Under the pieces are notes generated by a model. It was not told the origin of the DNA and ran no database searches. It was given only the letters and a program-made list of their open reading frames with translations. Made by a program: the position numbers and the translations under genes. 64,000 nt of DNA from a virus: positions 16,645-80,644 of the IMG/VR virus record IMGVR_UViG_3300045110_000102. One strand, given 5' to 3'. This document shows, piece by piece, positions 1-64,000 of the stretch (the stretch's first letter is position 1; every line of letters begins with the position of its first letter).

Positions 1-2
1 TT

Positions 3-104
3 GCGAAGAAGAAGCCGGAGCAGAAGCCGCAGCCGAAGCATGAGTCCTCGCTCGGGCAGGCGCAGAAGCCAGCACAGCAGCAGCCGCAACCGAAGAAGGA
101 TTGA
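3..104 (+). CDS. C-terminal tail of a truncated head-region protein
   Basis: An open frame enters from the left edge and stops with TGA at 102-104. The visible 33 residues are almost only Lys, Gln, Pro and Ala, a low-complexity disordered tail. The start lies outside the window. It precedes a head-tail connector gene, so it is probably the end of a head gene, but nothing in the tail identifies a family. Confidence 0.5.
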   Translation, partial: AKKKPEQKPQPKHESSLGQAQKPAQQQPQPKKD

Positions 105-109
105 CCGCG

Positions 110-613
110 ATGGCGTGGCCGGTCGCACCAGTCACACCGGGGCTCCGCAATCCGACGCTGCCGCCGACCGTCTCGGAATTCAGGAAGATGTTTCCGGAGT
201 TCGATGAGGTGTCGGACGAGCACGTGCAGGTGTATCTCGACATCGGCTGTTCGTGGATTGATCCGAGCTTCTGGTTCAGCCCCGACGCCAAGGTCGCAGC
301 GATGTTCGCCGCCGCGCATTATCTCTCGATGCACGACAAGGCCAGCGGCGGCGAACTCACTGGCAGCACCGGCGGCGGCGTGACTCCGCCCGGCGGCGCA
401 GTCGATCCTGAACTCGGCAAGATATGGGTGAAGAGCGTTCGCTTCCGCGACCGGTCCGTCACCTATGATCGCGTCTCACTCACCGACCAGAAGAAGACCA
501 ACGGTGCCGACGCCACCAAGACAGCGTCATCTGAATTCTGGAATGCAACGCTCTACGGTCAACTCTATCTGTCGTACCGCAGGCGCAACGTCTCTCATGT
601 GGCGGTGATCTGA
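110..613 (+). CDS. DUF4054-like head-tail connector protein
   Basis: A 167-aa protein. The N-terminal stretch TVSEFRKMFPEFDEVSDEHV followed by a YLD-x-G-x-SW segment matches, from memory, the DUF4054 family found next to capsid genes in tailed phages and thought to act in head completion or head-tail joining. ATG at 110 is preferred to the upstream TTG at 101 because AAGGA lies 9-10 bases before it. It is the first complete gene of the tail block and is followed two bases later by the next gene. Function is inferred from family and position. Confidence 0.75.
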   Translation: MAWPVAPVTPGLRNPTLPPTVSEFRKMFPEFDEVSDEHVQVYLDIGCSWIDPSFWFSPDAKVAAMFAAAHYLSMHDKASGGELTGSTGGGVTPPGGAVDPELGKIWVKSVRFRDRSVTYDRVSLTDQKKTNGADATKTASSEFWNATLYGQLYLSYRRRNVSHVAVI

Positions 614-614
614 G

Positions 615-998
615 ATGGAATATGTGCACACTGTAAAACGCATGCGCATGACGGCGGTGTTGCAGGCCATCGACGGCGGCAACTCACCGGGACAGATCGA
701 GCTTCGCACCGCTGATCGAATGATCCTCGCGACGCTGATCATGCAGCGCCCGAGCTTCTATCTGGTCGGCGATGATCTGGTGTTGACTGCGCCGTGCACC
801 GGTTGGGTCACGGTCAAGGGCGAGGCTGTGATCGGCACCATCACCGATGGCAGCGGCAACATCTGCATCGACGACATGAGCATCGGCGTCGATGTCACTG
901 AAGACAACGTGCACGACTACGAGATTGTGCTCGACGACAACATGCTCGAAGTCGGCAATCAGGTCACCATCGTCACGGCGACAATCGAACATGGCTGA
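615..998 (+). CDS. Hypothetical phage structural-region protein
   Basis: A 127-aa acidic protein, mostly beta-prone, with no motif I recognise. It begins just after the connector gene stop and overlaps the start of the next gene by 8 bases. It sits between a head-tail connector and a possible head-closure protein, so a role in the connector or neck is likely. That is only an inference from position. Confidence 0.65.
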   Translation: MEYVHTVKRMRMTAVLQAIDGGNSPGQIELRTADRMILATLIMQRPSFYLVGDDLVLTAPCTGWVTVKGEAVIGTITDGSGNICIDDMSIGVDVTEDNVHDYEIVLDDNMLEVGNQVTIVTATIEHG

Positions 999-1416
999 CG
1001 TCGAGAAGGACACGACAGAGCTTGACGATCAGGTGGACGCGGTGTGGGGCGAGGCAGTGGTGCTGCGCCCGATGAAGTCCATCAGCGGCGGCTATCGTGA
1101 AGCGCTGCCCGATCCCGAGCGGATCGAGGTGATCGCGAAGGGCATCTACGATCAGGGACGCGGTGCTCCGGTCGAGACCGGCGGCGGCATGGCGCATCGG
1201 CAAGCGACGGTGGACTCGACGTTGTCGATCCGTCACGAGCCGGTCGATAAGTGCAAGCTGCGCAAAGGTGATCGGGTTTATTTTCCGGTGCGGAAGGAAA
1301 CGCACGAGGTGACATTCATCTTCGATGATCCCGGCGGACGACCCGACGTGCACCTCGTGCGCGTGCTCGAAGAGGACGACGTGCCGGTGGTGAATCCATT
1401 GAGGTCTTCTCGATGA
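991..1416 (+). CDS. Probable head-closure / neck protein
   Basis: A 141-aa protein. Start ATG at 991 overlaps the preceding stop. The C-terminal half (about residues 75-135) alternates short beta strands with a GDRVYFPV ... HEVTF ... PDVHLVRV pattern, which resembles small beta-barrel head-closure adaptors of the SPP1 gp16 type. The resemblance is by eye only. It overlaps the next gene by four bases (ATGA), implying coupled translation. Confidence 0.5.
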   Translation: MADVEKDTTELDDQVDAVWGEAVVLRPMKSISGGYREALPDPERIEVIAKGIYDQGRGAPVETGGGMAHRQATVDSTLSIRHEPVDKCKLRKGDRVYFPVRKETHEVTFIFDDPGGRPDVHLVRVLEEDDVPVVNPLRSSR

Positions 1417-2333
1417 GCATCATCCGCATGCTGACGCGGCTGACTGCAGTCTCGGCGCTGCGCGGCAGGACGTGGGCGGCGGATCGCGTGTTCGACTCCG
1501 ACAACACGCCGCTGAGCCAAGCGCTGACGCTGAACGAAGCGGCCAAGCCTTACATCGTGGTGTTCACTGATGCCGACAATCGCCCGGACATCGGCAACAC
1601 CGATCTGTTCATCGGTCGCCGCGAGGTCACGCTGACGCTGGAGATCGGCGTCGCGTCGAAGATCGAGGGCGAGGTCGGCAAGGAGGAGATCAAGATTCCC
1701 CTGACCGACGAAGGCATGGAAGTCGCGCTCGACATGGTCGAGGACCAAGCGATGGCCACGCTGTGGGGCGACCCGCAGGGTGACTGGTCCGAACTGCTGA
1801 AGGGGCTGGTGCTGCGCGTTGATCGCGTCGCTGGCCAGCGCGGTGCATCGACGACGCGAGACCGTCGCTGGGCGGCGCGGCAGGTGTCGTTCATCTGCGA
1901 TGTAGTGAGCGATCTGCCGCCGGGTGTGCCGGTGCCGCACGATCATCCGATCAGATTGTTCTGCGATGTCTCGAAGGCGAATCCCGAGGCGCAGATGCAG
2001 CCCATCGCCAAGATATGCGAAGCGCTGATCAGCCGCGAGGCTGCGCCGAAGTGGGAGCAGGTGCAGGCGTGGATGGGTGTGCGACGGATCGGGCTGCGCG
2101 CCATCGGTCAAGCGCCGCTGGCTGCTGACATGCCGGGACTGCGCGCGACGCTGCATGGCGACGACCTGACCGACAAGCACGGCGAGGCACCGATCCTGCG
2201 CAAGATCACGCACGACGACATGCAGATGGAGACGCATCCGAAGATCGGCCTCAACGATGAATTCGCAATCGAGACCAACGTTGCGCTGATCAAGCCGAAG
2301 CCGCCGAAGGACAAGATCGAAGCGGACGATTGA
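1413..2333 (+). CDS. Hypothetical neck/tail-completion protein
   Basis: A 306-aa protein whose start overlaps the upstream stop (ATGA). The N-terminus, MSIIRMLTRLTAVSALRGRT, is followed by a segment of alternating strands. The next gene starts at its stop codon. Placed between the connector genes and the baseplate genes, it may be the tail terminator or a neck component. No diagnostic motif was seen. Confidence 0.6.
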   Translation: MSIIRMLTRLTAVSALRGRTWAADRVFDSDNTPLSQALTLNEAAKPYIVVFTDADNRPDIGNTDLFIGRREVTLTLEIGVASKIEGEVGKEEIKIPLTDEGMEVALDMVEDQAMATLWGDPQGDWSELLKGLVLRVDRVAGQRGASTTRDRRWAARQVSFICDVVSDLPPGVPVPHDHPIRLFCDVSKANPEAQMQPIAKICEALISREAAPKWEQVQAWMGVRRIGLRAIGQAPLAADMPGLRATLHGDDLTDKHGEAPILRKITHDDMQMETHPKIGLNDEFAIETNVALIKPKPPKDKIEADD

Positions 2334-2938
2334 TGGCTGGGCTCAACCTCTTCATCGACACGACAGAGCTTGTCGAGTTCTCGGACAAGATGAAGAAGGC
2401 GGAGAAGGTCACCAAGCCGATCATCGCCGCAGGCATCAACGAAGTCGGTGATGGGTTTGTCTCCGTGCTCACGACCAGCGTCGCGCGATCAAGCGGCATG
2501 GACCCGGAGTCGGTGCGCGGGCTGCTCCGTGTCAAGCGCGCGAACCGGAGCAACCTTGAATACGTCGTGACGATGGACGAGTCCCTGATCGCGGGCAACG
2601 CCATCGAAGGCAAGCGCGAGAGCCGCGACTTCGGCAGGCGCGACCCTGAAGAACTGGTGATCATCGTCTCGAAGAAGGACGATCTTGTCTGCATGGATTG
2701 CGAAGAGCTTGCAGCGTCCGGGCCGATGCCGATGGAGATCGCGCGGCAGCACGTGCCGAAGCACAAGAACTGCCGCTGCATGATCCTGCCCTACGTGCGA
2801 CCGGGCCGACGCCTGCAGGTGGAGAGAAGCAGAGGGCTCGGACGACCGAAGGGCGATGACAGTCTGACATTGCGCCAACTGGCGCAAACGTTCCTCGACA
2901 AGACGGCAACCTCGATAAGAATCGAGATCACCAAATGA
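2333..2938 (+). CDS. Minor virion protein with a Cys-rich MuF-like C-terminus
   Basis: A 201-aa protein. ATG at 2333 overlaps the previous TGA by one base; a TTG one codon earlier is less likely. The N-terminal half looks like a small tail-completion protein. Residues about 119-151 contain CMDCEE ... HVPKHKNCRCMI. The HxxCxC ending resembles the C-terminal tip of Mu gpF-type head morphogenesis proteins, where it is thought to bind metal. Whether this is a fusion of the two folds is inference. Confidence 0.55.
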   Translation: MAGLNLFIDTTELVEFSDKMKKAEKVTKPIIAAGINEVGDGFVSVLTTSVARSSGMDPESVRGLLRVKRANRSNLEYVVTMDESLIAGNAIEGKRESRDFGRRDPEELVIIVSKKDDLVCMDCEELAASGPMPMEIARQHVPKHKNCRCMILPYVRPGRRLQVERSRGLGRPKGDDSLTLRQLAQTFLDKTATSIRIEITK

Positions 2939-3630
2939 GCGACAAGTACCAGAAGCTGCTGCAGCAACTCGCTGATCTCCGCCGTCAGATGGCGGACACG
3001 CACCAGAGCGGCACCGTGCACGAGGTGAAGGGCACGAAGCTGCGGATGATGATGGGCAAGGACAAGGACGGCAAAGAGATTCTGAGTCCGTGGCTCAACA
3101 CCTCGAACCATCGCGGCGGCGCGACCGAGCAGCGCTTCTACAAGAAGGGACAGACGCTGGCGATGATCTGTCCTAACGGCGACGTCTCGCAGGGCATGAT
3201 CGCGCCGTACGCGCCGAGCAAGGAGTTCAAGACGCCGGAGCATGCCGACGGCAGCGGGCAGGATGAGGAGTCGTATCAACTCGACGACTATCGCGCGAAG
3301 CAGACGAAGGAAGGTTACGACAACTGGCTGCAGCCCGATGACTCGAAGGATCAGAAGGGCGGACAGCAAGGCGGTCAGCAGGGCGGCGGTGGTGGTGGCA
3401 AGAAGCAGCAGAAGGGCCACACCGGCGGCGACAAGGCGGTGATGAAGAGCCGCATGAACAAGGACGGTGGCATCACGCATCGCGTCGGCAAAGATGCGCG
3501 GCTGATGGCGCACAAGGAAGGCACGAAGATGCGCATGGCATCTGACTGGGTGGTGGTGAAGAAGGGCAAGATCATCTTCAGCCGACCACCGATCCTCGGC
3601 AAGGACCCGATCAAGAACGACGACAAGTAA
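2935..3630 (+). CDS. Baseplate spike / assembly protein V (gpV, gp45-like)
   Basis: A 231-aa protein that overlaps the upstream gene by four bases. Residues about 25-90 have the OB-fold pattern of P2 gpV/Mu gp45 proteins: GTVHEVKG, then RMM, WLNTSNHRGGATEQRFYKKG and QTLAMICPNGD. It then has a Gln/Gly-rich spacer (about 142-165, with a run of glycines) and a C-terminal region that should form the trimeric beta-helix needle. The gpW/J/I-like genes follow, as in P2. It acts at the tip of the contractile tail. Confidence 0.85.
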   Translation: MSDKYQKLLQQLADLRRQMADTHQSGTVHEVKGTKLRMMMGKDKDGKEILSPWLNTSNHRGGATEQRFYKKGQTLAMICPNGDVSQGMIAPYAPSKEFKTPEHADGSGQDEESYQLDDYRAKQTKEGYDNWLQPDDSKDQKGGQQGGQQGGGGGGKKQQKGHTGGDKAVMKSRMNKDGGITHRVGKDARLMAHKEGTKMRMASDWVVVKKGKIIFSRPPILGKDPIKNDDK

Positions 3631-3647
3631 ACCAACAGGAGACAGCA

Positions 3648-4178
3648 ATGCCTACACCAGAACAGCGAGCGGTCATTCTATCGAGCGAGCGTAACGCCCC
3701 GCGTCGGCAGGTGATCTTGCAGAAGTATTACGTCTACGACCCGGGCGTGCGCGCCAACGATGAACTCGGCGGACTTCGTGTGCGCGATGAGAACGACGGC
3801 AAGGGACTGTTCGTCCTCGCCGCTCCGCAGATGATCCAGTACTGGATCGATCAGGGCTTGATGGGCGAGAAGCCGGTCGGTGAAATCTCCGACGCGGGCA
3901 AGAAGCTGCTCAACCAGATCACGCGCGGTCGCACCGAGAATCCGGATGAGACGCCGCCGCATCTGCCGAAGTACGACCGCATGATCCAGTCGGGATCGCC
4001 GGGCTCGGCGCTGAAGGAGCCGGTCTCGGTCGCGCGTCGCAAGCAGATGCAGAAGGCGAAGAAGGGCAACGACCGCGAAGCGAAGCGCAAGACGCCGGAG
4101 CAGCGTGGCCGCGTTGCGCCGACACCTCCGCGCAACGAAGCACCGAAGCCGCCGATCATGGGCACGCCTGCGGAGTAG
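3648..4178 (+). CDS. Hypothetical baseplate-region protein
   Basis: A 176-aa protein with a good ribosome site (AGGAGA) seven to eight bases before ATG. The N-terminal 85 residues look folded. The C-terminal half is Lys/Arg/Pro-rich and probably disordered. It lies between the spike gene and the gp25-like gene, so it may be a baseplate accessory or chaperone. I do not recognise the family. Confidence 0.65.
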   Translation: MPTPEQRAVILSSERNAPRRQVILQKYYVYDPGVRANDELGGLRVRDENDGKGLFVLAAPQMIQYWIDQGLMGEKPVGEISDAGKKLLNQITRGRTENPDETPPHLPKYDRMIQSGSPGSALKEPVSVARRKQMQKAKKGNDREAKRKTPEQRGRVAPTPPRNEAPKPPIMGTPAE

Positions 4179-4181
4179 TAC

Positions 4182-4739
4182 GTGGCCGACAATCCCTACT
4201 ACGACGTCAACGAGGAGATGTGGCCAGACCTGAAGTATGGCCGCATCGTTCTCCACCCGGTCCGCATTGGAATGGATCGCTACACCGGCAAGATGCTGAC
4301 CGGGTGGAATCACGTCGTCCAAAGCATGGTGCTGATCTTCGCGACACGGTTTCACGAGCGTGTGCTGCGTCGCTGGGTCGGCTCATTCGTCCCGCATCTA
4401 ATCGGCAACAACGCGACCGAGACCACCATCGCGCGGTTCTACTGGGCGATTGCAACGGGGCTCGATCTCTGGGAGCCGAACTATCGCATTCAGCGTGTGC
4501 GCGTCGGCAATCGCGACAGCGGCTCATCGCTGACATCTACTGAAGAGCTTCGCACCGGTCATCTCACCACGTCGATGGATGGCGTCTATCGTCCGCGCGG
4601 TCACCTCGGCAACGACGATCCAGAAGTGCGCCGGGCCATCGGTCTGACGTCGCGCGGTTATAATTTGTGGGAGCGCCAGCCCGGCTACATTCAGGGCGCG
4701 CCGCCTGATCTCATTGGTGAGCCGGGGAGAACGCCTTGA
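4182..4739 (+). CDS. Baseplate wedge protein, gpW / T4 gp25 family
   Basis: A 185-aa protein with GTG start (GGAG seven bases upstream). Residues about 38-110 carry the family pattern: TGWNHVVQSMVLIFATRF, then RVLRRWVGSFVPHLIG and AIATGLDLWEPNYRI. The core of gpW/gp25 proteins, which link baseplate wedges to the sheath initiator, has the same order of elements. The 75-residue C-terminal extension is unusual for the family. The gene overlaps the following J-like gene by four bases. Confidence 0.85.
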   Translation: MADNPYYDVNEEMWPDLKYGRIVLHPVRIGMDRYTGKMLTGWNHVVQSMVLIFATRFHERVLRRWVGSFVPHLIGNNATETTIARFYWAIATGLDLWEPNYRIQRVRVGNRDSGSSLTSTEELRTGHLTTSMDGVYRPRGHLGNDDPEVRRAIGLTSRGYNLWERQPGYIQGAPPDLIGEPGRTP

Positions 4740-5698
4740 GCGACGTGTTCGATTATCTCAATCCATCGCGCAGCGGACAGTCACTGACTGATCGGCTGAG
4801 CGAGCGCATCTCTGTGCTCGTGCCTGCGAACCTGCAGCCGATGGTCGTGCTGGAGAAGATCAACGTCGAGCAGATTCTCGCCGACCGCATGGCGCGACTG
4901 AAGGCGCTGTGGGCGAAGTACGATCCGCCGATGGCGGCGCAGTACGACGTCGAGAACCTTGAGTTCGATCCGATCAAGATCAACCAAGAGGCCTGCAGCT
5001 ACTTTGAATTGATGCTACGGGATCGCGTGAACCAAGCCGCACGCGCGATCACGCTGGCGTACGCGATCAGCACCGATCTCGATGCTATCGCGTCACGCTA
5101 TCCCGGCGGTGTGCCGCGTCTCGAAGGCGAGAGCGATGATCGATATCGTCGCCGCATCTGGCTGTCGCCGAACACGCTGAGCCCGCACGGCACCGCCGAG
5201 GCGTACGAGTTCTGGGCGCTGACCGCATCGCCGGAATTCCGCGACGTCACCGCGATGCGCATGGTGATGCACGACTACTATCCGACGATCCTGATCACCT
5301 GCCTGATGGAGCCGCCAGCCGATCCGGAGCCGACACAGGAAATACTGGTGCGCACGCGCGCGTACATCCACGATCTTTCACGGCAAGGGCTCACCGATGT
5401 GATCTCGGTCAACCCGCCGAAGGTCAAGCACATCAACTACAAGATCGCGGTGTGGCTCTATCCCGGTGCGATGCCTGATCAGACGCTTGAGAAGATGAAG
5501 GACCGCGTCTTCAAGCTGATCGATAATCAGTACTGGCTCGGCCACGATCATTCGCTGATGGCGATCAACGCCGCGTGCGCGCTGCAGGGCGTGCATCACG
5601 TGGACATTCTCGAACCGACCGACGACGTCTTCGTCGGACCTGACTGGGTGATCAAGGTGGACAATGTGAGCGTGCTCATCGCCGGGCGCGCCATATGA
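4736..5698 (+). CDS. Baseplate assembly protein J (gp6/gp47-like)
   Basis: A 320-aa protein. TTG start at 4736 overlaps the preceding TGA, with GGGGAGA upstream. The Baseplate_J pattern is present: an early helical part, then DLDAIASRYPGG and RLEGESDDRYRRRI (about 118-145), HGTAEAYEFWA, and a C-terminal domain with HINYKIAVWLYPGA. Such proteins form the wedge ring of contractile-tail baseplates. The W-J-I order matches P2. Confidence 0.9.
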   Translation: MSDVFDYLNPSRSGQSLTDRLSERISVLVPANLQPMVVLEKINVEQILADRMARLKALWAKYDPPMAAQYDVENLEFDPIKINQEACSYFELMLRDRVNQAARAITLAYAISTDLDAIASRYPGGVPRLEGESDDRYRRRIWLSPNTLSPHGTAEAYEFWALTASPEFRDVTAMRMVMHDYYPTILITCLMEPPADPEPTQEILVRTRAYIHDLSRQGLTDVISVNPPKVKHINYKIAVWLYPGAMPDQTLEKMKDRVFKLIDNQYWLGHDHSLMAINAACALQGVHHVDILEPTDDVFVGPDWVIKVDNVSVLIAGRAI

Positions 5699-7152
5699 GC
5701 GACATCGTCACTGAGGGACTCATTCAGGCACCGGGCGCGAAGCTGCTCTATCGCGCATCGACCGGGCTTGAGAAGGCGATGGCCGACGTCGATGGCGAGC
5801 GGCTGATCGGCACCTATGCCGAGATCATCATCGACCAGTGGGACCCGTACCGCATCAGCTACACGAACCTGCCCTATCTCGCGTATGCGATGGGCACGCT
5901 GCTGTGGGAGGATGGCTGGAGCGAGAGCACGCAGCGCGAATGGACTGCGGTGCAGTTCACCTTCAAGAGCCTGCGCGGCACGCTCGCTGGCATCGAGATG
6001 GCGCTGGAATATTCCGGTCGCGACTTCTCGCCGCCGCAAGGTTACACGGTGCAAGAGGCGCTACGACCGCCGCAAGCGTTCTTCGCTTCGCCCGGTCTTA
6101 CCAAGGAGGAGTTCGATTTCTGGATTCACAAGATGCCGGAGATCAGGATCACGTTCTCCGAGGGCGTCGGCTGGGACAGCGAAGACGTCCTGTTCTGCGG
6201 TGACGGTGGCGCTCAGTGGTTCGTCGGGCTTGATGATGGTGAGGCGCTGCATGGTCGCAAGGCTTTCCTTCGAGTGCGCGGCAAAGATATCCCGTTGCAG
6301 GTTTACACGTTCACCAAGGAGATCAACAGCAAGGTCTCGATTGACTACGAGCGCATCTGCATTCCCGGCCTCGCCGGTCCAGCGTTCACGCAAGACGACT
6401 TCGTCAACGACGAGAACTTCGTCTGCGCTGAACTGAAAGTGCCGCAGCTTGTCACGGTGCGGATCGACGGCAGCTACGATCACGAACAGAGCGCGCTGCA
6501 TCTCGACACGGTCGTGCCCGGCATGGACCCGATTGATGTGCGCTACGAACGCGACAGCGACATCGGCTGGGGCAACAGCTTCTTCTTCGTCGGCGATTGG
6601 TCTGATCATCGCAACACGCTGGAGCGTGACGATCCGCACCCATCGCATCCGATTGAGATCGCGCCGCCGATCACGCCAGAGCATCCGATAGCTTATCCGG
6701 AGTCAGGTCTGCCGACACAGCCGCCGCCGCTCCCGACGCAACCGGTGCCGATTGTCTACTACGCTGACGCTGGCTTCGATGCCGCGCGCATGTTGGCTGA
6801 CCGCATCTTCCTGAACGATCCGGCGATTGCTGCGGCGATCACCGGCGGCGTCTCATTCGTTGGTGTCGATTATGTCTCGTGGCCGCAGTACACGGCTGAC
6901 CTGATGATCGACCTGCATATGAATGATGATTTCTGGAGTTGGTTCGCTGACGAAGGCTACACGAACGACGATAACTACTTCGCCAGTCACGTTGATCTAC
7001 AAGACTTCGACCGCGCATGCCGCGCTGTCGTCGTCGCACAAGCGCTGCGAGATCGAGTGCGCACCGCCTATGACCCGACACGCTTAATCGAACTTCGCGA
7101 ACGCGCTTGGACAGAAACCACGGTTGATCAGCAGGTCCCGAACTTGCTTTGA
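5695..7152 (+). CDS. Tail protein I-like baseplate protein, extended
   Basis: A 485-aa protein that overlaps J by four bases. Residues about 50-105 have the gpI pattern (NLPYLAYAMGTLLWEDGW, then REW and the helical segment with KSLRGTLAGIEMAL). P2 gpI is under 200 residues. Here the extra 280 residues include a Pro-rich hinge (about 335-350, TQPPPLPTQP) and a further domain. The extension may connect to fibres, because the two fibre genes follow. Confidence 0.8.
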   Translation: MSDIVTEGLIQAPGAKLLYRASTGLEKAMADVDGERLIGTYAEIIIDQWDPYRISYTNLPYLAYAMGTLLWEDGWSESTQREWTAVQFTFKSLRGTLAGIEMALEYSGRDFSPPQGYTVQEALRPPQAFFASPGLTKEEFDFWIHKMPEIRITFSEGVGWDSEDVLFCGDGGAQWFVGLDDGEALHGRKAFLRVRGKDIPLQVYTFTKEINSKVSIDYERICIPGLAGPAFTQDDFVNDENFVCAELKVPQLVTVRIDGSYDHEQSALHLDTVVPGMDPIDVRYERDSDIGWGNSFFFVGDWSDHRNTLERDDPHPSHPIEIAPPITPEHPIAYPESGLPTQPPPLPTQPVPIVYYADAGFDAARMLADRIFLNDPAIAAAITGGVSFVGVDYVSWPQYTADLMIDLHMNDDFWSWFADEGYTNDDNYFASHVDLQDFDRACRAVVVAQALRDRVRTAYDPTRLIELRERAWTETTVDQQVPNLL

Positions 7153-7165
7153 GGAGAGACAGCAG

Positions 7166-9568
7166 ATGGAACGCAAAGTAAATATTCAGGACTGGCAGAA
7201 GGTCACGGTCGAAGACTTTAACAACTTCGGTCTTTTCCCCCGCGCGTCCTTCGATCACATCGTCGTCGATACGCTGATCCCCGACATGGCCTTCACCGGC
7301 TTCGCTGTCGTGCAGACAGCACCGGCTGTGGTGACGGTCGGCAGCGGTCGGCTCTATCACGCTGGTCTTGTGTTCTACAACGACAACGAAGGCGGCACCT
7401 CGCTCGATCTGCTCAGCGTGCTGCCGGTGGTGACGCGGCGCTATGTCGGCGTGGTCGCATGGGGCCAAGAGATCGAGACGGACACCGAGCCGCGAACGTT
7501 CCTCACCGATCCGGTGACGCGCGCGACTGTGGCGCGTGTTGTCTCCACCGAGTCGCGGCGCTGGACGAACATCTCCACCGTGGTCGGCGCTGAAGGTCCT
7601 GACCCGCAGAAGCCAGCCATCGCATCGAATACGCTGGTGGTGGCGTGGATACTTCTCGACTCGACCGGCATCGTTGCGATCCAGATGGTTGAAGACAATC
7701 GCGCGCCGAACCTGCGCGATCTCGACAACCGCATGAACGAGAACGATGCATGGCGCATCCGCACGACGTCGCGCCTCGATACGCTGGCGACCGATCTCGC
7801 CGCGCTGGCTGCACGTCTCGCTGGCACCGCATCGATGCAACTGGCGCTGCGGCTTGCCGCAGACATCGCGCGCGTGAAGGAGGAGCTTAATCTCCCCGAC
7901 AGCTACACCTCATGGGGCGCGGATCACTTCCTGACCAACGACGAGTCCGACGTGCACGACGTGCCGCCGAACCCGGACTACATCGCCAAGGTCGAGGAGG
8001 GCATTCGCTTCCCGAACGCTGCAGAGCGCGACTCGCAGATGTCGCTGTTGAACCCGCTCGATCCGGCGGTGATCAATCAGGCGAACTTCGTGCTGCCGCT
8101 CTATCACGAGAAGACACGGCTCGAAGTGCTCGGCAACGACAGCGAGTTGTCGATCTCGCAGTATCAATTCCAAACCATCTCTTGGGAATTGTGCACGAAG
8201 ACCCGCACGCGCATCCGCTTTGGCACGCCGATGTATGTTTGCTACAACGGCTGCTGGTGGTTCGCGCCATCCGGTCAGGACTGGCAAACGTCAATCGGCA
8301 TGGGCGAATGGGCGAACGGCTTCGGCGGCTCGACCGGCATGACGCCGAACACCGATCTGATCTACGATCCGATCCGCAACATCCTGACGCGTGGCACCGA
8401 GACATTCCAAATCCTTGACGTGCAGGATGTCTCGACGCACACCGTGCTGCGCATCGCGCAGTTCTGGGTCGATGAGATCATCGACTCCTACTACTGGCGG
8501 CAGATCATCACCGTTGAAGGTCTCAGCGGTTCGGTGGTGGCGCAGTCGTTCCTGAACTCGCAGGGCGGCTGGCTGACGTCGGTGGAATTGTTCTTCACGC
8601 GCATCGCCACATCCGGCGACGTGCACGCGCTGATCGTCGAGTGCAACGACGTCGGCGCGCCGAACTATCAGAAGGTGATCGCACGCTCGACCATCGTGTC
8701 GGACCTGCTGCGCTCGCCACCGTTCGCGACGAAGATCGGATTCCTTCCGACCTATCTGGCGAAGGGCAAGCGCTACGCTGTCGTGCTGCAGACGCCCGGC
8801 AATCACTTCGTGTCGCTGGTGCACAACAACAAGTTCGCGCAGGGCTCGCTGTTCACATCGACGGACGGCGCGTGGGCCTCGGGCGACCTGACCAAGGACA
8901 TCGCACTGCGGCTGAACTTCGCGGAGTTCGAGTCCACCCGCTGCACCGTGCAACTGGCTGGCCTCGAATTGAATGGCGGCATCGCGGCCATCGATCTCAA
9001 CTTCGATTCGACGCGTCCGCCGGGCACCACGATCTCATTCGAGATTCAGCACAACGGCGTGTGGGTGCCGCTCGGCTACTACGACAGCAATCCGCTGGTC
9101 GCGTTGCCGCCGCTGCTGCCACTGCGCTGCATCCTTGTCGGCACCACCGATGAGATGCCGGGCATCGGCGTCGCTGCGAATTCGCGCTCGCTGACGTCGC
9201 GGCCTCGCAATGACTTCCGTCACATCTCGACGGTGCGGACGATGCCGAACCCGGTCAACACGGTCTACGTGGACTTCCGGCTCGACGCGTGGCGCGGTGA
9301 AGACAGTGCTGGCTACGAGTACCACACCTTCACGCCAGCGCTGTTGATCGGTGCGGGCTTCCAGAACGTGGTGCCGCCTGCAGTGATCGAGGATGAAGTC
9401 GCGCCGGACGATCCGACAGGATTGCGTCGTCGCTGCATCTGGGACCTTGCGTCGTTCGGTGGCACACCGATCACGGCTTACAAGATCAGATGCGAGGGCT
9501 GGTCGGACAACGCGCTCGCGCTGTTCCACGTTTCCGAGCGTGTCGATATCGGCATCAACCTCATGTGA
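7166..9568 (+). CDS. Large fibre/baseplate structural protein (DUF4815-like N-terminus)
   Basis: An 800-aa protein. The chosen ATG at 7166 has GAGGAGAG upstream; an in-frame codon at 7124 would run into the I-like gene. The N-terminus MERKVNIQDWQKVTVEDFNNFG and the following beta-rich region with VTVGSGRLYHAG resemble phage DUF4815-type proteins that anchor fibres to the baseplate. A helical segment (about 190-240) precedes repeated beta-sandwich-like regions with WYSG-type jelly-roll features. It lacks a chaperone-like ending. Confidence 0.7.
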   Translation: MERKVNIQDWQKVTVEDFNNFGLFPRASFDHIVVDTLIPDMAFTGFAVVQTAPAVVTVGSGRLYHAGLVFYNDNEGGTSLDLLSVLPVVTRRYVGVVAWGQEIETDTEPRTFLTDPVTRATVARVVSTESRRWTNISTVVGAEGPDPQKPAIASNTLVVAWILLDSTGIVAIQMVEDNRAPNLRDLDNRMNENDAWRIRTTSRLDTLATDLAALAARLAGTASMQLALRLAADIARVKEELNLPDSYTSWGADHFLTNDESDVHDVPPNPDYIAKVEEGIRFPNAAERDSQMSLLNPLDPAVINQANFVLPLYHEKTRLEVLGNDSELSISQYQFQTISWELCTKTRTRIRFGTPMYVCYNGCWWFAPSGQDWQTSIGMGEWANGFGGSTGMTPNTDLIYDPIRNILTRGTETFQILDVQDVSTHTVLRIAQFWVDEIIDSYYWRQIITVEGLSGSVVAQSFLNSQGGWLTSVELFFTRIATSGDVHALIVECNDVGAPNYQKVIARSTIVSDLLRSPPFATKIGFLPTYLAKGKRYAVVLQTPGNHFVSLVHNNKFAQGSLFTSTDGAWASGDLTKDIALRLNFAEFESTRCTVQLAGLELNGGIAAIDLNFDSTRPPGTTISFEIQHNGVWVPLGYYDSNPLVALPPLLPLRCILVGTTDEMPGIGVAANSRSLTSRPRNDFRHISTVRTMPNPVNTVYVDFRLDAWRGEDSAGYEYHTFTPALLIGAGFQNVVPPAVIEDEVAPDDPTGLRRRCIWDLASFGGTPITAYKIRCEGWSDNALALFHVSERVDIGINLM

Positions 9569-9586
9569 TCAGGGAGAACTCAACAG

Positions 9587-10072
9587 ATGGCTACCGATAG
9601 ATTCCCACAGCGCAACGCGACGATGCCGATGAGCGAAGAGCGCATCAGAGCCGCGCGCGCCAAGCTCGATCCCGGTCATGCATCACCGGCGAACTACCCG
9701 GCATCTGACGGCAAAGGATCGCGCCGCGAGATACGCAAGGGCGAGTGGCTCGATGATCGCGTGATCACACCGAACGCACGCCCGACACCGTCGCCGCACA
9801 ATCCTCCGCCGCTGCCAGACAAGCGAGAGCTTCCGGCGTCGTACGATCCGGCGATGGTGTACAACGTCAAGTTCGGCTCGCCTTGTCAGTATGTCGGGCG
9901 CATTCTCAATCCCGGTCGCGCGTACAAGATGACCGGCAATGTCTGCGCCGATCCGAACGTGCAGCCGAAGATCATCGACGCAGTGCTGATCGGGCCGACA
10001 CCAGCGCCGCCCGATGTCGGACCGACCACGACGAAGAGCGTCGCGCCAACCACGGCAAAGAAGAAGGCCTGA
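9587..10072 (+). CDS. Hypothetical fibre-associated protein
   Basis: A 161-aa protein with GGGAGA before ATG. The first 85 residues are Pro/Arg-rich and probably disordered. A short folded region (about 86-135, YDPAMVYNVKFGSPCQYVGR) follows, then a Pro/Thr/Lys tail. It sits between two fibre genes and may join or decorate them. No family recognised. Confidence 0.6.
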   Translation: MATDRFPQRNATMPMSEERIRAARAKLDPGHASPANYPASDGKGSRREIRKGEWLDDRVITPNARPTPSPHNPPPLPDKRELPASYDPAMVYNVKFGSPCQYVGRILNPGRAYKMTGNVCADPNVQPKIIDAVLIGPTPAPPDVGPTTTKSVAPTTAKKKA

Positions 10073-10075
10073 CCG

Positions 10076-11911
10076 ATGGCACTGAAGCGGCTCGATGAAG
10101 AGTTCGAACTGAAGCCCGGCACGCAGTTGCTTCCGTACATGAAGCGATTGCTGCCGTCGCTTGAGGCTCGCTTCCAAGACTTGGAAGAAGTGGACCGCAT
10201 GCTGACCAAGATCGGCGAGGACATTCGTGCGGCGGCATTGCTGCGCATGAATGACATCCTGATCCCGGCAACCGAAGACATCCTCGCGGTCACCAAGCTC
10301 GGCTTCCTGCTCGCTCCGATCTCGACACCGTACACGCTCGTGCTCGGCTACATGGCGATGTACGTTGACGAAGGCGTGCAGCGCGACACGTTCACGCCGT
10401 CGCCTTATCTGATCATCGAGCACGTCGATGCGCCAGACGATTACGCCATCGCGCGGCTGGTCAACTACGATCAGAAGACCGGCATTCTTGAAGTGAACAT
10501 CACGGCGATCCACGGCTCGCCCGGTCCGCATCCCTACATGGTGTCATCGACGCCGGGCATGGCGGATTCAGCGAAGCTCTACCACGACGCCATCACGCCG
10601 ATGCACGAAGTGGTGGTGTCTGACCACGAGGAGGTGGTCTTCCTGCACGCCGAGATCATGGCCGCAGCGCAAGCGCTGGCGGAGTCTGGTCTCGATGCTT
10701 ACGCGTTCATTCGACGCGACGGCACCGTGCCGTTCGAGGCGCTGCAGGTTGGTCTCGCGCCGCCGTCGAACGCGAACGACAACTACATTCCGACCAGCGG
10801 ATGGGTGCGCTCGCGCATCGTCGAGTACGTCAACACGGCGGTGAAGAAGACCGGCGATGTGATGACCGGTCCGCTCACGATCCCGGCGTATCCGACGCAA
10901 GACGCGCACGCTGCCAGCAAGAAGTATGTCGATGATGCGTTCGGTGCTGGCGGCACGATGCGCGGCGACCTGACGATCAACGACAGCTATCCTTCGCTGC
11001 TGATGAAGCCGACAGGCCCGCAGCAGGATCGATTGCTCGAAGGTCTCAACTATGACGGCGCGCGCCGGTGGGTGATGGCGCTCGGCGATGGCTCTGACGA
11101 CTTCGCGCTGTATCGCTACGGCGACGCGGGCAACTATCTCGGCACCGGGCTGCACATCCGGCGCAGCGATGGCGGCGTGACGCTCGGGCCGATCTCCACC
11201 GGCTATCTCTCGAACGTCGGCGGCATGAACATCGACGGCGATCTTTATCTCCATCGCGGCACCAGCGGCACCGGCGTGGTCTTCCTCAATCACACCGGCA
11301 GCGCGTATCACTATTGGGACGGCGCGACGCACACCTTCACCGGTGGCGGCGGCGCGTTCCACGGTGGCATGAACGTGCATCACCTGAACTGCTACAGCAT
11401 CAGCACGCAGGGACACTGGACGACGACGTGGGGAATGACGTCGCACGGGCCGATAGACATCAACGGCGCGCTGACCATCCGTGGCGACATGGTCTTGGAG
11501 AGTCCGAACGCGAACTACATTCGGTTCTGGGATGGCACATGGGGCAACATGTACATCCACCACAACGACGACAACATCGGCTTCCTCGGTCACGACGGCG
11601 GTTGGCGCGCGTACGTCAACAACTCCTCGCAGATGTGGCTCGGCGCGTACGGATGGATTCACGACTACGTCAACAACACCGCGAGCCATCATGCGTGGAC
11701 GGCAGCGAACCATCGCTACAATGAAGTGGTCTACAGGATTCGCTTCGCGCATCTCGGCGACGTGCAGCACTACTACAACCAATTGCAGGAGCCGTGGGGC
11801 GCAGGCGTGATCACCGGCATCACCGGTTGCTACTCGTCCTACTACGTGATCGGTCGCTATCGGCAATGCCACATGATGATCGCGGGCGGCTGGTACGCTG
11901 CAAGCTACTGA
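10076..11911 (+). CDS. Tail fibre, likely receptor-binding
   Basis: A 611-aa protein. After a helical N-terminal domain (1-180), residues about 255-290 carry KKTGDVMTGPLTIPAYPT and DAHAASKKYVDD, a collar repeat common in phage fibres. A GTMRGDLTIN repeat and glycine- and histidine-rich shaft repeats follow. The aromatic C-terminal tip (last about 60 residues, with ITGCYSSYYVIGRYRQCHMM) is probably the receptor-binding head. It starts four bases after the preceding gene. Confidence 0.85.
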   Translation: MALKRLDEEFELKPGTQLLPYMKRLLPSLEARFQDLEEVDRMLTKIGEDIRAAALLRMNDILIPATEDILAVTKLGFLLAPISTPYTLVLGYMAMYVDEGVQRDTFTPSPYLIIEHVDAPDDYAIARLVNYDQKTGILEVNITAIHGSPGPHPYMVSSTPGMADSAKLYHDAITPMHEVVVSDHEEVVFLHAEIMAAAQALAESGLDAYAFIRRDGTVPFEALQVGLAPPSNANDNYIPTSGWVRSRIVEYVNTAVKKTGDVMTGPLTIPAYPTQDAHAASKKYVDDAFGAGGTMRGDLTINDSYPSLLMKPTGPQQDRLLEGLNYDGARRWVMALGDGSDDFALYRYGDAGNYLGTGLHIRRSDGGVTLGPISTGYLSNVGGMNIDGDLYLHRGTSGTGVVFLNHTGSAYHYWDGATHTFTGGGGAFHGGMNVHHLNCYSISTQGHWTTTWGMTSHGPIDINGALTIRGDMVLESPNANYIRFWDGTWGNMYIHHNDDNIGFLGHDGGWRAYVNNSSQMWLGAYGWIHDYVNNTASHHAWTAANHRYNEVVYRIRFAHLGDVQHYYNQLQEPWGAGVITGITGCYSSYYVIGRYRQCHMMIAGGWYAASY

Positions 11912-11920
11912 GGATTAACG

Positions 11921-12358
11921 ATGCTGGAATATATCGATCACGGCGACTGGGTTGCCTACAGGCCGGAGAAACACTGGCTGTTTGATCACAATCCGAGAGT
12001 GATGTTCTGCAAGCGCGTGTCCGATGGCGTTGATTGGTACGACTATCGCAGAGAGGTCGGCATCGCGACGTCAGTGTCGCTGAAGATGACGCTGAAGCAG
12101 TTCGAGGGTCGCTGGCAGGTGATGACCACGAACCGCGAAGGCGAGATGATCTGGCCGGAGAACACCAAGCTGATCGAGTTCGATTACGACGGCGAAGATC
12201 ACGAGCGACTGTGGCGCAAGTTCTTCGATCTGAAGACGCGCGAATTCACCGATCCCGAGCCAATGTCGGAGCGACCGTTCGTCGAAGCGCTCGCGAAGGA
12301 GCTTGGCGTCGATCAGGACAAGCTCATCAAATTCTTGGAAGGGAGCCGACATGGCTGA
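11921..12358 (+). CDS. Hypothetical protein, possible fibre assembly factor
   Basis: A 145-aa protein directly after the fibre gene, where fibre chaperones often lie. The C-terminal 40 residues (PFVEALAKELGVDQDKLIKFL) are helical. The rest alternates strands with many Trp and Tyr. I do not recognise a known chaperone family. It overlaps the next start by 8 bases. Confidence 0.6.
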   Translation: MLEYIDHGDWVAYRPEKHWLFDHNPRVMFCKRVSDGVDWYDYRREVGIATSVSLKMTLKQFEGRWQVMTTNREGEMIWPENTKLIEFDYDGEDHERLWRKFFDLKTREFTDPEPMSERPFVEALAKELGVDQDKLIKFLEGSRHG

Positions 12359-12644
12359 CATAGCTTTCTTTGAAGGGCGACAGACAAATCAGATTCCTGT
12401 CGCGCACGAGGTCTGGCCAAAGTCACCGCTGACGATGACGGCGATGACGATGGAGTGCAATCCTGTTGGGCAGGTGGTGGTGACGCCTATTGTGCAGGAT
12501 CAGAACGTCGGCGACTACGTACGCGAGATTCGCATCTTCTCACTGGCATCGGCTGGTGTTGAGCCGAGGCTGTTGCTTGCAGTCAAGATGCACGGACTCA
12601 CCGTCAAGCAGCTAGAGATCATCACGCCACCAAGCACGATGTAG
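12351..12644 (+). CDS. Hypothetical protein, 97 aa
   Basis: ATG at 12351 overlaps the end of the upstream gene and has GGGAG close upstream. The product is a small beta-rich protein with no recognised motif. It separates the fibre genes from the sheath gene and may be a small baseplate or fibre part. Confidence 0.55.
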   Translation: MADIAFFEGRQTNQIPVAHEVWPKSPLTMTAMTMECNPVGQVVVTPIVQDQNVGDYVREIRIFSLASAGVEPRLLLAVKMHGLTVKQLEIITPPSTM

Positions 12645-12675
12645 ATTCCCCCCGCTCACAAATAAGGAGACGACA

Positions 12676-14445
12676 ATGGGCGATCCGGTATTTGGTATTA
12701 GCATTCGCAAAGTCGATGAAGGCGCGCGGCCCGTACTTGCCGCCGACCTTTCCACCATCGGACTCATCGGTCCCTCACCGCTGGCCGATCAGGTTATCTA
12801 TCCGCTCGACACTCCGGTGTTCCTGAACTCGAACGATCACAACAAGACGAAGAAGCTCGGCTACTCCGGCTACCTCGCCGACGCTGTGCGCGCGATCAAC
12901 GATCAGCTTGGCGAGACGCAGTTCGCTGGCCGCATCGTTGTGATCCGCACTGCGCAGGGCACCGACCCTGATCCCGCACTGGCGCTGCAGCAGACCATCA
13001 GCAACATCGCTGGCGACTCGCTGCAGGGCACCGGCATGTGGGCGTTCCTCAAGTCTGCAGCGAAGCTCGGCTTCACGCCGCGCATCCTGCTTGCGCCCGG
13101 CTACACCTCGCAGATGGCGAACGGCATCGGCAGGATCGAGCGCACCGCGCCCGGCCAGAACTACGTGATGGATCATCTCTATCCCATCGAGTTCGAGGGC
13201 GGCGGCATCAACGTGGTGCCCGCGACCGGCCACGCCATCGGCATGAGCAACGGCACGCTCGGCCCGGTGGTGCTCGAACTGCCCGGCGCTTGGTACGACA
13301 GCCCGCCGACGGTGGTCGTTCCTCCGCCCGGCTACACCTGCACGGCTGCGGCCATCGGGACCGGTGGTCTCGGCTATACGGTCGGCGAGCAACTGATGAT
13401 GCCTGACAACGTCATCCTCAACGTTGACTCGATTGATGACGTCGGCGGCAACGGCGCGATCCTCACAGCGAGCGTCGTCAATGCTGGCTTCATCGTCGGC
13501 ACCACCGCGCCGCCGACGGTGCCGGTCGAGCCGCTGTCATCGACTGGTGCTGGCACCGGCGCGACCTTCACCGAGACGTGGGACGTGAGCGGCGAGCTTG
13601 CAGCGTACGAAGCCGAGGTGATGGCGGGTGCGAATCCGATCGTCGCCAGCGCGACGCCGATCTGCAATCAGTTGCTCGGTCACATGATCGTCGAGAGCGC
13701 AGGCTCTTCGATGCAGAACGACTTCGACTGGCGTGAGACGATGCAGAGCCATCGCCTGATCGCACTGTCGGGCGGCTGTCGTGTGATGGACCCGATCACG
13801 TCGTACATCGTGATCCGTCCGCTCGCGCCGCGTATGGCTGGCATCATGATCCGTCGCGATCACGAGACCGGCGCGCCGTTCCACTCTGCGGCGAACCAAG
13901 CGGTGCAGGGCATCGTCAGCCCGAACCGCGACATCGGATTCAATCTGACCGACAGCGCGAACGAAGCGCAGGAGTTGCTCGGAGCGAACATCGGTGTGCT
14001 GGTGCGTGGCGAGATCGGCGACGACTTCGCAATCGCGTCGGGCGGCTTCGTGCTGATCTCGACCGACAACGTCGGCGAAGACCCGATTTGGCAAATGTAT
14101 AATGTCATGAGAGGACGCGATTACATTCACCTCGGGATGCTCAAGACGCTGCGCTTCTATCTCGGTCGCTACAACATCATCGGTCACACGGTGCAGGCGA
14201 TCCTGAACACCATGCAGTTCTTCCTGCGCGACCTGCATGCCGATCAGCACATCCTCGGCTACAAGGTGAACTTCCGCACCGAGGGCAACTCGCCGGAGCA
14301 GATCAGGCTCGGCCATCTCACCGTCGGCTTCAAGGCAGAAGAGCCGCCGGTCCTCAAGCATCTCACCATCGAGTCTTCGCGCTATCGCGAAGCCATCGAC
14401 GAGATGGTCGCCGATCTCGCAACGCAGTTGAATCTCGCTGCGTAA
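12676..14445 (+). CDS. Tail sheath protein (FI-like) with an inserted domain
   Basis: A 589-aa protein. The start MGDPVFGISIRKVDEGARPV, the region FAGRIVVIRTAQG, and the C-terminal WQMYNVMRGRDYIHLGMLKTL plus the final strand exchange region are typical of contractile sheaths of the P2 FI kind. Residues about 205-300 hold an insertion with GYTCTAAAIGTGGLGYTVGEQL and an ILTASVVNAG repeat, a decoration-type beta module seen in several phage structural proteins. The tube gene follows. Confidence 0.9.
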   Translation: MGDPVFGISIRKVDEGARPVLAADLSTIGLIGPSPLADQVIYPLDTPVFLNSNDHNKTKKLGYSGYLADAVRAINDQLGETQFAGRIVVIRTAQGTDPDPALALQQTISNIAGDSLQGTGMWAFLKSAAKLGFTPRILLAPGYTSQMANGIGRIERTAPGQNYVMDHLYPIEFEGGGINVVPATGHAIGMSNGTLGPVVLELPGAWYDSPPTVVVPPPGYTCTAAAIGTGGLGYTVGEQLMMPDNVILNVDSIDDVGGNGAILTASVVNAGFIVGTTAPPTVPVEPLSSTGAGTGATFTETWDVSGELAAYEAEVMAGANPIVASATPICNQLLGHMIVESAGSSMQNDFDWRETMQSHRLIALSGGCRVMDPITSYIVIRPLAPRMAGIMIRRDHETGAPFHSAANQAVQGIVSPNRDIGFNLTDSANEAQELLGANIGVLVRGEIGDDFAIASGGFVLISTDNVGEDPIWQMYNVMRGRDYIHLGMLKTLRFYLGRYNIIGHTVQAILNTMQFFLRDLHADQHILGYKVNFRTEGNSPEQIRLGHLTVGFKAEEPPVLKHLTIESSRYREAIDEMVADLATQLNLAA

Positions 14446-14541
14446 TATTCTCACCCGTTCGGGCAGCACGAACTGACGTGCTTAAAACTGTAGGGACGAC
14501 TGCAAGCGTCCGCCCGAACACTTCTTGAAAGGAATGATTCA
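14446..14541 (+). other. Sheath-tube intergenic inverted repeat
   Basis: A 96-base gap between two abundantly expressed structural genes. It contains an 8-bp inverted repeat, GTTCGGGC at 14457-14464 and GCCCGAAC at 14512-14519, enclosing a smaller GACG/CGTC repeat. No T-run follows, so it is not a clear intrinsic terminator. It could tune the sheath-to-tube ratio by RNA processing. GAAAGGA just before 14542 is the tube ribosome site. Confidence 0.4.
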
Positions 14542-15126
14542 ATGGCAAACCTCGGCACTATCTACGTGATGGAGTCCGCGAACCTGATCGTCGGCGACCG
14601 TGGCAACAACGGCTCGGCGGCGGGTATCTCGACGCATCTCGTGCTGCAAGAGTTGAAGCTCCCGATGCTGGAGGAGAACAACGTTGACCACGCACCCGGC
14701 GGCGCGCCGGTGGCAATCGAGATTCCCACGCACATCAACAAGCTCGAAGCGACGTTCAACCTCGCTGGCTGGGACCCGATGATCATGGGCAAGATCGGGC
14801 GAGAGGGATACGAGCATCACGTCTTCACCGCGTACGGACTGATCAGGGATCGTCGTACCTCGACGGCGCTGCAGGCCATCGCGGTGATGCAGGGTCGGCT
14901 CGGTCGCGTCAATCCGACCGCGTTCTCGAAGGGCAACCTGATGGCGCACGAGTACTCGATCAAGACCATCGTGCACTATGAACTGTGGATGCAGATGTCG
15001 GCGGAGGACAAGGACCCGACCGAGATTTACTGGTGGGACTTCTTCACCTCGCGTCTGCGCAGTGGTCGCGAAGAACTCACCGACCGCATGGTCAACGTGC
15101 TCGCGATCCCGGCGAACCCGGTCTAA
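14542..15126 (+). CDS. Major tail tube protein (FII-like)
   Basis: A 194-aa protein. The order VMESANLIVGDRG, LVLQELKLPMLEE, HAPGGAPVAIEIPTHINKLE and FNLAGWDP matches the P2 FII tube family. It forms the inner tube that is driven through the envelope when the sheath contracts. It follows the sheath gene, as in P2-like tails, and is separated from it by a repeat-containing gap. Confidence 0.9.
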   Translation: MANLGTIYVMESANLIVGDRGNNGSAAGISTHLVLQELKLPMLEENNVDHAPGGAPVAIEIPTHINKLEATFNLAGWDPMIMGKIGREGYEHHVFTAYGLIRDRRTSTALQAIAVMQGRLGRVNPTAFSKGNLMAHEYSIKTIVHYELWMQMSAEDKDPTEIYWWDFFTSRLRSGREELTDRMVNVLAIPANPV

Positions 15127-15129
15127 GCG

Positions 15130-15297
15130 ATGGCGATGACAGTCGCGCAATTGATTGCCGAGCTTCAGAAGATGGAGGTCGGCAAGCGCGTCGTCGTCGC
15201 AGATCGCGACGGCGCGGGCGGTCACGAGGACATCGAGTTCATCGACAAGCGAGTCGATAGGGGCGAAGACGTCGTCGCGATCTGGTTTCACCATTAA
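15130..15297 (+). CDS. Small hypothetical protein, 55 aa
   Basis: ATG at 15130 (a second at 15136) three bases after the tube stop, ending TAA at 15295. It begins MAMTVAQLIAELQKMEVGKR and continues with VVVADRDG. The helix-then-strand layout (LIAEL then V-x-V) is common in tiny phage proteins of unknown role. It is encoded between tube and tail chaperone genes and reads in the same direction with no gap, so it looks genuine. Confidence 0.6.
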   Translation: MAMTVAQLIAELQKMEVGKRVVVADRDGAGGHEDIEFIDKRVDRGEDVVAIWFHH

Positions 15298-15308
15298 CGG
15301 GAGCGGCA

Positions 15309-15764
15309 GTGATCACGCACAATAAGATGGGCGGTCGCACCGTCGAGCTATTCATTCCGTTCGAGCACGGCGGCAAGAAGATCGAGAAGATCACCTTCTC
15401 GCCGCTGCTGCTCGGGCACGTGCTGCGCTGGAATGAAGGCGCGTGGAAAACCATGATCGGCTTGCTGGTCGAGCTTGCCGACGTGGACGAGACAGTCGTT
15501 CGCGGTTTGCGCTATCCGGACGCCGACCGGATCATGGAGACGTTCCTCGGCATGCTGACGCCGGAGATACGCGACGACATCGGCAACAACCGCATCCCGA
15601 CTCCGTTCAACGCCGACGAAGATGTCGAGGCTGCGATGCGAGCGGTCGCGGCAGGACAGACGGCGAATGGCGGCGACGATGGTCAGGGGCTCGACCCATC
15701 CCTGATGCGTGGCCCGGGCGTGCCGCTGCCGGAAGCTGGATTCGATCTGAGCGAAGAACCCTGA
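15309..15764 (+). CDS. Tail assembly chaperone (gpE / Mu gp41-like)
   Basis: A 151-aa protein with GTG start and GGGAG upstream (ATG at 15327 is an alternative). Residues 8-75 (RTVELFIPFEHGGKKIEKIT, then HVLRWNEGAW) resemble the tail assembly chaperones that precede tape-measure genes. The C-terminal third is acidic and Gly-rich. No second overlapping frame long enough for a frameshift extension lies before the tape measure, unlike P2 E/E'. Confidence 0.75.
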   Translation: MITHNKMGGRTVELFIPFEHGGKKIEKITFSPLLLGHVLRWNEGAWKTMIGLLVELADVDETVVRGLRYPDADRIMETFLGMLTPEIRDDIGNNRIPTPFNADEDVEAAMRAVAAGQTANGGDDGQGLDPSLMRGPGVPLPEAGFDLSEEP

Positions 15765-15777
15765 AAGGGTTTGAACG

Positions 15778-18700
15778 ATGGGCGCTAACGACCAAGAGAC
15801 AACGGTCCGCATCACCGCCGAGGACAACACCAGCAAAGCGGTGACGTCTATCGGCGCGCGGTTCTATGCCCTGCACAAGGAAGCGCAGGCGATGTTCCGT
15901 GGCTACGCTGACGGCGCGCTGGTCAGCACCAAGTCCATCGAGATGTTCGCGAAGAAGAACAAGACCACCTTCGATGAAGCCTTCCAGCAGATGCAGAAGC
16001 TGCACGACGCCGAGAACAAAGCGTTCAAGGCGCGGCAGGACGCTGCCGCCAACACGGACAAGGACAACACGAAGCAGGCGGCTGGCGCGAAGGGTGTCGC
16101 CAAAGAACTGGCGGGGATGGCCGCGCGCTATCTGTCGGTCGCCGCTGCCGTCGATATCGTGCGGCGTTCGTTCCTCGGCTTTGCCGACTTCGACAAGAAG
16201 ATGCGGCTGATCCAGAACGGCACCGACGCGACCAAGGAGCAGATGAAGGAATTCTCCGCTGTCATCAAGCAGGTCTCGGCGGAGACCGGCGCAAGTCTCG
16301 ACGACGTCGCCGAAGGCTTCAAGACATTGCAGGAGACCGCGAACCTCTCGCTCGCCGAGACGCAGAAGATATTGCCGGAGCTTGCGGTGCAGGCCGATGG
16401 CATGGGCGTCAGCGTCACGCAGCTTGGTCGGCTGATGGGCGAGATGATGCGCAACTTCAACATCCCGGCTGCGGATGCCAGCCGCGCGATGGAGATCATC
16501 TCGCACGGCGCGCGCAAGCTCGGGCTCAACGTCGGCGATCTCGGCCCGGCGATCTCTGGTCTCACGTCGTCGATGGCGGAGTGGGGATACACCGGGGCCG
16601 AAGGTGCGGCGCGCATGGTCGCGATGCTCGGCGAAGCGCGCAAGGCGACCGGCGATTCCTCGAAGGCCGCGCAGGTTCTCAGCAACATCTTCGAGAAGCT
16701 CGGCTCGGGACAACTGGCAGAAGCGCTCGGCAAGAATCCGCAGATGCTCTACAAGCAACTGAAGGAGATTCAAGCCGCAGGCGGCGACGTCATGGGCGCG
16801 ATTGTCGCCATGATGGAAAAGGCGACCGATCAGCGCAAGGTGGCTGAAGCCATCGGCGTTCGCGACATCAAGGTCGTGCGCAAGCTGACCGAGTCGTGGG
16901 GCGACATGACCGGCAAGATCACCGAAGCGAAGAACGCGCAAGGTGGTTACGCTGCAGGATTGAACACGCTCAACAGCGCGCAGGGTCGCGTCAATCAGTT
17001 GATGGCGAGCATCGTCGAGTTGATGAACTCGCTCGGCGCACTGCTCGATGCGCTCGGCGCAACCACCGCACTGAAGTTTCTCGCCGATCAGATCATGGCC
17101 GCAGTCAAAGGCATGGAGCGTCTGACCGAGTTGTGGAAGTGGATCACCGGGCAGGAGATCAAGAAGCCCGAATGGATTCCGCAGAGCGGCGCGGAGTTCA
17201 GGCATCGGCTGTGGGGCTCGCGCGAGTATGGCGGCTTCGGCGAATTGAAGCGACCGTGGGATCGCGAGAAGAACGCGCCGGGCATGACGAAGGAAGAGAA
17301 GGCGGCGGAGCAGAAGCGCATCGAGTCGATGTCGCCGCAAGAGAAGGCGCTGTACGAGCAGGGCTTGAAGCGCCAGCGCGAACTGAACCAGCAGATCGAG
17401 ACCACGACCGGCAACATCAAGAAGATGTCGTTCGCGTTGCCGGACACGCCGGGCTTCAAGGTGTGGAAGACCGCGCTCGGTGTCCCGCAAGGCGGCGGCG
17501 CTCCGAGTGCTGGCTATGGTGGCAGCGGCGATGCGTCGGTGCTTCCTGCATCGTACTCGCCGGGCGGCGGTCTCGTGCATCGCGCGAGCTACGGCGGCGG
17601 CGACGGCACGCCAATCGGCAATGCATTCTCGCGCGCGAACGCGATGGGCGCGGGCACACGCAACGTCGTGGACTTCGCTGCGGCGCGCGCGCGTCGCGTG
17701 TCGTATGGCGGCAGCGCGGACGCGCGCACGCTCGATGCTGATTATCATCCCGGCGAAGGCGGTTACCTCGGCGGGCCGGGCGGCGGTGTCGGCCCCGGCT
17801 ACGGTGGGCACGGTGCAGGCGGTCCGGGCATCCCCGGCATGGAGCGCGCTGGTCCCGGCGGCTATGGCTCATCCTATGGCGGCGGCAGTCAACCGCAGAT
17901 GACGGGGCGCGGATCGTCGCTGCCGGGCGCTGGCGGAGAGCGCACGCACGCGAGCCTTCCACCACCGAGCGGACCGCAGTCGCCGACTGAACCGTCTGGT
18001 GCCGTCGATGAGCACGGGCACGCGCACACCGGTGTCGGCGGCTATAACTTCATGGGCAGCGAACGCGCACGGAGGATGGGTTACAACATCCAGCACGGAA
18101 GCCGCGAAGCGCAGATGCCGTTCGCGACTGGCATTCCGAAGGATGCATACGGCGGCAGGCTGTCAACGATCCGCGCGAACAAGTACGCCGGACCGGACAT
18201 GGCGGGCTTCCTGAAAGACCTGCACGAGGCTGGCGCGCCGCTCGATCAATTCGCTGGTGCCTACGTCAACAAGCCACGGCAACACGGCTACGGCAACGCG
18301 CTCGACATCGAGACCGGCTTCGGCAGCGGACCGGACAACAGTCCAAAGCTCCACGCGTGGGCGATGAAGAACCCGGAGCTATTCAAGAAGATTCAAGCGC
18401 AGCGTCATATGCGCAACCTCGATCCGACATCCGGATCGACGGTGAAGGATTGGGGACACTTCGAGTGGACGCCGACCGGCAGAGCGCCAGTGGGCCAGAC
18501 GCAGACCGCGTCCGCCGATGCAGCAAACCCGATGGGTACGCCTGACACTGCGCCAGCGGCGGGCGGAACGGCATCAGGAGACTTCAAAGGGAATCGCGTC
18601 AACCAAGACGTCCTGAAGACGCGCATTCAACAAGCCAACTCCGAATGGATGAAGGACCCCAAGAATCAACAGAAGATTTTCCGAACGCTTCAGGCTGAAG

Positions 18701-19494
18701 GCGGCGGCAACATAGCTGCCAACTTGGAGCAGATGTCGAACTACGCAGCGTCCAGAAACAAGAGCCTGCAACAGGTTGTGGAAGCTCGGGGCACCAAACA
18801 ATTCTATGGTCCGCTTCGGCGTTTCCACGGTGATCCCGGCGCAGGGCGAATGATGCCGCATGAGCGTGATGCGTACAACAGCGCATGGACTCCACAGAAG
18901 CAGGCGGCGTGGGACAAGGCCAGCAACGAGGTGTTCTCTGGCGGGTCCAACAGAATCAATTACGCAACCGATCAAGGAACGGTCGGCGATCCGAACTATG
19001 ACCCGAACAGGATGACCAACGTCGGCGGCAATATGTTCGGTGTTCAACCGGGCACTGGAAAGTGGGTTAGTGCGCAGCGAGGTAAGCCACAAGTCGAAGG
19101 TCCAGTCACCGCTGTCGCCGAAGCGCCGAAGACTGAGACGCCAGCGACGACGCAGACTGCAGAGGCAGGGCAAGACAACACGCCGCTCGGTCGCGCGTTC
19201 GCAGCGAGCCAACGCAGCAGGACGCGCGGCATTACCAGAGACCCGGTGCACGATGCTCAGATGGAGCGCCATCGCGAGGAGACCGAGGCGCTGAAGAAGA
19301 AGGACGCCGCAGCACCAGCGGAGGAGCCGTCGATCCCAGAGCGAGCGAAGAACGAAGTCGAGAAGCCGCTGCAGATGAATGTCAAGGTCAACCAGAACGA
19401 CGTGCAATTCGCGCGCTCATCGATGAAGCGACAGGCTGATCGTGAGGTGCGCGAAGCGCGGTGGAGTTCGTACAGCGACATAGGTGCTGCATGA
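15778..19494 (+). CDS. Tape measure protein with peptidase-like domains
   Basis: A 1238-aa protein. Residues 1-400 are long helices with TP901-type features (LMGEMMRNFNIPAADASRAMEI-like repeats, GLTSSMAEWGYTG). About 560-750 is Gly-rich and flexible. About 750-900 looks like an M15/VanY-type peptidase: HGYGNALDIE near 835 and DWGHFEW near 890 supply the expected His-x6-Asp and Asp-x2-His ligands. About 965-1075 (FRTLQAEGGGNIAANLEQMS and QFYGP) resembles SleB-type wall hydrolases. It sets tail length and probably opens the peptidoglycan at injection. Confidence 0.9.
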   Translation: MGANDQETTVRITAEDNTSKAVTSIGARFYALHKEAQAMFRGYADGALVSTKSIEMFAKKNKTTFDEAFQQMQKLHDAENKAFKARQDAAANTDKDNTKQAAGAKGVAKELAGMAARYLSVAAAVDIVRRSFLGFADFDKKMRLIQNGTDATKEQMKEFSAVIKQVSAETGASLDDVAEGFKTLQETANLSLAETQKILPELAVQADGMGVSVTQLGRLMGEMMRNFNIPAADASRAMEIISHGARKLGLNVGDLGPAISGLTSSMAEWGYTGAEGAARMVAMLGEARKATGDSSKAAQVLSNIFEKLGSGQLAEALGKNPQMLYKQLKEIQAAGGDVMGAIVAMMEKATDQRKVAEAIGVRDIKVVRKLTESWGDMTGKITEAKNAQGGYAAGLNTLNSAQGRVNQLMASIVELMNSLGALLDALGATTALKFLADQIMAAVKGMERLTELWKWITGQEIKKPEWIPQSGAEFRHRLWGSREYGGFGELKRPWDREKNAPGMTKEEKAAEQKRIESMSPQEKALYEQGLKRQRELNQQIETTTGNIKKMSFALPDTPGFKVWKTALGVPQGGGAPSAGYGGSGDASVLPASYSPGGGLVHRASYGGGDGTPIGNAFSRANAMGAGTRNVVDFAAARARRVSYGGSADARTLDADYHPGEGGYLGGPGGGVGPGYGGHGAGGPGIPGMERAGPGGYGSSYGGGSQPQMTGRGSSLPGAGGERTHASLPPPSGPQSPTEPSGAVDEHGHAHTGVGGYNFMGSERARRMGYNIQHGSREAQMPFATGIPKDAYGGRLSTIRANKYAGPDMAGFLKDLHEAGAPLDQFAGAYVNKPRQHGYGNALDIETGFGSGPDNSPKLHAWAMKNPELFKKIQAQRHMRNLDPTSGSTVKDWGHFEWTPTGRAPVGQTQTASADAANPMGTPDTAPAAGGTASGDFKGNRVNQDVLKTRIQQANSEWMKDPKNQQKIFRTLQAEGGGNIAANLEQMSNYAASRNKSLQQVVEARGTKQFYGPLRRFHGDPGAGRMMPHERDAYNSAWTPQKQAAWDKASNEVFSGGSNRINYATDQGTVGDPNYDPNRMTNVGGNMFGVQPGTGKWVSAQRGKPQVEGPVTAVAEAPKTETPATTQTAEAGQDNTPLGRAFAASQRSRTRGITRDPVHDAQMERHREETEALKKKDAAAPAEEPSIPERAKNEVEKPLQMNVKVNQNDVQFARSSMKRQADREVREARWSSYSDIGAA

Positions 19495-19739
19495 GAGACC
19501 AAGACTGGGTCGTCACCTTCAAGGTTGAAACGCGTCAAGGCACATCGATCACCGAGTTCTATCGTGGCTCGCGCAACGAGTGCCTGCGCATCAAGGAGAT
19601 GAGCACCAGCGGCGGCTCTGATGATCAGCAGGCAACGCGCGGCTGGCGCGCCATCGCCGGGCTTGCGCAGGAGTGGGACGACTTCATCGACCACGAGAGT
19701 CCGGTCGAGGTGTTTGCTGTTGCGATGATGGGGCGGTGA
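19491..19739 (+). CDS. Hypothetical tail-region protein, 82 aa
   Basis: ATG overlaps the tape-measure stop (ATGA). A small protein with strands at the N-terminus (WVVTFKVETRQG) and a helical centre. It lies between the tape measure and the gpU-like gene, where small tail proteins are common. No family recognised. Confidence 0.65.
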   Translation: MRDQDWVVTFKVETRQGTSITEFYRGSRNECLRIKEMSTSGGSDDQQATRGWRAIAGLAQEWDDFIDHESPVEVFAVAMMGR

Positions 19740-19743
19740 TCGA

Positions 19744-20367
19744 ATGGCGAACTGGGTTCTGTTTCAATGGGGGCCGATTCAATTTCAGGTCTTTCCGTTC
19801 AACGTCAACGAGATGTCGCATCACACCGGTGCTGACTGGGCGAAGAAGGAGATCGCCGGTGCCGCGATGTATCGCGAGTGGGTTGGTGAGAACGACGAGC
19901 AGATCACGCTGAAGGGCCGCGTCTTCCCGCACTTCTTCGCGCGCGCTGCGTACACGCGCAAGATCAGACAGCCAGTGGTCGGCGGCGGAGCGGTGATGAC
20001 CGTATCGCCCGACGAGAACAATCCGGTCGGCGGGCTGTTGCAGCAGCACACCGGCGGCGACTTCGCCAACAGCGGCGGGCTCACGCATCTCGACGTGATC
20101 GACAACATGCGCAGGCTCGGTCAGGCGCACGTGCTGATCCGTGGCGATGGCTGGCACTTCGGCTGGTTCATCATCGAGACGCTCAATCGCGGACACTCGC
20201 TGATCGCGCCCGACGGCATCGGCCAGATGATCGAGTTCGAGGCGAGCTTCCAACGCGTGCCGATCCCGAACGACGGCGCGTCGAACTATGGACAGATCAC
20301 GGGATCGGGTGGCGTGCAGAACGAAGCACCGTCACCGGCACCAGCGCCGCCGGACAGGTTCGCATGA
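19744..20367 (+). CDS. Tail protein U-like (gpU)
   Basis: A 207-aa protein. The N-terminal half has the P2 gpU pattern: FQWGPIQFQVFPFN, then HHTGADWAKKEI, YREWVGENDEQITLKG and RVFP. RLGQAHVLIRGDGWHFGWF follows near residue 125. gpU works at the end of the tail in completion. The U-X-D order matches P2. The C-terminal 40 residues are Pro/Ala-rich. Confidence 0.85.
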   Translation: MANWVLFQWGPIQFQVFPFNVNEMSHHTGADWAKKEIAGAAMYREWVGENDEQITLKGRVFPHFFARAAYTRKIRQPVVGGGAVMTVSPDENNPVGGLLQQHTGGDFANSGGLTHLDVIDNMRRLGQAHVLIRGDGWHFGWFIIETLNRGHSLIAPDGIGQMIEFEASFQRVPIPNDGASNYGQITGSGGVQNEAPSPAPAPPDRFA

Positions 20368-20681
20368 CAGTCTCATCCTATGACGTGGTGACAGTCTCAT
20401 CCGACTACATCACCGCCGACAGCATTCTGTGGAAGCGCTATCGCAACCGCGCGCCGAAGATGATCGAGCAGATGATGGATGACAATCCGCACCTCGCGAA
20501 GTGTCATCGCTATTCGCCGTTCCTTCCGGTCGGCACCGTGGTCCGCATCCCGATTGACTTCGGCGTCTTGAGCGGCGCGCCGCAGCGCAAGAACACGGTC
20601 GTGCTGTGGGGCACGACTGGCGAGAGCGATCCGGAGCAGCAGATGTATCAAGGGACACGGAAGCCGGGGGAAGTGGTGTAG
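20364..20681 (+). CDS. Tail protein X-like (gpX), LysM-type
   Basis: A 105-aa protein with ATG overlapping the gpU stop. The segment YITADSILWKRYRNRAP, then DDNPHLAKC and LPVGTVVRIP, is the LysM-like layout of P2 gpX. In P2-type tails it assists hub or tail-tip assembly and may touch peptidoglycan. A 40-residue tail follows the domain. Confidence 0.85.
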   Translation: MTVSSYDVVTVSSDYITADSILWKRYRNRAPKMIEQMMDDNPHLAKCHRYSPFLPVGTVVRIPIDFGVLSGAPQRKNTVVLWGTTGESDPEQQMYQGTRKPGEVV

Positions 20682-22259
20682 ATGGCTGAGCATCAAGGTC
20701 CGCGTCGTCGCGCTGCATGTCACATCTGGGTCGCTGGCAAAGACGTGTCGGCGCGGCTGTCGCCGTATCTGATCTCGGTGCAGGTGATCGACTCGCTGTC
20801 TGAGATGCCTCAGTGCAACATCGAACTCGATGACCGCAATGCGGAGCTACAGATTCCGCCGGATGGCGATCCGATATACGTCGCGCTCGGCTGGGCAGGT
20901 GAAGGCCCGCGACTGTTTGAAGGCGGTCGCGGCAAGACGTTCGAGCACACCGCGAGCCTCGGGCTCATGGCTGGAGAGAAGGAAGCCGCGTGGGGCGGTC
21001 CCGGTATGGTGCCGGTGTTCATTGGATGGGTGACGTCGGTCGAGTCAGGCTTCGGTCGTCGTGGCGGCGGTCGTCGATTGTGGATCGAGGCCAAAGGCAA
21101 CAACGACAAGAGCACGACGAAGGAGCTTCAACGTGGACACGTCGGAGAAGGAAAACAGGAGGACGGTGGGGGAGGCTCTCAAGGAGGTGGGAGTGGCGGC
21201 GGCGCGGGTGGCTCGGGCGGCGGTGCGGGTGCTGGTGGCGGTGGTCAAATCCCAATGCAGACGGCTCTCACGCAAGTGTTCGCGAAGTCCGGACTGAGCG
21301 TGAAGCTCTCGCCGCAGATGGCGAAGATCAAGCGCGACTATTGGAATTGGAATGACTCGCCGATGAACCTCGGGCGACGTCTCGCCGAAGAGAACGGCGG
21401 CTTCTTCACGATCTCGAACAACATCGCATCGATGGTCGGCAAGGGTGAGTTCACCAACGCCGACGGCACACCGATGCCGAACGTCGAGGCGGTGTGGGGC
21501 GTCAACCTGATCGGCTGGCGCATCAAGCCGTACACCTCGCGGCCACAGTACGGCGGCGCTGCTGCGCGGCACTTCGACTTCATGGAAGCTGCGTGGAAGA
21601 CCGTCGAAGGAAAGGTCGGCGGCTCGACACCGTTCGGCGGAGCCGGTGCCATCGCGCATCAGATCGCATCGGTGGCTGACTCCGCAACCGCCGAGCAGAA
21701 CAACGCGGGCGCTGCGGGCGATGCATCGAGCAATCGCGGGCACGGCTGGGTGCTGCTCAACGGCGAACCGAACTGCAAGGCTGGCGGCATGGTGACGATT
21801 GTCGGCGCGCGGCCCGGCATCGACTGCACCTATCTGATCGAGCAGGCCGAGCACAACTACACGCGCGGCGTCGGCTATACCACGCGCTGCAACGTGATGT
21901 ACCCGACGCCGATCCCGACCGATTGGGGATGGAGCAACGACCCGGGCATGGGAAAGATTCCGACCGAGCGCGACAAGACGGTCGAGGAGAAGAAGGCCGA
22001 CGTCGAGAAGAAGGCGGCGGACGAGCGCGCCGCAGAGATCGAGGAGGAGAAGAAGGCCATCGAAGAGCGGCAGCGCAGAGCCGATCAGGCGTTCATCGAA
22101 GAGCGCGCCAACTCAGACTTCGTCCCCGGGCGCGCGCCGTTCGATAATTACTGGGGATGGATGAGCGGCGAGCCTAGCGCGCGCGACATCGCGGCGGCAA
22201 AGCTCTGGTACGAGCGCCGCAATCAGGCGCTGCCGCCTGCGTGGCAGAAGTATCAATAG
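20682..22259 (+). CDS. Tail hub / late control protein D-like (gpD)
   Basis: A 525-aa protein starting immediately after the gpX-like stop. The N-terminal ring domain (CHIWVAGKDVSARLSPYLIS, VQVIDSLSEMPQCNIELDD) and the later FFTISNNIASM and GWRIKPYTSRPQY match the gpD/gp27 hub family. A Gly/Ser-rich loop (about 165-187) splits the domains. The C-terminal 100 residues include a charged coiled coil (EEKKADVEKKAADERAAEI) not usual in P2 gpD. Confidence 0.85.
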   Translation: MAEHQGPRRRAACHIWVAGKDVSARLSPYLISVQVIDSLSEMPQCNIELDDRNAELQIPPDGDPIYVALGWAGEGPRLFEGGRGKTFEHTASLGLMAGEKEAAWGGPGMVPVFIGWVTSVESGFGRRGGGRRLWIEAKGNNDKSTTKELQRGHVGEGKQEDGGGGSQGGGSGGGAGGSGGGAGAGGGGQIPMQTALTQVFAKSGLSVKLSPQMAKIKRDYWNWNDSPMNLGRRLAEENGGFFTISNNIASMVGKGEFTNADGTPMPNVEAVWGVNLIGWRIKPYTSRPQYGGAAARHFDFMEAAWKTVEGKVGGSTPFGGAGAIAHQIASVADSATAEQNNAGAAGDASSNRGHGWVLLNGEPNCKAGGMVTIVGARPGIDCTYLIEQAEHNYTRGVGYTTRCNVMYPTPIPTDWGWSNDPGMGKIPTERDKTVEEKKADVEKKAADERAAEIEEEKKAIEERQRRADQAFIEERANSDFVPGRAPFDNYWGWMSGEPSARDIAAAKLWYERRNQALPPAWQKYQ

Positions 22260-22271
22260 GGAGATTCACCC

Positions 22272-22913
22272 ATGACAACCATCGTCATCAGTTCGGGGCA
22301 TGGAGCCAAGGTGCCGGGCGCGGACGGCATCATCAACGAAGTGCAGCAGGCCCGACGCGTCGTTGATGCGCTGGCTGCGGAGTTGGAGTCGCGTGAGGTC
22401 AACGTGATCGTGTTTCACGACGACACCTCGACCAGTCAGGGCGAGAACCTCAACACCATCGTTGCGGCGCATAATCGCGAGACGCGCGATCTCGACATCA
22501 GCGTGCACTTCAATGCGTTCGAGCAGCGCGAGGGTCCGGTCGGCACGGAGGTCTGGTACATCAGCCAGAAGAATCTCGCCGCGCAATTGTCGGCAGCGAT
22601 GGCTGACGGTGGTGACTTCATTGATCGCGGCGCGAAGTACACCGATGATTTGAAGTTTCTCAACTCGACGAATAAGCCAGCCGTGCTGCTTGAGGTCTGC
22701 TTCGTGGACAGCGAGGAGGACTGCCGACTGTACGAGATGAACTTCACCACCATCATCGAAGCGCTGGCTGACGTGTTCGCCGAGGGCGAGGAAGAGATCA
22801 CCGAGCCGGTGCCGCCGCCGGGCGAAGAGATCATCCCGCCGCGCGTGGACATCTCGGTCAGCGGTGATGTGCTGATCTACGTCAACGGCGATCAGGTCGG
22901 CACGAAGGGTTGA
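22272..22913 (+). CDS. N-acetylmuramoyl-L-alanine amidase (Amidase_3)
   Basis: A 213-aa zinc amidase that cuts the lactyl-peptide bond of peptidoglycan. The ligands and catalytic residue are in place: His10 in SSGHG, Glu23 in INEVQQA, His79 in VHFNAF, and Glu141 in LLEVCFVD; GTEVWY also matches. There is no signal peptide, so it would need a holin or act from the virion. The C-terminal 45 residues are a Pro-rich linker and a short strand-rich tail. It starts the lysis cassette with a GH24 lysozyme next to it. Confidence 0.9.
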   Translation: MTTIVISSGHGAKVPGADGIINEVQQARRVVDALAAELESREVNVIVFHDDTSTSQGENLNTIVAAHNRETRDLDISVHFNAFEQREGPVGTEVWYISQKNLAAQLSAAMADGGDFIDRGAKYTDDLKFLNSTNKPAVLLEVCFVDSEEDCRLYEMNFTTIIEALADVFAEGEEEITEPVPPPGEEIIPPRVDISVSGDVLIYVNGDQVGTKG

Positions 22914-22917
22914 AGCC

Positions 22918-23481
22918 ATGCCAAATGAAACGCTGGTCATCTCCGTCGCTGGCGCGAACCTGATCAAGCACTTCGAGTCGTGTTTGAAGAAGAGCGGGCC
23001 GGATCGATTCACCGCATATAAATGTCCAGCGGGAGTCGCCACCATCGGATGGGGCACGACATCGGAGAACGGGCACAAGATCACGATGGGTCTGGTGTGG
23101 TCGCAAGCGCAATGCGATGCCGCGTTCCTCAACGACATGCACGTCTTCGAGTCCGACGTGCGCCGTCTCGTCAAGGTGAAGCTGGAGCAGTGGCAGTTCG
23201 ATTCGCTCGTGAGCTTTTCATATAACTGCGGGGCCGGTGCGTTCGCTGGTTCGACTCTGTTGAAGAAGGTGAACGCGCAGGACTTCGATGCGGCGGCGCT
23301 GGAGTTTCACAAGTGGTGCAAGGCGAAGGGCAAGAAGCTCGATGGGCTTGTGCGCCGACGCGCGAGCGAGTCGCTGTTGTTTCAGAACATTGCGGATGAA
23401 GACTACGACGGCAAGCCTGACAAGATCATCAAGCCGCTCGATGATCCTATGCCGCAACATGTGGACAAGCCGTCTCATTGA
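22918..23481 (+). CDS. GH24 endolysin (T4/P22-type lysozyme)
   Basis: A 187-aa muramidase. FES (Glu20) is the catalytic acid. CPAGVATIGWGTT supplies the Cys and Thr of the E-x8-C-x5-T pattern, and QFDSLVSFSYNCGAGAF and GLVRRRASE are family segments. The N-terminus is not a clear signal peptide, although ISVAGANLI could be a weak one. It hydrolyses glycan strands at lysis and pairs with the upstream amidase. Confidence 0.95.
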   Translation: MPNETLVISVAGANLIKHFESCLKKSGPDRFTAYKCPAGVATIGWGTTSENGHKITMGLVWSQAQCDAAFLNDMHVFESDVRRLVKVKLEQWQFDSLVSFSYNCGAGAFAGSTLLKKVNAQDFDAAALEFHKWCKAKGKKLDGLVRRRASESLLFQNIADEDYDGKPDKIIKPLDDPMPQHVDKPSH

Positions 23482-23494
23482 AGGAGTACTGCTT

Positions 23495-23665
23495 ATGACA
23501 CTCGGTCTCGCATTCTGGATCATCATGCTCATCTGGTTCGTGTTCGGCGGGCTGGTTCACTTCGGCATGGTTGCTGCTGCCTACACTGGCGTCGGCACGC
23601 TGTTGCTGTTCGTGCTGTTCCTGATCTTGGGATGGCAGGTGTTCGGCGCGCCGCTGCATAAATGA
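23495..23665 (+). CDS. Small two-helix membrane protein, candidate holin
   Basis: 56 aa with AAGGAG before ATG at 23495. It is nearly all hydrophobic, with two predicted helices (about 3-25 and 28-50) joined by a short turn, then the short tail GAPLHK. Size, helix count and position right after the lysozyme fit a class II holin that permeabilises the inner membrane. It has no family signature, so the name is inferred. Confidence 0.6.
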   Translation: MTLGLAFWIIMLIWFVFGGLVHFGMVAAAYTGVGTLLLFVLFLILGWQVFGAPLHK

Positions 23666-23832
23666 GCGCGACGCTATGGGGCGTGGTGGTCGCAGCCCTG
23701 CTCGCTGTCGTGGTGTTGCTGTGGTCTACCGGCGCGCTTCGATCACCGACCCTGCCCGATGATCGCAAGTCGCAAGTCGATCCGCTGCCGCCGTATCCGA
23801 GCGGCCCGCCGTCGATCTGCAAAGGATGTTGA
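23662..23832 (+). CDS. Small membrane protein, possible spanin-like
   Basis: 56 aa with ATGA overlap to the candidate holin. One N-terminal membrane helix (about 5-22) is followed by a Pro-rich tail ending in PPYPSGPPSICKGC. The Pro-rich periplasmic tail with two Cys recalls Rz1-like lipoproteins, but the lipobox is missing. It sits in the lysis cassette. Confidence 0.5.
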   Translation: MSATLWGVVVAALLAVVVLLWSTGALRSPTLPDDRKSQVDPLPPYPSGPPSICKGC

Positions 23833-23924
23833 GTTTGTGCTGGCTCTCGATCATCGTCGCGCTGATGGCTGGCGGGATCGCGGGCGTACTGGCGATGGCT
23901 GTCGTGAAGATCGCGAAGGACTGA
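23826..23924 (+). CDS. Tiny membrane peptide, 32 aa
   Basis: ATG at 23826 overlaps the preceding gene end. The product is one hydrophobic helix (WLSIIVALMAGGIAGVLAMAVV) followed by Lys residues. It ends inside the first base of the lysis-cassette terminator. It could regulate the holin, but nothing more can be said. Confidence 0.4.
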   Translation: MLSLCWLSIIVALMAGGIAGVLAMAVVKIAKD

Positions 23925-23957
23925 AGGCCCGGGCTCATCACCCGGGCCTTTTTATTT
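23924..23957 (+). terminator. Strong rho-independent terminator after lysis cassette
   Basis: A perfect 10-bp GC-rich stem (AAGGCCCGGG at 23924-23933, CCCGGGCCTT at 23941-23950) with a 7-base loop, followed by TTTTTATTT. It ends the rightward late transcript before the leftward accessory genes. Confidence 0.9.
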
Positions 23958-23968
23958 GTCAATCGCGT

Positions 23969-24002
23969 TAATCGTGTTGCCGCTAATTCTCCGCCACGAT
24001 TA
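23969..24002 (-). terminator. Possible leftward terminator after PEP-CTERM gene
   Basis: An 8-bp stem (TAATCGTG at 23969-23976, CACGATTA at 23995-24002), with an 18-base loop, just after the stop of the leftward gene at 24012. On the minus strand a T-rich stretch follows about a dozen bases later. The fit is loose. Confidence 0.35.
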
Positions 24003-24011
24003 GCGCCACGA

Positions 24012-24656
24012 TTACGCCGTGACGGTGCGCCGTCGGCGTGCGAGCGCGAGCAGACCACCGCACGCTGCGATGAGTCCGGGGATGCCAGCGCCAGCGACGG
24101 GGCCGGGCACTGCAAGCGGCGTGACGTCGATGCGATAGTGCTCGAAGTCAGTGATCGTGCCGCCGACATTTACGAGGTCGAGGTCCCAGATGCGTTCGCC
24201 GTTGATCGCTTGGAAGTCGAATCCGTTCTGTCCGTTGCCGAGAGCGTAGCCGCCGAAGTTAAAGTTCTTGAAGGTGCCGTCAGCTTCCAGCGCGGTGACG
24301 TGGAAGAACATACTGCCGCTGCCTTTGATGGAAAAGATTTCCCGCGTGACAGCAAGCTGTCCGATGTTGTCGCGATCAAAGATCGAGATGTCGAGGTCGG
24401 ACGTGTTCACGATCTTGATGTCGTTTCCATTTGCAGCGCCGCTGAACGCGCCGTTGCCAGAGAGATCGCGGAAGCGCACCACCTCATCGTTCTGTCCGTT
24501 GAGCCGACCGAGGATCAGGTTGGTGCTGGCGATGTTGGTGAAGATGACGTTGTTGCCGGTGCCGCCTTGACCGGTGGTGTCGATGATGATGTCGGCGAAG
24601 GCTGGCGTTGCCAACGCAGTGAGGATCGCCGCGAGGGCGAGCAGCTTGGTCTTCAT
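24012..24656 (-). CDS. Secreted protein with PEP-CTERM-type sorting signal (paralogue A)
   Basis: A 214-aa protein. Residues 1-22 are a Sec signal ending in TPAFA. The mature part has GTGNNVIF, GAANGNDIKI, GNGQNGFDF and FEHYRIDV. The C-terminus starts VPGPVAGAGIPGL at 183, followed by a hydrophobic helix and RRRR, which is the sorting-signal layout seen in rhizobia. Exosortase systems of the host would process such a tail. AAGGGG precedes ATG at 24656. A homologue is at 34247. Phage origin and role are unknown; it looks like an accessory (moron) gene between terminators. Confidence 0.85.
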   Translation of the reverse strand: MKTKLLALAAILTALATPAFADIIIDTTGQGGTGNNVIFTNIASTNLILGRLNGQNDEVVRFRDLSGNGAFSGAANGNDIKIVNTSDLDISIFDRDNIGQLAVTREIFSIKGSGSMFFHVTALEADGTFKNFNFGGYALGNGQNGFDFQAINGERIWDLDLVNVGGTITDFEHYRIDVTPLAVPGPVAGAGIPGLIAACGGLLALARRRRTVTA

Positions 24657-24761
24657 GGGGAGCCCCTTGGTGTCAGTGTTTGCAAACGTGACCGGCGAAC
24701 GGTACGCGCGCCGAGGTGCGCGAGCCAGCCGCATATTCTGGACACTGTGGACGGCATAACT

Positions 24762-24771
24762 CCTACGTGGG
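24762..24771 (+). repeat. CCTACGTGGG element, copy 1
   Basis: One of the dispersed CCTACGTRGG elements, here overlapping the stop codon of the leftward zinc-ribbon gene and preceding the PEP-CTERM gene in transcription order. Confidence 0.6.
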
Positions 24772-25059
24772 GCGCGTCCGGCCCGGCGGGACAGGGACCC
24801 TGACCGACCTTGCCGCCTCAATGGCTCGTTTCCCGGCGGCATCTGCCGCGTCCATGAGTTGCTGAAGCTCGACCCATGTCACCGTAGCGCCCGGGGCCGA
24901 GGCCTCTCCAGCCCCCGCGCTGCTGATCCTGCGGGCCTTCCACGCCCGGGCTCTCCCGGCGGTCACCCGGCGGCGGTGGCACCTCGGACAGGTCGCCCGG
25001 CGAATCGCCCCCACGGGCTTCCAGCGGCGGTGACAGGCCTCACAAATCAGCAGGGTCAT
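24763..25059 (-). CDS. Zinc-ribbon protein
   Basis: 98 aa starting MTLLICEACHRRWKPVG. Two CxxC pairs (CEAC and CPRC, residues about 6-27) form a zinc ribbon, followed by Arg-rich and helical parts (ELQQLMDAADAAGKRA). Small zinc ribbons of phages often bind DNA or RNA polymerase, but no more can be said. An in-frame start further upstream would overlap the divergent region. Its stop codon lies within a CCTACGTGGG element. Confidence 0.6.
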   Translation of the reverse strand: MTLLICEACHRRWKPVGAIRRATCPRCHRRRVTAGRARAWKARRISSAGAGEASAPGATVTWVELQQLMDAADAAGKRAIEAARSVRVPVPPGRTRPT

Positions 25060-25118
25060 GGTCCGGTCGCGATCTCTCGTTAGCCCCTGTAGGGTCACTC
25101 AAACCCAAGGGAGAGCCT

Positions 25119-25649
25119 ATGCCTTACGTCACTGGATTCCTGAACGTTCACGAGGGCGGACAGCCCGACAACGCGCTGCCGGGTGGCGGCGGTCACCCAT
25201 CGCAGGGACTGCCCGGCCACGGTCACCCGGGCCAAGGCCTGCCGATGCCGCCCAGCGGGACGCTGCCTGCGCCGCCGCCCGGCATGTGGCCGCCGCCGTC
25301 GCTCGGCAACCCGATCCTGCCAGCACCTCCCGGCACGCCGCCCGGCACCATCTGGCCATCGCCGGGACTCCCCGATCATCCGAGCAACGTGCTCCCGGGT
25401 GGCGGACACGCGAGCGGCCAGCCGATCCCGCCGCCGCCCGGCGGATCGATTGACAACACGCTGCCGAGCGCGCCGCCGCAGGCAGGCAACGGTCTGCCGT
25501 CGAAGACCTACTGGATGATTTGCTACGCGCCGAATCTCGGATGGAAGTACGTCGCGGTCGATCCGTCGCTGACGCCCGGCCAAGGCTTGCCGCCTGCATC
25601 GGGCTCGATTGACAACACGCTGCCGCAGGCACCAGCGCCGAAGAAGTAG
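25119..25649 (+). CDS. Pro/Gly-rich repeat protein
   Basis: A 176-aa protein with GGGAGAG before ATG. After MPYVTGFLNVHEGGQ it is built of imperfect repeats of the form NxLPGGGGHPSQGLPG and GSIDNTLP. One folded-looking insert near 127-147 reads KTYWMICYAPNLGWKYVAVD. There is no signal peptide. I recall similar unnamed proteins in phages of rhizobia. A convergent hairpin ends the gene. Function unknown. Confidence 0.65.
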   Translation: MPYVTGFLNVHEGGQPDNALPGGGGHPSQGLPGHGHPGQGLPMPPSGTLPAPPPGMWPPPSLGNPILPAPPGTPPGTIWPSPGLPDHPSNVLPGGGHASGQPIPPPPGGSIDNTLPSAPPQAGNGLPSKTYWMICYAPNLGWKYVAVDPSLTPGQGLPPASGSIDNTLPQAPAPKK

Positions 25650-25676
25650 AACATCACGCACTTCGTCAACGCATTG

Positions 25677-25705
25677 GGCCAGCATCGGAAATATCCGTGC
25701 TGGCC
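25677..25705. terminator. Convergent hairpin terminator
   Basis: Stem GGCCAGCA/TGCTGGCC extended by CGGA/TCCG with one bulged base and an AATA loop, between two convergent genes. T-runs are weak on both sides, so it may stop transcription from both directions less efficiently than the site at 23924. Confidence 0.6.
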
Positions 25706-25971
25706 TATTGCTTCCGGCCTGTCCCGGTGATGTGCGTGGTGTTGCTCTTGATCCACTCGACCATGTCATCGCGCAGCACAAATCCCTCAAGCTGCTCGGC
25801 GAAGGCGTGCGCCTGTCCGATGCGATCCTGCTTGCCCTTGTCGGTCGAGATGATCTGGCACGCGACCGCCAGCGTCAGCGCGGTGCACGCTTCCGCGTTG
25901 TCCTCGCCAGCGAGGAGACCGTTGATCTGATCGACCAGCCGCACGACGTAGTCTTGTCGCTCATCGCTCAT
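25705..25971 (-). CDS. Hypothetical early protein, 88 aa
   Basis: A helical acidic protein (MSDERQDYVVRLVDQINGLL) that is the last gene of the leftward early operon. Its ATG overlaps the stop of the DUF7694-like gene (ATGA). It resembles the 78-aa product at 26354 in layout (a short helical protein with LALAVACQI-like core), so both could belong to one family. Confidence 0.6.
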   Translation of the reverse strand: MSDERQDYVVRLVDQINGLLAGEDNAEACTALTLAVACQIISTDKGKQDRIGQAHAFAEQLEGFVLRDDMVEWIKSNTTHITGTGRKQ

Positions 25972-26357
25972 GTCTTCGGTCCTACGAGGAAGGTTGGAGG
26001 GGCGGGGATCGGCATGCGCAGCGAGCGCCACATGTGCAAGCAGTGCGGATGGAAGTTCACGTGCAGCGACTTCGGCGGATGATACTGCACGACCAGTTCT
26101 TCTTCCGCCCAGAAGATGTCCTTGACGAAGCACATCTCCTCCCACGTCGGACAGCGTTCCTCGCACGAGACCGACACGTGCTCCCATCCGTTCTCCTCAT
26201 CGATGCCGCTCGATATCGCGAGCAACAGCGTCGTGCCGCCGCCCTTGACTGGCGCGAGCAGCTTGAACATTCCGGCGAGTCCATAGCTGTCGTCGCTCGC
26301 CATGTCGCCGGTGCGAACGCGGTTCGCCTGTAGCACCAGTGGAATGTAACGCCTCAC
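25968..26357 (-). CDS. DUF7694-like protein
   Basis: A 129-aa protein. GTG at 26357 overlaps the upstream stop (GTGA). The segment WEHVSVSCEERCPTWEEMCF, then VKDIFW, VQYHPPKSLHVNFHPHCLHM, WRS and a final PAPPTFLVG is the hallmark of the DUF7694 family as I remember it, common in phages and bacteria, with no known role. Conserved His, Cys and Trp could form a binding site. Confidence 0.75.
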   Translation of the reverse strand: MRRYIPLVLQANRVRTGDMASDDSYGLAGMFKLLAPVKGGGTTLLLAISSGIDEENGWEHVSVSCEERCPTWEEMCFVKDIFWAEEELVVQYHPPKSLHVNFHPHCLHMWRSLRMPIPAPPTFLVGPKT

Positions 26358-26590
26358 CCGTTCACCGCTGGCTTCATGTTGCTGTTTGCGTCGATGAAGT
26401 GATCCATCAGGCTGCGCATCTTGATGCGCTCCTTGTCTGGCATCCGCTTCAGTCCCCACGCGATGCACGCAGCAAGCGCCATGATGCTGTCGCCGGTGGT
26501 CTCACCCTCCAGTACGTCGCCGATCCTCGTTGCCAGCGCGTTCATGTGCGCGGCCTGCTCCTGCGGTGTGCGCTTCTGATTGTCTGTCAT
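26354..26590 (-). CDS. Hypothetical early protein, 78 aa
   Basis: MTDNQKRTPQEQAAHMNALA begins a short helical protein containing a MALAACIAWGLKRM core. It is coupled to the next gene by GTGA. The core is like that of the 88-aa protein at 25705, suggesting an old duplication. Unknown role. Confidence 0.6.
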   Translation of the reverse strand: MTDNQKRTPQEQAAHMNALATRIGDVLEGETTGDSIMALAACIAWGLKRMPDKERIKMRSLMDHFIDANSNMKPAVNG

Positions 26591-26597
26591 CACGCGC

Positions 26598-27029
26598 TCA
26601 CTGCTTCGTGCCGGGATCGTACGCGTCGAGGAGCTTGTCGAGCCCTTGATCGGCGACACTACATTCATCAACGAGGCGGCGATGGGCAACGTCTCGCGTG
26701 ATCTTACCATCGCGAAGCTCGTGCATAATGCCGTTGACCTTAGCCATATTGCTCGCGATCTCTTCATTGCTGAGTTCATCCTTCACGTTGCTCTCCTTGT
26801 GCTGTCTGATCTGCTCTTCGAATATTCGCATCACGTCAGTGGTCGCGACGCCGTTGCTGATGCGGCTCGCCATGCCGCTCTGATCCCCGTACGGAAACAC
26901 GAGCAGGATGAATCCGTTGTTGCGCTCGCCGCCGGTTGCGACCTTCTCGCCATTGAGAATCCGATCCAGCGCAGCCGCGAGGTTCTGCATCGCCTCGCTC
27001 ATCGTCATCTCGATTCCGTCTTCGCTCAC
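26598..27029 (-). CDS. Hypothetical early protein, 143 aa
   Basis: GTG at 27029 overlaps the previous stop. The N-terminal half has GFILLVFPYGDQSGMASRIS, then NGV and a helix, a layout I recall from unnamed phage proteins. The C-terminal half is charged and helical (KDELSNEEIASNMAKVNG). Unknown role. Confidence 0.55.
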   Translation of the reverse strand: MSEDGIEMTMSEAMQNLAAALDRILNGEKVATGGERNNGFILLVFPYGDQSGMASRISNGVATTDVMRIFEEQIRQHKESNVKDELSNEEIASNMAKVNGIMHELRDGKITRDVAHRRLVDECSVADQGLDKLLDAYDPGTKQ

Positions 27030-27307
27030 AGTTCTTCTCCGTCCGAGTGATCCTTCTTCAGCGTCTCCAGTTCGGCTGAGACGCGCGTCGCGATGATCGA
27101 GTTGGTCGCGCGGTCCTCGGTCAGGTCGAAGCGTTTCTCTTTGTGCTTCGAGTACGCGATGATGTACCAGCGCATCTCGTCCATCTTGTACATCTTGCCG
27201 AGCGGCACCGTTGCGGTCTCGCCCATCTTCAATCGCTTGAGGATGTTGTGCACATACTCCGACATCGTCTCCAGCTTCTGCTTCTGCTCCTGCCACGGCT
27301 CCATCAT
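27026..27307 (-). CDS. Hypothetical early protein, 93 aa
   Basis: ATG at 27307 overlaps the preceding stop (ATGA). A charged protein with a central MRWYIIAYSKHKEKRFDLTE strand-turn element. It is linked by GTGA overlap to the next gene, so it is co-translated. No family recognised. Confidence 0.55.
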   Translation of the reverse strand: MMEPWQEQKQKLETMSEYVHNILKRLKMGETATVPLGKMYKMDEMRWYIIAYSKHKEKRFDLTEDRATNSIIATRVSAELETLKKDHSDGEEL

Positions 27308-27510
27308 CTGTACTCCTCGATGCTGGTCGGCTGACCCATCAGCGTGATGTTGACCGAACCCTTCTTGAGTTGACCGAGGATGCTATCGGCAAGGTCGTTC
27401 GCCTTCTCGACGGTGCTAGCAACGAAGATCAGCCGCACCTCGCGGCCAATCACCTCGACGCGGACTCCCTTGCCGTAGTCGGGGTTGGTGAATTGTCGAT
27501 CAGTCGCCAT
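27304..27510 (-). CDS. Hypothetical early protein, 68 aa
   Basis: MATDRQFTNPDYGKGVRVEV, then IGREVRLIFVASTVEKANDL, is an alpha-beta layout of about 65 residues. It starts one base before the end of the upstream gene (TGATG). Unknown role. Confidence 0.55.
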   Translation of the reverse strand: MATDRQFTNPDYGKGVRVEVIGREVRLIFVASTVEKANDLADSILGQLKKGSVNITLMGQPTSIEEYR

Positions 27511-27722
27511 CAGTAGTCCTTCCGCGTGGTCTCGATCTGGTAGGCAAGGTCGCGCATCCTCTCGATGGTCTTCGGCACGTTGTTCACTCCGATGGTCATC
27601 ACGGCGTACACCTCGCCGTCCTCCCTTTCCAAGTTGAAGTGAATCGCCGTGCACTTCGGATCGCTGCACAGGCCCATGATGAAGCTGTGCGCCAGTTCGG
27701 CTGTCATCGTCTGCACCTCCAT
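27510..27722 (-). CDS. Hypothetical early protein, 70 aa
   Basis: A small alpha-beta protein (SFIMGLCSDPKCTAIHFNLE ... YAVMTIGV). It overlaps the upstream gene by 19 bases and has GGAGG only partly placed. Its Cys pair may be structural. Unknown role. Confidence 0.5.
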   Translation of the reverse strand: MEVQTMTAELAHSFIMGLCSDPKCTAIHFNLEREDGEVYAVMTIGVNNVPKTIERMRDLAYQIETTRKDY

Positions 27723-28096
27723 GATTTGCCGCCGCGCGTGATCACCTTGCGCATGTGATGCCGTGTGCAGACGTCGCCGCGATCCGCAACGCGAGCGCGC
27801 GTGCGCTTCACTGGCGTTGGCTCATCATCGACCACGAGCACCGGCGGCACCTTCGACTCCGGAGGATCGAGCACGATGCGCTCTGTCTTGACCGGCACCG
27901 GCTCGGTCGATGCGACCACCGGTCGCGCGATTTGAATCTCTCTGACCCTGTCCTGCTTCTTCAGCGGCTCGGCCTCGACCTGCAGGTTCGGCTTCGGCAC
28001 CACGATGCGCTCGGCGCTTGGCACGCGCTGGATGGCGAACACCACCATCAGCGCGGCCAGAGCGGAGACGCCGAACCAAACACTACTCCGAGTCAA
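27704..28096 (-). CDS. Single-pass membrane protein, 130 aa
   Basis: A TTG at 28096 is the only start that keeps the hydrophobic helix (SSVWFGVSALAALMVVFAI); ATG at 28048 would cut into it. A Pro/Glu/Val-rich stretch follows, then a basic end RTRARVADRGDVCTRHHMRK. An inner-membrane anchor with a periplasmic or cytoplasmic basic tail is likely. Start is uncertain. Confidence 0.45.
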   Translation of the reverse strand: MTRSSVWFGVSALAALMVVFAIQRVPSAERIVVPKPNLQVEAEPLKKQDRVREIQIARPVVASTEPVPVKTERIVLDPPESKVPPVLVVDDEPTPVKRTRARVADRGDVCTRHHMRKVITRGGKSWRCRR

Positions 28097-28277
28097 TGGA
28101 GACCAGTGCAGATCGAACGAGAGCGGCTTCCACCGGATGGCCGTTCTCTTCCAGAAGGTTGATCGCGCTGTTGACGACTTCAACAAGCCGCCCATTGCGA
28201 GCGATGCTGCGCCGAAGTGCAGCGGCGAGATGCTCTCCGACTCGGAGCATGCGCTCGGTCCTCTCATCAGGCATCAT
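28083..28277 (-). CDS. Hypothetical early protein, 64 aa
   Basis: MMPDERTERMLRVGEHLAAA begins a fully helical small protein. ATGA overlap with the upstream stop gives the start. Unknown role. Confidence 0.5.
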   Translation of the reverse strand: MMPDERTERMLRVGEHLAAALRRSIARNGRLVEVVNSAINLLEENGHPVEAALVRSALVSIDSE

Positions 28278-28714
28278 CCCATCTTCTTCGTGAAGTCGTC
28301 GCACGCGTCGCGGATCGCCTTCGACAGATTGCTGGCTGTCTCGATCAGCAGCTTGGTGTGCTCGCCCTTGTTGCGTATCTGCTTCGCCGCTTCCTCGATG
28401 GTCTTGAGGTCGTGAAGCAACTCTGTCTGCGAAGCATCAAGCTGCGGCATCAGCGCCTTCACCATGTCGCCGAGCTTCTCGACCTGCTCCGCCGTGTGCT
28501 CGTACTGCGTCATCACCGCTTGCGCAGAGAGCTTGCCGAGATCGGGATTGTGCGCGTCGAGCATCGGGATGCCGTCCTCACGCGCGGGCGGCGGACGGCG
28601 CACCACTTCGGAGACTTCTTCTTCAAGCGTGCGCAGGTTGATGTGCTCGCGGCTGCGCGCCGGTGGGCGGACAGCGTTGCCGGTGCGCGGCAGTGTTGGC
28701 AGTTGTTCGTTCAT
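28274..28714 (-). CDS. Helical early protein, 146 aa
   Basis: Preceded by TCAAAGGAGC, the leader used across this genome. A Pro/Arg-rich N-terminal third is followed by long amphipathic helices (QYEHTAEQVEKLGDMVKALM) that should form a coiled coil. It is the first of a sub-cluster of overlapping genes. Unknown role. Confidence 0.6.
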   Translation of the reverse strand: MNEQLPTLPRTGNAVRPPARSREHINLRTLEEEVSEVVRRPPPAREDGIPMLDAHNPDLGKLSAQAVMTQYEHTAEQVEKLGDMVKALMPQLDASQTELLHDLKTIEEAAKQIRNKGEHTKLLIETASNLSKAIRDACDDFTKKMG

Positions 28715-28735
28715 TCGGTCGCTCCTTTGATGCGT

Positions 28736-28912
28736 TCAGTTGTGTAGATAGGGGAGAAGATTATCAGGCACCTTCTTCTTGCCGTGCCGGTGCATGAAGT
28801 TGGCGAACATGCGGCACTGCGCGTCGATGCGTTCTTCGATTGGAAGCCTGCGCGATTCCTTCAGCATCTCCATGAGCGCAGGCAGTTCTCTGATGGCGGC
28901 ATCTTCGCTCAC
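28736..28912 (-). CDS. Hypothetical early protein, 58 aa
   Basis: GTG at 28912 overlaps the stop of the HNH-like gene (GTGA). It begins VSEDAAIRELPALMEMLKES and is helical, with HRHGKKK near the end. Unknown role. Confidence 0.55.
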   Translation of the reverse strand: MSEDAAIRELPALMEMLKESRRLPIEERIDAQCRMFANFMHRHGKKKVPDNLLPYLHN

Positions 28913-29235
28913 TGGTCGCTTCCTTTGATGCGTTGATATCTCGTGTAGTACTCGATGCAGAGTTCGAAGGGATCGGGCACACCGTGTGCCGCCCACCATT
29001 CGAGTTCGTTGCCGTGCGCGTGCTGCGCCATGTGATGGTTGTGCTTCAGCGGCAAGGCCCAACGGTCATCGGGCTTGCCCCATCCCTTGTCTTTGCCGTG
29101 CTTGAATGACCGTGCGCGAAGATGCGCGGCATCACATGGCGGAGCTTGCAAGCAGCCGCACACGCAACGTTGCGAGCGCAGCCACTTGAGGTAGCCCGGA
29201 TCACGCAGTGGCGGTTGCCGCTGCCGCAGTGTCAC
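28909..29235 (-). CDS. Putative HNH-type endonuclease (DUF968-like)
   Basis: A 108-aa protein with GTG start overlapping the RecT stop. RDPGYLKWLRSQRCVCGC supplies a CxC zinc site. CDAAHLRARSFKHGKDKGWG, KPDDRWALPLKHNHHMAQHA and NELEWWAAHGVPDP follow the order of the DUF968/HNH nucleases found with phage recombination genes. It probably processes branched DNA made by the RecT and exonuclease neighbours. Confidence 0.75.
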   Translation of the reverse strand: MTLRQRQPPLRDPGYLKWLRSQRCVCGCLQAPPCDAAHLRARSFKHGKDKGWGKPDDRWALPLKHNHHMAQHAHGNELEWWAAHGVPDPFELCIEYYTRYQRIKGSDQ

Positions 29236-30278
29236 CGGCGTTTGCCTTTGTTCGGCTCTTGCTTCGGCTTGCGGTCGGGCGGGAAGATGTCCGCTTGGAC
29301 TTCGCCCTGCTGCTGCCCCGTGCCAGATGATCCGGCAGATTGTTCGCCATCCTTCGGATCGCCGCCGACAGCATCAGCGCTTCCGCCTTTGTCCGCACCG
29401 TCGTCGGCTCCAGCACGAGGCTGATCGCCCCGTCCTTCACCGACAGGTTCATCACCACTTCCTTTGACAACTTCATCTTTCACCTCTTCTTTGACGACGT
29501 CGGAATTGACTTCGCCTTCTATGATCGAGTTGCGAGCCGCTGCCTGCGTGGCAACGTGCTCGACGTCGAAGCCTCGATCTCCTGCCGCGCGAGCCGCCTT
29601 GGCGTCGCGAAGTTTCTGTGCGTAGGCCGCAACCTTGCTGATCGGCATATCGACCGCTATCGATCCGTCATCGAGTTCGTCCGGCGTGTAGACGCCGAGC
29701 AGCACTTCGCTGGCGAACAGTCGGCACCATTGCCGCACGGTCGAGTAAGCAAGCTGCACCTCGGGCACCGTCTCCCACAGTGGCGAGCCACCGTAGCCGC
29801 CACCATCCCTGCGCTTCGGTCGTGCGTCGAGCATCTCCTTCAGCGTCGGGCTGGTGTACTCGTGCGGCCTCTCTTCGCCCCTGAATAGGCCGGACACCTT
29901 GCAGCGGCGCTGATCGCCTTCGCCGAGTATCTCGTGCCGCAGCCGCGTCTTCAGCGGAGCGCGCGCGGTGATCACCGCATGCACAAGCTGCGCCTCGAAC
30001 GCGATCCGCTCTTCGCCCTTGTTCACTACCTGATAGGACTTCTCAGCGACGGCGAACGGGTCCATCTGCCAGCGCAGCGCGCGCGAGCAGATCGCGAGAC
30101 AGCCGCCGGGATTGCCGCGCAGATAGCCCGGCACTGCCGAGCCGGAGACCGCCATCAACTTGGCGAACTCCATCACCTGTCCCATGTTCTCCAGCGCGAT
30201 GCCGCCGATCTCGGCATTCACTGTGATCGGTGCAGCGATAGCACGATCAACACGCCTCTCGATTTCAGTCACGTCCAT
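29232..30278 (-). CDS. recT: RecT-family single-strand annealing protein
   Basis: A 348-aa protein. The RecT core covers residues about 30-245: FAKLMAVSGSAVPGYLRGNP, ALRWQMDPFAVAEKSYQV, RIAFEAQLVHAVI and EVQLAYSTVRQWCRLFASEV. The acidic, Gly/Ser-rich tail (about 265-348) is disordered. It binds single-stranded DNA and anneals homologous ends, fed by the nuclease encoded just upstream. Start ATG at 30278 has a near-consensus leader (ACGGAGCAAAGAC). Confidence 0.9.
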   Translation of the reverse strand: MDVTEIERRVDRAIAAPITVNAEIGGIALENMGQVMEFAKLMAVSGSAVPGYLRGNPGGCLAICSRALRWQMDPFAVAEKSYQVVNKGEERIAFEAQLVHAVITARAPLKTRLRHEILGEGDQRRCKVSGLFRGEERPHEYTSPTLKEMLDARPKRRDGGGYGGSPLWETVPEVQLAYSTVRQWCRLFASEVLLGVYTPDELDDGSIAVDMPISKVAAYAQKLRDAKAARAAGDRGFDVEHVATQAAARNSIIEGEVNSDVVKEEVKDEVVKGSGDEPVGEGRGDQPRAGADDGADKGGSADAVGGDPKDGEQSAGSSGTGQQQGEVQADIFPPDRKPKQEPNKGKRR

Positions 30279-30304
30279 AGTCTTTGCTCCGTTTGAGTTC
30301 AGAT

Positions 30305-31240
30305 TTACGCAAGGCCTTCAGCCTTCAGTCGAGCGTCGATGCGCGCGCGCTTCTCGATGCCGATGCCGAGCGCATCAAGGTCACCCTCGCCCGGTCCCGG
30401 CCAATGACCGGCGTCGATGCACCGGCGCACCTCGCGCATTGCCCATCGGTTCATCTGCCGACCGCGTCCCAAGTCTTCCTCGACCAGCGGGACGGTGCGC
30501 GCGCAGTACGGGCTCGCGGTCTCGACGAACATTAGCATGAACGAAGCGAACGGCAGACCGAGTCCCTCGCAGACTTCGCCGATCAGCGCGCCTTGCTGCT
30601 GATATCCGAGATCGTGGATCGACGCCTGCAGCGCGTACGATGTCACCTCGCGCGCAGTCTTGAGATCAACGAAGTCGTCTTCCGTCGGCGGGATCACGTC
30701 GGGCCGCACCTTGATCCAGAGTCCAGTCTCCTTGTCCTTCCAGAAGCCGGAACACTCGACGTAGCCAGACAGCAGACCTTCATCCACCAGCGGTTCGAGC
30801 TTGAGACTCTTCGCCATCTGCACGATGGACTTCAACTCCTTCACCGTGACGATCACGCGGCCTTCGCGTGCTTGCCGCTCATTCCATTCCTGACAGGCGT
30901 GCGCGTTGTTATTCCACTTCTTCTCTTCACCGGTCTTGCGGTCGCGATAGGTCTCGGGCTGCGCGGTGAACTTCGCATCGAACTTGTCTTCGCCGAGCAG
31001 CAGGTGATGCGCCGCCGAGCCGAGCAGCATCGGTCGCGTCACTTCGCGCGCTTCACTCTCTGGGTTCTCGCACCACTGCGCGTGCATGTGCTTCGCGCTC
31101 TTGCTCCAGAGCGTGCGCAGGTTCGATGATGACACCGTCGGACCGTCGCAGAGGTCGGCGCTGTGATAGCGCTCGATGGGGATGCCCGAGTACCAGCCGG
31201 GCTTGGTTATTTTCTTGCCAGTCCACTTCGTCACTTGCAC
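30305..31240 (-). CDS. PD-(D/E)XK exonuclease, RecE/YqaJ-like (DUF3799 type)
   Basis: A 311-aa protein. GTG at 31240 follows AAAGGAGC. GSAAHHLLLG (about 74), WIKVRPDVI (about 174), DDFVDLKTA (about 186) and YQQQGALI (about 206) are the metal-binding and lysine motifs expected for a lambda-exonuclease fold. It resects DNA ends so RecT can load. It is the first gene of the leftward early operon. Confidence 0.85.
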   Translation of the reverse strand: MQVTKWTGKKITKPGWYSGIPIERYHSADLCDGPTVSSSNLRTLWSKSAKHMHAQWCENPESEAREVTRPMLLGSAAHHLLLGEDKFDAKFTAQPETYRDRKTGEEKKWNNNAHACQEWNERQAREGRVIVTVKELKSIVQMAKSLKLEPLVDEGLLSGYVECSGFWKDKETGLWIKVRPDVIPPTEDDFVDLKTAREVTSYALQASIHDLGYQQQGALIGEVCEGLGLPFASFMLMFVETASPYCARTVPLVEEDLGRGRQMNRWAMREVRRCIDAGHWPGPGEGDLDALGIGIEKRARIDARLKAEGLA

Positions 31241-31364
31241 CTTGGTTGCTCCTTTGGTGTCGTCATAAATTGAGTCGAACGGCGACCATAGCCTCTGGTC
31301 AATCCGTTTTCAACCGGCTATTGTTAAACCTTCTATGGATTTTTCCAGAGGGTGAACGAGAGAG
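31241..31364. promoter_or_regulatory. Divergent early control region with operator-like repeats
   Basis: A 124-base gap between the leftward recombination operon and the rightward regulator operon. CCATAG CCTCTGG (31287-31298) is mirrored by CTATGG (31334-31339) and CCAGAGG (31345-31351). Such spaced inverted repeats suit the neighbouring YdaS/Cro-like protein. TTGTTA at 31321 could be part of the rightward promoter. Confidence 0.55.
31285..31313 (-). promoter_or_regulatory. Leftward sigma-70-like early promoter
   Basis: On the minus strand TTGAAA (31308-31313) is separated by 17 bases from TATGGT (31285-31290), close to the sigma-70 consensus. Transcription would begin near 31278 and read through the exonuclease and RecT genes down to 25705. 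Confidence 0.6.
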
Positions 31365-31649
31365 ATGATGATGGGAGCACAGACCAATGGCTCTTCGCGC
31401 AAGCGGTTGCGCGGAGAGGTGATCAACCGCAGCAAGAACAGGGACAAGAAGCGCGACGCGATCATGCGGACAGTCTTCGCGCGGCCCGGCTTTGCCAGCG
31501 AGATCGCCAAGCATCTGGGTGTTTCTCCACAGAATGTTTCTGCATGGAATCGCGTACCGCCTCACCACGTGGTCGCGCTCGCGCCTATGCTGGGACTTCC
31601 GCCCGAGAAGATTCGCCCGGACATCTTCGGAGGGAGACGCAGGATTTGA
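31365..31649 (+). CDS. YdaS/Cro-like transcriptional regulator
   Basis: 94 aa. Residues about 42-90 read FASEIAKHLGVSPQNVSAWN then PPHHVVALAPMLGLPPEKIR, with RPDIF at the end, the typical helix-turn-helix and RPD tail of YdaS/Cro-like phage regulators. The Lys/Arg-rich N-terminus is extra. Starts at 31371 are also possible. It lies beside the divergent promoter and likely represses or switches it. Confidence 0.8.
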   Translation: MMMGAQTNGSSRKRLRGEVINRSKNRDKKRDAIMRTVFARPGFASEIAKHLGVSPQNVSAWNRVPPHHVVALAPMLGLPPEKIRPDIFGGRRRI

Positions 31650-32092
31650 ATTGGACCGATGCCGCCGATGCGATGCTGGTCAAGCTGTGGGATAGCGGAG
31701 CCTCGCTCGGCTACGTGGCGGATGGATTGTGCCTCGCTGGCTACGTGGTGAGCCGCAACTCTGTCGCCGGTCGTAAGCACCGATTGACACAGAAGGGCGT
31801 GGTCTTCCGGCGCGTCGGTCCACCGATCAGGAGCAAGCCACTACGACAGCCTATCAACCAGCAACGGAGCAAACGAATGAACACCAAAGCAACTGACACT
31901 CCTGTCGAGCCGTTTGATCACAGTACTCACGAGGGCATCGAGTATCTGGAGAACATTGATGGATGCAAGGCCATCCTCGGCAAGCGCGGCGGGGCGTGGA
32001 TGTTGCCGATGGTGTGCGGACGACGGAGGACAAGCGGAGAGCCGTACTGCAACGAGCACCTGATGATCTACACCAACCAGCAAAGGAAATGA
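31646..32092 (+). CDS. GcrA-like transcription regulator
   Basis: 148 aa from TTG at 31646, which overlaps the previous TGA and has GGAGGGAG upstream. Residues 1-58 (NWTDAADAMLVKLWDSGASL, then VSRNSVAGRKHRL) match the SANT-like DNA-binding part of GcrA, an alphaproteobacterial cell-cycle regulator that reads methylated DNA with sigma-70. Residues about 105-148 (GCKAILGKRGG, VCGRRRTSGEPYCNEH) match its Cys/His C-terminus. An internal ATG at 31877 has its own AACGGAGCAAACGA leader. Confidence 0.7.
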   Translation: MNWTDAADAMLVKLWDSGASLGYVADGLCLAGYVVSRNSVAGRKHRLTQKGVVFRRVGPPIRSKPLRQPINQQRSKRMNTKATDTPVEPFDHSTHEGIEYLENIDGCKAILGKRGGAWMLPMVCGRRRTSGEPYCNEHLMIYTNQQRK

Positions 32093-32093
32093 C

Positions 32094-32552
32094 ATGGCCA
32101 AAGCAGCGAAGACCACTGAAGTCGAGATCACCGAGAAGATGGTGAACAAGTTCGTCGGCGACATTCTCGAACGACAGGAGCGAATTGAATCCGCGCGCGG
32201 CACGTACATGAATGCCGCGCGTCGTGAGCGTGAGGCGATGACGACGATCTACGAAGGCCTCGCTGCGCGTGGCGTATCGCAGAAGTCGGCGAAGACCGAG
32301 ATCAAGATCATCAATGCGCTTGAGCGGATCAAGGGCTGGATGTCCGATCTCGAAGTCGAAGATCGCAAGATGGTGCAGCGGCTCGCGAAGGTGCAGGGCG
32401 ACAAGAAGCAGTTGCTGTTGTTCGGCGAACTACCAGCCGCACCGAAGCCCGAGAAGAAGAGCAAGGAGAAGAAGCCAGCCGAGCCGGTGCAGACCGATCT
32501 CGTTGAAGCAACCGCCGCCGCTGGCGCTCCATCACTGTCGCTGGTGTCGTGA
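32094..32552 (+). CDS. Hypothetical helical protein, 152 aa
   Basis: A long helical protein (VGDILERQERIESARGTYMN, REREAMTTIYEGLAARGVSQ) with a Lys/Pro/Glu-rich tail. Layout resembles a GapR-type nucleoid protein, but I cannot match it with certainty. It follows the GcrA-like gene and precedes a DNA methylase gene. Confidence 0.6.
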   Translation: MAKAAKTTEVEITEKMVNKFVGDILERQERIESARGTYMNAARREREAMTTIYEGLAARGVSQKSAKTEIKIINALERIKGWMSDLEVEDRKMVQRLAKVQGDKKQLLLFGELPAAPKPEKKSKEKKPAEPVQTDLVEATAAAGAPSLSLVS

Positions 32553-32558
32553 GGGTCG

Positions 32559-33146
32559 ATGCTGGGTAAGGAAGCAAACGCTGGAAGAGCACCGATGCGC
32601 GACCGACCGGGGGACCGTTACGACACGGCACCTCCGGCGGTTCACGCGCTGATGTCTGTCGAGAAGCTACCGCACTACATCTGGGAGCCAGCCGCTGGCA
32701 AAGGCAACATCGTCAAGGTGCTCCGCGCCGCCGGGCACCACGTGATCGCCACCGACATCAGGAAGCGCGGCTGTCCGGATGCGACGCTGACCAACTTCCT
32801 TGATCCGCAAGAGACCTATCTTGCCGACTGCATCCTGACCAATCCTCCGTACTCATACGCGACGGAGTTCATCAGCCGGTCGCTGGGGCTCGCGCCGCTG
32901 GTGATCATGCTGCTGCGTCTCAACTACCTCGAAGGCGGGACGCCGAAGACCGCAGCCGGGCGCGAGCGTGCGCGGGTGCTCGACAGACTCTCACGTGTGC
33001 ACGTGTTCTCCAATCGCCTGCCGATGATGCATCGCGCTGGCTGGAAGGGGCCGCGCGCATCGAGCGCCATCGCGTTTGCTTGGTACGTGTGGGATCGCGA
33101 TCACGTGGGACCGACAACAATCGACCGCATCAGATGGGAGCAGTGA
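32559..33146 (+). CDS. DNA N6-adenine methyltransferase-like protein
   Basis: 195 aa. WEPAAGKGNIVKVL (42-55) is the SAM-binding motif I and NPPY (95-98) is the catalytic motif IV of amino-methyltransferases. Lengths and order suit compact phage adenine methylases. It probably protects the phage DNA or feeds the methylation-sensitive GcrA-like regulator encoded upstream; the latter is inference. Confidence 0.8.
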   Translation: MLGKEANAGRAPMRDRPGDRYDTAPPAVHALMSVEKLPHYIWEPAAGKGNIVKVLRAAGHHVIATDIRKRGCPDATLTNFLDPQETYLADCILTNPPYSYATEFISRSLGLAPLVIMLLRLNYLEGGTPKTAAGRERARVLDRLSRVHVFSNRLPMMHRAGWKGPRASSAIAFAWYVWDRDHVGPTTIDRIRWEQ

Positions 33147-33147
33147 C

Positions 33148-34182
33148 GTGGCAGTGGTGTGGACTGATCCGAGGAAGGCAGCGAAGGCTGCGGAGAAAAA
33201 GTACGACGCGTTGAATCACCTGCTGTTTCAGTTCGGCGTGAACAATCTCACTGCCGATCAATTCTGGGGACAGATGAACCAGAACGGCTGGGGGCAATCA
33301 GACATCGACGCATGGTGCGCCGATTATTACCAGAGGAGCGCAGAGGAAGATGCAAAGCAAGAAGCCAAACGAGAAGAAGGGCGGCATGGGTCCGCGCGAA
33401 CAACAGCTTCGCGATATGCGCGAGGCGCGAGCGGACAAGGCGGCGCGAGCGGGTCGCGAGATGAGAACGGCGCAGGCCAAGAAGTTGATCGACCAAACTA
33501 TCACCAAGCCGAACAAGCCCGCGCGCAAGCCCGCCAAGCAGCGAAGGGCCTCGGGCAGGGGGAGGTGATCCATCTACGCGAGGAGCGCAAGCAGCGCGCG
33601 ATTGTCGTTGGGCAGGCGCGCTACGACTTCGCTCAGCGCAACGGCTACCTCAACTCCGGCGCGATGCTGGAAGCTCTCCCGCAGTTCAGCATCGACGGCG
33701 CGGTCGGCGAGTGCGGCATCGGCGACCGCCTCGGTCTGGAGTGGCACGAGAACATCGGCAAGATCGACGGCATCGATGTCGGCACGATAATCGAGGTGCG
33801 CTCGCGACCGCCCGGCAAGGAGCTTGGCATCCGAGACAGTGACCGGCGCTTCCTGCCGCACGTGTTCGTGTGGGTCTACAAAGACTACAGCGTGCGGATA
33901 CTCGGCTGGCTCTATGGCTTCGAAGGCATGCACGAGAAGGACAGCGAGCTTCACCGGCAGCGATGGAATGAGAATTCTTACTGTTGGTACAACCCACCGC
34001 CGTATCGCTCATTCGAATCTCTGGAGCGCATCATTGCAGACGAGACCAAGGTCGCGCGCATCTTGGCGAAGCACATCGAGGATGAACCGCGCCGCGAGGA
34101 GAAGCGGAGGATTGAACGAGCGAGGCAGCGAGAGAGAGCGGCGGCAGCAGCGGCGGCTGCTGAAGAACAAGGCGGGGCGTGA
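33148..34182 (+). CDS. Long open frame; probably two genes read as one
   Basis: 344 codons from GTG at 33148 with no stop. Residues 1-68 (AVVWTDPRKAAKAAEKKYDA, FWGQMNQNGWGQSDIDAWCA) and residues 140-344 look like proteins, but the middle (about 68-140) is low-complexity. In that middle stretch the coding signal lies in another frame (see 33350). GTG at 33565, with GGGGGAG before it and GTGA overlap with that other frame, is a likely separate start, giving a 205-aa protein with HVFVWVYKDYSVRILGWLYG and a charged tail. Unknown role. Confidence 0.5.
   Translation: MAVVWTDPRKAAKAAEKKYDALNHLLFQFGVNNLTADQFWGQMNQNGWGQSDIDAWCADYYQRSAEEDAKQEAKREEGRHGSARTTASRYARGASGQGGASGSRDENGAGQEVDRPNYHQAEQARAQARQAAKGLGQGEVIHLREERKQRAIVVGQARYDFAQRNGYLNSGAMLEALPQFSIDGAVGECGIGDRLGLEWHENIGKIDGIDVGTIIEVRSRPPGKELGIRDSDRRFLPHVFVWVYKDYSVRILGWLYGFEGMHEKDSELHRQRWNENSYCWYNPPPYRSFESLERIIADETKVARILAKHIEDEPRREEKRRIERARQRERAAAAAAAAEEQGGA
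33350..33568 (+). CDS. Basic protein encoded in the alternate frame, 72 aa
   Basis: MQSKKPNEKKGGMGPREQQL starts a Lys/Arg-rich protein. About three quarters of its third codon positions are G or C, as in the neighbouring genes, unlike the overlapping frame. GAGGAAG lies just upstream. Its TGA overlaps GTG at 33565, the coupling used throughout this phage. Probably nucleic-acid binding. Confidence 0.5.
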   Translation: MQSKKPNEKKGGMGPREQQLRDMREARADKAARAGREMRTAQAKKLIDQTITKPNKPARKPAKQRRASGRGR

Positions 34183-34246
34183 TGCATCCCCGAGCGCAGG
34201 CGACTGCGCTCCACGATGCACCACCGCATCATCGAGGAGATACTAC

Positions 34247-34906
34247 ATGAGGAAGTTTCTATTAGCCTGCACTGCGCTGGCCGCGATGTCATTGCCTGCC
34301 AGCGCTTCGGTCACGTTCGAGTCCAAGCTCAGCGGTACGGGCGACAACGTGATCTTCAACTCCTTGAGCGGCGACGTCGCGCTTGGAAGTCTGAACGGTC
34401 AGCATCAAGGTCTCGTCGAGTTCAGGGCGCTCGATGTCTCGACATTCAATGCCGCTGCTAACGGCAACGACATCAAGATCAACGGCACCAACAATCTGCA
34501 GATCGAGGTGCATGATCAACTGAACTCGTTCGTCATCGGCACCACCACGCAGGTGTTCTCGGTGATCGGCACTGGCAACCTGTTCGCGTTCGTGCGTGCT
34601 GTTGACGCCAATGGAGTTGAAGAGCCGCTCTTCACCTTCGACCTTGGCGATCTCGGCAATGGCCACGCTCAGAACGGGTTCACGTTCCACGCCACCGACG
34701 GCGAGGTGATGACCCGGCTGACGTTGCTCGTTCAGGATGGCACGCTCACTGAGTTCGAGCACTACCGCATCGACGTTGGTGTGGTGCCGACGGCTGCAGT
34801 GCCTGAAGCATCGACGTGGGCGATGATGATCGCTGGCTTCATCGGCGTTGGTGGTCTGGCGATGCGCAAGCGTCGTCGCGAAGGTCTCACGTTCCGTCTC
34901 GCGTAA
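34247..34906 (+). CDS. Secreted protein with PEPxxWA-CTERM-type signal (paralogue B)
   Basis: 219 aa with GGAG before ATG. A signal peptide (1-20, MRKFLLACTALAAMSLPASA) precedes a mature part with GTGDNVIF, AAANGNDIKI, HAQNGFTF and FEHYRIDV, all shared in order with the protein at 24012. The tail VPEASTWAMMIAGF (from 185), a hydrophobic helix and RKRRR is the PEPxxWA-CTERM layout typical of alphaproteobacteria. Export and a host-processed anchor are expected. Role unknown. Confidence 0.85.
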   Translation: MRKFLLACTALAAMSLPASASVTFESKLSGTGDNVIFNSLSGDVALGSLNGQHQGLVEFRALDVSTFNAAANGNDIKINGTNNLQIEVHDQLNSFVIGTTTQVFSVIGTGNLFAFVRAVDANGVEEPLFTFDLGDLGNGHAQNGFTFHATDGEVMTRLTLLVQDGTLTEFEHYRIDVGVVPTAAVPEASTWAMMIAGFIGVGGLAMRKRRREGLTFRLA

Positions 34907-34916
34907 ACGAAGCGAT

Positions 34917-34948
34917 AAGGCAGTGCCCGACGTGTCGGGTGCTGCCTT
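34917..34948 (+). terminator. Hairpin after the second PEP-CTERM gene
   Basis: AAGGCAG and CTGCCTT arms, continued by CCCGAC/GTCGGG across a 2-base internal loop. The T-run is poor. It separates the secreted-protein gene from the 515-aa gene, which has its own AAAGGAGCAAGC leader. Confidence 0.4.
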
Positions 34949-34973
34949 GCAGCTTTGAGATAAAGGAGCAAGC

Positions 34974-36521
34974 ATGCTGCAGATTGTTGGATGGCTTCGC
35001 CAGAAGATCACCGCAGTCCTGTCCCGATACAAGCGCAAGACGATCCCACCGCCGCCAGTGCGAGCAACACCGAGGCCGCAACCAGAACCGAATTCAGAAG
35101 CCCCTGATGATCGCTTCGGCTACGGTCAGGAAGTGCCGCCCGGGCCGGAGCCTGAGCCGCCGCGCAAACGCGGACGCCCGGCAGTATCGGAAGAGATCAA
35201 GCTGCTTCGGAAGCGGCGTCTCAGTCACGACAAGTTCGTCACGCCACAAGGCGAGCTACCGCCGCCGGTCACGCGCGAGCCCAAGCCGCGCGTGGAGCGC
35301 GTCGAGTTGCCGCCGCTGCCCGAAGCTCCGCCGCCGAGGAAAACCTATGTGCGCGGCGTGCATCACGAAGACGCCGAGGATGTGCTGTACGACTCGACCG
35401 AGTTCTTCGGCATGTTCAACTTCAGAGACACGATCCTGCAGCAACTTGAACGCTACTTCGTCTACCTCGCGCGCATGAAGAAGTACGACAAGGATTCCTA
35501 CGGGCTCTATCGTCAGTACGGCGCAACGCTGCTGCCCTACATCGACACTGGCGCGCATGACCGCCAAGGCATGAGCGAGGACGACAAGAAGAATCCACCG
35601 GGTCCGCTGCCGCTTATGCCGGAGTGGTTCAACCGCATGCGCCCGACGTTCGGCTGCTTCGTGTATGGCGCTGATCCCGAGACCGAGAAGTGGGAGCTTG
35701 TCAAAGACGCGGAGAAGAAGGGCTTCACGCGGTGGGTGCCGAAGTTCATGTACATCACCAAGCACAAGAAGCCGCCGCCGACGCTGCAGATGAAGAGCGG
35801 CGGCGACATCTACTCGATGACCGTGTGGTGGGACCGACCGCATGATCCGACCAGCAAGCGCAAGTACGGCACGCCGACCGAGTTCGGAATGTTCGTCAGC
35901 AAGGACGGATCACAACTGATCGCGCTGCGCTCGCTGCGGACTCGCATCGTCAAGATATGGTCGAAGAAGCACAAGCAGAACGTTCGCTTCCCCGAGCGCG
36001 TGTGGGAGATACCCGACGAGTTCGAGTCGTGGGCGCGCAACAACGGCGAGGACGCGCAGCATTTTCTGGCGCGACTCTTCCTCACGTCGGTGGCGCGCAT
36101 GTCGAACGTGCAGCGCGGCGTCGTGCGTGTCGCCGCCAGCAAGGACAACATGACCGCAGTGTTCTCGGTCAATCACGAGAAGATGGGATACTTCTTTCAG
36201 GATCGCGACATCCACATCGGCGACACCGGCGCGCGCAAGCGCATCTTCCACATGGTCAAGCCGCACACGCGCAGGGACGGGGCCGAGGTGCCGCTGCACT
36301 TCCGTGGCGAGCGCGAGTTCACGTGGGCTGGCTACGACGTGCGCATCACCGTGCCCGGGTGGGATCACCCGAACTTCGACGAGTTCGACGTCGGCACCAT
36401 CGATGAGCACTGGCTTGATAAAAAGGAGTTGAAGGGGATGATGAACGAAGAAGAGCTTGGCCGCAGGCTGGCCGAGCGGATCAAGAAGGCGCAGCACGGG
36501 AGACACGATGGTCACCGATGA
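34974..36521 (+). CDS. Hypothetical protein, 515 aa, with AT-hook-like segment
   Basis: Leader ATAAAGGAGCAAGC precedes ATG. Residues 20-115 are Pro-rich and basic, with PPRKRGRPAV (about 62-71), an AT-hook-like sequence. From about 140 there is a large folded part with many Trp and Phe (STEFFGMFNFRDTILQQLER, YSMTVWWDRPHDPTSKRKYG, GYFFQDRDIHIGDTGARKRI). I do not recognise the family. Its place among replication genes suggests DNA binding. The end overlaps the RuvC-like gene. Confidence 0.65.
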   Translation: MLQIVGWLRQKITAVLSRYKRKTIPPPPVRATPRPQPEPNSEAPDDRFGYGQEVPPGPEPEPPRKRGRPAVSEEIKLLRKRRLSHDKFVTPQGELPPPVTREPKPRVERVELPPLPEAPPPRKTYVRGVHHEDAEDVLYDSTEFFGMFNFRDTILQQLERYFVYLARMKKYDKDSYGLYRQYGATLLPYIDTGAHDRQGMSEDDKKNPPGPLPLMPEWFNRMRPTFGCFVYGADPETEKWELVKDAEKKGFTRWVPKFMYITKHKKPPPTLQMKSGGDIYSMTVWWDRPHDPTSKRKYGTPTEFGMFVSKDGSQLIALRSLRTRIVKIWSKKHKQNVRFPERVWEIPDEFESWARNNGEDAQHFLARLFLTSVARMSNVQRGVVRVAASKDNMTAVFSVNHEKMGYFFQDRDIHIGDTGARKRIFHMVKPHTRRDGAEVPLHFRGEREFTWAGYDVRITVPGWDHPNFDEFDVGTIDEHWLDKKELKGMMNEEELGRRLAERIKKAQHGRHDGHR

Positions 36522-37050
36522 ACGCTTCACTGGCACCGTGCTCGCACTCGATCTCGCAACCGTCGCTGGATGGGCGCTCGGCAAGCCGGGCTCGACTCCG
36601 AAGTTTGGCACCATGCGGTTCGGCAAGCCCGGCGCATCGCGCGCCTCGATCTATCGCGTCTTCCGCACGTGGATGGATGGATGGTCTGGCCCGGCGACGA
36701 CGCCCGACCTGATCGTCTACGAGTTACCGATGCAGCCGCTGCACATGCGAGGCAAGACTAGCATCGACACCAGCAAGATGTTGATCGGTCTCGCCGAGCA
36801 TCTCGAAGAATGGTGCTTCGATGTTGTCGAGCTTCGCGAAGCAACGGTGGGTCAAGTGCGCTCGCACTTTATTGGGCAGAACCTGAAGTCGGAGTTCGCT
36901 AAGCCTGCGACGGTCGAGCGTTGCCAGATGTTGGGATGGAAGGTCAACAACACTGACGAAGCTGACGCGTGCGCGCTGTGGGATTACCAGTGCGGATTCC
37001 TCCGGCCCGATCTCGCGCACAAGACCACGCCGCTATTCCGGCGCAGGTGA
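36508..37050 (+). CDS. RuvC-like Holliday-junction resolvase
   Basis: 180 aa with GGGAGA before ATG at 36508. LALDLATVAGWALG (Asp15), DLIVYELP (Glu72) and NTDEADACALWDYQ (Asp150 and Asp153) are the four acidic motifs of an RNase-H-fold resolvase, in the expected order. It likely resolves branched DNA before packaging. Overlaps the preceding gene by 14 bases. Confidence 0.8.
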   Translation: MVTDERFTGTVLALDLATVAGWALGKPGSTPKFGTMRFGKPGASRASIYRVFRTWMDGWSGPATTPDLIVYELPMQPLHMRGKTSIDTSKMLIGLAEHLEEWCFDVVELREATVGQVRSHFIGQNLKSEFAKPATVERCQMLGWKVNNTDEADACALWDYQCGFLRPDLAHKTTPLFRRR

Positions 37051-37090
37051 TTCGCGGGACGCGCGGGCCTCGCGCGCATCAACGCGCATT

Positions 37091-37140
37091 CCTACGTGGG
37101 GAGTGACTCCTACGTGGGGAGCGGACGCGGCTACGTGGGG
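37091..37140 (+). repeat. Three tandem CCTACGTGGG elements
   Basis: Copies at 37091-37100 and 37109-37118, and a third starting at 37130 as GCTACGTGGGG. Spacings are 18 and 21 bases, near two helical turns. The third is followed by AACGTCAT, as in the single copy at 43991. Confidence 0.75.
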
Positions 37141-37290
37141 AACGTCATCAACGAATAGCGGTGCGCTCGGGCGAATCACACCGCATCGTGAGTCAACCGA
37201 ACTGTCCCGAATTGCCCGCTAATCTTTTTATGACCGGGAGGTGAAAAGGATTCGACACGCGCTGGCCGAGCGCGTCAGGGTCGCCACCGA

Positions 37291-37332
37291 GAAAAAAGAA
37301 GGGCGTCACCGGTTCACTGCCAGTGACGCCCT
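37291..37332 (-). terminator. Leftward intrinsic terminator in a non-coding region
   Basis: A 10-bp stem (AGGGCGTCAC at 37300-37309, GTGACGCCCT at 37323-37332) followed on the minus strand by TTCTTTTTTC. No clear leftward gene precedes it, so it may end a small antisense or regulatory RNA made from the 37.3-37.7 kb region. Confidence 0.65.
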
Positions 37333-37690
37333 AATCCGAGACCTTTGTCTGAAGCAAAGGCTGGATGCATTCGCGCGAATAAATACCATCCGCGCCCTGC
37401 CATCAAGCATTTTCCCCAGATGAAGGTTCCTCGGTCGGTCACGTCGGCCAAGAACCTGTTGCTGTGGGATGACTGCTCGGAGGCTCCCGGTCCCAAACAC
37501 AGCCCGCCGTGATCGTACTGCCCTGAGCCGTGGGGAACGTCAGCTATTGGGCTGGCCCTTTGTCCACTTTGGGACGGCTGAACCAAGCGAGGACAACGAG
37601 TACTTCGGGACCGACCAGCCGGGACAGACCCTGCTGGTTATCCTTGGAGGAAAGTGGATAGGAGTGTCTGGAATCTGAAAAGGAGCAACG

Positions 37691-37885
37691 ATGACGAAGC
37701 GAATGGACTGGCGCAAGACGCGCAAATTCGAAGCGCGCGAAGAGAAGTATTCACCGGGCAAGGTGCTCGACAATGGTCGAGTGATCCGCGACGCGCCGCG
37801 CGATAAACTCGATGAGCGCGCTCGCTACGTAGAGCGCGCGTGGCTGAAGAAGCAAGGGCTCGGCCCGAACCTGAAGAAACAATGA
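37691..37885 (+). CDS. Basic hypothetical protein, 64 aa
   Basis: AAAAGGAGCAACG leader, then MTKRMDWRKTRKFEAREEKY. Highly charged and helical with WLKKQGLGPNLKKQ at the end. Could bind nucleic acid. No family recognised. Confidence 0.6.
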   Translation: MTKRMDWRKTRKFEAREEKYSPGKVLDNGRVIRDAPRDKLDERARYVERAWLKKQGLGPNLKKQ

Positions 37886-37946
37886 GGACTTGAAAGATCG
37901 GGAGACAAGCGGCTATTGTAAGATCGTCAAAGGAGCAACCACGACG

Positions 37947-38258
37947 ATGATGAAACAAATTCCATTGAGGACCTACGACCTACTCGGCGGCATTCACAAT
38001 CAATCGCCGATGGGATTGACGACAGAGAAGCACTGGTTCGTGCACGATAGCGGACGCCTCGGCATCGTGCTGCTCGACAACATCGACAAGGACTGGTCGT
38101 TCGTTGCGCTGGCGCATGATCCGCGCAAGCCGCACGGCATGTCGTTCCGCTGCTACGATGTTGGCGCGAGCTTCAATGCGCCTGACGAAGCGCGCGATGC
38201 GCTGGCCATCGCGCTCGATCAAGAACCCGATCCAGTCTTCTTCACGGAGTCGGTGTGA
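37947..38258 (+). CDS. Hypothetical protein, 103 aa
   Basis: Start chosen at 37947 after TCAAAGGAGCAACC (ATG at 37950 equally possible). Residues 1-60 have RTYDLLGGIHNQSPMGLTTE, then HWFVHDSGRLGIVLLDNIDK, a beta-rich layout; the end is helical. It directly precedes the alpha-CTD-like gene. No family recognised. Confidence 0.6.
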   Translation: MMKQIPLRTYDLLGGIHNQSPMGLTTEKHWFVHDSGRLGIVLLDNIDKDWSFVALAHDPRKPHGMSFRCYDVGASFNAPDEARDALAIALDQEPDPVFFTESV

Positions 38259-38635
38259 TGCAGCACCACAACGAGTTGCTGCTCACGGTGGTGGAGAGGT
38301 TATCCGACGCGACCAACCTGCTCCGCATCATTCTTCGTGAACGAGGCGCTACCGGTGCGATACAAGAGATGCCGGTCGATGAGAGCTTCCTCGACAAGCG
38401 TATCGCAGAGATCGACTTCGGCTCGGCGACAACGAAGCTCCACTGGATGTGCTTCAGCCACTTCGACTGCATCAGCCTGAACGGCGACTATCGCACCACG
38501 CCAATCACCACTGTGCGCGATCTAATCTCGCACAGCGAGGATGAGATGCTTCGCGTCTACAACATCGGACGCATCACAACGAAGCGCATCAAGGCGGTGC
38601 TGGCTGCGCACGGCTTCCAACTGAGGGTGCACTGA
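38258..38635 (+). CDS. Protein with an RNA polymerase alpha-CTD-like domain
   Basis: 125 aa; ATG at 38258 overlaps the previous stop by one base (a GTG at 38255 is also possible). Residues about 82-124 (PITTVRDLISHSEDEMLRVY, then NIGRITTKRIKAVLAAHG and FQL) follow the alpha-subunit C-terminal domain pattern of helix, acidic helix, N-x-G-x-x-S/T and AHG-x-x-L. The N-terminal 80 residues are helical, with MCFSHFDC. It may contact host promoters, sigma factors or activators in place of the host domain. Confidence 0.6.
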   Translation: MQHHNELLLTVVERLSDATNLLRIILRERGATGAIQEMPVDESFLDKRIAEIDFGSATTKLHWMCFSHFDCISLNGDYRTTPITTVRDLISHSEDEMLRVYNIGRITTKRIKAVLAAHGFQLRVH

Positions 38636-38799
38636 TGAACATTCCATCCCCGATCAAGGTCGCACGCAACACGTACCTCGTGCTCGACACGATACTGCTG
38701 CTGACGCTGCTCGGCTTCGCGCGCATCCTCAACTGGCTCGGGCTGATCCGTCTCGGCTGGGTCGTGATCCATTGGTGGCGAGGAGACCTGAAGCGATGA
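38635..38799 (+). CDS. Small membrane-associated protein, 54 aa
   Basis: ATG overlaps the previous TGA. After a basic start it has hydrophobic stretches (LVLDTILLLTLLGF, WLGLIRLGWVVIHWW). It ends inside the primase start. Probably a membrane peptide. No family recognised. Confidence 0.55.
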   Translation: MNIPSPIKVARNTYLVLDTILLLTLLGFARILNWLGLIRLGWVVIHWWRGDLKR

Positions 38800-39743
38800 C
38801 ACGCGACACCATCGAGAAGTCGTTCGGTCGCTGGCGTGAGATACTGCCAGCGCTCGGCGTGCCATCAGCGATCCTCACCAACAAGCACCAGCCCTGCCCG
38901 ATCTGCGGCGGCACTGATCGCTTCCGCTTCACCGACCGCACAAGGTCCGGTGATTTTTTCTGCAGCATGTGCGGCGCTGGCAAGGGCATGCAGTTGCTGA
39001 TGCGTGTGAAGGGTTGGGACTTCAAGCAGGCAGCGCGCGAGGTCGATGCGATCATCGGAAACCTGCCGCTGCCGCAGCAAGGGCCGGAGTTCTATGCGAG
39101 CAAGGCGGCGAACCCTGCATCACTGCGTCGCCTGTACGGCGAGAGCTTAGCGGTGAGCGCCGCTGATCCGGTGGCGAAGTATCTGAAGCGTCGCGGCATC
39201 ACATCGACCAGCAAGGCGCTGCGCTACATCGAGCGCATGAAGCACCAGCCAACGCAGCGACACTACGCCGGGATGCTCGCGGTGTTCTCCGATGCCGCTG
39301 GCAAGGCGGCGACGTTGCACCGAACCTTCCTGACCGAGGACTTCGACAAGCTCTGCACGATGTTCATGCCGGGCACGGTGCCGAACGGCGGCGCGATCAG
39401 GCTGGCGCGCGAGGCGGAGACGATGGGTATCGCCGAAGGCATCGAGACCGCACTGTCGGCGAGCGATCTTCACGGCATGCCAGTGTGGGCAACGACGTCG
39501 TCGGTGATGCTGGAGAAGTGGCAACCGCCAGCGATAGCTAAGCACGTGGTGATCTTCGGCGACAATGATCTGAGCTTCACCGGACAGGCGTCGGCGTTCA
39601 CGCTGGCGAAGCGGCTGACGCTCGAAGCCGAGAAGAATAGGATCGAGCTACGCGTCTCGGTCGCGATCCCCGCCGTGCCGGGCTTCGATTGGAATGACGT
39701 GGTGATGGAAGATGATGCAGCGCTGAAGATGGAGGTCGCGTGA
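38796..39743 (+). CDS. P4-type primase (zinc ribbon and TOPRIM)
   Basis: 315 aa, overlapping the previous gene by four bases (ATGA). CPICGG ... FFCSMCG gives zinc ligands Cys34, Cys37, Cys56 and Cys59. GIAEGIETALSA (about 211-222) and VVIFGDND (about 250-257) are the TOPRIM acidic motifs. It lacks a helicase domain, which may be provided by the gene at 40033. It primes phage DNA replication. Confidence 0.9.
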   Translation: MTRDTIEKSFGRWREILPALGVPSAILTNKHQPCPICGGTDRFRFTDRTRSGDFFCSMCGAGKGMQLLMRVKGWDFKQAAREVDAIIGNLPLPQQGPEFYASKAANPASLRRLYGESLAVSAADPVAKYLKRRGITSTSKALRYIERMKHQPTQRHYAGMLAVFSDAAGKAATLHRTFLTEDFDKLCTMFMPGTVPNGGAIRLAREAETMGIAEGIETALSASDLHGMPVWATTSSVMLEKWQPPAIAKHVVIFGDNDLSFTGQASAFTLAKRLTLEAEKNRIELRVSVAIPAVPGFDWNDVVMEDDAALKMEVA

Positions 39744-40036
39744 TGAGCAAAGAGCGAGACATGAATCAACTGCGTGCGGTGTTGGAGGAGTTCGCGCGGC
39801 GCGAGCGCGAGCCGGACTATCCCGAGGCGCTGATCAATCTGATCGACGCAATGCGCGCCTACATCAAGATCGATGTCGCCATCGCTGACGAGCTATTGAG
39901 CGAAGGTCAGATCACGCGCACCGAGTACACCAAGGGGATGATCGAGACCAAGCAGTTGATGATGATCCTGCGCAAGTTCGAAGCGCACGGCATCGACCCA
40001 TCGCTGCACGGTACGATCAAGGAGCCGCGCCGATGA
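39743..40036 (+). CDS. Hypothetical helical protein, 97 aa
   Basis: ATG at 39743 overlaps the primase stop by one base, with GGAGG upstream. MSKERDMNQLRAVLEEFARR starts a helical protein (GQITRTEYTKGMIETKQLMM). It is sandwiched between primase and helicase, so it could be a helicase loader or accessory factor. Inference only. Confidence 0.55.
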   Translation: MSKERDMNQLRAVLEEFARREREPDYPEALINLIDAMRAYIKIDVAIADELLSEGQITRTEYTKGMIETKQLMMILRKFEAHGIDPSLHGTIKEPRR

Positions 40037-41592
40037 TGCTCCCGCTCGAAGATGTAGCACCAGCGAGTATCCTGCGGGATGATCAGGAGAACGCACTGCA
40101 GACGCTGCGCGAGGCGGTCGGTCGCCGCGAGCACCGCATCTGCATGCAGGCACCGACCGGCTGGGGCAAGACCGTGTTCGCTGCTGCACTGGTGAACGCG
40201 GCGCACCAGCGCAACAAGAAGGTGATGTTCACGGTGCCAGCGATCTCACTGATCGACCAGACCGTCGGCATGTTCGCGAAGCAAGGCATCCTCGAAGTCG
40301 GCGTGATCCAAGCCAATCACCACATGACGAACTGGGATATGCCGATCCAAGTCTGCAGCGTGCAGACGTTGATGAAGCGCAAGGCGATGCCGAGCGTTGA
40401 CGTCGTGCTGATCGACGAGGTGCACATCTGGTTCAATGCTTACGAGAAGTGGCTCGGCACCGGCAAGGAAGGCGACACGGACCGCGTGCCAGAGTGGCGC
40501 GGCATCCCGGTGATCGGGCTCTCGGCAACACCGTGGAGCAAAGGGCTCGGCACGTGGTTCAGTCACTTCCACAAGGCAGCGACGATCCGCGAGATGATCG
40601 AGGCTGGCCATCTGTCGAACTTCAAAGTCTATGCGCCATCGCATCCGGACCTGTCGAACGTTCGCACCACCGGCGGCGACTATCAGATCGATGAACTGTC
40701 CGAAGCGATGCAGGAAGGCAGGCTCGTTGCCGACGCGGTTGATACGTGGCTGAAGCTCGGTGAAGGCAGGCCGACGCTTTGCTATGCGGTGGACCGCGCG
40801 CACGCGATGAAGCTCAAGCTGCAGTTCGAAGCGGCTGGTGTGCCGTGCGGATATCAGGATCACATGACATCGGATTCTGATCGAGCGTGGCTGCGCAAAG
40901 ACTTCCACAGCGGCAAGCTCAAGGTGGTGTGCAACGTCGAGACGTTGACCACCGGCATCGATTGGGATGTGCGATGCATCGTGCTGTGCCGACCGACGCG
41001 CAGCGACATGCTGTTCACGCAGATCATCGGACGCGGACTGCGCAACGCGCCGGGCAAGGATCACTGCTTGATCCTCGATCACTCCGACAATCACAACCGG
41101 CTCGGCTTCGTCACTGACATCGACGAGAGCTACGTCGGACTGCACGTCGGTCAGACGCCGCGCCACGACAATCGCACCAAGGAGATCAGACTGCCGAAGG
41201 AGTGCCAGCAGTGCGGATATCTGAAGATGCCGAAGATGTCGCGCTGCCCGGCGTGCGGGTTCGTTGCGCAGGTGCTGAGCAACGTCGAGCCCGATGCTGG
41301 AGAGCTTCGCGAGTTGCAGCCGAAGCCACCGAAGCCGAAGGCGGAGATCGTTACCGTCGAGCAGAAGGGCGTGTTCTACGCCGAGCTTAAGGGCTACGCG
41401 ATCAAGAAGGGTTACAAGAACGGCTGGGCCTATCACAAATATCGCGAGCGCTTCGGTGTTGCGCCAGCGGGTGTGATCGACAAGGTGCGACCGATCATGC
41501 CGACGCTCAGCACATTGAACTGGATCAAGCACATTCAGATTGCATTCGCTAAGTCGAAGACGCGAACGTGGGACGGCGCGCGAGGCGGGTGA
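40033..41592 (+). CDS. SF2 DEAD/H-box helicase
   Basis: 519 aa. Walker A APTGWGKT (40-47), Walker B DEVH (128-131), motif III SAT (164-166) and motif VI QIIGRGLR (330-337) form a complete SF2 core. CQQCGY...CPACG (Cys391, 394, 405, 408) is a zinc finger after it. The C-terminal YHKYRERFG segment occurs in phage helicases of the UvsW/RAD3 kind. Likely unwinds DNA at replication or branch migration. Confidence 0.9.
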   Translation: MMLPLEDVAPASILRDDQENALQTLREAVGRREHRICMQAPTGWGKTVFAAALVNAAHQRNKKVMFTVPAISLIDQTVGMFAKQGILEVGVIQANHHMTNWDMPIQVCSVQTLMKRKAMPSVDVVLIDEVHIWFNAYEKWLGTGKEGDTDRVPEWRGIPVIGLSATPWSKGLGTWFSHFHKAATIREMIEAGHLSNFKVYAPSHPDLSNVRTTGGDYQIDELSEAMQEGRLVADAVDTWLKLGEGRPTLCYAVDRAHAMKLKLQFEAAGVPCGYQDHMTSDSDRAWLRKDFHSGKLKVVCNVETLTTGIDWDVRCIVLCRPTRSDMLFTQIIGRGLRNAPGKDHCLILDHSDNHNRLGFVTDIDESYVGLHVGQTPRHDNRTKEIRLPKECQQCGYLKMPKMSRCPACGFVAQVLSNVEPDAGELRELQPKPPKPKAEIVTVEQKGVFYAELKGYAIKKGYKNGWAYHKYRERFGVAPAGVIDKVRPIMPTLSTLNWIKHIQIAFAKSKTRTWDGARGG

Positions 41593-41593
41593 T

Positions 41594-42232
41594 GTGAAAC
41601 GAAGACGAGGAAGCCACAGCAAATCGAACTACGTCGTCGGGTACTTCTTCGACAGCCAGATCATTGATCGTGACTTCGATGACGACGAGCTTGATCTCGT
41701 AGCACTGCGCGACAGGATCACGGCGGGCAAGGCGGTCGCACTGCATCCAGATGGAGATCGACGCGACACGATGGACGATCCGGTGCCGCTGCACAGTCAC
41801 GTGCCGAACGGCGGATCGTACGCGGAATTCCCGAGCGTGTATCTGATCCTGAAGGAAGCGAAGGCGCAGCGCGAAGCTGACCGAGCACGGGACATCGAGC
41901 GCGAGAAGCGCAGGAAGGAGGTCGAGCAGATCACCACCACGCAGGTCGAGGAGCGCAAGCACAAGCCGTGGAAGCCGCCGCAGTGGGTGCCGAAGCCGTT
42001 CGATCCGCGCGAGTACGATTGGACGCCGGAGCAGGCGATGCTCAACAACATGCGGCTGAACGATCCGCTCGCGCCCGGCATCGCGCGCGTGTGGCAAGGC
42101 TACGTGATGATCAACGAAGGCGATACGAAGAACGCAACACTGGCAAATCACGATGTGCCGTGGCGCGAGGTGTGGAGAGGTCGTGGGAAAATCATTTACG
42201 AGAGGAGTATAAATTATGGCTGGGTTGGATGA
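41594..42232 (+). CDS. Hypothetical protein, 212 aa
   Basis: GTG at 41594, two bases after the helicase stop. The N-terminal half is acidic with FFDSQIIDRDFDDDELDLVA, the middle is a long charged helix (KAQREADRARDIEREKRRKE), and the C-terminal part is Trp/Pro-rich (WKPPQWVPKPFDPREYDWTP). No family recognised. Confidence 0.6.
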   Translation: MKRRRGSHSKSNYVVGYFFDSQIIDRDFDDDELDLVALRDRITAGKAVALHPDGDRRDTMDDPVPLHSHVPNGGSYAEFPSVYLILKEAKAQREADRARDIEREKRRKEVEQITTTQVEERKHKPWKPPQWVPKPFDPREYDWTPEQAMLNNMRLNDPLAPGIARVWQGYVMINEGDTKNATLANHDVPWREVWRGRGKIIYERSINYGWVG

Positions 42233-42542
42233 TGAGATGCAGTCAGCGCTCGAAGCTGACGGAGAGAAGCTGCGCCAGTTGACCGGCGAGGATCACGGGC
42301 CGTTCGAGCTACCTGAATTCTCGGTCTGGCAATTCCTGATCGACGGAACGCAGGAGAAGGTGCGCGACCATGTCACCGCGCGCGAAGCGGTCGAGGCCGC
42401 GCGTCATTACACCAACAACGTCGCGACGAAGATGGGGGTCACCGAGCGCGTGATCATCACCGACGGCGGCGACGACTGCGTGTTCGAGTGGAAGAAGGAA
42501 GAGGGCATCACGTTCCCGCCAGAAGCAAAGGGGCGACGATGA
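42216..42542 (+). CDS. Hypothetical protein, 108 aa
   Basis: GAGAGGAG precedes ATG, overlapping the upstream gene by 17 bases. FELPEFSVWQFLIDGTQEKV, then a helix with VEAARHYTNNVATKM and a final strand pair. No family recognised. It is followed by the MazZ/DUF550-like gene through an ATGA overlap. Confidence 0.6.
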   Translation: MAGLDDEMQSALEADGEKLRQLTGEDHGPFELPEFSVWQFLIDGTQEKVRDHVTAREAVEAARHYTNNVATKMGVTERVIITDGGDDCVFEWKKEEGITFPPEAKGRR

Positions 42543-42844
42543 ACATCATTGAATATCTGAAACGTCAGCGCGTGTTCTCGGAGCGGGCATTCGGCCCCGG
42601 CGACAGGGCGAAGGGAGTTGTGGATCACATCCGCAAGGAATTGGTGGAGGTTGAGCAAGACCCGCGCGATCTGAAAGAGTGGATCGACGTTGTGACGCTG
42701 GCGCTGGATGGCGCATGGCGGGCAGGCTTCTCGCCGGAACAGATCGCCGCTCAACTGGAAGCGACCCTCGCGCGCAATGAAGCCAGAGCGTGGCCCGATT
42801 GGCGCACCATGCCAGCAGACCAAGCAATCGAGCACATCCGATGA
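42539..42844 (+). CDS. DUF550 / dATP-dGTP diphosphohydrolase-like protein
   Basis: 101 aa. It has SERAFGPGDRAKGVVDHIRK, then ELVEVEQDPRDLKEWIDVVT, LALDGAWRAG, and ending WPDWR. This order is that of PF04447-type all-alpha pyrophosphohydrolases, including MazZ of Z-genome phages. Acidic residues E36, E39 and D55 may bind metal. It may change the dATP/dGTP pool. PurZ was not found here. Confidence 0.75.
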   Translation: MNIIEYLKRQRVFSERAFGPGDRAKGVVDHIRKELVEVEQDPRDLKEWIDVVTLALDGAWRAGFSPEQIAAQLEATLARNEARAWPDWRTMPADQAIEHIR

Positions 42845-43095
42845 GTCATCACACCATCGAGTGGATCGACATGGAGAGGAAGCCGAAGGTCGCGCCGAAC
42901 CCGGCGTATCCTGATGGCATCGACATCGACCTGTCGCGCGGTGCGGAGAAGACGTGCACCGTCGAGCTACCGTATCCGGCGAAGCGCATCGGCTACTACG
43001 TTGTCGCGTGCACCCAGTGCGACTTGCGCACCGGCATCACGACCGCCGGTCGCCCCGATGATCCGCGTTCAGTCAAACTGGAGTGCAAGCGATGA
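42841..43095 (+). CDS. Hypothetical Cys-containing phage protein, 84 aa
   Basis: ATGA overlap with the previous gene. TCTVELPYPAKRIGYYVVAC, then TQCDLRTGITTAGRPDD, with CxxC, recalls a zinc-ribbon-like protein family widespread in phages and prophages but unnamed. Followed by another ATGA overlap. Confidence 0.6.
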   Translation: MSHHTIEWIDMERKPKVAPNPAYPDGIDIDLSRGAEKTCTVELPYPAKRIGYYVVACTQCDLRTGITTAGRPDDPRSVKLECKR

Positions 43096-43400
43096 CGCAC
43101 ACGAAGGACCTGCTCGCCGACGAACTGATGAAGCTCGGCCTGATCAACATGAGTCTGCAGGCGCGCGGCGGCTACTACCACGACTTCCTGTCACCGCTGG
43201 CGACGCCGGAGATTCAACTCGTCAACGATCTGGCAGAGGCCGCGCGCAAGCGCAACGACATCCGAGACCCGATCATGGAGTTGCGCCAGCGCGTGATCAA
43301 TGGCGACTTCGATGCCAACCGCGAGGAGAGCGACGCGTGGGCGGCGAGCGAGGAAGGGCAGGATGCATTCCGCAGGCTGATCAGGGACAAGCCGTCGTGA
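43092..43400 (+). CDS. Hypothetical helical protein, 102 aa
   Basis: MTHTKDLLADELMKLGLINM begins a helical acidic protein with GGYYHDFLSPLATPEIQLVN. GTGA overlap with the next gene. No family recognised. Confidence 0.6.
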   Translation: MTHTKDLLADELMKLGLINMSLQARGGYYHDFLSPLATPEIQLVNDLAEAARKRNDIRDPIMELRQRVINGDFDANREESDAWAASEEGQDAFRRLIRDKPS

Positions 43401-43657
43401 GCGTGATCGACCGGGTGTCGCTGTGGGATCAGATCGCGGAGGTGAAGCGCGAGATTGATCAGCGCAAGCGCGTATACGTTAGGATGATTGCGCAGGAGAA
43501 GATGACCAAGGCAGAAGCAGAGCGACGCATGACGGTGATGTGCGCTGTGCTGGCGACGCTGGAGCGATTACGCGGGCTGGGCAACAAGATCAACGACGAA
43601 GGAGAGCCCAATGACTCACGAGGAGGAATTAAAAGCACTGCAGAAGACGGTCCTTGA
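43397..43657 (+). CDS. Helical phage protein, 86 aa
   Basis: GTG at 43397. VSVIDRVSLWDQIAEVKREI, QRKRVYVRMIAQEKMTKAEA is a pattern I recall from small phage proteins near replication genes (a helical hairpin). It overlaps the next gene by 47 bases. No function known. Confidence 0.6.
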   Translation: MSVIDRVSLWDQIAEVKREIDQRKRVYVRMIAQEKMTKAEAERRMTVMCAVLATLERLRGLGNKINDEGEPNDSRGGIKSTAEDGP

Positions 43658-43856
43658 ATTCGAAGAGGTGGCGACACGAGTGGAGGAGAGGTTCACAACG
43701 GCCTACGATCCGACCGTTGAGAGCAAGCGGGTCAACGTCTCGATGGGATGGTGGCTGGTGATCAAGCGCCTCGGGCTGGCGATATGGATCAGCGACACGA
43801 AGCCGGAGATCACATCCGGCGACCTGTTGTCGATCAGCATCAAGAAGGTCCCTTGA
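43611..43856 (+). CDS. Hypothetical protein, 81 aa
   Basis: GAAGGAGA before ATG. MTHEEELKALQKTVLEFEEV is followed by a beta-rich region (WWLVIKRLGLAIWISDTKPE). A helical head plus strands. No family recognised. Confidence 0.55.
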   Translation: MTHEEELKALQKTVLEFEEVATRVEERFTTAYDPTVESKRVNVSMGWWLVIKRLGLAIWISDTKPEITSGDLLSISIKKVP

Positions 43857-44073
43857 GATCGCAGCGGTGATCGCATAGGGTCCGGGCCTTCCAGCGGGCG
43901 AGACTTGGGTTTGAAGTTTGCTCCTTTGACCAAGACTCCGAGCGGACCGGAGGGGGCGGCGGCGCAAGCTGCTGCCCCTTCTGCGCGACTCCTACGTAGG
44001 GAACGTCATTGCAACCGGGGAGTTGAGGTCCCGGCGACATCCGTCGCCACCTTGATCAAGGAAGGAAACGCAA
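43857..44073 (+). other. Intergenic stretch with an orphan leader and CCTACGTAGG
   Basis: 217 bases with no gene. On the minus strand TCAAAGGAGCAAA at 43918-43930 is the standard leader with no start codon behind it. A CCTACGTAGG element with GAACGTCAT is at 43991-44000. AAGGAAACGCAA just before 44074 is a ribosome site. Confidence 0.4.
43991..44000 (+). repeat. CCTACGTAGG palindrome copy
   Basis: A perfect 10-bp palindrome followed by GAACGTCAT, the same right flank as the last copy near 37130. It is upstream of the 66-aa gene. Confidence 0.6.
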
Positions 44074-44274
44074 ATGACGAACCAGAATCTGAAGAGCGCC
44101 GCCGAACAGGTGAAGGCATCGCTCGACAAGATCACGCAGGCCAAGGACAACCCGCAGCAGATGCAGCAGGCGATCAACGACGCGAAGCAGAAGGTCGATC
44201 AGCTTGTGCAGCAGGCGGACCAAGGTTCACAGCAGGCTGGCAGCGGCGGACAGAGCCAAGGCCAGCAGCGCTAA
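44074..44274 (+). CDS. Helical Gln-rich small protein, 66 aa
   Basis: MTNQNLKSAAEQVKASLDKI continues as one amphipathic helix with Gln-rich tail (GSQQAGSGGQSQGQQR). The region before it has a CCTACGTAGG element and the gene ends at a bidirectional terminator, so it forms a one-gene unit. Unknown role. Confidence 0.6.
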   Translation: MTNQNLKSAAEQVKASLDKITQAKDNPQQMQQAINDAKQKVDQLVQQADQGSQQAGSGGQSQGQQR

Positions 44275-44283
44275 TAAAAAAAG

Positions 44284-44317
44284 GCCCCCGACCACCACGC
44301 GGTGATCGGGGGCTTTT
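44284..44317. terminator. Bidirectional intrinsic terminator
   Basis: GCCCCCGACCACC/GGTGATCGGGGGC arms (one mismatch) with ACGC loop. TTTT follows on the plus strand; on the minus strand TTTTTTT follows after a CC. It separates convergent genes. Confidence 0.85.
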
Positions 44318-44322
44318 CAGTT

Positions 44323-44529
44323 TCAGTGATGCACGAGCGACATCACGTGTTCAGGTGTCAGATTATATCTCCTCATCACGAGCAGCAGCATCTCGACCGC
44401 AGCGGGGATCGAGTGCTTCTCAGCGATCCATTTCCGAACGGTGGTCTCGTTGACGTGGAAGAACGTCGCGGAGTCGATCTGCGTCAGCTTGAGATGAGAG
44501 ATCGCGTCGCGATACTCATCGCCAGTCAT
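44323..44529 (-). CDS. HTH regulator, XRE-like, 68 aa
   Basis: MTGDEYRDAISHLKLTQIDS, ATFFHVNETTVRKWIAEKHS, IPAAVEMLLLVMRRYNLTPE is a compact helix-turn-helix of the XRE/Cro type. GGA lies before the start. It is the last gene in the leftward accessory block and could repress lysogenic or early genes. Confidence 0.7.
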   Translation of the reverse strand: MTGDEYRDAISHLKLTQIDSATFFHVNETTVRKWIAEKHSIPAAVEMLLLVMRRYNLTPEHVMSLVHH

Positions 44530-44543
44530 CGGTGCATTCCTTT

Positions 44544-44840
44544 TCAGTAGCGGCGTTGTGGATAGTAGGGCGCATGCGGTGGCGGCGGCGGGTCCGGGTA
44601 TCGATTGACGGACACGTTGCTGCCGTAGATCGGATCGCGATATGGATCGACCGGAACGCATTGCACGTTGGTCTTCATCTGCAGGCGCGCACCATTGATC
44701 GTCGCACTGGGCGGGACTTGGTATAGCGTCTGCGCGGCGTACTCGCAGGCCTCGCGTGAAGGCCAGTCGGTGTGGTTCGAATCGACAGACACGCTGCCGG
44801 TGTTCGACACCACGATCATCGCGTACATCAATCGCCACAT
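44544..44840 (-). CDS. Hypothetical protein with Pro-rich end, 98 aa
   Basis: The N-terminus MWRLMYAMIVVSNTGSVSVD could be a weak signal anchor. The middle has HTDWPSREACEYAAQTLYQV and NVQCVPVDPYRDP; two Cys are likely paired outside the cytoplasm. The end is Pro/Tyr-rich. GGGAGC precedes ATG. Unknown role. Confidence 0.55.
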   Translation of the reverse strand: MWRLMYAMIVVSNTGSVSVDSNHTDWPSREACEYAAQTLYQVPPSATINGARLQMKTNVQCVPVDPYRDPIYGSNVSVNRYPDPPPPPHAPYYPQRRY

Positions 44841-45112
44841 GGTCGTGCTCCCTTCCTTCGCTCCATGCTGACGATCTCCACCTTGCCGAACGCACCGAAC
44901 ACCGTCTTGACCACGCGGTTCATTGCCTCGTGGTCGCTGGTGTCGTCGTTCGTCAGGCTGTAGGCAGCGCCGGAGATCATGTCGGCGGCGACTGCCATCA
45001 ACACGACCGCGACGTCTTCCTCGTCGTCGAGTAGCTGGGTGACCAGCATGACCGACTTGCGTGCTCGCTCGACTGCGGTCTTCGCGAGGTCGTTGACAAT
45101 TGCTTGGCTCAT
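44828..45112 (-). CDS. Helical hypothetical protein, 94 aa
   Basis: MSQAIVNDLAKTAVERARKS, LLDDEEDVAVVLMAVAADMI. Acidic with a hydrophobic helix. It overlaps the next gene and shares ATGA coupling with the upstream gene. No family recognised. Confidence 0.5.
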   Translation of the reverse strand: MSQAIVNDLAKTAVERARKSVMLVTQLLDDEEDVAVVLMAVAADMISGAAYSLTNDDTSDHEAMNRVVKTVFGAFGKVEIVSMERRKGARPCGD

Positions 45113-45342
45113 TTCCTGTTGCTCCTTATGGTGCCGGTCTGCTGACCGAGCGGGTTGTAGATCGTGGTCGTGCCGTTGCTCGTGACCGCGCGCCCGGTGT
45201 TCTGACCGAGCGCGTTCGAGAACGTGGTGGTGTTGCCGCTGGTCACAGCGCGGCCAGTCTCACGACCCATCGAGTCGCGGAAGGTTTGCTGCTGCGCCAG
45301 CGCTGGCGAGCACAGCAGCATCAGTGCGAGGAGGACTCTCAT
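45109..45342 (-). CDS. Secreted repeat protein, 77 aa
   Basis: A signal peptide (MRVLLALMLLCSPALA) is followed by repeats of the kind RDSMGRETGRAVTSGNTTTF, then NALGQNTGRAVTSNGTTTIY and NPLGQQTG. The 24-residue repeat with GRxTGRAVTSxGTTTxY looks like a beta-arch surface repeat. Export to the periplasm or outer surface is likely. Start ATGA-coupled. Confidence 0.65.
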   Translation of the reverse strand: MRVLLALMLLCSPALAQQQTFRDSMGRETGRAVTSGNTTTFSNALGQNTGRAVTSNGTTTIYNPLGQQTGTIRSNRK

Positions 45343-45893
45343 CGGGCGACCCACGGTCGGCGCGCCTTCGGCTTCGGGTTGGTCTTCGCGCGGGGCTTCT
45401 TCGTCGGCTGATCGAGCAGCCACTGCTGCCCGGCATCGAGGCCAAGCTCGTACAGCTTCGGCGCGGTGTGACGCGCGAAGAAGAAGTCGAGCACGCCATA
45501 GACGCCGTTGCGCAACGCCGCGCGCCGCACGTACGCGGTGGCGAACGGCACGCCGAAGTAGCCATAGACCTGACCGTTGTCTTCGATGGTCGGATCGACG
45601 ACGACACCGTCGGCATCGACCAGCCACGCGTGATCGATGCCGACGCCGTGGATGTAGGCCTTGCCCTCGCAGTAGGTGAGGTCGGGATTCCACAGCGCGG
45701 TGTGCAGCGCGTTCATGAAGCAGCCGTGTCGCTCACCGCGCGGTCCATCGTACGTGTGAGGACCGATGCGATACGCGCGCGCGTGCGCCAGCATGAAGTC
45801 GTTGTAGACATTCGGCCCGAAGGCCTCCCGTCGGGTCTCGAAGTCGGCGCGCATGCCAACTTCAATCTCCTCCGGCGTGAGGGTGTTCATCAT
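45339..45893 (-). CDS. Cysteine-peptidase-like protein, 184 aa
   Basis: CAATCAAAGGAGCAAAGAC leader. HGCFMNALHTALWNPDLTYC (about 56-75), then HGVGIDHAWLVDADGVVVDP (about 81-101) place Cys, His and Asp in the order of papain/transglutaminase-like enzymes; YGYFGVPFATAYVRR ends the core. The tail is Lys/Arg/Pro-rich. No signal peptide. A host-takeover or anti-restriction role is possible; this is inference. Confidence 0.55.
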   Translation of the reverse strand: MMNTLTPEEIEVGMRADFETRREAFGPNVYNDFMLAHARAYRIGPHTYDGPRGERHGCFMNALHTALWNPDLTYCEGKAYIHGVGIDHAWLVDADGVVVDPTIEDNGQVYGYFGVPFATAYVRRAALRNGVYGVLDFFFARHTAPKLYELGLDAGQQWLLDQPTKKPRAKTNPKPKARRPWVAR

Positions 45894-46035
45894 TGTCTTT
45901 GCTCCTTTGATTGTTGATGTAGTGAAACAGTGCGACGCGGTCGTTGTCGTCGAGGCGCACGTCGCTGTAGGTCAGGGCTTCGATTCCTCGGCGCTGGAAT
46001 AGTCTGGCCAGCGCTGCCAGTGTTCTCTCGTCCAT
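45862..46035 (-). CDS. Small helical protein, 57 aa
   Basis: CGGAGATGCA before ATG. MDERTLAALARLFQRRGIEA, LTYSDVRLDDNDRVALFHYI. The end reads through the next gene leader and overlaps it by 32 bases. No family recognised. Confidence 0.45.
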   Translation of the reverse strand: MDERTLAALARLFQRRGIEALTYSDVRLDDNDRVALFHYINNQRSKDNDEHPHAGGD

Positions 46036-46061
46036 TGCATCTCCGTGTCTGGTTGATAGGT

Positions 46062-46157
46062 TCAGAACGCCTGTCGCATCATGAGCAATGCGACCACAAG
46101 CAGGACAGCAGAGAAGACGGCGACCGCCGCCATCGCTGTCACCTCTTCGGTCCACAT
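46062..46157 (-). CDS. Tiny membrane peptide, 31 aa
   Basis: MWTEEVTAMAAVAVFSAVLL, VVALLMMRQAF is a single membrane helix with short ends. GGGGGA lies 8 bases before ATG. It lies in a gap otherwise lacking genes. Tentative. Confidence 0.4.
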   Translation of the reverse strand: MWTEEVTAMAAVAVFSAVLLVVALLMMRQAF

Positions 46158-46170
46158 GTCCGGGTCCCCC

Positions 46171-46204
46171 ATAGAAAAGCCCGGCAGCGGGATTGCTGCC
46201 GGGC
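46171..46204 (-). terminator. Leftward intrinsic terminator
   Basis: Stem GCCCGGCAGC (46179-46188) and GCTGCCGGGC (46195-46204) with a 6-base loop, and TTTTCTAT on the minus strand after it. It ends the transcript coming from 46699 and above. Confidence 0.85.
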
Positions 46205-46222
46205 CGAGTGCGTCGTTGGTCG

Positions 46223-46699
46223 TCAGCCGTTGTTGATCAGGTCGAGCGCCGCCTTGCCTGTCAACGGCATCTTGCGAGTCTCACCAGACTTCTTCGCCTT
46301 CATCTTCGCGATGCGGCCAGCCGCCTTCGCCTTCTTGACCGAGGCCTGCTCGGCCTTGATCTCATCGGCGACCGCAGCATCCTTCGCGCTCCTACGTAGG
46401 AACGTCGGGATATCGAGATCAACGTCGCGCGGTGGCGGCGTGATCGCGGCATGTGCCTTGACCGGCGGCACCACCGTGACCGGACCATGCGGCGGGTCAG
46501 CGATGAATGAACCGGTCGGAGGGTCCGCAACGAACTTCACTTCAGGCTCCGCCGCCAGCGCCGCGATCATCTTCGCGCGCGCCAGCCGCTTCGCTTCCTT
46601 CTCCAGCTTGGCGAGGTTCGTCATCGTCAGCTTGAGCTTCGTCTTGTTCTTCGCGATCAGTCTCTCGACGTGATCGAGGTCGCGCTTCTTCTTTGCCAT
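46223..46699 (-). CDS. Basic helical/Pro-rich protein, 158 aa
   Basis: Leader CAATCAAAGGAGCCAAC. MAKKKRDLDHVERLIAKNKT continues as a helical charged protein, a Pro-rich middle (VADPPTGSFIADPPHGPVTV) and a basic end. A CCTACGTAGG element lies within the gene (46391-46400), coding TFLRRS. Possibly nucleic-acid binding. Confidence 0.6.
   Translation of the reverse strand: MAKKKRDLDHVERLIAKNKTKLKLTMTNLAKLEKEAKRLARAKMIAALAAEPEVKFVADPPTGSFIADPPHGPVTVVPPVKAHAAITPPPRDVDLDIPTFLRRSAKDAAVADEIKAEQASVKKAKAAGRIAKMKAKKSGETRKMPLTGKAALDLINNG
46391..46400 (+). repeat. CCTACGTAGG palindrome inside a gene
   Basis: A copy of the dispersed element in coding sequence, flanked by T and A to give a 12-bp palindrome and followed by AACGTC. 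Its presence inside a gene shows it is not limited to gaps. Confidence 0.55.
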
Positions 46700-46769
46700 G
46701 TTGGCTCCTTTGATTGTCAAACAGCCCGCTCGACGAGCGAGCAGGTGAAGTGTAGCAAACGCACTTGCG

Positions 46770-46840
46770 CCAAATCGCGAGTCGAGCCGATGCGCATGCA
46801 GCAAACCACTGCAGCACAAGGGTCGAGCATCGCGATTTGG
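46770..46840. repeat. Spaced inverted repeat in an intergenic gap
   Basis: CCAAATCGCGA (46770-46780) and TCGCGATTTGG (46830-46840) form an 11-bp inverted repeat 49 bases apart. GTCGAG occurs near both. The gap (46700-46880) is otherwise empty. It could be an operator pair for an adjacent leftward promoter. Confidence 0.5.
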
Positions 46841-46880
46841 AAAACTTGACTCCGATAAATACAGGGCGAGACGCGCGTGA

Positions 46881-47156
46881 TCAGCGCGGATCGTTATCGG
46901 AAACCACTGTGAGTGAAGGGGCGACGCTGACGGAAATATTTTTTCCGAGCGTCTCCTTCGCGATCTCACTGGCGCGGTCGAGCGCGCGAGCAAAGCCATC
47001 GTGCCAGCCCTCGCAGTACTCGCGAGCCATCCTGATCTTCAAGCACTGCTCGTCGCGGTTCTTGTAGCTCCAGCCGCGCACCTCAACGTCGTTGATGGTC
47101 ACGGTGATCTCGCCTTCATCGTTGTCGATCAGGCGAGGGAAGTGTGGAGTGTTCAT
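46881..47156 (-). CDS. Hypothetical protein, 91 aa
   Basis: GAAGGAGCAGACACG before ATG. MNTPHFPRLIDNDEGEITVT, INDVEVRGWSYKNRDEQCLK, then a helix with CEGWHDGFARALDRASEIAK. No family recognised. It is the last gene before a repeat-containing gap. Confidence 0.55.
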   Translation of the reverse strand: MNTPHFPRLIDNDEGEITVTINDVEVRGWSYKNRDEQCLKIRMAREYCEGWHDGFARALDRASEIAKETLGKNISVSVAPSLTVVSDNDPR

Positions 47157-47446
47157 CGTGTCTGCTCCTTCGGTGCAGCGTAGCGGGGGCGGAAGCAATG
47201 ACGCAGCACGAATAGCTGGCGGTCGAGGTGTCGCTCGATGCCGACGATGTCGTGCACGAAGTGCTCATCGGGAGAGTCGAGCAGATCGTTGAGACGCAGC
47301 GGCACCGCGAGATGCGTGGCCACAAGGTCCATCTTCACGTCGCGCTCTTCGCGATCAGGAAAGAACACGAGCGCACGATGCACGATGGCATCGATCACCG
47401 CGAACTCGCTCTGGCTGATCGGTGGTGTCTTCACTCTGGGCTTCAT
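47153..47446 (-). CDS. Hypothetical protein, 97 aa
   Basis: AAGGAGCAAACCAG leader. MKPRVKTPPISQSEFAVIDA, then VHRALVFFPDREERDVKMDL. A helical, charged protein with ATGA coupling to its neighbour. No family recognised. Confidence 0.55.
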   Translation of the reverse strand: MKPRVKTPPISQSEFAVIDAIVHRALVFFPDREERDVKMDLVATHLAVPLRLNDLLDSPDEHFVHDIVGIERHLDRQLFVLRHCFRPRYAAPKEQTR

Positions 47447-47466
47447 CTGGTTTGCTCCTTCTGGGT

Positions 47467-47724
47467 TCAGATGATGTAGTCGGGATCGGTCGGCCCATTG
47501 CCGCCGAACCATTGCTGCTCTGCGAGATACTCCTTCGCGATCTCGCTCGCTTCATCGTCGTCGAGCCTCACGTTGAGGTACGACCAGACGGCGACGAACA
47601 TCGGCTCAGCGCCGCATTGCCAGCCGACGAGCCGCGCGTTGTCGGGCCTCTCGTCGGCATCCTGTTCTGCGCCGGTGTCATCGAGGCACAGGCTGATGTA
47701 GGGGATGGCGTCTTCGCGTTTCAT
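47467..47724 (-). CDS. Acidic hypothetical protein, 85 aa
   Basis: MKREDAIPYISLCLDDTGAE, then FVAVWSYLNVRLDDDEASEI. Acidic and probably globular. ATGA coupling with the upstream gene. No family recognised. Confidence 0.5.
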   Translation of the reverse strand: MKREDAIPYISLCLDDTGAEQDADERPDNARLVGWQCGAEPMFVAVWSYLNVRLDDDEASEIAKEYLAEQQWFGGNGPTDPDYII

Positions 47725-47954
47725 CGGTCCTCCACCCAGTTGAAGTAGAAGCGCGGGCTGTGCGTGAATTCCAGCGAGCCCTTCTTGCCGTCGCTCTTGC
47801 GCGTGACGACAACGAACGGAGCGGCGAACGAGTGCACCGTGAATTCGCGGCTCATCTCGTCCGTCGTCCAGCGTTGATCGGCCACTGCGAGATCGTGCAG
47901 CGGTTGATTGTCGGCGAGCATCGCGCGCCGCAGTCCTTCAGTGTGGTCAGTCAT
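47721..47954 (-). CDS. Hypothetical protein, 77 aa
   Basis: MTDHTEGLRRAMLADNQPLH, then FTVHSFAAPFVVVTRKSDGK. Overlaps its upstream zinc-ribbon gene by 8 bases. No family recognised. Confidence 0.5.
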   Translation of the reverse strand: MTDHTEGLRRAMLADNQPLHDLAVADQRWTTDEMSREFTVHSFAAPFVVVTRKSDGKKGSLEFTHSPRFYFNWVEDR

Positions 47955-48147
47955 AGTCGGTGGCTCCTTTGGCCAATTGAAAACGATGCGGCTTGGTCTT
48001 CACCAAGTGCATGTAGACATCGCGGGCAGTCACCTCGCGGCGTTCGATGTCGTGTCCGCCGCACTGCGTACAATTCCAGCCGCCGAAGCCGTCGTCACCG
48101 CAGGTGTTGCAGTGATAGGCCTCGGCGCGCTCTTGCTCAGTCATCAT
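47947..48147 (-). CDS. Small zinc-ribbon protein, 66 aa
   Basis: CNTCGDDGFGGWNCTQCGG (about 13-31) has two CxxC pairs and a glycine-rich turn, a zinc ribbon. MHLVKTKPHRFQLAK follows. The gene runs through the next leader. Possible nucleic-acid or polymerase contact. Confidence 0.55.
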   Translation of the reverse strand: MMTEQERAEAYHCNTCGDDGFGGWNCTQCGGHDIERREVTARDVYMHLVKTKPHRFQLAKGATDYD

Positions 48148-48460
48148 GCTCCTTCTCCTCGGGCGGCCAGCGCCACGTGTCTTCGTTGTCGTCCCACTCC
48201 ATGCCGACCGGGATCAGCCAGAGGTCACCGTCTTGATGCAGCGTGTACTGCACGCCGCTCTCGCTGGTGACGCGGGCCTTGTCGATGACAATGTCCCACG
48301 CTTCCCAGTAGTGTTCGTGATCCGGGCCAGCTTCGAGGATGGCCCAGTCTTCGTCGCTCACGTCCGCCACGTGCGAGCGTGCAACGTGGATCGTGAAGTC
48401 GCGCGGGATGTAGATGCCGCGCGCATCGTTCAGCAGCAGTAGTGCTTCAGGTCTCGTCAT
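48137..48460 (-). CDS. Acidic hypothetical protein, 107 aa
   Basis: MTRPEALLLLNDARGIYIPR, DEDWAILEAGPDHEHYWEAW, ending in EDTWRWPPEEKEHDD. AAAGGAGCAAAGCG before ATG. Acidic and Trp-rich. No family recognised. Confidence 0.55.
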   Translation of the reverse strand: MTRPEALLLLNDARGIYIPRDFTIHVARSHVADVSDEDWAILEAGPDHEHYWEAWDIVIDKARVTSESGVQYTLHQDGDLWLIPVGMEWDDNEDTWRWPPEEKEHDD

Positions 48461-48651
48461 CGCTTTGCTCCTTTGTTGGGAAAGATGAATGTCTCGTCGG
48501 ACAGTTGCCGCTCCATCTCGCGGCGCTCGATCTCGGTGGCTACTGGATCGGGATGAAGCCGACGCAGATGTTGCGTCGGAGTCTCGTCGAACGATGGCGA
48601 TGGCTCGCCGTTCAACATGGCGCGCATGGCGCATTGGATGCAGATCATCAT
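48457..48651 (-). CDS. Hypothetical protein, 64 aa
   Basis: MMICIQCAMRAMLNGEPSPS with CxxC at the start, then a charged region. Start overlaps the preceding stop by one base. No family recognised. Confidence 0.45.
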   Translation of the reverse strand: MMICIQCAMRAMLNGEPSPSFDETPTQHLRRLHPDPVATEIERREMERQLSDETFIFPNKGAKR

Positions 48652-49136
48652 CAGCTTGTTGCTCCTTCTGGAATATTCCACTGCATCCCGTTCTCGTCGG
48701 GCTCGGTCATGTTCACTTCGTGCTCGCCGTGATGATCGACCATCGTGCGTCGTGTCGTGCGAGCGGCACCGCACACAACGCGATAGCCGCCCTTCACCAG
48801 CAGTTCGATGACCGAGCGTACGTCGTTGCGTCGCCATGCTGTCGGCGTGCCGGGCATGGTGAGCGCAGCCATCACTTGCGGATCGGTCGATGGTGCGAAC
48901 ACCACCTTGGATCGGTCGGGCCGCATCGCAGCGACCAGCCGCTCGCGCGGGTCCTCGCGCGACTGGCTCTGCAGCCAGAGGCATTCGAACTCGATGCAAG
49001 CGGGCGGTCGCTCCTCGTAAATCGTGCAGCCCTTGCCGATGTCGCAGTGCGTGCACCAGACACCGGCGGGCTTCTTGATGGCGGGGATGTCGAACACGCG
49101 ACAGCACGCCGTGCAGCTTCCGCAGTGGTTTGTCAT
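48651..49136 (-). CDS. CxxCxxCC protein (YkgJ-like)
   Basis: 161 aa. CGSCTACCRVFDI at the N-terminus, then CTHCDIGKGCTIYEERPPAC, with CLWL, match the YkgJ/CxxCxxCC layout, proposed to bind zinc or an Fe-S cluster. The C-terminal half is helical. A second member is at 50226. Phage role unknown. Confidence 0.7.
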   Translation of the reverse strand: MTNHCGSCTACCRVFDIPAIKKPAGVWCTHCDIGKGCTIYEERPPACIEFECLWLQSQSREDPRERLVAAMRPDRSKVVFAPSTDPQVMAALTMPGTPTAWRRNDVRSVIELLVKGGYRVVCGAARTTRRTMVDHHGEHEVNMTEPDENGMQWNIPEGATS

Positions 49137-50005
49137 AGTTGCTCCTTTGATTGCTGCTTCGCTGCAGCGTGGGTGTAGGCTTGCTGGGTTGAGTAGTCGT
49201 CGCGTCGTGGCAGAGACGGGATCGCCTCGGCCAGTTCTCTTGCGTGCTTCGGATGCCGATCACCATCGAGCCACTGCATCACCGCGTTCGCTGCGGCGTT
49301 GCCCTGCTCGACCATGCGCTGATCCTTCACGTCCTCGGTGAGCAGCGCGGTGCGCACATCGAGAATGCAGCGCGCGACGGCGCGGCCTTCATCGACCTGC
49401 TTCATCGCGCGCTTGGTTGAGCCGACCACGAGCGCTTCACCGAAGCGCAGGCAGAGGCCTGCGTCCCAGTGCTTCTCGCTGTCGCGCATCAGCAGCCCGA
49501 GCACGCCGATGAAAGCCAGCGCGCCGGTGGTGGTGCCGACCGTCAGCTTGACGCCGCGCTCGTGCATGCGACCGATGGCATGCTTCGAGATGTAGGCAAG
49601 GTTCATGTCAGCCATCACCGCGCAACTGCCGGGGCGTCGGCAGATGATGCGATGCTGTGAGATGTTGACGCCGGTCTCGGTCACGCCTTCGAGCGGGTGA
49701 TCGCCAGCGCTAAGCGTTGCGAAGTCGAGCCAGACCGAGCGCGTCCCTCCTGCATAGTCGAGCATGAAGTGCGCGCAGTGTTCTGGCGTGACGTGGTCGT
49801 TGAGATGCTTGACGATCTTACGCACCGCAGCGACGCGCTTGATCGGGTTGCCGAGCTTGTGGATGCGCTCGAACGCGTCGAGCACAGCGTCGGTCCAATC
49901 CTTCGCGCCGGGTGCGAGTGCGGTCGCATGCATCGCTTCGCGTCGCCGTAGCTCGCGGAAGTATTGCTCCGCGAAGATACGGCTCGCCGTTGGCAGCGGG
50001 GCCAT
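49133..50005 (-). CDS. Hypothetical protein, 290 aa
   Basis: Start 50005 follows GGAAGGCAAACCAC. It has a helical N-terminal half (IFAEQYFRELRRREAMHATA) and a middle with AYISKHAIGRMHERGVKLTV, like the HAxxR-x3-ER segment of small RNA-targeting folds, though I would not name it. A hydrophobic helix (GALAFIGVLGLLMRD) follows. Unknown. Confidence 0.5.
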   Translation of the reverse strand: MAPLPTASRIFAEQYFRELRRREAMHATALAPGAKDWTDAVLDAFERIHKLGNPIKRVAAVRKIVKHLNDHVTPEHCAHFMLDYAGGTRSVWLDFATLSAGDHPLEGVTETGVNISQHRIICRRPGSCAVMADMNLAYISKHAIGRMHERGVKLTVGTTTGALAFIGVLGLLMRDSEKHWDAGLCLRFGEALVVGSTKRAMKQVDEGRAVARCILDVRTALLTEDVKDQRMVEQGNAAANAVMQWLDGDRHPKHARELAEAIPSLPRRDDYSTQQAYTHAAAKQQSKEQL

Positions 50006-50225
50006 GTGGTTTGCCTTCCGGGTTTGAGGTGGTCTGCATCCAGCCCGCAACAGTGGTCGTTCGATCAGCAGTGATCTGCCACGCTACGTTCCGACTTATT
50101 CCCCCCGTCGGCATCGCCGATATTCGCTCCTGTCTTCAGCGGGTCTCTTGGGCCGGGCTCTTACGCCGGGCTGGATAGTGCGATGAGCACTGTGAGACGG
50201 CGCACGGTGCGCCGTCCTGCAGTGG
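50006..50225 (-). other. Intergenic stretch with hairpin
   Basis: 220 bases with no clear gene. It includes a strong near-palindrome GACGGCGCA/TGCGCCGTC around 50196-50216 without T-run, and separates two leftward transcription units. A promoter for the 49133-50005 block may lie in it, but no good boxes were seen. Confidence 0.35.
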
Positions 50226-50594
50226 TCACTCCATGCCCCACAGCCGACGAGCGGCGGCGAGGCTGTCGCGATTCTTGCGGTCGAAGGTGTTGCACCGCTC
50301 GGTGTGATCGAGATTGCGCGGCTCGCTGCTCAGCTTCATGTCGCAGCCCTTGCTCGAATTGACGAGCAGCTTGGCCGCGTCACGCAGCGCGCCGGTCGAG
50401 CCTTCGACCAGCCCGCACGCTGACAGCCCGTCGATCATCACCAGCGACGGACAAGGCCCGGCGCGGCGGCGATGAACCTCCGCACCGAGATCGCACAGCG
50501 ATGCGTAACAGCACGCACCGCAGCGATTGCACGGCGCACCGTGCTTCGGCTTGCGCTCCATCATGGAGCGCGGGACAGCGGCGATGATTGCCAT
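50226..50594 (-). CDS. CxxCxxCC protein, second copy
   Basis: 122 aa. CNRCGACCYASLC, then a GPCPSLV ... GLSACGL segment and a helical end. The start at 50594 lies one base after the preceding stop. Unlike the copy at 48651 it lacks the C-terminal helical half. Confidence 0.6.
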   Translation of the reverse strand: MAIIAAVPRSMMERKPKHGAPCNRCGACCYASLCDLGAEVHRRRAGPCPSLVMIDGLSACGLVEGSTGALRDAAKLLVNSSKGCDMKLSSEPRNLDHTERCNTFDRKNRDSLAAARRLWGME

Positions 50595-50595
50595 G

Positions 50596-50703
50596 TCACT
50601 TGCAGTGTTGATGTGTGCCGTGGTCGTGGCACGTGTGGTTCGGATGCGCCGCCGCTCCCGTGATCGAGAGCAGCAGCGCGGCGATGATGGCGAGGGTCTT
50701 CAT
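50596..50703 (-). CDS. Secreted His/Cys-rich mini-protein, 35 aa
   Basis: MKTLAIIAALLLSITGAAA is a clear signal peptide. The mature peptide HPNHTCHDHGTHQHCK has five His and two Cys among 16 residues, enough to bind metal. AAAGGACC leads to ATG. Similar short HxH-rich motifs occur in DUF3761-like proteins. Role unknown. Confidence 0.55.
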   Translation of the reverse strand: MKTLAIIAALLLSITGAAAHPNHTCHDHGTHQHCK

Positions 50704-50717
50704 GGTGCGTGGTCCTT

Positions 50718-51062
50718 TCAGTGACCGTGATGGAAGGTGCGACCGCCGTCGTGCGAGTGCACGCCGTGAGCCAGTGCTTGCTTGTTGACGCCGCGTCCCG
50801 CGACCAGTTCGGCGCGCGCGATTGCGGCCTTCGCCAGTGCAGTGCCGGTCGCCATGATGCGGCGATAGATGCACGCGTCGGTGCAGCCATCCTTCTCGCT
50901 GTCGGTCATGCCATCGAACGCGATGGCTCCCGTCTTCTTATCGACGAGGACCTTGAGCTTGTTCTTGCGGATCAGTTCGTCAGCGAACGACGCGACCGCC
51001 TTCACTTCGGCGGCGCGCTGCTGGATGGTTTGGTTTTTCTTCAGGCGGGTATCGCAAGGCAT
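50718..51062 (-). CDS. Hypothetical protein, 114 aa, phage-type
   Basis: MPCDTRLKKNQTIQQRAAEV, then NKLKVLVDKKTGAIAFDGMT and GCTDACIYRRIMATGTALAK resemble a family I recall from phages and prophages. The end is His-rich (SHDGGRTFHHGH). GAGGAGCAACG leader follows a terminator. Function unknown. Confidence 0.6.
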   Translation of the reverse strand: MPCDTRLKKNQTIQQRAAEVKAVASFADELIRKNKLKVLVDKKTGAIAFDGMTDSEKDGCTDACIYRRIMATGTALAKAAIARAELVAGRGVNKQALAHGVHSHDGGRTFHHGH

Positions 51063-51088
51063 TGTCGTTGCTCCTCTGAGCGTTGAAT

Positions 51089-51121
51089 TGAAAACCGGGC
51101 GGCGAGTCATTCGCCGCCCGG
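51089..51121 (-). terminator. Leftward intrinsic terminator
   Basis: Stem CCGGGCGGCGA (51095-51105) and TCGCCGCCCGG (51111-51121), loop GTCAT, with TTTTCAATTC on the minus strand. It separates the AAA-partner gene from the next gene, each with its own leader. Confidence 0.85.
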
Positions 51122-51131
51122 CAGGTGTCGA

Positions 51132-51908
51132 TCAGATTTCAAGCACGCGCTGCTTCGGCGCAGCCGCCTTGATGTCCGCCGCAGGTGTGAGGTCGAGCGC
51201 GCGCGCGTCCTGCTTGGGCGCGGCGATCTCGTTCGCCTCATCGAGATCGAGGAACGCAGTGCGCGCCTCGGTGACCGAGCGAATAGCCCGCATGTCGATC
51301 TCGACTGCGGCCTGCTCGCCAGCCTTCACCATCTTCTTCGCGGCCTCGCGCGCGGCCTCGACAGCCAGCGTGATGCGTGCCGCAGCTTCTGGCGACAGCA
51401 TCTGTCCGATGCCCCTCGCCTTCGCCGCTGCTTCGCGGATCGACTTGACGTCGAGGTTACGCAAACCAGACTCCATCTGGTTCATCAGGTCGGAGACTTC
51501 GGAGTTGATCGCCTTCACCGCTTCGACGTCGTCGCTGGCGATCTTGCCGACCATGACGTAGACCGACACGCGCGTGAGCGTGGCGGTGCGGTTGAAGTCA
51601 TCGACCACCTTGTGCGCGGCCTTCACTGCGGCATCGAGTTCTTCCTGCGCCTTCTCAGGGCAGAGCAGACCGAACGCCGAGTTGACGCACACGCCGTTGA
51701 TGATCGAGCGCGCCTTGCTGCGCGCCTCGCCTGCCGCCTTGAACTCGACGGGATCAGCGATGGTGCGCTTCGTCTCCCACTCGGCGATAGCCTTGCCATC
51801 GACGATGGTCTCTTGCGCGAGATCGCGCTTCGCGTACTGCACGTTGCCGCGCACCGAGGTCTTGAGGGAGATCAGGAAGCCGGGGCGGAGGGTTTCAAAC
51901 TTAGACAT
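51132..51908 (-). CDS. AAA-ATPase partner protein, 258 aa
   Basis: MSKFETLRPGFLISLKTSVR is followed by a WETKRTI region, GVCVNSAFGLLCPEKAQ, long helices (SEVSDLMNQMESGLRNLDVK, AAARITLAVEAAREAAKKMV) and an Ala/Lys-rich tail. I recall proteins of this layout next to phage AAA ATPase genes, but no function is established. CTCAAAGGAGCAACGACC leader. It may be a substrate or adaptor of the ATPase at 51981. Confidence 0.6.
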   Translation of the reverse strand: MSKFETLRPGFLISLKTSVRGNVQYAKRDLAQETIVDGKAIAEWETKRTIADPVEFKAAGEARSKARSIINGVCVNSAFGLLCPEKAQEELDAAVKAAHKVVDDFNRTATLTRVSVYVMVGKIASDDVEAVKAINSEVSDLMNQMESGLRNLDVKSIREAAAKARGIGQMLSPEAAARITLAVEAAREAAKKMVKAGEQAAVEIDMRAIRSVTEARTAFLDLDEANEIAAPKQDARALDLTPAADIKAAAPKQRVLEI

Positions 51909-51935
51909 GGTCGTTGCTCCTTTGAGCGTTGAGAA

Positions 51936-51970
51936 TAAAAAAGGGCGGTGCGCTTCATGCGACACCGCCC
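51936..51970 (-). terminator. Leftward terminator between AAA gene and partner
   Basis: Stem GGGCGGTG (51943-51950) and CACCGCCC (51963-51970) with a 12-base loop, and a run of six or seven T on the minus strand. It stops, or reduces, transcription leaving the AAA gene before the partner gene. Confidence 0.85.
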
Positions 51971-51980
51971 GGGATCAAGA

Positions 51981-53564
51981 TCAGAGATCGAGCGCGACAA
52001 CTTTGCGCGCGGCCTCTGCAGTCTCAGCAGCCGATGCGGGGCGAGCCCGACCAGATGCCCAGTCACGCAGCTTCGCGATCTTCTCGGAAGCCGTCTTGCT
52101 GAGCGGCACCACCGTGGCGGCAGCGTCGATCAGGTCCTGCGTGTTGATCTCGCGAGCGCCATCGTTGAACGCGCAGAACAGCGCGTCAGGCACGATGGCC
52201 GCGATCTCGGAGCCGGTGAATCCCTCGGTCGCCTTCGCGACCTTGGCAGCGTTCACCGCGACGTCACCGCGACCGTGGTCGCGCAGCGCAGCGGAGAGCA
52301 CCGCACCGCGTTCAGTCGTGGTCGGCAGATCGACGAACCAGACTTCGTCGAAGCGCCCTTTGCGCAGAAGCTCGGGCGGCAGTGCAGAGACATCGTTCGC
52401 GGTCGCGATCACGAACGCCTCGCCCTGCCGCTCTTGCATCCAGTTGAGCACCGCACCGAGCGCATCGGATGACACGCCGCCATCCGCCGAGCCCGACGTT
52501 GCACCCTGCAAGGCCTTCTCGATCTCGTCGAACCAGACGACGCAGCGTCCGATTGCTTCGATCAATTTGAAAACCTTGCGAAGGTTCGCCTCGCTGTCGC
52601 CCACAAATTTGGACTTGAGCGCACCGAGATCGACCTTCAACAGCGGCACCGACCACGCCGTGGCGATTGCCTTGGCAGTGAGCGACTTGCCGCAGCCGGG
52701 CACGCCGACCAGCATCGCGCCCTTCGGCGCGGGCAGACCGTACGCGCGCGCCGCCGGGCTGTACGCCGAGCGCCGCACGTTGAGCCAGCCCTTGAGATTG
52801 GCGAGACCGCCGACCGCATCGAGCCCGCCCTTGATCGGGTCGTACCATTCGAGCACGCGCTCGCGAGACACGACGCGCTTCTTCTCGCTGGCGACCATCG
52901 CTGGATCGATCCGGCGCAACTGCACCAGCGACCGCGCGTAGCACGCCTGCGCCTCTTCACCGGAGAGGCCGACCGCAGCGTCGATGGCCGCGTCGCGTTG
53001 ACCGTTCGGCGCTGCGCTCTCACGCAGGTCGTCCGGCAGTCCGTCAATCGCCGCGTCGAGGATGGCGGCGATCTCCGCGCGATCAGGCATCGGCCAATCG
53101 ATGACCGTCGCATGACCAGCAAGCTCCGCCGGGACATCGCCCTTCGGCGAGATGACGATGATCGCCTGCGCGCTCTCACGCGGCGCGCCCGGGAGGGAGC
53201 GTGCGAGGTTGCGCAACTGGCGCATCGTGGTGACGCCGACCGCACCGTCGAGCCACGCGGGAAGGTCCCGCATGATCCAGACGCCGCGCTCGTTGCCCTT
53301 CGAGCGAGAGTCGATCAGCGTCAGCGCAGCGCCCGGGTCTTGAGCGTCGCGCATATCGTTGATCGGCTTGCCCGAGATGTCGGTCACGCCAGCGGCGACG
53401 TCCCACGTGCGCGGGATGTAACCGGCGGCAGCAGCCGCTTCGATCAGCAGCCGCTCGACGCGGGCTTCTTCGCGCGTCACGATCCAGATCAGAGGATTGC
53501 GAGCACGCAGCAGTGCAGAGACGTCAGCAGCCACGATCTGGCCGCGTGTTTTATCGGATGACAT
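51981..53564 (-). CDS. AAA+ ATPase, Ycf46/FtsH-like
   Basis: 527 aa with ACGCTCAAAGGAGC leader. N-terminal 230 residues form a distinct region with ISPKGDVPAEL and long helices. Walker A GVPGCGKS (287-294), Walker B WFDEIE (344-349), sensor ATAN (387-390), and arginine-finger-like RKGRFDE (401-407) complete a AAA core. No protease motif (HEXXH) follows. It may unfold or remodel a complex with the partner protein. Confidence 0.85.
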   Translation of the reverse strand: MSSDKTRGQIVAADVSALLRARNPLIWIVTREEARVERLLIEAAAAAGYIPRTWDVAAGVTDISGKPINDMRDAQDPGAALTLIDSRSKGNERGVWIMRDLPAWLDGAVGVTTMRQLRNLARSLPGAPRESAQAIIVISPKGDVPAELAGHATVIDWPMPDRAEIAAILDAAIDGLPDDLRESAAPNGQRDAAIDAAVGLSGEEAQACYARSLVQLRRIDPAMVASEKKRVVSRERVLEWYDPIKGGLDAVGGLANLKGWLNVRRSAYSPAARAYGLPAPKGAMLVGVPGCGKSLTAKAIATAWSVPLLKVDLGALKSKFVGDSEANLRKVFKLIEAIGRCVVWFDEIEKALQGATSGSADGGVSSDALGAVLNWMQERQGEAFVIATANDVSALPPELLRKGRFDEVWFVDLPTTTERGAVLSAALRDHGRGDVAVNAAKVAKATEGFTGSEIAAIVPDALFCAFNDGAREINTQDLIDAAATVVPLSKTASEKIAKLRDWASGRARPASAAETAEAARKVVALDL

Positions 53565-53648
53565 TGAGATGCTCCTTTGAGCGTTTGATATTGAAGACAC
53601 CGGATGGTGCTTCGTGCCGCGCACCTTGCGATGCGCGGAGGCGAAGCA

Positions 53649-53972
53649 TCACGCAGCCAGCGATGCGCCGGAGCGCGCGCGGACTGTGAGGGTCGGCACC
53701 GGCACGAGCTTGATGTGCGCGGTGCGGTACTGCGGCGAGAGCGTGTCGCGATACTCGGCGACGACCGCCTTGATGCTCGCCTTCAGTTCGTCCGAGAGCG
53801 TCTCGCGCTTCGGTGCAGTGACAGCGAGGCGGAAGGCCTCGCCTTCGTAATTGCCGACGTCGAGATCGCCGAGCGACTCCTTCAGTGCGTCCTCTTCGAT
53901 CTTCAGTGCGGCGATCTGCGCCTTGAGATAGCCGAGGCGGTCGATGGTGGCAGACAGGTTGGTGCGCTTCAT
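53649..53972 (-). CDS. Hypothetical protein, 107 aa
   Basis: Leader CGCGCAAAGGAGCAAACC. MKRTNLSATIDRLGYLKAQI, AALKIEEDALKESLGDLDVG, then RLAVTAPKRETLSDELKASI. A helical head and a strand-rich tail. Reminiscent of small phage proteins of unknown role. Confidence 0.55.
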   Translation of the reverse strand: MKRTNLSATIDRLGYLKAQIAALKIEEDALKESLGDLDVGNYEGEAFRLAVTAPKRETLSDELKASIKAVVAEYRDTLSPQYRTAHIKLVPVPTLTVRARSGASLAA

Positions 53973-54019
53973 GGTTTGCTCCTTTGCGCGTTGGGTCAGT
54001 GTGGCGAGGTGAGGTGAAC

Positions 54020-54379
54020 TCACTCCCGTACGATTGCTTGAGGGATGCCGGTGAAGGCGACGATGCGGCGAGCCTCTGCCATCGAGCGGCAGGGACGCTC
54101 ACCGAACATGTTCGGCGAGAGCCACACGGTGAGGACGCAGCGCTCGCCGTCGAAGCCAGCGGTGCGGGTGACCGCCTTCTGCTGTGCGCGGATCGCGTCG
54201 CGTTGTTCGATCAGGCCTTCGAAGACCAGTTCGAGTTGATCCACCCAGTGATCAGCACGCGAGTGGCTGGCGCTGATCTCAAGGAAGTCGATGCAGAAGA
54301 CGAAGCGGTCGATCTCCGCTTCCCATGCGGTGGCGTGATCGAGCGTGGCGGAGTTGATCTTGTCGGTGACGGATGACAT
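54020..54379 (-). CDS. Hypothetical protein, 119 aa
   Basis: MSSVTDKINSATLDHATAWE then a helical acidic region and VLTVWLSPNMFGERPCRSMA. CTGAAAGGACACCCG before ATG. No family recognised. Confidence 0.5.
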   Translation of the reverse strand: MSSVTDKINSATLDHATAWEAEIDRFVFCIDFLEISASHSRADHWVDQLELVFEGLIEQRDAIRAQQKAVTRTAGFDGERCVLTVWLSPNMFGERPCRSMAEARRIVAFTGIPQAIVRE

Positions 54380-54390
54380 CGGGTGTCCTT

Positions 54391-54615
54391 TCAGACGTTG
54401 GAGTTGAGTGCAGCGACTGCTGCGTTGATGGCGTCTTGCTTGCCGGTGGTGGAGATGATCTTGAACTTCGTGCCCTTCGCGATGGTGAAGCCGACCGCGT
54501 CGTGCATGCTCTGTCCTTCTTCGACGACCACGTTGCGGTCGAAGTCACCGAACTGCGGTGACCATGTCTTCGTGCTCGGGTCGCGTTCGAGCAGCGTGAA
54601 ATATTTGCGAGCCAT
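54391..54615 (-). CDS. Hypothetical protein, 74 aa
   Basis: MARKYFTLLERDPSTKTWSP, then GDFDRNVVVEEGQSMHDAVG. A beta-rich small protein with GAGGAC before ATG. First gene of the leftward accessory block. Unknown. Confidence 0.5.
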   Translation of the reverse strand: MARKYFTLLERDPSTKTWSPQFGDFDRNVVVEEGQSMHDAVGFTIAKGTKFKIISTTGKQDAINAAVAALNSNV

Positions 54616-54782
54616 GTTGTCCTCGTTGGTTGGGGGATGTTGATGCAGTGCATCTCGACACGGCGCTGACGATGCGGGCTGACATTGCAAACTGCGTTGT
54701 CCCGGTTACGTGCGCGCCGTGCTCAGATGCACTCCCTCGTGAGGGAGTGGAATTATTTGGGATGTTGTTGAGGGCTGTCTGT

Positions 54783-54938
54783 TCAGCCGTTACGTGACAG
54801 GTCCCTCAGTCTGGACCGCTTCCGCCGCTGCTCGTGGTCGGCGTTCGCATGCACTGTCAGGTGATGCAGAAGGCCAGCCGCTTGCGCGAGATCACCGCTC
54901 AGAAGTCGCTTCGGAGTTATCGGTCCGTGGGATGCCAT
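54783..54938 (-). CDS. Possible small basic protein, 51 aa
   Basis: MASHGPITPKRLLSGDLAQA, then AGLLHHLTVHANADHEQRRK. Helical and basic. No strong ribosome site. Low support, listed because it reads better than other frames in this gap. Confidence 0.3.
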   Translation of the reverse strand: MASHGPITPKRLLSGDLAQAAGLLHHLTVHANADHEQRRKRSRLRDLSRNG

Positions 54939-55199
54939 CCCGTCATGAAGCGCCGTGACGCGCTTAGACCGTTTTCTCCGCCCCAACTGAGACGACCGGT
55001 TTTTTCCTGCGGCTTGTGCCGTCCGGGTGTTCGGTCCCGGTCTCGTGCAGCCCCGCGTCAGTGCCGGGCCGAGACCAAGATATAGGGCGAATCGCCCGGG
55101 CCTGCAAGTGCTCATTTAACAATAGGTAAGGCCACTGAAATCAATGACTTAGGGGGTGAAAACAGGGCTGAATGCCTGCTCCCGGGCTCGAATCGCGCT

Positions 55200-55209
55200 C
55201 CTACGTGGG
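55200..55209 (+). repeat. CCTACGTGGG element, upstream of NusG-like gene
   Basis: A copy about 130 bases upstream of the NusG-like start. Confidence 0.6.
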
Positions 55210-55335
55210 GCGCTGGAGGGTCTCACCGGGGGAGGTTGTCCACTGGTACATGATTGCAAACGCGGGGAATCGCGTGCACGTTTCCGCGCGAATCACGTTC
55301 GCATTTCAACAACCACACCGCATCGAAGGGGCACG

Positions 55336-55803
55336 ATGTTCTGGGCTGTCGCACAATCGCATCCATTGTCAGAACGCAAAGCGATGGCGCATCTCGAACG
55401 TCAGGGCTTCACATCGTACGCACCACGCGAGCGCATCACGCGCATCGTACGCGGTCGCAAGGTGACCGACGCGCGCTGGTTATTCCCGCGCTACCTTTTC
55501 ATCTGGGTCGAGGATCAGTGGCAGCGATGGTTCTCGACCTTCGGCATCTCGACTGTCCTCATGAATGGATCAATGCCCGCGAAGCTCCCCGACGGTTGGA
55601 TCGAAGGCATGCGTGCGCAAGAGCGCAACGGCCTCATCACCGTGAACAAGTCACGCTTCATCAAAGGCCAGCCAGTGCAAGTGTGCGGCGGTCTGCTCGA
55701 TGGACGCAAAGGTATCTACCAAGGCCAGACATCCAGACAGCGCGAGATCGTGCTGCTCGATGTGCTCGGTCGTGTTGAGTTAGCGCCCGGTCTGCTCCGA
55801 TAG
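55336..55803 (+). CDS. NusG/RfaH-like transcription elongation factor
   Basis: 155 aa. AVAQSHPLSERKAMAHLERQ, GFTSYAPRERITRI and LFPRYLFIWVEDQWQR form the NusG N-terminal domain (1-105). GQPVQVCGGLLDGRKGIYQG near 113-132 is KOW-like. It likely antiterminates or modifies host RNA polymerase for the late genes, as it is just before the terminase genes. Start chosen at ATG 55336 with GAAGGGG nearby. Confidence 0.85.
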   Translation: MFWAVAQSHPLSERKAMAHLERQGFTSYAPRERITRIVRGRKVTDARWLFPRYLFIWVEDQWQRWFSTFGISTVLMNGSMPAKLPDGWIEGMRAQERNGLITVNKSRFIKGQPVQVCGGLLDGRKGIYQGQTSRQREIVLLDVLGRVELAPGLLR

Positions 55804-55890
55804 CGTGAGAGCAAACCATACGGTGCGCGGATGATCTGAGAGACGCATTCTCAGTGGCCCGCCGGTAGGCTGTCCGCGATGATGCCTCCC

Positions 55891-55896
55891 TATAAT
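55891..55896 (+). promoter_or_regulatory. TATAAT -10 box before the terminase operon
   Basis: A perfect TATAAT, without a good TTGACA box at 17 bases. The GTG start of the next gene is only 14 bases downstream, so the transcript would have a leader of about eight bases. No strong ribosome site is present (GGA only). Confidence 0.5.
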
Positions 55897-55910
55897 ATGG
55901 ACGGAAACAC

Positions 55911-56351
55911 GTGAGCAGCACCGACGTCGAACTGACAGGCAAAGCGAAGACCCAGTACAAGAAGGGCGATGTCCGCGCTGGTCGCAAGCCGGGCACACCG
56001 AACCGCTTCACCCGCATCCTGAAGGAAGCCGTGCTGATCGCAGCCGAGCTTGAGGGATCAGACGGACAGGGCAAGGGCAAGCTGGTCGGGTTCATGCGCA
56101 AGGTGTCACGCGAAGACATCCGCGCCTTCTGCATGCTGCTCGCCCGGGCGATGCCATTGCAGAACGAGGGCCGCACACTCGACGACGCGCCCGAGGAGGA
56201 CATCACCTACAAGTCGGTCGCCGATGTGCAGCGCGAGCTTGCGTCACGTGGCATCACGCTCGATCTCGCCTTCCGCATCCTGCGCGAGCCGAGCATTGAT
56301 CAGCCGAGCATCGACGAGCGCTTCCTCGCCGGGGAGTCGTTCAAGGGATGA
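55911..56351 (+). CDS. Probable small terminase subunit (DUF5681-like)
   Basis: 146 aa, GTG start. VRAGRKPGTPNRFTRILKEA (about 22-41), then AAELEGSDGQGKGKLVGFMR and DIRAFCMLLARAMPLQ, resembles DUF5681-like proteins that precede large terminase genes. It is expected to recognise the packaging site. The C-terminal part is helical. ATGA coupling to the next gene. Confidence 0.65.
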   Translation: MSSTDVELTGKAKTQYKKGDVRAGRKPGTPNRFTRILKEAVLIAAELEGSDGQGKGKLVGFMRKVSREDIRAFCMLLARAMPLQNEGRTLDDAPEEDITYKSVADVQRELASRGITLDLAFRILREPSIDQPSIDERFLAGESFKG

Positions 56352-56695
56352 CCGACAGCATCGAGCAGATGGAAGCGAGGGTCCGCTCCATGTTCGAGCA
56401 AGCGGAGATGCTGAAGAAGCGCATCGCCGGGATGGACTTCGAGCTTGCGCCGGTGGTGAAGCAGGAGCGCGATCTCCGCGCCAGCATCGAGCGCACGCAC
56501 GGCGGACCGGGCAAGTTCAAGGCAGCGACCGCACCTGATCGAGCACCGATGTTCGAGAAGCTCACCGACATCGCAGTGAAGCACGGACGCCGCAAGCAGG
56601 AGAACGCGCAAGCGAAGCGCGCCGTGAAGGCGTACCTCAAAGAGATCACCGGCATCGTCAAGCTGGTGCGCAAGATGCAGGAGAGTTCGAAGTGA
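56348..56695 (+). CDS. Coiled-coil hypothetical protein, 115 aa
   Basis: MTDSIEQMEARVRSMFEQAE, KKRIAGMDFELAPVVKQERD, RQENAQAK-like helices make a helical coiled-coil. It sits between terminase genes and may assist packaging. No family recognised. Confidence 0.6.
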   Translation: MTDSIEQMEARVRSMFEQAEMLKKRIAGMDFELAPVVKQERDLRASIERTHGGPGKFKAATAPDRAPMFEKLTDIAVKHGRRKQENAQAKRAVKAYLKEITGIVKLVRKMQESSK

Positions 56696-56886
56696 ACACG
56701 GTGATCCTCGATCTCGCTGCGGCGGATCAGCACTTGCTCAGCTACAAGCGCAAGCAGTTGTCGCGCGCCGATCTGGTGCTCGCGCTGCGTGATGAATGCA
56801 ACGTGCCATCGCATCTGATCGACGTCGCGATTGCAGAGATCGACGACACGCCATTGCACAAACTGGAGCAAGAGATTGAGGGCTGA
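56692..56886 (+). CDS. Hypothetical protein, 64 aa
   Basis: GTG at 56692 overlaps the previous stop (GTGA) with GGAGAG upstream. MNTVILDLAAADQHLLSYKR and a helical rest. It is directly before the large terminase. Unknown. Confidence 0.55.
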   Translation: MNTVILDLAAADQHLLSYKRKQLSRADLVLALRDECNVPSHLIDVAIAEIDDTPLHKLEQEIEG

Positions 56887-56889
56887 CCG

Positions 56890-58353
56890 ATGGTGCGCTT
56901 ATCACCACCGAAGGAAGAGTACTGGCCCGCAGATGTAAGCGCCGTTGGTGAAGTACCTGCAGCAATCGCACGTGAGGACTTCTACGCGTTCCGCAAGATC
57001 ATCCGACCGCGCCTGATGTTCGCGTGGTGGCAGCGCGATGTTGCGAAGAACCTGATGGACTTCTACGACGACCTACTCGCAGGCAAGCGACCAGCCATCG
57101 TGCTGATGGCACCACCGCAACACGGCAAGACCGAGCAGGTGGCGGACTTCATCGCGTGGGCATCGGGCAGAGACCCGAGCTTGAAGACGATCTTCGGCAG
57201 CTACTCGGAAGACCTTGGCGTGCGCGTGAACATGACGCTGCAGCGTACGTTCGAGAGCCCACGCTATCGCGCGGTGTTCGGCAACACGCGCATCAACAGT
57301 GAGAACGTATCGAGCGATGCCGGTCGATGGATGCGCAACACCTCGCTGCTTGAGTTCGTGAAGCGCGAGGGATCATTCCGCAACACGACGGTGATGGGCC
57401 AGATCAACGGCATGGGGCTGAGCCTCGGCGTGATCGACGATCCGATGAAGGGCCGAGCCGAAGCGTCATCGAAGACGATACGCGACAAGACATGGAGTTG
57501 GTTGACCGATGACTTCTTCGGTCGCTTCACTGACGACGCTGGGCTGATCATGATCATGACGCGCTGGCACCTCGACGATCCTGCGGGCCGATGGCTCGAA
57601 CACTTTCCGAACACGCGTGTGCTGCGCTATCCCGCCATCGCTGAAGAGGACGAGGAATTCCGCAAGAAGGGCGAGCCGCTCTTCCCTGAGCACAAGTCGC
57701 TGGAGTTCTTGCTCGACCGCAAGAAGGTGCTGACCGAAGCGGGATGGCAGAGCATCTATCAGCAGCGCCCCATCGCTGCAGGTGGCGACATGTTTCCGGG
57801 CGAGCGCTTCCGCGTGATCAGCAGCGTTGATCGCAACGCCGTGCGCCGCTCGATCCGCTACGTTGACAAGGCGGACACGCAAGACGGCGGCGCGTTCACT
57901 GCGTGCGCACTGGTGCACGACATGAAGGACGGCACGACCGTCGTCGAGGACATGCTACGCGGACAATGGACTGCGCTCGAACGTGACACGCGCATCCTGC
58001 AGGCAGCAGAGGCCGACAAGAAGACGTGCCCGCGCTACTCGATCTGGTTCGAGCAAGAGCCCGGCAGCGGCGGCAAGGAGTCAGCGGAGTCCAGCGTGCG
58101 CAAGTTCAGGGGCTTCAACGTTCAACTCGACAAGGTGACAGGGTCGAAGGAAGTGCGGGCCGAGCCGTACGCAGCGCAGGTGCAGGCCGGTCAAGTGTCA
58201 CTGGTTGCGGGATCGTGGAATAGATTGTTCATCGAAGAGCACGAGCAGTTTCCGTTCGGCAAGTACATGGATCAGGTGGACGCGACTGCAGGTGCGTTCA
58301 ACAAGCTCGCATCGCAAATCGGGAGTTATGACCGCACGATGTCGTGGGTCTGA
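56890..58353 (+). CDS. terL: Large terminase subunit (TerL)
   Basis: 487 aa. Walker A APPQHGKTE (74-82) and Walker B LGVIDDP (179-185) with coupling motif TRWH near 225 form the packaging ATPase. The C-terminal region with YVDKADTQDGGAFTACALV and later acidic residues is the RNase-H-like nuclease. It translocates DNA into the prohead at the portal. Confidence 0.95.
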   Translation: MVRLSPPKEEYWPADVSAVGEVPAAIAREDFYAFRKIIRPRLMFAWWQRDVAKNLMDFYDDLLAGKRPAIVLMAPPQHGKTEQVADFIAWASGRDPSLKTIFGSYSEDLGVRVNMTLQRTFESPRYRAVFGNTRINSENVSSDAGRWMRNTSLLEFVKREGSFRNTTVMGQINGMGLSLGVIDDPMKGRAEASSKTIRDKTWSWLTDDFFGRFTDDAGLIMIMTRWHLDDPAGRWLEHFPNTRVLRYPAIAEEDEEFRKKGEPLFPEHKSLEFLLDRKKVLTEAGWQSIYQQRPIAAGGDMFPGERFRVISSVDRNAVRRSIRYVDKADTQDGGAFTACALVHDMKDGTTVVEDMLRGQWTALERDTRILQAAEADKKTCPRYSIWFEQEPGSGGKESAESSVRKFRGFNVQLDKVTGSKEVRAEPYAAQVQAGQVSLVAGSWNRLFIEEHEQFPFGKYMDQVDATAGAFNKLASQIGSYDRTMSWV

Positions 58354-58366
58354 TAGGAGATCGAAC

Positions 58367-58756
58367 ATGCCTCTCACCATCGTTGACGGACCAACCATCG
58401 CTGCAGGCGAGAGCCTGTCGGATGCTGCTGATTGCTCGGGCGGGCAGATCGTTCGCATCACTGTGCCGCAGGAGTACACCGCAGGCAGCGAGCGCATGAC
58501 GTTTCAGGTGTCGAGCGATGGCAACTTCTTCAACGACATGTACGACGTCGATGGCAAGCTGATCGCTGTCGTGTCGAAGCCGAACACCAGCATCGTGATT
58601 GATCAAGCGTGGACGCGCGCCGTCGGCTTCATCAAGATCAGGTCAGGCACGCCAGAGCAGCCGGTCGAGCAGCGCGAAGTGTGCAGGCTCGGCATCGCTG
58701 TTCTTTCCGAAGCAGCCGACGCGCCGCTTGTATCGGCGGCAGGCAAGAAGAGGTGA
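58367..58756 (+). CDS. Hypothetical virion-region protein, 129 aa
   Basis: TAGGAGATCGAAC before ATG at 58367. MPLTIVDGPTIAAGESLSDA, then VRITVPQEYTAGSERMTFQV is a beta-sandwich-like layout. It may be a decoration protein of the head. Inferred from fold and place. Confidence 0.55.
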   Translation: MPLTIVDGPTIAAGESLSDAADCSGGQIVRITVPQEYTAGSERMTFQVSSDGNFFNDMYDVDGKLIAVVSKPNTSIVIDQAWTRAVGFIKIRSGTPEQPVEQREVCRLGIAVLSEAADAPLVSAAGKKR

Positions 58757-58760
58757 TGAG

Positions 58761-58940
58761 ATGGCGATCAAGCACGTGCACATTCTCGTGGTGCCGAACA
58801 ACGATGCATCGAAGCATCAGGTGCCGAAGCGCATCCTCGATGTGCTCGACGATGACAACGTCGTCGTGAGCGACAGGCGCATCTACATGCGCGAGTCGAA
58901 GTGGGACGTTATCAAGTCCGAGCTTGAGATCGCAAGCTGA
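58761..58940 (+). CDS. Small hypothetical protein, 59 aa (tandem paralogue 1)
   Basis: GAGGTGATGAG before ATG. VHILVVPNNDASKHQVPKRI, then LDVLDDDNVVVSDRRIYMRE. A strand-helix protein similar along its length to the next gene, from which it probably arose by duplication. Confidence 0.6.
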   Translation: MAIKHVHILVVPNNDASKHQVPKRILDVLDDDNVVVSDRRIYMRESKWDVIKSELEIAS

Positions 58941-59155
58941 TGTTGCCCGCAGGCGTCAAGGTTGTCGTGGTGCCTGATGAAGACGTGCACGCGGTGGATA
59001 TTCCGCCGGGCATCCTGCAGATGCTGTCGCAAGAGAACATCCTGATGAGCAATGACTCGCTGCGCATGTACGTGCGGCATACGCACTGGGAGAGCATGAA
59101 GGCGAGCTTCTTGCTCACCAACAAGGTCGCCGGTGTGATCGAGCAGTACCGATGA
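58940..59155 (+). CDS. Small hypothetical protein, 71 aa (tandem paralogue 2)
   Basis: TGATG overlap with its paralogue. VKVVVVPDEDVHAVDIPPGI, LQMLSQENILMSNDSLRMYV, then HTHWESMK, which aligns with KWDVIK in paralogue 1. It is 12 residues longer, ending VIEQYR. Unknown role. Confidence 0.6.
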   Translation: MLPAGVKVVVVPDEDVHAVDIPPGILQMLSQENILMSNDSLRMYVRHTHWESMKASFLLTNKVAGVIEQYR

Positions 59156-59346
59156 TCGAGAAGCTGACCATCAAGCTCGCGTGGTTGATGCCGCGCAGTC
59201 TCGCTTACTGGTGTGCGATCCGCGTCGGCGCGCATGCAACGCAGGGCAAGTACGGCAATCAGGAAGTGCCCGCGCTGCTGTTCATGGATGCGCTGAAGCG
59301 GTGGGATGACAACGACAATGGCCGATCTGGAAAAGCTGATACGTGA
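59152..59346 (+). CDS. Small hypothetical protein, 64 aa
   Basis: ATGA overlap with the upstream gene. MIEKLTIKLAWLMPRSLAYW, CAIRVGAHATQGKYGNQEVP, ALLFMDALKRW is a segment I recall from many phage gene neighbourhoods near portal genes. Unknown role. Confidence 0.6.
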   Translation: MIEKLTIKLAWLMPRSLAYWCAIRVGAHATQGKYGNQEVPALLFMDALKRWDDNDNGRSGKADT

Positions 59347-59473
59347 TCGGCAAGACGAGTTGCGCGGGCGACCGCTCGACTGGATCGACTGGTTCATCGA
59401 GATCAATTGGAAGAAGTGGATCGTCGTGATGGTCGCGGTGGTGATGGTGCTGGTGCTGCTATGGCCCGCATGA
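59318..59473 (+). CDS. Membrane-anchored peptide, 51 aa
   Basis: MADLEKLIRDRQDELRGRPL, then WFIEINWKKWIVVMVAVVMV with a final LVLLWPA. One helix (about 33-50) at the C-terminus. It overlaps both neighbours. A tail-anchored membrane peptide, function unknown. Confidence 0.5.
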   Translation: MADLEKLIRDRQDELRGRPLDWIDWFIEINWKKWIVVMVAVVMVLVLLWPA

Positions 59474-59673
59474 CGTTCGAAGAGATCAAGGACGCAGTGT
59501 CGATCATGAAGCAGCGCGTCGGCAACGTCGCACCGCTGGAGATGTCGGCGGAGCGCCACATGGGATTGATCCAGTTGATCGTTGACAGCGAGGCGCTGAT
59601 GCGCGGCTTCAAGCCGACGCGAACGCGCGAAGAGATCGAAGCTGCGATCACTGAAGAGATGAGCATTCGCTGA
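59461..59673 (+). CDS. Hypothetical helical protein, 70 aa
   Basis: ATG at 59461 (or 59470, which gives ATGA coupling). MARMTFEEIKDAVSIMKQRV, NVAPLEMSAERHMGLIQLIV. It directly precedes the portal gene, overlapping it by one base. Unknown. Confidence 0.5.
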   Translation: MARMTFEEIKDAVSIMKQRVGNVAPLEMSAERHMGLIQLIVDSEALMRGFKPTRTREEIEAAITEEMSIR

Positions 59674-62600
59674 TGTATCTGTTCGATACGTTCACCAACT
59701 TCCTGTCTGGTCTCGGCGTCTATGGCCGGGACAAGATGACTGCGTATCGGTACGTCAAGCCGATCTGGACGCGCGAGCAGTTGGAGTCGAGCTTTCAATC
59801 GGACTGGATCGCACGCAAGGCGATCAGCATTCCTGCGCACGATGCGACGCGCGAGTGGCGCGCATGGCAGGCCGAGCAGCCGCAGATCGAATTGATCGAG
59901 GCGACCGAGGAGCGCTTGCATCTGCAGTTGAAGCTGCAGCAGACGTTGACGAAGGCGCGCATGTACGGCGGCTGCTGCATGCTGATCGGCGTCGATGGCG
60001 ACATGGCCAGCGAGCTACTGCCCGAGAGCATCCAGAAGGATTCGCTGAAGTTCATTCACGTGCTTGCGCCGCATCAGTTGCAGGTCGAGAGGCTGATCAA
60101 GGACATCTCGTCGCCGTACTACGGACAGCCCGAGTACTACACGCTGCGCGATGACGACAAGAAGATCAACGCGGTGAACATCCATCCGAGCCGCATGGTG
60201 CGACTGCTCGGGCTCGACGCTCCAGACCCGATGAGCAATTACGGGTGGGGCGATCCGATGCTGCAGACAATTCACGACGCGGTGTCGAGCGCTGGCACCG
60301 TGATGCAATCCATCGCGACGCTGATCAGCGAAGCCAAGGTTGACGTCATCAAGATTCCCGGGCTCACGGAAATCTTCTCGACCGTCGATGGCACGCAGCG
60401 AATGATCAAGCGCTTCACCGAAGCGAACGTCGCGAAGTCGGTCATCAACGCCGTGCTCGTCGATGCCGAGGAAGATTGGCAACGCATCACCGTTCAGTTC
60501 AACGGGATGCCCGAGGTTCTGCAGATGTATTTGCAGATCGCCGCAGGCGCTGCAGACATCCCGGTCACGCGTTTTCTCGGCATGTCGCCTGCTGGTTTGA
60601 ACGCGACCGGCGATGCGGACATGCGCAACTATTATGATCGCATCCACAGCGATCAGGAATTGCGCTTCACGCCAGCGCTGGAGAAGCTCGACGCAGCGAT
60701 CATTGCATCGGCGCTCGGCAAGCACGACCCGAACATCTTCTATGAGTGGAATTCACTCTGGCAGATGGACGAGACGCAGAAGGCCGCGATTGCATCGCAG
60801 AAGGCGGCGGCGTCGATGGTCGATGTCAACGCCGGACTCATTCCGTTCGATGCACTGGCGAAGGGCCGCGCCAATCAGTTGATCGAAGACGGCACATACC
60901 CGGGGCTCGAATCTGCGCTCGAAGAGTCGGTGATCGATGAAGAGATGATCGCCGAGCAGACAGAGGCCGGGCACGAGCGCTCGCTGATGCCGCCGCCCGA
61001 TCCGAACGCTGATCCGAACGCCGACCCGAATGATCCAGAGGCGGACAACGACAACGCACCGCCGAAGAAGAAGCGCCCGGCGTTCGCAGCAGCGGACAGC
61101 GGCATGTCGTTCTTTGATCGCATCGTTGATGGTGTGATCGAGCGCTTGACCGATATCAGCGCGTGGAGCGAGGAGAAGCATTCGCGCGGCCAGCCAGAGA
61201 ACGCGGGGCAGTTCGGTCCCGGTGGTTACGGTGGCGGCACATCGGAGAAGACGAAGACCGGACCCGGTCGCACCGCACGCGGGTCAGCGCGCAAGGAAGC
61301 CAGCGCGAAGCTGAAGGAGCGCGTGCAGGCCGAGCACAAGTCACGCGGCAAGAAGGGCGCGCACGCAGAGGCGGAGGAAATCCGCATGGGGCGCGCGAGC
61401 GCGTTCGTGTCGCCGAACGTTGCGAGCAATCTCGATCTCAAGGGTGCAGAGAAGGGGATCAGGGGCAAGCAGCAGGCAGCGCTGCGCGAGGCGTCGGACT
61501 ACATCAACAAGCAGACCGGCGTTGACGATGGCCGCGACATCGATGTGATCGGCGCGTGGAAGGATGGTGCGGAGAACAGTCTGCTCACCACCAGCGATGC
61601 ACCGTGGGACAACTTCAAGCTCGCTGCTGTGATGAAGGCGCACCTCGCTGATCAGAAGTCGGTGCTGTTGTTCGATGAGCAGGAGGGCGGCAAGACCGTG
61701 CTCGCGCACTTCAACGCCAAGGGCAAGGTCGATGAGATACATCGCAACCTGCTGGAGGACGGTCTCGATCAGCACACCATCGTGCCAGTGAAGGGCGGCG
61801 CGCGCGTTTATGTGGTAGACCTTGACGGTAGCCACTCAGACGCAATTGAAAAAGGAGCAGCACGCTATGGCGACGCCAACAAAGTCACCGTCAAGTTCGG
61901 GCGCGGCGAGTTCATCGGGACTGACAAAGAAGACGGAAGCGATAGTGAACAAAGGGACAGCGCGCGAGAAGTATATGAAGCTGCTATCAACGAATCCCCG
62001 GTTTCAGACGCAAGGGAAATCTGGAAAGAAGCTAGCGATACTTGGGGCGAGACCGCTCGGGGCATCGACGAAGTAAGAGCGCTCGGCGCGATCAGGCCTG
62101 CAGGCAAGGACCCGCATGGCCGATTGACGATGCAGCCGGGGACGAAGTTCGACATCCCCGAGCTTGAGAAGCAGACCAAGGCGAGCGTCAAGGCGGCGAG
62201 CGCGAGCGCGACCGCGAAGGCGCTGCCGAACAGCAAGGCCACGCATCCCGCGACGATTGCATCGCGCGAGGTGACCGCGACCGACAAGCAGGCGCTGGCA
62301 CCGAAGGGCGTGTATGGCCAGCCCGATGTTGCGACGATGAAGCTCGACACCGAGCGCTTCGCGCACGACATCGCGGTGATGGGCAACGAGAAGTTCTATT
62401 CCAACTTCCGCGCCGAAGACTTCGCGGAAGGTCCCGATGTTGCTGCCGACAAGATGGTGCAGCAGATGACGGACAATCTCAAATTCCTGTACCAGTTCGC
62501 GGATCACGACACGCAGGTGTGGTACGACGGCGCGCGTGCACTGGTCGATGATCGCGCCAAGCTCTACGGCTTCAACGATGCGAGCGTCGCTGGCGTGTAC

Positions 62601-63485
62601 GCTGCGCTGTCACCAACGAAGGACTGGGATCAGAACGTTCACATCGCCGATGCAACGATGCGCGTCTACAAGGAGAAGCAGGACTTCAAGTGGGACGACG
62701 AGATGTCCGAGAAGTCGAAGACCTTGTGGTCGAAGGCGAACCAGCCAATCGTCAAGGCGGTCGCGGGCAAGAAGCTGAGCGAGTGCGCCGACGCCGAAGA
62801 GAAGGCGCTGTGGATCAGGACCTACTGCGAGACCAAGGAGAGTCGCAGCTATCGCGAAGTGCTGCCGAACGGCGCGCTCGGTGGTGTGGTGTACAACGCA
62901 GACGGACGCACGCCGACGCCTGCGGTGTGGCAGTCGCTGCCGTCAGCGAAGAACGCGGTGATGGCGCTCGAAGCCAATGGTGATCGCGAGAAGATCAGCG
63001 AAGCGATGGGCACCGCGCACAAGGTGCGCTCGTTCTACAACAACATCCTTGATCCGCACTCGGCGAACGAAGACGTCACCATCGACACGCACGCGGTCGG
63101 CGCTGCGCTGCTGCGTCAACTGACAAGCTCTGATGCTGCAGTGATGCACGACTTCGGCAACGCGCCGCTGCAGAAGGACAAGCCCGAGGGCTGGGAAGCA
63201 ATCGGCAAGTCGAAGAAGACCGGACTGTCGGGATCGTATCCGGTTTATGCTGACGCATATCGCAAGGCCGCGAAGGAGCTTGGCATTCAGCCGCGTCAAT
63301 TGCAGTCGGCGGTGTGGGTGGTGAAGCGTCTCACGTTCGGTGCTGCATCGGAGAAGGTGCAGGCGCAGATCGAGGATGTCTGGAAGGGCTATCACGACGG
63401 CAAGGGATCGCTCGACAGCGTGCGCAACGAGATCGCGAAGATACTCGACCTGAAGAAGCCGTCGAAGGAGAACGCGCCGCCATGA
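59673..63485 (+). CDS. Portal protein (DUF1073 type) with large C-terminal fusion
   Basis: 1270 aa. Residues 1-450 are a DUF1073/Acb1-associated portal: AYRYVKPIWTREQLESSFQS, ARKAISIPAHDATREWRAWQ, ARMYGGCCMLIGVDG, and RFLGMSPAGLNATGDADMRN. A Pro/Asp linker (about 448-480) and WSEEKHSRGQPENAGQFGPG (about 497-516) lead into extra domains: one at about 600-780 (DVIGAWKDGAENS, HTIVPVKGGARVYVVD, EFIGT, EQRDSAREVYE), and one at about 950-1250 (YAALSPTKDWDQNVHIADAT, TIDTHAVGAALL) that resembles DUF7178. Portal proteins are normally 400-700 residues. Confidence 0.85.
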   Translation: MYLFDTFTNFLSGLGVYGRDKMTAYRYVKPIWTREQLESSFQSDWIARKAISIPAHDATREWRAWQAEQPQIELIEATEERLHLQLKLQQTLTKARMYGGCCMLIGVDGDMASELLPESIQKDSLKFIHVLAPHQLQVERLIKDISSPYYGQPEYYTLRDDDKKINAVNIHPSRMVRLLGLDAPDPMSNYGWGDPMLQTIHDAVSSAGTVMQSIATLISEAKVDVIKIPGLTEIFSTVDGTQRMIKRFTEANVAKSVINAVLVDAEEDWQRITVQFNGMPEVLQMYLQIAAGAADIPVTRFLGMSPAGLNATGDADMRNYYDRIHSDQELRFTPALEKLDAAIIASALGKHDPNIFYEWNSLWQMDETQKAAIASQKAAASMVDVNAGLIPFDALAKGRANQLIEDGTYPGLESALEESVIDEEMIAEQTEAGHERSLMPPPDPNADPNADPNDPEADNDNAPPKKKRPAFAAADSGMSFFDRIVDGVIERLTDISAWSEEKHSRGQPENAGQFGPGGYGGGTSEKTKTGPGRTARGSARKEASAKLKERVQAEHKSRGKKGAHAEAEEIRMGRASAFVSPNVASNLDLKGAEKGIRGKQQAALREASDYINKQTGVDDGRDIDVIGAWKDGAENSLLTTSDAPWDNFKLAAVMKAHLADQKSVLLFDEQEGGKTVLAHFNAKGKVDEIHRNLLEDGLDQHTIVPVKGGARVYVVDLDGSHSDAIEKGAARYGDANKVTVKFGRGEFIGTDKEDGSDSEQRDSAREVYEAAINESPVSDAREIWKEASDTWGETARGIDEVRALGAIRPAGKDPHGRLTMQPGTKFDIPELEKQTKASVKAASASATAKALPNSKATHPATIASREVTATDKQALAPKGVYGQPDVATMKLDTERFAHDIAVMGNEKFYSNFRAEDFAEGPDVAADKMVQQMTDNLKFLYQFADHDTQVWYDGARALVDDRAKLYGFNDASVAGVYAALSPTKDWDQNVHIADATMRVYKEKQDFKWDDEMSEKSKTLWSKANQPIVKAVAGKKLSECADAEEKALWIRTYCETKESRSYREVLPNGALGGVVYNADGRTPTPAVWQSLPSAKNAVMALEANGDREKISEAMGTAHKVRSFYNNILDPHSANEDVTIDTHAVGAALLRQLTSSDAAVMHDFGNAPLQKDKPEGWEAIGKSKKTGLSGSYPVYADAYRKAAKELGIQPRQLQSAVWVVKRLTFGAASEKVQAQIEDVWKGYHDGKGSLDSVRNEIAKILDLKKPSKENAPP
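61867..62076 (+). CDS. Nested gene inside the portal gene, 69 aa, other frame
   Basis: AAAAAGGAG lies 9 bases before ATG, nearly the leader used elsewhere in this genome. MATPTKSPSSSGAASSSGLT, then NKGTAREKYMKLLSTNPRFQ reads like a real basic protein. Within this stretch (portal residues 732-801) the portal frame loses its G/C-rich third positions, as expected where two frames are both under selection. Confidence 0.45.
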   Translation: MATPTKSPSSSGAASSSGLTKKTEAIVNKGTAREKYMKLLSTNPRFQTQGKSGKKLAILGARPLGASTK

Positions 63486-63733
63486 CCACTCTGAGCGAAG
63501 ATGGCTTCGTCAAGATGATGGAGAAGGCTGGCGTCGAGGTGACGCGCGAGAACTACATCAACCTCGTGTGGGGCGAGCCGTTGCCGGAGTGGACCGCCGA
63601 GCTTGAGGACGAACTGCCCGAGGAGCTTCAGGACTGGTCGCTGTTCGAGATGGTCGAGGGTGAGATGCTGATGAAGGATCGCGACTTGCCCGACGTCGAT
63701 CAGCTTGCTGCTGTGACTGACGGCGATGCGTGA
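63482..63733 (+). CDS. Acidic hypothetical protein, 83 aa
   Basis: ATGA overlap with the portal stop. MTTLSEDGFVKMMEKAGVEV, then WGEPLPEWTAELEDELPEEL. Acidic, probably globular. Unknown. It separates portal from a possible head morphogenesis gene. Confidence 0.6.
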   Translation: MTTLSEDGFVKMMEKAGVEVTRENYINLVWGEPLPEWTAELEDELPEELQDWSLFEMVEGEMLMKDRDLPDVDQLAAVTDGDA

Positions 63734-64000
63734 TCCAACCCGCAGCGCTGGACTGCGCAGCCAAGGGCGCGCGCTGGTGACGCGCAAGGTGCACGCGTTG
63801 CATCAGGGACTGCGCATTGCATTCGGCGAGCAGGATGTTGCAGGCCTGCGCAAGAAGGAGCCGCAGCCGGTGGCGTTCATCAACTGGGATGAGAGCTACG
63901 CCGTGCGGCTTGATCGGTCCGACGAGATCACGCGTCGGCACGTGCGAGGCGCGATGCTGTCGCCGCCGGGATGGTTGAGCGAGATCATCGAGCGCGCGAT
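63726..64000 (+). CDS. 5' part of a gene, possible head morphogenesis protein
   Basis: ATG at 63726 overlaps the previous gene by 8 bases; the frame runs off the right edge. MRDPTRSAGLRSQGRALVTR and AFINWDESYAVRLDRSDEIT are seen. Its place after portal suits a minor head protein, but the diagnostic part is missing. Confidence 0.45.
   Translation, partial: MRDPTRSAGLRSQGRALVTRKVHALHQGLRIAFGEQDVAGLRKKEPQPVAFINWDESYAVRLDRSDEITRRHVRGAMLSPPGWLSEIIERA

Follow-up and report, generated by a model that had tools for sequence, protein, structure and literature searches.

The portal gene of this virus encodes, in a single open reading frame, a portal core followed by two additional folded domains, the last of which belongs to the DUF7178 family and carries an invariant lysine and aspartate in the register of endonuclease III. 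The reading we prefer, with slightly better than even confidence, is that this protein brings a portal-tethered, virion-delivered enzyme resembling DNA glycosylases/AP lyases, which would act at the start of infection.

Architecture of the portal fusion protein

We analyzed a window of 64,000 nucleotides, i.e. positions 16,645 to 80,644 of the IMG/VR record IMGVR_UViG_3300045110_000102, the whole record being 80,644 bases long. The ORF extends without interruption or internal stop from 59673 to 63485 of the window and encodes 1270 residues; it lies on the plus strand, as do its parts and the terminase gene described below. Its portal core, residues 1–418 (59673–60926), is matched by the Pfam family PF06381 (Phage_portal_3, formerly DUF1073) over residues 36–380 with E 1.7e-98, at 330 bits for a curated cut-off of 33.8, and by phrog_146 with E 1e-114, the PHROG portal homology extending to residue 466 (nucleotide 61070). 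Residues 5–418 align with the solved portal of Pam3 (PDB 8HDS; E 2.4e-91). The portal part is 42.9% identical to that of RHph_I72 and 40.3% to that of Pam3, and portals of Rhizobium and Aminobacter phages range from 39 to 43%. An earlier note on this DNA had described a DUF1073-like portal core fused to about 770 extra residues; the fusion is confirmed by the single ORF and these matches, and so is the extension, the size of which was slightly underestimated since ~800–850 residues follow the portal homology.

The packaging gene upstream of the fusion encodes the terminase large subunit (56890–58353; PF03237, E 5.5e-11; PF17289, E 3.9e-8; phrog_38, E 2.3e-70). As its two ends share an 86-base overlap containing a single mismatch, the record is probably a nearly complete circularized genome, and the head module resumes at its start with a DUF2213 head protease at 13561–14043 (E 4.9e-50). 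Peptidase_S78 and phrog_617 head proteins are absent from the genome, the protease being of the DUF2213 type instead. In 84,980 prokaryote genomes scanned, 19 loci were found, the closest of which lie in Bradyrhizobium (66–70% identity) and thus suggest an alphaproteobacterial host as far as sequence relatedness can tell. PADLOC and the plasmids searched gave no match.

A second IMG/VR contig is 100% identical across 8.4 kb, and in a relative from another metagenome (L011/L090, ~60–66% identity) the portal, the middle domain and DUF7178 also share one ORF, the first ~70 portal residues sitting in a different frame. Portal and middle domain form a single ORF in L091, L092, L093, L099 and L102 as well, and in L112 with a portal of another family (PF04860). 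Given the identical contig and the other fused relatives, we rejected faulty assembly as an origin of the fusion. In L096–L098, this module has an ORF of its own, which begins 9 bases past the portal stop; fused and split forms therefore both exist.

The portal core is followed by a Pro/Asp/Asn-rich stretch and linker, residues 442–577 (60996–61403), in which residues 498–514 (61164–61214) read WSEEKHSRGQPENAGQF. This sequence is a member of a recurrent motif, roughly E..HPR...G.F, present in 29 of 128 related proteins, in agreement with the earlier proposal that the linker resembles those of MuF/portal fusions. The corresponding regular expression has 33 hits in the 128 proteins versus 0.5 in residue-shuffled sequences; because the pattern was composed after examples had been seen and the proteins are partly related, this count is a descriptive figure.

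The split relatives bear on the way the protein is made, as a normal portal and a free cargo may arise from the ORF during translation or by processing, the fusion then being a coding arrangement with no tethered enzyme. The separate cargo ORF fits this alternative, and so do the prohead protease encoded in the genome and an in-frame ATG (61386) with a Shine–Dalgarno-like sequence shortly ahead of the middle domain. In other fused relatives, however, an internal start is not found at that place, and we rejected the one at 61386 as a conserved feature. We regard the free-cargo arrangement as unlikely, while giving it real weight.

The middle domain, residues 578–800 (61404–62072), is an alpha+beta domain of 223 residues detected in 58 viral loci. 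It has no match in Pfam or PHROG, nor among 50,697 named phage records, and constitutes a new conserved module in head-protein fusions. Nine positions are invariant among 40 sequences, namely A15, D54, A56, Q84, K85, F90, G166, R184 and Y191 in domain numbering. Its AlphaFold2 model is of high confidence (pLDDT 94.6, pTM 0.90), and Foldseek found nothing significant for it in the PDB. Homology to eIF4E, the top Foldseek match (E 6e-3), was not accepted, the TM-scores being 0.23–0.28.

The DUF7178 domain and its possible likeness to DNA glycosylases

The DUF7178 domain covers residues ~920–1250 (62430–63422), and is supported by PF23802, phrog_3842 and the AlphaFold2 model. PF23802 matches in three stretches, the best of which begins at residue 927 (E 1.1e-25; 91 bits for a curated cut-off of 27), which bears out the resemblance noted from the letters alone. 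The model reaches a pLDDT of 92.1 and a pTM of 0.88; the high pLDDT of both extra domains indicates that they are folded, and therefore not disordered. Of the checks that the earlier note had put forward, structure prediction spoke for its reading; the fold search gave no significant PDB match for either domain (for DUF7178, none at E ≤ 0.001). Against viral models, Foldseek matches the DUF7178 model to many phage proteins, including stand-alone ones of 198–202 residues.

Bifunctional HhH-GPD enzymes use this lysine and aspartate as their catalytic pair. In DUF7178, Lys1117 (63021–63023) and Asp1138 (63084–63086), which align with Lys120 and Asp138 of endonuclease III in the hhalign register, are kept in 42/42 long and 41/41 short relatives, so that conserved candidate catalytic residues do exist among the homologues. 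A helix-hairpin-helix-like element at residues 1105–1126 (62985–63050), made of model helices 216–223 and 227–237 (model numbering equals residue number minus 889), precedes the aspartate, which opens the next helix (250–257). Profiles of the short family align locally with endonuclease III on its K120/D138 signature, and none of 120 column-shuffled controls scores as high; the control is weaker for long-form or merged profiles, with 0 to 3 of 120 as high.

Other comparisons are less favorable. HHalign probabilities against endonuclease III and Ogg2 are a few percent at most; those of the long form are not significant, and the global mode is meaningless here. The HhH-GPD families of Pfam match neither the fusion protein nor its stand-alone relatives, hmmsearch of the PDB with long, motif-only and short DUF7178 profiles gave no relevant match, and AGOG is the sole glycosylase among the Foldseek PDB matches listed, at rank 20 (E 1.8). 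Divergent C-termini of portal-fused relatives, considered as a bridge, join the short DUF7178 family and not endonuclease III.

The stand-alone relatives, of 190–228 residues, are homologous to the fused domain (hhalign 99.8%, E 2e-30), and PF23802 matches 7/7 of those examined. One of them, gp63 of Synechococcus phage S-CRES3, is annotated as an N-glycosylase/DNA lyase; those of the mycobacteriophages DroogsArmy (gp83) and Pocahontas and of the Microbacterium phage Cece (gp22) are annotated as glycosylases, labels that are probably similarity-based. S-CRES3 gp63, DroogsArmy gp83 and Cece gp22 have a homologous catalytic-like core in which K and D are invariant, but glycosylase-annotated proteins of this kind are single-domain, have no head fusion and are without the insertion of ~60 residues between the two motifs. 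Our literature search returned no paper on DUF7178; the glycosylase papers on S-CREM1 and CRP-810 concern enzymes of the T4 endonuclease V type.

In alignments and model, DUF7178 appears to share with the HhH-GPD enzymes (endonuclease III, Ogg2, AGOG) the K/D signature and the placement of the helix-hairpin-helix, but it has no significant sequence-profile or fold-search match to them. Judging from alignments and model, it probably functions like an HhH-GPD glycosylase; because the support from HHalign, Pfam, PDB profile searches and Foldseek is weak or absent, we write that it works like, not that it is, such an enzyme, and do not claim formal membership. The helix-hairpin-helix glycosylase fold considered in the earlier note is accordingly suggestive only: the K/D register, the helix placement and the annotations favor it, while Foldseek against the PDB gave no significant match and Pfam no HhH-GPD family.

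With a different chemistry, the fused domains would still be delivered head cargo, DUF7178 being a new all-helical enzyme or nucleic-acid-binding domain. A confident model with no significant PDB match, the weak HHalign scores to HhH-GPD families and the invariant W, Y, S, P, W, N and Q residues besides K and D are what such a domain would display, whereas the endonuclease III register recurs in several independent profiles, withstands the shuffle control and coincides with third-party glycosylase annotations. We consider this alternative rather doubtful, and retain the glycosylase/AP-lyase-like reading.

Predicted head cargo in related phages

DUF7178 shares proteins with portals of PHROGs 146, 21 and 537; it is joined to a prohead protease and a major head protein in L016, while L017 combines it with a Zeta toxin and with a stretch that weakly resembles MuF-like minor head proteins; other DUF7178 proteins contain internal virion protein or virion RNA polymerase. 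Among its neighbors, several portal families are present and internal virion protein is the commonest PHROG (8 of 60 proteins), these fusion and neighbor data being samples of the best-scoring loci and not a census. Because it is fused to various head proteins and lies next to internal virion proteins and portals, DUF7178 is, as gene content predicts, a recurrent head cargo. Where portal-fused relatives have no Pfam DUF7178 match, their C-terminus is a divergent version of the family (~95%, E 2e-8 to 6e-8) with K and D kept. Many stand-alone relatives are located outside head modules, and delivery is therefore not intrinsic to DUF7178. The family context points to packaging in the head, as the earlier note had it for packaging with the DNA; its allusion to toxins found no echo, as nothing suggests a toxin that kills competitors.

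The closest portals from cultured phages are those of Pam3 (8HDS) and the Rhizobium phages, which belong to the same family and likewise carry an enzyme-like domain after the core. The portal C-terminus of Rhizobium phage RHph_I72 resembles Acb1 (7T26; E 3.4e-8) and matches residues 466–621 of the Pam3 portal (E 9.4e-54). Their cargo is an Acb1-like 2H domain of ~155 residues, whereas the fusion protein here has the new 223-residue domain plus DUF7178, and no Acb1 or 2H Pfam match was found in it. In L100 and L132, Acb1 is joined to the middle domain. Since Acb1-like tails stand on related portals and Acb1 is also joined to the middle domain, counter-defense domains and DUF7178 occupy, on sequence grounds, the same architectural place.

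In passages of two papers on polyvalent-protein effectors (PMC5512222, PMC9503650), the domains described as fused to MuF, portal or head protease are PBECR, 2H, Nudix, ART and RelA/SpoT. Such enzymes ride on the portal, MuF or head protease, as here, with injection predicted, and the word "glycosylase" occurs in neither text. Polyvalent proteins combine several disparate enzymatic domains in a single protein that the virion transfers; the protein studied here has two extra domains, and relatives have ART, Zeta toxin and Acb1. In MuF polymorphic toxins (PMC5576092), a head protein encoded at the portal position ends in a variable domain, and the C-termini that follow portal and middle domain vary across relatives in the same manner; those toxins carry MuF, however, whereas the MuF domain PF04233 is found neither in the fusion protein nor across the whole record. 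Since both the MuF, portal and protease fusions and the MuF toxins were described previously, effectors fused to portal or MuF are already known as a strategy; the pair of domains and a glycosylase-like portal cargo appear to be new.

It is improbable that the extra domains have no action in the host cell and serve assembly, by ordering DNA, scaffolding the head or stabilizing the portal vertex: they are attached to structural proteins needed by the virion, but the cargo at this place varies (DUF7178, divergent DUF7178, Acb1, MuF, Zeta toxin, ART), related phages are without the domains and stand-alone DUF7178 occurs outside head modules.

Predicted action at the start of infection

For the delivered, glycosylase/AP-lyase-like enzyme, the following course may be proposed. 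The portal part would form an ordinary ring at the head vertex, with its C-terminal end pointing into the head. The portal of phage P1 has a C-terminal crown domain (PMC12810830); because portal C-termini form a crown inside the head, the middle domain and DUF7178 would be present together with the packaged DNA, at the vertex, in as many as twelve copies. The cargo might then be released, perhaps by the DUF2213 prohead protease cutting at the linker, a step with a precedent in P1, where internal proteins undergo trimming by the head protease and leave with the DNA at ejection (PMC12810830). Present in the virion, the cargo would enter the cell upon genome entry, where DUF7178, as a phage helix-hairpin-helix family akin to DNA glycosylases/AP lyases, would use Lys1117 as nucleophile and Asp1138 as catalytic acid. 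Its putative targets are host DNA, a defense system or bases of the incoming genome.

A more specific version is put forward tentatively and is, taken by itself, less likely to be true than false: a base-excision enzyme would be shipped on the portal, at the site that an anti-CBASS enzyme occupies in close relatives, and would at entry act against host DNA or weaken a DNA-based defense. The portal position is one at which cargo, including a known anti-CBASS fold, appears to be swapped between relatives. If DUF7178 is a true glycosylase, base excision would be added to the known virion-associated activities of phages. The family, which hundreds of uncultured viruses share with cultured cyanophages, mycobacteriophages and roseophages, gains a probable place and a testable function.

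Acb1 at portal C-termini and beside the middle domain

An Acb1-like anti-CBASS domain forms the C-terminus of portals from cultured Rhizobium phages, e.g. RHph_I72 (L280), and of the solved Pam3 portal, where it spans residues 466-621 (PDB 8HDS). Acb1 is also found joined to the domain that occupies residues 578-800 of the portal fusion, hereafter the middle domain, in the viral loci L100 (627-6386) and L132 (2875-8085). In L100 (627-6386), a thioredoxin-reductase-like flavoprotein is joined to them as well. In RHph_I72, a gene for an FAD-dependent oxidoreductase lies a short way downstream of the portal gene.

Possible internal start and other domain fusions

Immediately upstream of the middle domain, the portal fusion (59673-63485) contains an in-frame ATG at window position 61386, with a Shine-Dalgarno-like sequence; the other fused relatives compared have no internal start at the matching position. 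The locus L016 (790-6591) encodes, in a single ORF of 1933 aa, the middle domain, DUF7178, a prohead protease and the major head protein. In Mycobacterium phage Phabba (L179), a DUF7178-like protein of 630 aa (1312-3204) is encoded two places after the major capsid protein gene. Three linkers of the NPxHDERGRF type were observed in L143 (5443-8637), between putative ART-like domains and a metallopeptidase-like domain, as judged by eye. Within the portal of L127 (2539-7947), a weak match to Hint (intein-like) is flanked by the two portal stretches.

Genome ends, tape measure and possible tail-fibre genes

The two ends of the 80,644-base record IMGVR_UViG_3300045110_000102 (window 63915-64000 and positions 1-86 of L282, the record start) overlap over 86 bases with one mismatch; from this shared sequence the genome, though classed linear, is probably circularised and near-complete. 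The record encodes a tail tape measure protein of 1238 aa (window 15778-19494). Two long ORFs of L282 (4342-7254 and 7254-12335) have similar N-termini, with the motif YGEVYxDYxWDGEKW, and may be tail-fibre paralogues.
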